Source of the DNA: Pigoraptor vietnamica
Lineage: Eukaryota > Opisthokonta > Filasterea
Length of the DNA stretch: 21,131 nt
Assembly: GCA_943704525.1 (NCBI GenBank)
Contig: CALSCQ010002433.1
Coordinates: 1-21,131, forward strand
Direction of reading: 5' to 3'
Each line of letters begins with the position of its first letter. The stretch's first letter is position 1. A program made the position numbers and the translations under genes. Shown here piece by piece: positions 1 through 21,131 of the stretch. Below the pieces are notes generated by a model. The model worked only from the letters and a program-made list of their open reading frames with translations. It was not told where the DNA came from and did no database searches.

Positions 1-104
1 ATACATAGGAAATACTTCCCAAAAACAGGCTGTATTTTGAACCCAAATACTTCAGAAATACTCCCTGTATTTGCACATATTTGCGTTCCTAAATACAGTA
101 CTTT
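1..104. mobile_element. AT-rich block with AAATAC repeats, possible DNA-transposon end
   Basis: Base composition changes abruptly at about position 104, from GC-rich coding sequence to AT-rich sequence. AAATAC occurs directly at 10, 45, 56 and 91, and inverted (GTATTT) at 32 and 67. Dense short subterminal motifs of this kind are known near the ends of hAT-like and some other cut-and-paste DNA transposons. The minus-strand frame of the neighbouring gene stays open through it, but the codons no longer show the gene's GC bias. No transposase or target-site duplication is visible, so the class is not assigned. It could also be ordinary 3' sequence of the gene. Confidence 0.35.
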
Positions 105-3100
105 TTTGCCAGGGTCGCTCTCGTCCGCGGGGCCCTCGCCGACGCTCTCCTTTCCCTGCGTGTTCACGTCCGTCTCGAGGTCGTGGGTCACGATGCTCCG
201 GAACTCGGAGACCTGGAGCTTCATCTTCTGCTCGGCCACGCACCCCATCTTGACGCCGATGATGACGTGCGTGCCAATCAGCTCCGGGAGGTTGTTGAGG
301 GCGGTGCAATCGCCCCCGCAGTCGCTGTTCGACCCCCCAGACAGGCAGCAGTTGACGTCCGCCGGCACGGACTTCCACACGTAGACGAGATAATCCGACG
401 CCCGCATCCTCGAAAAGTCGAGCACAAAGTTGGCGTCGTAGAGTGACACCGTGACCGAGTTTTCGACGATCACGTCCGTGGACGTCGCGAGCGATTCCGT
501 CTCGAGGGAGAAGGCGGCGTTGGCCTCGAACGCGACTTTCTCGGAAGCAATGACCTCGTCACCGCCGAAGGTCGTCGAGATGCTGATAGAGCTCATCAGC
601 GACGCGCGCTTGTCCTTCTTGGACGTCTTGAGGTCCGACTGGAAGTCCGCCATCGGCAAGAACACGACCATCGTCCCGTCCGGAACATACACGTCGCCCA
701 GGAACGTCGCGTTTTCATACGACAGCTGGATCAGCGGCTTGATGTCCCCGGTCCCGAGCGTGTCCACGGTGCTCTTGCTGTTGGCGCGCACGATGTTGAC
801 GGCGGCCCCGAGAGTCGAGATCCCCGGGACCGTCTTGCCGGCAAAGGGCTCCGACTTGGAAGCCTTGGCCTTGATCATGCGCGCGTCGGCCTCGACCGCC
901 TCTGCCACCACCGTCTTCTCCGTCACCCCGAGGCGTAGCGTCTCGTTCTGCCGCACCACGTCCAACTTCGCCGCAAGGCTTGCTGCCTCCGCCTCCATCT
1001 GCGGCGTCCCCAGCAGCAGCGTCGTCGACGCTTTCACCTCCCGCAACTTTGCATCGGCCGTGTCCGCCAGCACTTGCGCGAGCTCCTTCTCCGCCACCCT
1101 CACGGGAAGCCCCAGCTGCAGCCCCGTCTCCATCGTCACGCGGCTCACGTACGTCTCCAGCCTGCGCGTCAGCATCATGTCTTGCCACGCGTCGCCAACC
1201 GCCAAGTCGGCCGGGGAGCAGGCGATCATGGACGAGGGTCGCGGTCCCGCCCCAGCGCACAGCGCCTGGTCCACGTTCACGAACATGACTGTCGAGCCGT
1301 CGGCCGTGTAGAGGTCGCACGTCACATTTCCCTTCCTCATCAGCGTCGTCACCGACGCCCCCACGACGGGCACACACGGCGCGGCAATCTCGGTGCCGTC
1401 TGCCGCAACGGAAGTCTCGATCGTGCGCGACCACTGCGGCTTGCAGCCCCCGCTGCACGGGCAAGGAATGTTGCTGCACGCATGGTCGTCGGGCCGCTCG
1501 TCGGGGTTGCAGAGGCCCTCGTCGACCGTCGCGTTGATCCGAGTGGCCACGCACACAGTCGACGCCTGCTCGACCGTCAGGGTGCACGACGACTCGGTGC
1601 AGGGGCAGTAGCACTGCTGGCGCCAAGAGTACTCCTCGTCGGGCCCTGGACACGGCATCGAGTCGATCGGCCGGAGGTGGGAGATGGGCGCGCAGTGTGC
1701 CGGGTCCACGGGCAGCCCCGCCCGCGTCACGCACAGCACCATTTGCTGCTCTACCTCACCCGCCTTGCCCGTGCAGGCAGGCGACCAGTCCCCGAGCGCG
1801 CGCCACGCGTACACTGCGGGCGCAGCCCGGCAAGTTAGCTAATCAACCCCCTTCAAGCCAATCCCCTTCCCCGCCCAACCCCCTGCGGCACACAAACAAG
1901 ACTCCCCTGTACACGAGTGACCTGTGTGATTGAGCGAGTGCAAAAACAGAGAGACAGAGGAGAGCATTACCCTCATACGAGATCGTGATCGCGACCTTCG
2001 AGTCCAACGCAGCGTTCCCTTCCCACAGGACACGCGAAAGGAGGACCGCGGACGCGGGGACGACGACGTTCTGGTTAGAACGGTAGCTCGAAGGAGAGAA
2101 GATCAGGCTCGCCTGGGCCCCGTACATCCACTCTTTAACCTCCTCGGTCAGATTCGCCGACGAGATCGTGCAGGCGAATGCGCCGCGGTCCTTGCGCAGA
2201 GTCATCTCGCACACCGGGCTGCCCGCCGAGTCCGCAATCCCCTGCCGTCCGAGGAATGCCGGCGACGAGCTCAGCTGGTGACCCGTCGTCCCCGTGAACA
2301 CGCTGGCGATCAGCGTAAAGTTGCCGATGCTGCCGCCGGCCTGCTCGGTGCCGACTTTGACGGCCGCCACGGGAAGGATGAGCTCAACGCGTTGAATTGC
2401 CAGCCAAGAGGCGCCATCCGGAGGCTCGACGTTGACCTTGGCGACGTCAAACGCCGCGATCATGTGGCACACCTCGGTTGCTGCATCGCAAAAACATGCC
2501 AGCCGCGGCAGTCAGATGGGTCCGGGCCATGGCAACATTGGTCCATGCACAGACGGCAACAAAACTGGCCGGCTGCCACAAAGGACGAGAGATCCCGCAG
2601 ATCTGCGCACGGGACCAGAGCAGAAAGGAAATGCCACAAAAAAGTGGGGGCCAGCGCGGCTGCCCACCTTGGCCCCGGACCTCCACCCGAATTGCAAACG
2701 AGACATTGCCGGGGATGGTGACGGTGATGCTGCTCGTGGCGGCTACCACGAATGACGACCACTCGTACGAGGCGTCGGTGCGCTGGAGTTCGGGCGCGGT
2801 GCTGTTGAACGAGACCTGCCCGAGGGGACCCGAAATGATGACGGCAAACTTGACGTCGCCTGCCGCGCCCGTCACGTTTACGCGGAGGCCGTCGACAAAC
2901 AATGTCGCCTGCGATTGGGTGCCGCGGCCGACCGGGAGCAGGGCCGTCCAATTGGTGCGGGACGGTGACAATGGCACGGAACCGTTCGTCGTGGCCTCGG
3001 CCCACACTGCACGCGCCAGTCTCGAGCCGGTTCAGCACATGACACCAAGACGGCAAGGAGGTGGTGGCGCAGAGCAACAGACCGAGAACTCACCCCCGAT

Positions 3101-6100
3101 GGGATCGCCAATGCGGGACTGGACAAAGTCGACTCCGATCCCCAGGCCGCTCAAGGGCGCGCTCGTCATGCCGATCATTCGATTGGACGAGGGTCCGGTC
3201 TGCTCGCACATCCACATGACGGTCGACGGATCGACGCCGATGGAGACGGCCGTGGGGTACTGCGTGCACCGCGAAGGGTTGAGGCGGCACGCGGCAAGGT
3301 CGACCTGTGCCACCTGCGATGGGCGAGCCACGTACATGGTGGTCGGCACCGGGCTCAAGCCTTGGAGCGTCACTTGGACGATCGCGCCGACTGCCGGCAT
3401 CGTCAGCTGGGCACCCGCGAGATTGGAAGCGCCCTTCGTCGTGAATGCGCGCGCATTCTTTCCGAAAACAGTCACGGCAGTGGAGGCATTCGGGGAGAGC
3501 GGCGGGTCAAAGAAGATCGCAACCGGCTCGGAGCCTGTAATGTGGCAAAGGGCAGGGCGTCAGCTACAAACGGCTCGGCGCATGACACTCGCAACACGTC
3601 CTTACCGGCAGAGGTATCCTTTCGCACGCTCGTGACGTCGCTCGGCTGATCGATGATGCCTGCAAACGGCGCAATGTCGTCGACCTCGCTCGCGGCAAAG
3701 CAGCCCCAGCTGACGAGTTTGTCATCGGCTGAAAAACCGGAACAATGGTATGCTAGTATGAGCAAACGCTGCTGCACCTTGGCGCCGGTACACAGCTCCA
3801 GCTCACCGGGTGCCTGTGGCAGGGGGGTGGCTGGGGGATTCACTGCGGGCGGCGTTGTGACATTTGCGGAGAGCGAGTAGAAGTCGAGGTACTTGTTTGA
3901 TGCGCCCGTCTTAACTGCGCAAGGTTCGTAGCATAGGGAAAATTTTAAGCGGGCCAACCGAAATCAGTCGCATTGTCAAGAAGAGCACACAGCAATTCCC
4001 AAAAGAGAAACACGTGGCATAAGCACCTACCCAGAAGCTGCTGGCTCTGTTTGACGCCCGGAATTGCAGAGAAATTGGCCGACTCCGGAACGACCGAAAA
4101 GCCAAAAAATTGCGATTTGAGCGCGTCCATCGAAAAGTAAGGAAGTGCCGCGGGCTTCGGAGGCGGGTTGAGGACTGACCACTTTGCCCCATCAAATGTC
4201 AGAGTTTCCCCGGTGCATCGAACCTGGAAGGCGCCCGCGGCCGCTTTGTAGGCGATTGCATTCAGCGGATCCCGCTCGAAGCGGGTTGCAATGTCACCCC
4301 ACATACCGAAATTGAACGGCATATTGCACGCAATATCAACCCCCCCATTATAAGCCTGCCATGCCCCCACGCCGGTCGCAATGTTGGTCGCGTCGGGCGA
4401 AAGGAGATGCGGCGGCACCCACGAGTCCAGCGGTCCGCGGACCAACAGGCGTATCCGATATCCCTTTCCCCCCTCCAGACGACGCGGGCACGTTGGCACT
4501 TGGCGAAAATCTTTCCCGTCCGAGTGCACGGCGCCAACAATGCGAGTATCTCCGATCGGTTGACAGACGTAATACGAGCTCTTGTCTGACTCCCAGTCAT
4601 CGGCAACGCAGTAGTCGCCCGTTAAAGAGTACCGGAAGACACTCTCGCCGTCACTCGTCAACGACACGCCGTAGGTTGGGGCGTACGAGGTTCTCATGCA
4701 GCGCGGAATTTGCCTCGGATTTAGTGCCAAAAAATCGGGACTAATGCAACGGCAGTTGTCGACGCCACCGTACGGGTCGCCTCGCAGTTGCGCCCACGTC
4801 GGGGTACCAGAGAAGGTAAAATAGCGACCGTCGATCAAGACCAGTTGATACCTTCGCGGGCAGCACAGTCCCCCGCACAGCTCATTATCTCCGCCAGGGC
4901 ACACAGGTTCGAAACGAGGAAGCTTCGCGAACGGCGCCGTCCAGTCCGAGGCGTTTGCGACCGCACCCGGCGGGTAAATCAGAACACGTGCCCCCGACGG
5001 AACTGCAAGCGAGTATAAGCCCGTCGTCGGAGGATAGAGCGTGAACTCGAGTCGAAATTCGTCGCTGCGATCCTTGCCAATCGCCTGCCAATCAGCATCC
5101 GTCAAAGCCAGCGATGCGACATCACGCCGGCTCTTTGCGGACGGGGCCGGGGCACGAGAATGGTGCGGGGCAACCCAGTGCCGCTCGGGAAGCGATCCCG
5201 AAGCGTTCCCGTAAAAGATGCACTTGGAAGCCAGCCTGTCGTACGAAAAGGCGAGGCACGCATCGTCCTTCGCGCACAAGTCGCCGCACCCGTCGAGACC
5301 GTTCCTTATGCCAGCGACCGTCCGCATGGGCGATGCATCGGCCCCAGACAAGCTGCCCCGCAGCAACTCGGAACAGTGCTCCTGCACGGTCTCGAACGGC
5401 TTGCCCACCAGCGTCGACAGCGGCAGAATGTTTTGCGCCACCGACGACTCCATGGACCCGTTCGCGACGAGGCATGCGCACACCGCCCCCTCCGGCAGGG
5501 TCACAAGCGACGAACTCGACGGCAAAGCTGCGGACCGACGAAATCAAAACAGGCACGGTCAAATTTGACAACGCGCACGCACATACAACCATGCACGGTC
5601 CACCACCGAGCACGGGACTCACCGTCACGAACCACGCACGTCGCCGTAGCCACATCGCAGCTGTCATCGGGCCCACCGCAGTAGCACCGATCGCTGCAGG
5701 TCGGATCCCCGTTGATGCACGGGCACTCGCTCCTCTCCGCGACCGTCCATGCGCCCCCCAGCACGCACGCCTCCGACCTCGTGCCATTGTTGTTGCTCGC
5801 CAGGTCGCTGGCAGGAAAGGAGAGAAGCGGATGGAACCGGCCGTTAACCGCGATAGCAAGCCAAAAGGGCCGCACCGCAAATGAAACAGTCTCACTCACA
5901 TGACGGGGCTCGCGGTCGCGTTGGGAAGATTCCTCGAGATGAGGTGGTTAATGCGGTTGCACGACACGTTGCTGCGGATGCAGGATGCATCGGCGGTCAA
6001 GAAAACTTAGTAACGACCGGTCCGGCCAACCGGCGAATTGCAGCCGGCGCAACATCACATGCGCATGCTGCATACTCACAGCCGCTCGAGAGGTATCGCG

Positions 6101-7704
6101 ACGCATGGAAAGAGCCCCTCGCCCAAATCCGTCAGCTGGTTGTCGGACAAGTCTCTGCGGCGCGAATTGCTCAGTTCTCAGAACCCGCGCATTGGCCCAG
6201 CGCGCATGCATACGGAGCACAGTCCGGTCACGCGCAGCTCACATCTGTCTCAGGGCCACGTTGGCGGCAAAGAGCCCGAGGGGGAGGGCGGTCAGCTGGT
6301 TTGACGCCAGAGATCTGGAACAAATGCCAGTCAGCAATCACGAGGCGAAAAAGAGCGAGGCCGAACTGGGCTGCGCTCACTTACACTCGCACCAGCGACT
6401 TGAGCTCGCAAAACGCGTCGCTTGGCATAGTCACGAGCACGTTCTGCGAAAGGTCACTGCGAAACGACAACGGACGTTAGCTACAAGGCACGGCAACCAG
6501 TCGCACAGAACTCGAGACACCCACATGGAAGTAAGCGCAGTGTTGTGCTTGAAGAGGCCCGGCGGCAGTCGCGCTAGCCCGTTCCCTGCAAGCGATCTGC
6601 GCAACACGGGCAAAAGGGGAGCGCGTGAGCACAACACGGGGCAAGGCAACACACGACAGACGTGGCGCCCACGCACATGCGGCTCAGGTTGCCCAGGTTT
6701 GCAAACGAGTCGCCGGCAATGCCCCCGAGACCGTTGAAGGCGAGATCCCTGCAACGACGACCACAGAGCCGATCGGTGAGAGTTTTCAATTTCAACAGCC
6801 GGGAAACAGTGCCCAGAAGCCAGTGCCGTCGCCCCGGGCCGCTCAAGCCAACTCACAGTTCCACGACGGCAGGAATGGCCTGTAGCTGCTTCATCAGGGC
6901 TTCCGAATCGAGCCCGCGTACGTTCCGCAGTGTGCTGTCAGTGGCAGTGCCATAACGAGCTTAGCCACATCGGTCGGTTCGCAAAACAAGAACGACACTG
7001 TTCACACTGTGAGGTGAACGGCGCAGTTCACACATGCACACACAACACCACTCACAGCTTCTTGAGCGAGCCGCACACGGTCTCCAGAAGACCCTTGGGC
7101 ACCGGTCCGTTCGGATTGGCACAGCCGGCCACGTTCTCAACAACACTGCGTCGGCAATTGAACGACTGTTGTGTTAACAGGACCAGCGGTACCCTGGAAC
7201 CGCGGATCCCTTGCCCGAGCGCACATCCGAACCCACATTTCCGAAATGGTCGCAGCAGCGTGGTTGCCAGTGGCCGTCGAGTTTTGAAACAAAGCAAATG
7301 CCTCCGGAATGACAGTGACGTTGCAGCGCCCCGAAAATGACCTGGGGAAAAAAAAACACTCCAAGTTAGCACCAACAGTCGCCAGTCCTCGCACAATCTT
7401 AACGCAGCAATACTCACAACACGCCGCTCTTCAACACTGCGCACACGTTCGTCGGTGACGTCTTTGCCGTGCTGGTTGCGACCCAACAGAGGCACGAGTC
7501 GCTCTGGGCATCGCAACACCGTGGCGGCGTGCCCCCCGTGTCGGCGGCCACGGCCCGCAGAGCTGAACGTCGATTCCGCATGCCCGCAGGCGGGATCGAA
7601 CGTGCCGCCTCCCCTGTCCACTGGAACGCGAGAAGCAAGAGAAACAACACCGCCAATGACCACTGAAAGCCTTGGCGTCCCCGCCCCACCGCACTCCGCA
7701 GCAT
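1..7704 (-). CDS. Large secreted LRR-PAN-TSP1 protein with a MACPF-like C-terminal region (3' end outside the window)
   Basis: I infer 17 exons (plus coordinates): 7418-7704, 7233-7341, 7056-7165, 6857-6934, 6677-6748, 6525-6596, 6385-6456, 6243-6314, 6080-6154, 5900-5971, 5623-5807, 4031-5527, 3606-3914, 3094-3534, 2668-3006, 1971-2480, 1-1813. Most donors are GTGAGT, GTAAGT or GTGGGT types and the reading frame closes at every junction, giving >2,000 residues. The ATG at 7704 starts a signal peptide with hydrophobic core LAVLFLLLLAF. Modules in order: Cys-containing cap; LRRs at about residues 130-340; a 10-Cys module (340-400); PAN/Apple (about 463-515, GCGDLCAKDDACLAFSYD); beta-rich Cys-poor segments (900-1430); TSP1-like repeats (about 1434-1555, GDWSPAC); and a region with LIGTHVIIGVKMG near residue 1946 that resembles the MACPF signature. 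The exon 2/3 junction is the least certain. The function is unknown; a surface recognition or effector role is inferred from the modules. Completeness cannot be judged because the frame runs off the window. Confidence 0.82.
5900..6934 (-). repeat. Array of single-LRR exons inside the large minus-strand gene
   Basis: Seven consecutive exons (6857-6934, 6677-6748, 6525-6596, 6385-6456, 6243-6314, 6080-6154, 5900-5971) each encode one leucine-rich repeat. They are 78, 72, 72, 72, 72, 75 and 72 nt long. Every exon starts and ends in phase 2, splitting the last codon of the repeat. Examples of repeat cores are LAFNGLGGIAGDSFANLGNL, LAGNGLARLPPGLFKHNTAL and LASNQLTALPLGLFAANVAL, which fit the LxxLxLxxNxL plan. 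Introns are 68-108 nt with clear GT-AG borders. The preceding exon (7056-7165) holds the N-terminal flank of the array. Confidence 0.88.
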
Positions 7705-8534
7705 GTTTGCGCTTGCTGCGATTGCGGAGAGAATGACGCGCTTTCGCCTCCCAACTCGGCCCTTTCACCTCCACAATTGCCCCAAATTGCCGCCCATTTA
7801 TGCCCAACAAACAAACAAAGGCCCCTTGCCAACCGCTGGCGCGCGCAGTCTGTGTATCGAGCACGGATCGTGCCCACTTCCACACTGGTCACAGTGTTGT
7901 GTGTGGGACGCGCATCAGACACGGATTCCTCGAATAATAAATTTGACTTTTGCCCAGTTTTGTATGGACATTTACGTGTTGAAATAAAAATGCCGGCCAA
8001 ACACATCGGTTGTCCGTTCTCAGCGTACGTACGGGGTGTGGGACAAGAGCGACTTCGCCAAAAGTACCAAGTCCACGGCAACACATTGCCGGCTTACTTT
8101 GCCGAGTCATTTTTGTCGACGACGACCACTAGCAGTGACACTGAACCACAGACTGACCGCCATTCACCGGCACTCAGAAACCATTAACAACCAAACGTGC
8201 GTTGAGTTGCCGACAGTAAACCACATGCCACTTGCGCAATCCTCCGGCCAGGCACACTGACAGAAGTTGCGGCTGTCGACGCAAAGATCTAAGTCAATAG
8301 CGCCATTCACCCCGGATACATCGCCGCCGAAATAGAATGTGGGTCTGTTTTCATTTTAGCACCCTGCACTTTCCCGCCAGTACGGCGAATAAGATTGCAG
8401 AGAGTGACTCGCACGGCTTTGTTCGTTCTGAGTTCGCTCTTGCTGCCGGTGCATGACAACCCGCGGCAACGCACTCTCGGATCGGACTGCTTGCATCAGT
8501 GACGAACAGCGCTCGGCGAATCCCGCGCTCCGGC
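7705..8534. promoter_or_regulatory. Divergent intergenic region between two secreted-protein genes
   Basis: This 830-bp stretch separates the minus-strand start at 7704 from the plus-strand start at 8535, so it should hold both promoters. It is less GC-rich than the genes, with its most AT-rich patch around 7930-7995. I recognise no convincing TATA box or other named element. Most open frames here lack codon bias. The exception is an exon-like minus-strand frame at 8164-8341, listed separately. Confidence 0.5.
8164..8341 (-). other. Exon-like orphan reading frame in the divergent intergenic region
   Basis: On the minus strand a frame of about 58 codons, without its own ATG, lies just after a possible acceptor (AAAACAG, ending at 8342) and ends in TGA at 8164-8166. 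Its translation is rich in Cys, Asp, Trp and Gly, for example LDLCVDSRNFCQCAWPEDCA. That resembles the Cys-rich extracellular style of the neighbouring genes. It may be an upstream exon of the large minus gene, the remains of a duplicated exon, or chance. No nearby donor and partner exon stand out. Confidence 0.25.
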
Positions 8535-11342
8535 ATGGCCCGTACGATTTGTTTCGGCCTCGTGGCCGCGGCGCTCGGCGCTGTCTTCCTCGTCTCCGGC
8601 CTCGTCGATCCCGGTGGCGGTGGAGGCGGCGCGTCGCACCTCGCGTTCGCCGCCCAGGTGACTGGCAGGACTTTCAGCACGAACCGTGCCCTTGGGTGCG
8701 CCAACATGGTGGGCGATCTCTTCGACTGGACGGTCCTCTACGAGTACGACATTGCGGCCGAGTTCTGCTTCATGACTTCCGCCGACGCCGTCAGCGGACT
8801 CGACGCCCACTGCATCCCCTACAACAAAACCATGCCCTTCCACGCCTTCTCCGCTCCCGGCAGCCCGATCGTCCGCACGCTCGCCCAGCCGTTCGCCCGC
8901 GACGCCCTCGGCAACCTCACCGGCGATCTCAAGGACGACGTCGAGTACCTCTCCTTCGTCACCGACTTTGAGCACTTCAAGGAGGCCTTCGAGAACGCCC
9001 TCTTCGCCAGCGATTTCGAGCACCTCCGCAAGCTCCAGCGCCTCCGCGGCCTCCTCGTCTTCTCCGAGACCTTGCAGGAGGGCTTCCTCATCCTCCACTC
9101 CAACGTCTTCTTCCCTCCCACCGCGACCGACGCCGGCGGAAAGTCGCGCCTCGTCCCGCCGTTCTACGGTCCCGACGTCGCCGCCTCCCGCGAGCGCGGC
9201 TGGAAGTGGGACTTCGCCTTCCCCGCCGAGCAGTACTACGCCTGTGTCTCGATCTCGCCCTCCACGTCCAAGGACGTCTTCGACGCCGTGGCCGCCATGA
9301 ATCCCTTCGTCACCTTCGATCGCACTCTCCCCGGTTCCTCGCTCGGCCGCTTCGCCACGCCCGTGCAGCCCTTCAGTGGCTCCGTCTTTGCTCAGGCTGC
9401 CTGGCCCGACTACCTCAAGTGCGCCGCCACCGCCGCCACCGATCCCGACAAGGCCTGCCTCCGCCGCTACGACGTCGGCGCCGGCGGCTCCAACGCCACG
9501 ATCCTCGTCCGCATGCTCGCCGCCGATCCCAACGTCTGCGTCTCCAGCCATGCCAATGGCTCCTCCCTCTCCCTCGGCTACTCGTGGGGCATGCGCCCTT
9601 GGTCCAGCCCCGCCTTCATGACCGCCATCGTCGGCCCCCACGCCGCCCCCGGGTTCGTCTGCTTCGGCTCCCTCTTCTTCGCCCCCACCAAGGGCGACGA
9701 GAAAATGACCGCCGCCGCCCTCTGCCTCCGCAACGAGTTCATGTGGGCTTCCACCCTCAAGACCGGCCGCAACTTCGTCGAAGCCGTCTGCAAGCCCGAC
9801 GACCCCCCCAACTCCAACCCCAACGCCCCGCCGCCCGGCCTGATCCAGGATGCCCCGCGCCGCCGCAAGGTCGTTTACAACCGCCGCTGGATGTTGGACA
9901 ACAACGCCGAGGTCGTCAAGCCGCCTGTTGCGATGCCTGCCGCCGTCCCCGCCGCTGCGAGGCGTGCGGGGATCGACGCGCCTGACCCCAAGGCCGACGC
10001 GCGCGATGGCGTCACTGTCGAGGACGAGCCAGACGACGCCGGCGACGTTTCCACGGACGATTCCATTGACGACAGGACAGGCGACACAGCAGACGACGCG
10101 ACGGATGACGCGGACGGTGGCGAGAGCGCCGCACTTCCCGATCCTCGTGACGCGTGCACCCTCGAGGAGTTCTGCGACGACTACATCCTCGAGTACGCGT
10201 TCGAGGAGGCGCTTGGGGAGGACCCGAACACGAACGACACGCCACAGAAGCCGACGTCCTCGACCGTCCTGTTCGACAGCCTCATGGCGCAGCTCGACCA
10301 GACGCTCGTCCGCCTCGAGAACAGCGCGCACTTCAACTACGACCTCGAGGCCGACAAGATCAAGGCCGAGAAGGACGCCCTCGAGTACGAGCGCGAGTAC
10401 ACCCCCGACGGCGGCTGCCTCTTCCGCCAGTACTCCCACGTCGGCCGCCTCGACATGCCCGAGTGGACCGGCAAGCAGCCCCGCCGCCTCGACCCCACCG
10501 ACAAGATGGAATACGCAGAGATCCAGGTCCGCTGGCCGACGACGATCGAGGCGCATGCCTCCGTCGAAATCTTCGAGCAGACCGACCCCAATGATGACAC
10601 ATCCCGCCGTCCCGTCGCCTTCTTCGTCGTCGATGGTTACCGCAACGGTATCAATGCTTCCTTCTGGATTGGCCGCGACGAAACCGAGTCCAAGGGCCTC
10701 AACGACAAGCACGCTGTGACGTTCCTCTACGAGACGAAGCGCGTCCCCCGGTCCGTCCTCGCCGTCCGCAACCTCAACGCCACGTGCTACTACTCCGCGA
10801 TCGTCACGCTCAAGACCAAGTCGCGCGCCAAGATCTGGCGTCAGATGATGAAGTCGTACAGCCCAACCACCGACCGCCAGCTCACCCGCGACTTCTGCCT
10901 CCCCGGTCCCTGCACCTACCGCCTCGAGCAAATGAAGGTCAACGGCGGCGAGGCCACCGGCGCCGTCCTCGAGCACCACGAGTGGGACGACGCCGTCATC
11001 CTCCGCGCTGGCAGCCGCCAGTTGTGCGTCGGCGAGTTTACCTGCGAGATTACCCTTGAGACCGTCGAGTCGGAGTGCTCGGATCAGTACGACAAGATCG
11101 GCACTCTTCTTTTCGTGTACAACGAGACCACGGCGAATACGGCCGCTGACCTTGAGCTGATTGAGTTCCGGCTGCCAGTGGGTTACCTGCGACAGATGGA
11201 ACCGTGGTTGCTTTGGCGCGAATGTTGCTCATCATTGCCGCTTTTATTCTTCTTGCAGACCACGCAGAGAGCCCAAATCCCTTCGCGACCCCGCTGTCGG
11301 ATCACCTCTTGCATTCCCGGCGCGACACGGGTGGGTTTTTGA
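8535..11342 (+). CDS. Large secreted orphan protein with acidic linker
   Basis: The ATG at 8535 follows a good context (CGGCATGG) and starts a signal peptide (ARTICFGLVAAALGAVFLVS). The unspliced frame gives about 935 residues. I recognise no domain family. Residues ~25-430 form a Cys-containing globular region with several N-glycosylation sequons. Residues ~470-535 are an Asp/Thr-rich low-complexity linker. Residues ~545-880 form a second Cys-containing region beginning CTLEEFCDDYI. Codons are extremely rich in C/G third positions, supporting coding. The last ~55 codons (from 11178) lose this bias and overlap the next gene's start. The true end may be an exon junction near 11177-11181, and the frame could even join the downstream nuclease. 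It is probably extracellular; the function is unknown. Confidence 0.8.
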   Translation: MARTICFGLVAAALGAVFLVSGLVDPGGGGGGASHLAFAAQVTGRTFSTNRALGCANMVGDLFDWTVLYEYDIAAEFCFMTSADAVSGLDAHCIPYNKTMPFHAFSAPGSPIVRTLAQPFARDALGNLTGDLKDDVEYLSFVTDFEHFKEAFENALFASDFEHLRKLQRLRGLLVFSETLQEGFLILHSNVFFPPTATDAGGKSRLVPPFYGPDVAASRERGWKWDFAFPAEQYYACVSISPSTSKDVFDAVAAMNPFVTFDRTLPGSSLGRFATPVQPFSGSVFAQAAWPDYLKCAATAATDPDKACLRRYDVGAGGSNATILVRMLAADPNVCVSSHANGSSLSLGYSWGMRPWSSPAFMTAIVGPHAAPGFVCFGSLFFAPTKGDEKMTAAALCLRNEFMWASTLKTGRNFVEAVCKPDDPPNSNPNAPPPGLIQDAPRRRKVVYNRRWMLDNNAEVVKPPVAMPAAVPAAARRAGIDAPDPKADARDGVTVEDEPDDAGDVSTDDSIDDRTGDTADDATDDADGGESAALPDPRDACTLEEFCDDYILEYAFEEALGEDPNTNDTPQKPTSSTVLFDSLMAQLDQTLVRLENSAHFNYDLEADKIKAEKDALEYEREYTPDGGCLFRQYSHVGRLDMPEWTGKQPRRLDPTDKMEYAEIQVRWPTTIEAHASVEIFEQTDPNDDTSRRPVAFFVVDGYRNGINASFWIGRDETESKGLNDKHAVTFLYETKRVPRSVLAVRNLNATCYYSAIVTLKTKSRAKIWRQMMKSYSPTTDRQLTRDFCLPGPCTYRLEQMKVNGGEATGAVLEHHEWDDAVILRAGSRQLCVGEFTCEITLETVESECSDQYDKIGTLLFVYNETTANTAADLELIEFRLPVGYLRQMEPWLLWRECCSSLPLLFFLQTTQRAQIPSRPRCRITSCIPGATRVGF

Positions 11343-14035
11343 ATTTTGAATTGTATTTGTGTTCACTATGCGTGCTTCTCTCACTCGTTCAAACCTATCA
11401 CAGGCACATTGTATCTTGGGGACGAGGACGTCCGAGAGGCAGTTGATGTATTTGAGAAGGTGCTTTGCTCTCGCCACTTCTACAAAGACCTGTCCAGCTT
11501 CCCGTAGAAATCGACACGTTTGGCGCCCTGAATGGACCGCGGTTTGTTCCGATTTGCCACCGTTTCGATCCTGGTCGAGACTACACCTTCATCGCCGGTT
11601 CCTCCAAAGCCCGCCGTCACGTTACGAAGAAATTTGGGACACCTTTCGCTGCTCCATTGCCCCCTTCTCTTTGTGAGGCCATCCTTGCTGGTGCGTCGTC
11701 TCCCGAAGGTGTTAATGAGCAGGCGTTGAAAGATCTGCTTCACGGCGATGAGCGCGGCCTGTACTTTACTGTGTACGATACACGGAACCACATTCCCGTC
11801 TACTCGGCGTATTCTATTCGGCTCAAGGGCGGCCCTACGGATCTTCTACGGTACGCTCGCCCCGCTCCGGCCTCCAAGTCAGGGTTTATGGTCAACTCAG
11901 GTGCGACACAGTTGTTGCTCACCTTGTGCTTATTTGAAAGTCGGCTAATTTCAGGTTGCACATTCCGCGTCCTGCAGTTTTGAGTGGAATTGCGTATTTG
12001 CGAGCTAAGAAGGGCGGCACTGCTGGTGATCTTTTCAAATGTGAGGATGCGGGGCCGGAGAAGGTCAATGGCCATGGGATCTATGGGCGAGGGCACCTGA
12101 CGGAAATGACGACGAAGCTGCAGTCCTTGTTGAACGAAGAGGGCGTGGCGTCGTTGATGATGACGGACGACGAATATCGTGCGGTGACGGGCAATAGTGA
12201 TAGATACGAGCGCGGTCACTTGAATCCGAGCCTGCTGAATACCTTGTACCGCAAGGATGAGACGGACGAAGTTCTCTTCCGCAACAGCCTTGCGACTTTC
12301 TCCTTCCTGAACATTGTTCCTCAGATTGGGCGGTGCAATGGGGGGCAGTGGGGCGGGACTGAAGGGAAGCTGGTGGACGTGGTGTTGAAGGTTGCTGCGG
12401 ATTTCCGAGACTTGAAGGCCGAGCCACCTGTTGTGTACTTTGCGACTGGGACTCGACTTGGTGCATGCCCTAATGGTGGCCGCTGTTCAATCCCCAACCT
12501 CCTCTGGACGGAAATTTGTTCGCCCGATATCTTTGGCGCTTTTCGCGTGGAGGTGCACAATGATGGTTCTTCGTGTAAGGTGGCTGTGTTTGGCAATCTC
12601 AATGGCGATGTTCCTCGCATTCAGGCTCTTTCTGCTTCAGTTGTGCCCAGGCTTGGCAGGAGCTTCCACGGGAACGCAGGGTAGTTCTGTATCATACAGG
12701 GAGGCAATCAGGGGCATTCTGGACGCACCTGCCGATAAGACGCGTCAGAAAGCAGTGAAGAAGCTGGACTTGCCGCTCAGTGTGCCGCAATCTCGGGATC
12801 GTTGCAGTGGAGTCGATCGCGAACAATGTGTGCTCCTTGGCTGCCTGTACGTTGAGGGGATGACTGCGAAGGCGAGTACGAAGCGGGGTGCGACTTGTAA
12901 GTCCTTCTTTGGGAGCGGGGCCTCTGTCAAATCAGCCGTAAAGGTCTTTGAGAACGGTATCATGAAAATGGATAGTAACGTGTATACGGAGACATTCCGC
13001 CGCTACTTGGATAATGCTCTCGAGAGGGTCTCACAGGCGATAGAAATTGTGAACGGCAAAAGCCTTGCCCCTGCAAAGGAGGCTGCCCGCTTGTCCATTC
13101 GCCACCGGATCTTACAGTTCATTTTCCGGGCGGGAATTGCATTTGCTTGCCTGTTTGGTCCTGATAATGGCGTCGGCGATTCACCTTTGTGTGGGCGCCG
13201 GCGATGGGGCAATAAGCAGGCGACCACGTGCCACCCTGTCGAACTGGTCAGTTCTGATGCTGCGCCGCCGGACCCTACTTCGTGCTTAGTGGTGCTCAGC
13301 AGTCGCGGCAATTACCTGCAGCAGATCATGGACATCTTCATTCGGAATTTCATTCACGAGGTCGTTCACGGCATGCAACAGTACTGTGCTGGAAAAAACG
13401 TCTGCGCACTCCACCTTGCTCTGTTTCTGAGCGCGCCAATTCACAGAGAATCTGACGATTTTACTGATCTGAGCAAGTTTGCTGCGTTCGATATGGCTGC
13501 GAGCTTGTGGAAAACGTCGGGTACTGTGGGTCGGGGCCGTTACAGGTTGACAGACCCCGCTGCAAAGGTCCTGAATGCTAAGTCGGCTCTCGAGGTTGCG
13601 CAAAGGGATCTTATCACAAAACAGAGTGAGCTTCGGAGGATGACTGAACCGAGACATGCAGCGGCAAAACCCTTGAGCAATTCTCCGGCTGCAAAGAAGA
13701 GGCGTCAGCGACGCCTGTCTAATGCTGAGGAAGCTGTAGAAACTGCGAAACGTACGGTTCACTTGGCAAAAAAGGAACTCGAGAAAGCTGTAGCAGCTAT
13801 GACAATGCTGAGTGTGGCGGCGGGATCAGACACAGAGGAACTGCTGGCTGATGCAATCCGCGGTCCTCTTTGTCGATGTATGGTTGAAATTGATGATGCA
13901 ATTATTGCTGAACTGAACCCGCCTGCCGTTCTGACGGACGTCGACATGGTAAACGCCAACGAGGCGACAGCCGGCGCGGAAGTGCCAGAGGCCACGGGCG
14001 ACGAAACTGCTCCTATGGACACGCAGCCGCTATAA
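11222..14035 (+). CDS. Secreted ENDOD1-like DNA/RNA non-specific endonuclease with long C-terminal extension
   Basis: Inferred exons are 11222-11330, 11404-11459, 11498-11900, 11978-12574 and 12651-14035 (849 aa). Alternative sites that also keep frame are donors 11442, 11448, 11884 and 12610 and acceptors before 11955 and 12641. ATG 11222 gives a signal peptide (MLLIIAAFILLA). Family features are the YDTRNHIPVYSAY motif, ERGHLNP at about 12208-12228 (the catalytic His motif, with Glu where DRGH is usual), and the metal-binding Asn segment NIVPQ followed by NGGQW and a Glu. The family cleaves DNA and RNA with a beta-beta-alpha metal active site. About 460 residues follow the nuclease; they include Cys pairs, a predicted coiled coil (about 13560-13800) and a basic cluster KKRRQRR, and I do not recognise them. 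Codon bias is much weaker than in the gene before it. The start is uncertain (see findings). Confidence 0.8.
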
Positions 14036-14201
14036 CAGCGACTGGGGTGGTCGCAGTCGGCAGTAAAATATCCCGTCGTGAATCCCCCCTTTGTGTGGTT
14101 TTCTAAACTATTTTTAGTTGCAGCAGACAGTGTGATAGGTTATTCCATGTCAAAGTTGTGAGTGTGTAATCGGTTCAAGAAATTGCGCATCATTTATCAA
14201 A
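14036..14201. other. Convergent 3' intergenic spacer
   Basis: This 166-bp spacer lies between the stop codons of the nuclease gene (plus) and the F-box gene (minus). It is AT-rich relative to the flanks, consistent with 3' untranslated sequence of both genes. I see no canonical AATAAA on either strand and no strong hairpin. Confidence 0.5.
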
Positions 14202-16394
14202 TCATTCCTTCACAAACTTGCCCGCGGCAATTGCGTCGCGCAGCCACCGGTCAAGCGGGGGATTAAACCCCGATAGCTTCGTCACATCAGTCTCCTTAAA
14301 CGGAATTCTAAAATCGCAAACGGCTTGCAATGCATCGCGTCGTCCGCGACGGAGGAAGGTACGGAGGGAAATTGGGCGCTTTACGAGGTCGATCCCGAGC
14401 GCGCGCTCAATGACGAATGTGTCGTAATTACACTGCACATACTCCCACGCGCCCGACCGCAACTCAGGGCGCCACTCGAGCATCGAGCGCCAAAAGTTCA
14501 TGTCTAACACTTCCTCCATCCACCGCAAAACGAGCTCCGGCGGGGTCTTGCGCGACACGGCTGGATAAAGTTCGTCAAACCACCGCACGAGCTCAAATCG
14601 CCCGCTGCGCACAACCGCGACGAAGGCATCCTCCAGGCTCTTCGGCGTCGTCGCTGCGGCAGGGTTGCGCTCGAGCACCCAGCGGATGAGTCGCCACCGC
14701 CGCGACGCGACTGCGGCCGCCAACGACGCGCGTTGTCCCGGCAAGCGGCGGTCGATCATGCGCGCCAGCCCATAGCGACCCACCCGCACTGCTGTCTCGA
14801 GCGCATCGCTCAGGTTGAAAGGGCGCTTCGCCGGATCGAACCACTTCGGGTCTCGCGAAAACGCCGTATCGTACGTCGGAGTCCTGCGCGCGTTCACGTC
14901 GAGCATGTACTCAACCATCGCAAAATGCCCCGCGGCAACGGCGGCGCGTGCGTTCTGGTTGACATACAGGTCGTTGATCGAGTAGATGCGGACGACGTCA
15001 AGCTTCTCGCAGAGGTACCGCAACATGTCGACGTCCCCGCACGCTATCACGGGCGCAAGCCACTTTTCCTCGACGAGATCGTAAATGGTCTTGTGCCCGT
15101 ACACCTGATGCGTGCGACAAAGCGACAAAACGAAATCGACGAGTTCGCGCGTCAGCACGAACGGCGGCAAACTTCGGAGAGAGCCCTTGGATGGAGCCGT
15201 ATATCCCCACGCCCCCACGTCGAGAAATACGAGGAAGCGATCCTTTCCGACCAACTTTCGCTCGTTCAGCCACTTCAGCGCACCCATGTTCCCGATGCGC
15301 ATCATCACCCATGCGACGTACCGCATTCCCTCATCATCGAGGTGCGGGGCGACCATCGCCGCAGCGTCGTAATCGTCGTGTAAGAAACAATCGAGGAGCG
15401 TTTTGTCCGTGAGTTTCGCTCCGTCGCCGTTTACGCTCAGCTCGAGCTGCTCCCGAGTGCCAAACGCAACCGAACACTTGGCGCCCAACTGACGGAGGCG
15501 CGCCAGTTCCGCCACGTGTCGTCCCTGCGCCGCCGCACTCGCCAGCTCATTCATCTGCTCCGCGGTCAAGTTCTCGATGGCGACGGGCACGCGCGAAAGT
15601 ACAACGTCCAAATTGAAGCCCTTGAAGGCGTATGCCGTCGACAAGAGTCGAAACGTCACTTCAACGTCGTCAATGCCCTGAGAGCGACATGCATCAAGCA
15701 CGAGTTCGAGGATTCGTGGGCCAACAGCGACGTCATAGAACAAGATCGCGCCAGGTATGATTTCAAGCATGAACACCGGAGACACAACGGTTGTTCTGAA
15801 AAGCCTCTCGACAATCCCAACGTCGGCTATGCGCATCGCCGATTCGAGCGCGTCGCGCGCCGGAATGACGCTCCCAAGACAGAAAGGAGGCGCTTCGTCG
15901 AGAAGAAATAGCAATTGCTCACGCGAGAGTAACTCAAATGGCCTTCGCGACGCGTCGGCTGGCAGCGCTAGCAAACAATACCACTCATAGTTGTTTGCAA
16001 AAACCTCCAGTCGGTTGCGAACGATGAACGCAAACACGTCCCAGTGGCCGCGTGTAAGTGCGAACTTAATCGACTCGTTCGAGCAGTGCGTCACGCGACC
16101 GCGCTTGACCTCGTCCTCGTGGAGCAGCTGAATCACCTCGAGGTGTCCGCTCTTCGCCGCAAGGTCAATGTCCCAATAACCGTACGGGCGGTACCGCGAC
16201 AAATCGCCGACGACGCTATCGTTGACGACCGTGTCGCGAATGCGATCGAAGAAATCGCAGAGGCGCTTACACGTCGCGCGGAGGTGTCCAACGTCCGTCA
16301 GCGTGAAGCGCGCGAGCTTGACGAGGTGAACGAGCACCTCCTCCGACAGGCCTAGAAGAAGCGAAACGTCGCTCGCGCCCTCCGAGACGTCCAT
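14202..16394 (-). CDS. F-box protein with ankyrin-like repeats, intronless
   Basis: This is a single uninterrupted frame of 730 codons from ATG 16394 to TGA 14202. Residues ~10-50 (LSEEVLVHLVKLARFTLTDV and LRATCKRLCDFF) fit an F-box, the Skp1-binding motif of SCF ubiquitin ligases. Downstream there are degenerate ankyrin-type helices with the pattern A..[AS]GH..[VM]...L, for example DLAAKSGHLEVIQLL near residue 78, AVAAGHFAMVEYML in the second half, and RSGRFELVRWF towards the C-terminus. No signal peptide or membrane segment is seen, so it is probably cytosolic. By family knowledge such proteins act as substrate adaptors; the substrate cannot be guessed. F-box/ankyrin proteins of this style are common in amoebae, some algae and giant DNA viruses. 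The lack of introns contrasts with the spliced genes beside it. Confidence 0.85.
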   Translation of the reverse strand: MDVSEGASDVSLLLGLSEEVLVHLVKLARFTLTDVGHLRATCKRLCDFFDRIRDTVVNDSVVGDLSRYRPYGYWDIDLAAKSGHLEVIQLLHEDEVKRGRVTHCSNESIKFALTRGHWDVFAFIVRNRLEVFANNYEWYCLLALPADASRRPFELLSREQLLFLLDEAPPFCLGSVIPARDALESAMRIADVGIVERLFRTTVVSPVFMLEIIPGAILFYDVAVGPRILELVLDACRSQGIDDVEVTFRLLSTAYAFKGFNLDVVLSRVPVAIENLTAEQMNELASAAAQGRHVAELARLRQLGAKCSVAFGTREQLELSVNGDGAKLTDKTLLDCFLHDDYDAAAMVAPHLDDEGMRYVAWVMMRIGNMGALKWLNERKLVGKDRFLVFLDVGAWGYTAPSKGSLRSLPPFVLTRELVDFVLSLCRTHQVYGHKTIYDLVEEKWLAPVIACGDVDMLRYLCEKLDVVRIYSINDLYVNQNARAAVAAGHFAMVEYMLDVNARRTPTYDTAFSRDPKWFDPAKRPFNLSDALETAVRVGRYGLARMIDRRLPGQRASLAAAVASRRWRLIRWVLERNPAAATTPKSLEDAFVAVVRSGRFELVRWFDELYPAVSRKTPPELVLRWMEEVLDMNFWRSMLEWRPELRSGAWEYVQCNYDTFVIERALGIDLVKRPISLRTFLRRGRRDALQAVCDFRIPFKETDVTKLSGFNPPLDRWLRDAIAAGKFVKE

Positions 16395-17088
16395 TTCGCC
16401 GACAAAACGCTCGACACCGTGAGAAAAAGGGTAGGGTATCGCCGTTCAATCGACTGAAGTGTGCCTGCAGCAAACCAACACACAGTGAGCACTGTGCCGA
16501 CATGCGCCAATGCACGCACAGCAACATCAAGACAACCCACCAATCGCACTGCGCAGTGAAAGCAGAAAAGAGAATTGAACCATTGTTGCTGTTTTGACCC
16601 TACGAAGGTACGTAATGGGTCCTCCGTCGGTCTGACCGCGTGGCCGCGCTACCGGGGAATTAAGAGAGAGTTATCCCGAGTCGTTTGTTACGATCGTTAC
16701 GTTTGTTCGTGCCCAGAAAACGTAACATTGTTCTTTCACTTCTCGAGTCACGTGGCCTGTTGTAACACCTTTTTTTCCCCCACTCCGCCACGCCATTTTT
16801 TTTTTACCTATTTTCCAACGACCACGCCGTCCGAAAATGCATACCCAAGCATGTGCCGGTGCCGGAAGTCACAAAGTTCGAACGTCTCTGTGCCCCATTT
16901 TCCAACGACCACGCCGCCGTCCCCCCGTTTTACGGCGGGCCGCCCGAAAATGCACACCGGCTATGCATGTGCAAGTCACAAAGTTCGAACCGGACCACAC
17001 TATGGACGATCATACCTGAAACTGCGAAACCGCCGAGCTCAGCCGGCGCCGGGAAATGACGCAATACACATAACCCAAGTTGAGTGAC
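16395..17088. promoter_or_regulatory. Divergent intergenic region with duplicated block
   Basis: This 694-bp region lies between the F-box gene start (16394, minus) and the small spliced gene start (17089, plus). It is the likely promoter region of both. It contains homopyrimidine/T-rich stretches around 16770-16805 and a tandem duplication at 16811-16990. I recognise no gene in it; the open frames present read through repeats without codon bias. Confidence 0.5.
16811..16990. repeat. Imperfect tandem duplication (~90-110 bp), two copies
   Basis: Copy 1 (16811-16883) and copy 2 (16898-16990) share three blocks in the same order. TTTTCCAACGACCACGCCG is at 16811 and 16898, CCGAAAATGCA at 16831 and 16944, and AAGTCACAAAGTTCGAAC at 16866 and 16973. 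Copy 2 is longer because of an extra C/G-rich segment at about 16917-16942 that can pair with itself (GCCGT ... ACGGC). Confidence 0.8.
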
Positions 17089-17600
17089 ATGTCCGAGTCA
17101 GTCTGGCTACGCGGTCTTCGTGAGTCGCACTTGTGTCGTCTTCAGTTGTCTGACAAATCGCCGGCCACTCGTGCAATCCCACCGTCACAGACGCCGTCTC
17201 CGATCTTGGAGTATTCGCCTCAGGCCGCCGACTCGGGATCGACAGCCACGAATTTGTGAACTGCCTCATTCGCCAGTTGTTGAGCGTGCAACTGGCCCCG
17301 GTTTACTCAAACACGTTGAGCGACACGGCCACCGGCCAACCGAGTTATCGAAAGCGTGCCGAACCCCCAACCAAGTTGGCACTGTTCGACATTATTCGCA
17401 TTTCCCTCGACAAACACACAATCGGTTCTCTCTTCTTCAACAAGGTTGACGGCGACTCCCTCTTGTCCCACAATGTCCGTGTCACCCGCAACTCGTCTGA
17501 CGACGATTCCACCGTCTGCCGGATTCGTATCGACCCTCTTTCTCACTTCCTCCTTGCCTCCTCCCTCCCTCGTCAACCGCGCTCTATCGACCACACCTAG
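17089..17600 (+). CDS. Small two-exon orphan protein
   Basis: The exons are 17089-17119 and 17191-17600, joined by a 71-nt phase-1 intron with a perfect GTGAGT donor at 17120 and a CACAG acceptor ending at 17190. The product is 146 aa, starting MSESVWLRGLHAVSDLGVFA and ending at TAG 17598-17600. Third codon positions are mostly C, for example through the stretch encoding SLFFNKVDGDSLLSHNVRV, which supports coding. There is no signal peptide, membrane segment or family I recognise. The unspliced alternative gives only a 57-codon frame from the same ATG and is less convincing. It is the last plausible gene before the repeat-rich right part of the window. Confidence 0.55.
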
Positions 17601-18027
17601 CCAACGTGCTCCCTTGACGTGACTGCACCACGTCATAACGCCAAATACTAAACCCAAGTGCAAGCGCGGCAAAATGCGCGAATGACCGGCCCGCCGGCAA
17701 TCTGCCGCCACAACTTCCGTCCTCCAACATGCAGCGACGGCATCGTGCACATAAGCATCCGCGTTAATATGCAGCATTGACTCTTGCCGGCACACCCTTC
17801 CCAAACGGCGCCCTCGTTGTTCCTTCAAACCTCCGCTCCTCTCTCCTCTCTTCAATGGCGCGTAACCCGCCTCAAACACCCTCTGCCCCCAATGTGCCCA
17901 TAGCCGTCACGCGTTCTCAACCCCCACGCGTTCTCAACCCCCGCGCTTCCTTACGGCCCCCGCGCTGTCGGCTTAGCCCCCTCCCGCGTCCTTCAGTTAG
18001 CTGCCACTGGCACCTTCCCCTTTCAGT
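17601..18027. other. Low-complexity spacer without convincing gene
   Basis: After the small spliced gene, the sequence becomes rich in C/T on the plus strand and in Pro/Ser/Arg in its open frames (17777-18283). There is no domain, no consistent codon bias and no splice structure that I can support. It leads into a 19-bp minisatellite. Confidence 0.5.
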
Positions 18028-18187
18028 TTTCCGCACTTCGGCGTCCTTTCCACACTTCGGCGTACTTTCCGCACTTCAGCATTCTTTCCGCACTTCGCCG
18101 TACTTTCCGCACGTCGGCGTTCTTTCCGCACTTCGGCGTTCGTTTTGCACTTCGGCGTTCGTTTTGCACTTCGGGGCGTTCTTTCCA
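18028..18187. repeat. 19-bp minisatellite, about 8 units
   Basis: The consensus unit is TTTCCGCACTTCGGCGTTC, repeated head to tail about eight times with one or a few substitutions per copy. Two units begin GTTTTGCACTTC and one carries a 2-bp expansion (GGGGCG). The unit length is not a multiple of three, so apparent reading frames through it on both strands merely reflect a lack of stops. Confidence 0.85.
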
Positions 18188-18208
18188 CTGCGGGAGGCGT
18201 CTTTGTCC

Positions 18209-18514
18209 AGGATCAGGCGATCCGCGGTTTTGCTCAGGTCCCAAGCCGACGCAGCAACAGTCCATGGACAACAGCGCAAGTGAGCAGACGATAAGGCGGT
18301 GTGCGCAATAGCTCGTGGATGTGTGAAGATGATCAATTTCAGCCGACCAACTCGGCTGTTCATCCTATTCAATCTGGCAGGGCCGGCGGCGCCTTCAGGC
18401 AGGATCAGGCGATCCACGTTCTCGCCCAGGTCACACCGACACGCAAGCAGTTCCACGACACCAAAAAAGGCATTGCGAGGAGACGACAAGGTGGTGTGCG
18501 CAGGTGCTCGTGGA
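18209..18514. repeat. Two diverged copies of a ~113-bp segment
   Basis: Copy A (18209-18319) and copy B (18401-18514) both begin AGGATCAGGCGATCC and end with GCTCGTGGA. Between these they share interrupted similarity (CAGGTC, GTGTGCGCA and AGACGA.AAGG). The copies lie 192-195 bp apart in the same orientation. In the minus-strand frame both encode a DRLIL motif (ENVDRLIL and KTADRLIL). The telomere-type tract starts five bases after copy B. Confidence 0.7.
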
Positions 18515-18518
18515 CAAT

Positions 18519-18565
18519 ACCCTAACCCTAACCCTAGGTTACTAACCTTAACCCTAACCCTGCGC
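18519..18565. repeat. Interstitial telomere-type tract (CCCTAA)n
   Basis: The plus strand reads several CCCTAA units from 18519, a short interruption (about 18536-18548, AGGTTACTAACC), then CTTAACCCTAACCC. The complementary unit is TTAGGG, the telomere repeat of animals, most fungi and many protists. At under 50 bp and embedded in other sequence, it is interstitial and not a functional end. Confidence 0.85.
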
Positions 18566-19138
18566 CGAACTCGGCAAAAATGAAGACGAAGAGGGCATGT
18601 TACTCTGCCCGCCGGCCGCCGGACGAGCAGCCCGGGCAGTCGCGTGACTGACCCGGCGGACTACTGGCCGTGGTCACGGTCACCGTGACTGTGCGCCGGC
18701 GCGTTGAGGTTGTGAGCGCTGCTGTGCCGCACACATGCACTTCGCCAATGCGCGTATATTATGGGTGGCGACGTCCCGCTGTATCCTTTTGCTCCCTACC
18801 GTCAGGGTGTTTTCGTGTACTAAAGGTGCTTGTCTTGCAGTCGTGCACACTGGCAATCATGAGAGCAGTCACACATTTTTATGTTGTGCACTGACATCGG
18901 GAGTATCAACACAATCGGCGCACACAAGTGCACCTCATGAGCCGTACTGCAAAGCACATGACACAGGCGCAAACAGTCTGGCGCCCACAACGCGCAGTCA
19001 CGAGCATACGTCATGCACGAGCGCACATCACAACGCACACGAGCGGCCGCATCCAACAGGTCAGGAGCGCACACCTCCGGACACTGAGCACGTCGCACAC
19101 GAGCAACCAGCAAAAAAGAGCGACGAGCAAACTGCACG
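18566..19138. other. Repeat-flanked spacer without convincing gene
   Basis: This stretch lies between the telomere-type tract and the 17-bp minisatellite. It contains a 17-nt palindrome at 18673-18689 and becomes increasingly CA-rich towards the right. The open frames continue into the minisatellite and show no independent coding signal. Confidence 0.5.
18673..18689. repeat. Perfect 17-nt palindrome
   Basis: The sequence GTCACGGTCACCGTGAC has two 8-base arms that are exact reverse complements around a single central base. It sits about 110 bp to the right of the telomere-type tract. It could be a protein-binding site or a chance inverted repeat. Confidence 0.6.
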
Positions 19139-20240
19139 AGCGCACATCGAACACGAGCGCACATCGCACAAGAGTGCACACCGCGCAATGCACACGAGCG
19201 ACCAGCGAAGACTGAGCAAGAGCGCACAGCACAGGAGCGCACATCGCACAAGAGCGCACATCGCACAAGAGCGCACATCGCACAGGAGCGCACATCGCAC
19301 ACGAGCGCACATCGCACACCAGCGCACATCGCACAAGAGCGCACATCGCACAAGAGCGCACAGCACAGGAGCGCACATCGCACAGGAGCGCACATCGCAC
19401 AGGAGCGCACATCACACACGAGCGCACATCGCACAGGAGCGCACATCGCACAGGAGCGCACATCACACACGAGCGCACATCGCACAAGAGCGCACATCGC
19501 ACAGGAGAGCACATCGCACAGGAGCGCACATCGCACAGAAGCACGCATCGCACAGGAGCGCACATCACACACGAGCGCACATCACACACGAGCGCACATC
19601 GCACAGGAGCGCACAGCACAGGAGCGCACATCGCACAAGAGCGTACATCGCACACGAGCGCACAGCACAGTAGCGCACATCGCACAAGAGCGCCCGTCGC
19701 ACAAGAGCGCACATCGCGCAGGAGCGCACATCGCACAGGAGCGCACAGCACAGGAGCGCACATCGCACAAGAGCGCACATCGCACAGGAGCACACGGCAC
19801 AGGAGCGCACATCGCACAGGAGCGCACATCACACACGAGCGCACATCGCACAGGAGCGCACATCACACAAGAGCGCACATCGCACAAGAGCGCACATCGC
19901 ACAGGAGCACACGGCACAGAAGCACGCATCGCACAGGAGCGCACATCGCACAGGAGCGCACATCGCAGAGGAGCACACGGCACAAGAGCGCACATCGCAC
20001 AGGAGCGCACATCGCACAGGAGCACACGGCACAGAAGCACGCATCGCACAGGAGCGCACATCACACACGAGCGCACATCGCACAGGAGCGCACTGCACAG
20101 TAGCGCACATCGCACAAGAGCGCACATCGCACAGGAGCGCACATCACACACGAGCGCACATCGCACAGGAGCGCACAGCACAGGAGCGCACATCGCACAA
20201 GAGCGTACATCGCACACGAGCGCACATCGTCGGCACACGA
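19139..20240. repeat. 17-bp minisatellite, about 60 units
   Basis: The consensus is GCGCACATCGCACAGGA, with common variants ending CAAGA or CACGA and shortened 15-bp units (GCGCACAGCACAGGA and GCACACGGCACAGGA). The array is ragged from 19139 to about 19225 and regular after that. Because 17 is not divisible by three and the unit has no stop in any phase, all six frames of the consensus are open. This generates long spurious frames of a 17-residue repeat, His/Arg-rich on the plus strand and Cys-rich on the minus strand. Confidence 0.93.
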
Positions 20241-21131
20241 GCTCACAACACACACCGGAGCGCACAGCACACACAAACACAGGCGCACATGAACATCATA
20301 ACCACCGAGCGGCCACACAAACGAGCGCACGGCCACCGACGAACACGAGATAACCACAAAGGCCGCACATTGTATACGGTATCGCGAATGCCGAGGGCCG
20401 GCCACACACACGCGCATGTCACACACGACCGCATAGCAGACACAGCACAAAAACAATCAGTGGGCATGAGCACGCCACCGCAGCGAGCCGAGTTTCACAC
20501 AATTAATCAATCAGCACGAACGAGAATAGAACGCTGGCCGAAGTCGTGCGAGCATCATGGACACAACCGCACGCACAGGCGACTAACATGTGAGCGAAGC
20601 GCACAAGCTAGGTTGGCACAAGCGAATAACATTGGAGCGTACATTACGCACGAGCACGCGTATTGAAGACGAGGAATAGCTTGGAAGTGGTCTAACACAA
20701 GTGGCGCACTCGTCGCAAGATGTACAGTGTCGTACCCTTCAAACATTCATTGTCACCGGTGCCCGCGCCGAGCGACCGCCGGCCACACTTGCTTGCGACG
20801 CGCTCATCTTTCACTTGTAACACTTGGTCTGGGCTGCGTTGGGTGTTTCTGCTGAACTGTGAAGCAGCGACCCTTCGCGTTTTCAGCACTGTGGGCGCCC
20901 CTTGGCGACCTCAGGGTGTGGGCCCGTGGCGTGCCCTCGCAACACCCTATGGGGTGTGTGGGCGCTCGCAACACCTCATACAGTGTGTGGGGCCGTGGTG
21001 TCTCTTCGCGGAATTGTGTTACGAACCTGAACCATCCGGGGCGTGCGCCTGTCCGGTCACGTGCGGTCCTCGATCACGTGCGTGGGTGACTTTGGAATTT
21101 TCTGGTGGCTGTCCTCCTGGCTGCTAGTCGA
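20241..21131. other. Repeat-rich right end without convincing gene
   Basis: From 20241 the minisatellite decays into CA-rich sequence with scattered GAGCGCAC words to about 20660. More complex sequence then follows to the window end, including a G/T-rich tandem repeat. I find no open frame with codon bias, splice sites or recognisable domains. Confidence 0.5.
20890..21010. repeat. Imperfect G/T-rich tandem repeat, about three units
   Basis: Three related segments carry the words GGTGTGNGGGC, CTCGCAACACC and CGTGGNGT in similar order, with a period of roughly 35-45 bp and indels between copies. Its role is unknown. Confidence 0.55.

Follow-up and report, generated by a model that had tools for sequence, protein, structure and literature searches.

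The best reading of the minus strand at the left end of the window, by which we mean the whole 21,131-nucleotide stretch analysed, is a single gene that has LRR, PAN-like, TSP1-like and MACPF parts, and sequence comparison supports it. Comparison through two genes of the same genome (C343 and C363) demonstrated that the last exon is homologous in sequence to the MACPF domain, of which roughly the first half lies in the window. The window is the entire contig C1001, from an assembly of 32.5 Mb in 1395 contigs, and the left end of the contig truncates the gene.

Gene structure and the C2 paralogue

The spliced frame runs on the minus strand from an ATG at 7704 to the contig end; as far as base 106 it has 1968 residues and no stop. 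The first-pass annotation, made from the DNA sequence alone, had described a frame of 17 exons; the frame was retained and the exon number was revised to 18, each of which was matched in a paralogue (C2). The features are as follows.

7418..7704, minus strand: exon 1, with the start codon, a hydrophobic run like that of a signal peptide (about residues 13-27) and an N-terminus rich in Cys; donor identical in C2
7237..7341, minus strand: exon 2, from splice model and paralogue match
7056..7145, minus strand: exon 3, start fixed by an acceptor common to the paralogue
5900..6934, minus strand: exons 4-10, LRR array (6934-6857, 6748-6677, 6596-6525, 6456-6385, 6314-6243, 6154-6080, 5971-5900); LRR_8; paralogue match exon by exon at 65-91% identity
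5623..5807, minus strand: exon 11, end of the LRR region and a short Cys-rich stretch; paralogue identity 78%
4031..5527, minus strand: exon 12, PAN/Apple-like module (about 5297-5193) together with a long conserved stretch; paralogue identity 61% across the exon
1971..3914, minus strand: exons 13-17 (3914-3807, 3728-3606, 3534-3094, 3006-2668, 2480-1971); paralogue match
1101..1811, minus strand: exon 18, first part, with TSP1-like modules, degenerate and about three in number as judged by eye; aligned with the C343 and C2 genes
816..1100, minus strand: exon 18, middle, charged and probably helical linker, read from sequence; colinear tblastn match to L007
106..815, minus strand: exon 18, end, MACPF domain as far as the contig end, about its first half
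1..105, minus strand: remainder of the frame, open up to the contig end

The C2 paralogue (L009) matched 18 of 18 exons colinearly in tblastn (one-locus database, composition correction and low-complexity filter off), with E values of 0.0 to 1.2e-8. This match takes in only the first 68 residues of exon 18, as C2 runs out some 126 bases further on. From exon 1 to the early part of exon 18 this is one constrained gene: over 1404 codons of this region, which stops before the MACPF part as C2 does, dN was 0.211 and dS 0.866 (dN/dS about 0.24). The paralogue ties the signal peptide, the LRR, the PAN-like exon and the TSP1-like exon together, in agreement with the earlier single-gene reading. A Cys-rich stretch at about 2600-2490 was rejected as a module, being intronic according to the paralogue splice sites.

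At the contig end the G+C content fell from 62% (106-815) to 35% (1-101), and the bases near the end found only themselves in the assembly. An intron, a repeat or an assembly end are candidates for this low-G+C end (1..105). In the window as a whole, no Rfam family at the gathering score and no tRNA were found, and a viral origin of an ankyrin ORF was discarded, since none of seven peptide-pattern matches encoded a relative. The source is probably a protist: its cofilin matches actophorin (1ahq, an Acanthamoeba protein) best among PDB sequences, and one conserved 18S pattern gave no match.

Signal peptide, LRR, PAN-like and TSP1-like parts

The hydrophobic run proposed earlier as a signal peptide was found as FQWSLAVLFLLLLAF, with a KD value of 2.25 over 15 residues, and the paralogue carries a similar run. 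Tandem LRR units were present as claimed; LRR_8 matched with an E value of 1.4e-25 (89.3 bits, Pfam cut-off 27), which established the LRR part as homologous at the sequence level. Five of the seven LRR exons are 72 bases long, in phase 2. Among the Pfam profiles that the first-pass annotation had put forward, LRR alone exceeded its cut-off in the window; MACPF (11.4 bits), PAN and TSP1 fell below theirs.

The PAN module of the window is fairly supported by sequence similarity. PAN_1 matched exon 12 with an E value of 6.1e-4 and scored 20.0 bits, just short of the 21.4 required, and a PAN_1 match after the MACPF domain of the relatives passed the cut-off in C343 (21.9 bits) and scored 14.4 bits in C363. 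For PAN/Apple, the Pfam cut-off was reached in C343 and missed in the window. The long conserved stretch of exon 12 had no significant database match (best PDB match E 0.47). No Pfam match above cut-off was obtained for exons 13-17, the match of exon 17 to DUF5556 (E 0.035) being below cut-off.

The TSP1-like part is likewise fairly supported, by alignment with related genes. Columns of Trp, Trp-Ser and Cys are common to the window, C2 and C343, and C2 is 75% identical to the window in this part. A trimmed 64-residue module of C343 matched TSP1_ADAMTS with an E value of 0.0015 (19.2 bits, below the cut-off of 23.8), and a 422-residue C343 piece including the module gave no TSP1 at E 0.5. Neither TSP_1 nor TSP1_ADAMTS had a Pfam match in the last exon of the window, whole or trimmed, and a three-sequence profile of the part found no PDB match at E 10. 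The resemblance to TSP1 noted earlier has some support from the common columns and from C343. The claimed WSxxC repeats were not found: the last exon holds a single WSxxC.

The MACPF region

On its own, the last exon matched Pfam MACPF with an E value of 0.35 (11.4 bits, cut-off 21.5) at profile positions 76-102. This value is too weak by itself, and the MACPF assignment became convincing only once relatives from the same genome were added. The C343 and C363 genes pass Pfam MACPF at 51.2 and 48.5 bits (cut-off 21.5). A profile built from the two scored 26.2 bits on the window, where shuffled sequences reached at most 12.6 bits and 0 of 2000 scored as high, and the last exon was the best of 393 window frames, the next having an E value of 1.5. 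The earlier MACPF call, which had rested on one motif and its context, was upheld by this result for the half of the domain that the window contains.

The GTH motif lies at 275-267, just after two adjacent and two further conserved cysteines, and the alignment of the window with C343 and C363 has four common cysteines and GT(H/F). Identity to the relatives in the MACPF region is 21% and 30%, the latter to C363, and hhalign gave an E value of 8.4e-5 and a probability of 60% over 53 columns. The MACPF signature in PROSITE is aromatic-G-T-H-(F/Y)-x6-G-G. IGTHVIIGVKMGC keeps G-T-H and one G of this signature and lacks the aromatic residue, the F/Y and the second G; GTHVIIGVKMGC has neither an aromatic residue before GTH nor a GG pair. 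The two relatives over the Pfam cut-off also lack GG, and one of them reads GTF, with a Gly-rich stretch retained after GTH in both. A Ser/Thr/Val-rich stretch before GTH had been offered as amphipathic evidence for MACPF; this argument failed, its beta-moment being equalled or exceeded in 624 of 2000 shuffles. The second transmembrane-hairpin cluster would fall at or past the contig end. Single-sequence AlphaFold of the window stretch gave a mean pLDDT of 33, uninformative on the bent sheet.

C-terminal layout of the relatives

The layout of C343 is like that of the window: an exon-15-type module, a TSP1-like part, MACPF (45.0 bits, over cut-off) and PAN_1; the charged exon 18 linker is also present. 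Six profiles, of exons 12 and 14-17 and of the TSP1-like part, were compared with the C343 stretch. The exon 15 profile matched with an E value of 1.3e-5, and those of exons 12, 14, 16 and 17 and of the TSP1-like part (with the short C2 piece) had no match. Downstream of MACPF, C343 and C363 each have a PAN-like module and a new module, then a transmembrane helix (KD 3.40 and 3.33) and a short basic tail. The tail of C343 contains NPLY, which has the shape of known sorting or adaptor motifs. Since both relatives continue to a transmembrane helix, the family probably consists of membrane-anchored pore-formers that carry a recognition array of their own in a perforin-2-like layout; an anchor in the window copy is inferred from the relatives. 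C363 was rejected as the missing end of the window gene, as both carry the GTH region and differ there, and the identities to the window (75% for C2 in the TSP1-like part, 30% for C363 in MACPF) speak against C2 and C363 being two ends of one gene.

Proposed role and alternative explanations

We propose, as a reading with an even chance of being correct, that the gene encodes a giant secretory-pathway protein with a recognition ectodomain followed by a MACPF pore-forming domain, acting as a membrane-anchored killer of microbes. The ectodomain would consist of the LRR array, the PAN-like module, novel modules, the TSP1-like part and the helical linker. Judging by the relatives, the gene would go on to encode another PAN-like module and a membrane-proximal module, then a transmembrane helix with a short tail in the cytosol. 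The protein may sit at the surface or in the phagosome membranes of an amoeba-like cell that is feeding. There the recognition modules would bind to the surface of microbes that have been ingested or touch the cell, and the MACPF part, possibly once released from its anchor, would assemble pores in the target, much like perforin-2 (MPEG1) in animal phagocytes. Judged from its make-up alone, the protein seems to unite sensor and weapon in a single chain. More tentatively, at somewhat less than an even chance, a phagotrophic protist would have a family of membrane-anchored 'sensor plus pore' proteins, specific to its lineage, whose LRR, PAN and TSP1 modules, of innate-immune type and recognising prey or pathogens, were fused to a perforin domain independently of perforin-2 and complement.

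A possible but less likely alternative is a receptor for adhesion or recognition at the cell surface: LRR, PAN and TSP1 would bind prey, matrix or other cells, and MACPF would be structural and non-lytic. The large modular ectodomain, the anchor and short tail of the relatives and NPLY in C343 would suit such a receptor, as would the strong divergence of the window MACPF (21% and 30% identity), its missing GG and the lack of amphipathic excess before GTH. However, the relatives keep the Gly-rich stretch after GTH and align with apicomplexan PLP1 along almost the entire domain (E 7.2e-16). That no MACPF domain exists, GTH having arisen by chance in an ectodomain rich in Ser/Thr, is very improbable: the window's own Pfam score, the pLDDT of 33 and the 60% hhalign probability agree with it, but it is opposed by the C343 and C363 profile, the common cysteines and the module order common with C343, and the profile test largely refutes it at the sequence level.

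It is also improbable that the window holds a truncated or decaying copy whose frame ends near the contig end with no working MACPF, C343 and C363 being the working genes. The G+C drop directly follows the last residues recognisable as MACPF, and searches with the C-terminal parts of the relatives returned only C343 and C363, so that a third C-terminal half was not found in the assembly. Its absence is unsurprising because the contig simply ends, like C2, among 1395 contigs. The dN/dS of about 0.24 for the part before MACPF and 1968 codons without a stop argue against decay.

Comparison with known systems

The closest solved MACPF by sequence to that of the relatives is perforin-like protein 1 (PLP1) from Toxoplasma (5oup), matched by the C343 and C363 profile over 312 positions; with the window added, the E value was 1.5e-14. 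PLP1 is a lytic protein and, like the window family, a non-animal MACPF protein; it is not known to have an LRR/PAN/TSP1 ectodomain or a transmembrane anchor. Complement C6-C9 are secreted and carry TSP1 upstream of MACPF in one chain, the order that the TSP1-like part shows in the window, and are not known to contain LRR or PAN. The profile match to C8 alpha was weak (E 0.24), and unlike in C6-C9, no LDL-receptor-A or EGF modules were detected in the last exon (Pfam, E 1) or the tested C343 stretches (E 0.5). The astrotactin/BRINP proteins are likewise multi-domain MACPF proteins, without known lysis; they are animal neural proteins and have other accessory domains.

MPEG1 is a type I membrane protein with MACPF and a short tail, and is not known to have LRR, PAN or TSP1 modules. 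An anchor and short tail after MACPF are seen in C343 and C363, the window copy being cut before the anchor. The profile match to MPEG1 was weak (E 0.089), and the membrane-proximal module of the relatives matched no PDB sequence at E 10, MPEG1 entries included, so that the MPEG1 P2 domain was not recognised there. MPEG1 is intronless (PMC7371996), unlike the window gene.

An LRR/PAN/TSP1/MACPF architecture was not named in the titles and abstract openings listed for MACPF with amoebae, unicellular eukaryotes or these modules. Killing of the perforin type has been described above all in animal immunity and for proteins of apicomplexans and bacteria. If the proposed role is true, a family in a free-living protist that wires recognition modules, and in the relatives an anchor, directly to MACPF would have reached targeted pore formation by an independent route, and it would become testable whether amoeba-like predators kill ingested bacteria by perforins, as macrophages do by perforin-2.

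Gene structure and constraint

The assembly comprises 32.5 Mb in 1395 contigs, one of which (C1001, 21,131 bases) is the window in its entirety. On the minus strand, the gene under study opens with an ATG at 7704 and extends as far as the left end of the contig. Its splice model was built by codon usage and GT-AG scoring and then tested against a paralogue on contig C2 (locus L009). All 18 model exons had colinear matches in C2, with E values from 0.0 to 1.2e-8 (tblastn against a database of one locus, with both composition correction and the low-complexity filter switched off), and the first-pass annotation of a 17-exon frame was borne out except for its exon count. The spliced frame is 1968 residues long and stop-free up to base 106. 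Splice sites agreed between the two genes for nearly all exons, the exon 13 end and exon 14 start being the junction without a clean line-up. A common acceptor sets the start of exon 3 at 7145 for both genes, and exon 17 begins at 2480, which makes the Cys-rich stretch before it intronic. Downstream of exon 2, the intron donor seems to be GC in C2 (L009 about 4262), against GT in the window. The match in exon 18 covered only 68 residues because C2 ends about 126 bases later. Over 1404 aligned codons, with exons 3 and 18 only partly included among the 18, dN was 0.211 and dS 0.866, values that speak for a protein under constraint and against a frame open by chance; the C2 comparison, and hence this constraint, stops short of the MACPF part.

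Other features of the contig and genome

Features outside the MACPF gene
8532-11342, plus strand: uninterrupted ORF of 936 residues whose start resembles a signal sequence and which has an acidic stretch; lies divergent to the MACPF gene; no Pfam match
11938-12684, plus strand: ORF encoding a DNA/RNA non-specific endonuclease domain (Pfam Endonuclease_NS, E 2.9e-9)
14202-16445, minus strand: uninterrupted 747-residue ORF with ankyrin repeats (Pfam Ank_4, E 1.3e-6)
18028-18186: second, small tandem array, 19-base unit, 8.3 copies
19138-20229: tandem array, 17-base unit, 65.7 copies, or alternatively 66-base unit, 15.1 copies

The ankyrin ORF has an F-box-like start by eye and brings to mind the ankyrin proteins of giant viruses; relatives were sought in viral contigs and none was confirmed. 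Several frames remain open across the larger array. The best PDB matches of the assembly's cofilin were actophorin entries (E 7.1e-46 and 3.8e-43); an amoebozoan source is a guess. A search with one 18S pattern gave no match.

Modules ahead of the MACPF domain

A hydrophobic, signal-like run was observed near the N-terminus of both the window gene and its C2 paralogue, in line with the signal peptide proposed earlier. The LRR array was also upheld (LRR_8, E 1.4e-25), and five of its seven exons are 72-base phase-2 units in the splice model. Among the proposed domains, LRR_8 was over the Pfam cut-off. PAN_1 was found in exon 12 with E 6.1e-4, yet its 20.0 bits are under the cut-off of 21.4; against the PDB, the best match of this exon, over much the same residues, was micronemal protein 4 at a non-significant E of 0.47. 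No Pfam match over cut-off was found in exons 13-17.

The repeats of WSxxC annotated as TSP1-like came down to a single WSxxC in the last exon, and Pfam found no TSP1 there, whether the exon was whole or trimmed. Trp, Trp-Ser and Cys columns are common to the window, C2 and C343 (locus L007), one of two same-genome MACPF genes. The homologous C343 module, trimmed to 64 residues, matched TSP1_ADAMTS at E 0.0015, under cut-off; the 422-residue piece containing it gave no TSP1 at E 0.5, and a three-sequence profile of this part found no PDB chain at E 10. A TSP1-like part in the window gene is likely, not proven. Overall, the earlier description stood in part, given the 18 exons and the single WSxxC.

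The MACPF domain

A Pfam MACPF search of the assembly clearly picked out two loci, C363 at 51.2 bits and C343 at 48.5 bits against a cut-off of 21.5; the window was not among them. Searched alone, the window matched at E 0.35 (11.4 bits) over profile positions 76-102, the GTH region. A profile of C343 and C363 scored 26.2 bits on the window's 236 residues, a value reached by none of 2000 shuffles (best 12.6). Among 393 six-frame window pieces of at least 30 residues, the right frame ranked top at 5.5e-7 (runner-up 1.5). hhalign gave E 8.4e-5, yet a probability of 60% over 53 columns. In the alignment, window identity is 21% with C343 and 30% with C363; all three proteins have in common a pair of adjacent cysteines, a GG, another two cysteines and GT(H/F). 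Against the PDB, the two-gene profile matched perforin-like protein 1 (5oup, E 7.2e-16), MAC/Perforin protein 9xda (0.0024), MPEG1 (0.089), perforin-1 (0.2) and C8 alpha (0.24); with the window added, perforin-like protein 1 still gave 1.5e-14. The profile scores, shuffles, frame ranking and alignment indicate that the predicted protein carries a MACPF domain, as the first-pass annotation had suspected; the domain is divergent, and about the second half of it lies beyond the contig end. The amphipathic stretch then offered as evidence fell away, 624 of 2000 shuffles doing equally well, and a structure model from the single sequence was uninformative.

Relatives in the same genome

Parts of the window gene that recur in C343 are an exon-15-type module (E 1.3e-5, found by one profile out of six tried), the TSP1-like part with its linker (tblastn 6.7e-6 among four loci searched, in a 597-column alignment that crosses a C343 intron) and the MACPF domain. 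Downstream of MACPF, PAN_1 is over cut-off in C343 and under it in C363, the two being homologous (39%, E 2e-20). The next module is 45% identical between them and had no PDB match at E 10; its sole Pfam match, in C363, was Big_5 at E 0.044, under cut-off. Both genes then have a transmembrane helix (KD 3.40 and 3.33, respectively) and end in a tail that is short and basic and contains NPLY in C343 (about L007 7200-7508), which has the form of an NPxY sorting motif, and NPLH in C363. Queried with two C-terminal parts, the assembly gave only C343 and C363 among the best candidates, the ones that were scored, which suggests that what follows in the window gene is absent from the assembly or has diverged.

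Proposed function

MACPF, LRR, PAN and TSP1 are each known. No title or abstract opening in the literature searched named their combination in one chain outside animals, and annotated relatives may exist in eukaryotic protein databases. We think it most likely, with about even confidence, that the protein is a pore-former acting at the phagosome or cell surface: recognition modules would precede the MACPF part in a secretory ectodomain, and the MACPF part would form pores in prey or intruding microbes. The main rival, a non-lytic adhesion receptor, we regard as possible and rather doubtful. The phagosomal or surface pore-former is favored by comparison with perforin-2, which, in the model outlined in PMC7371996, travels to vacuoles that contain bacteria and makes its pores in them. 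A layout in which a secretory ectodomain bearing recognition modules leads into MACPF, with a type I anchor seen in the relatives, resembles that of perforin-2 most closely.
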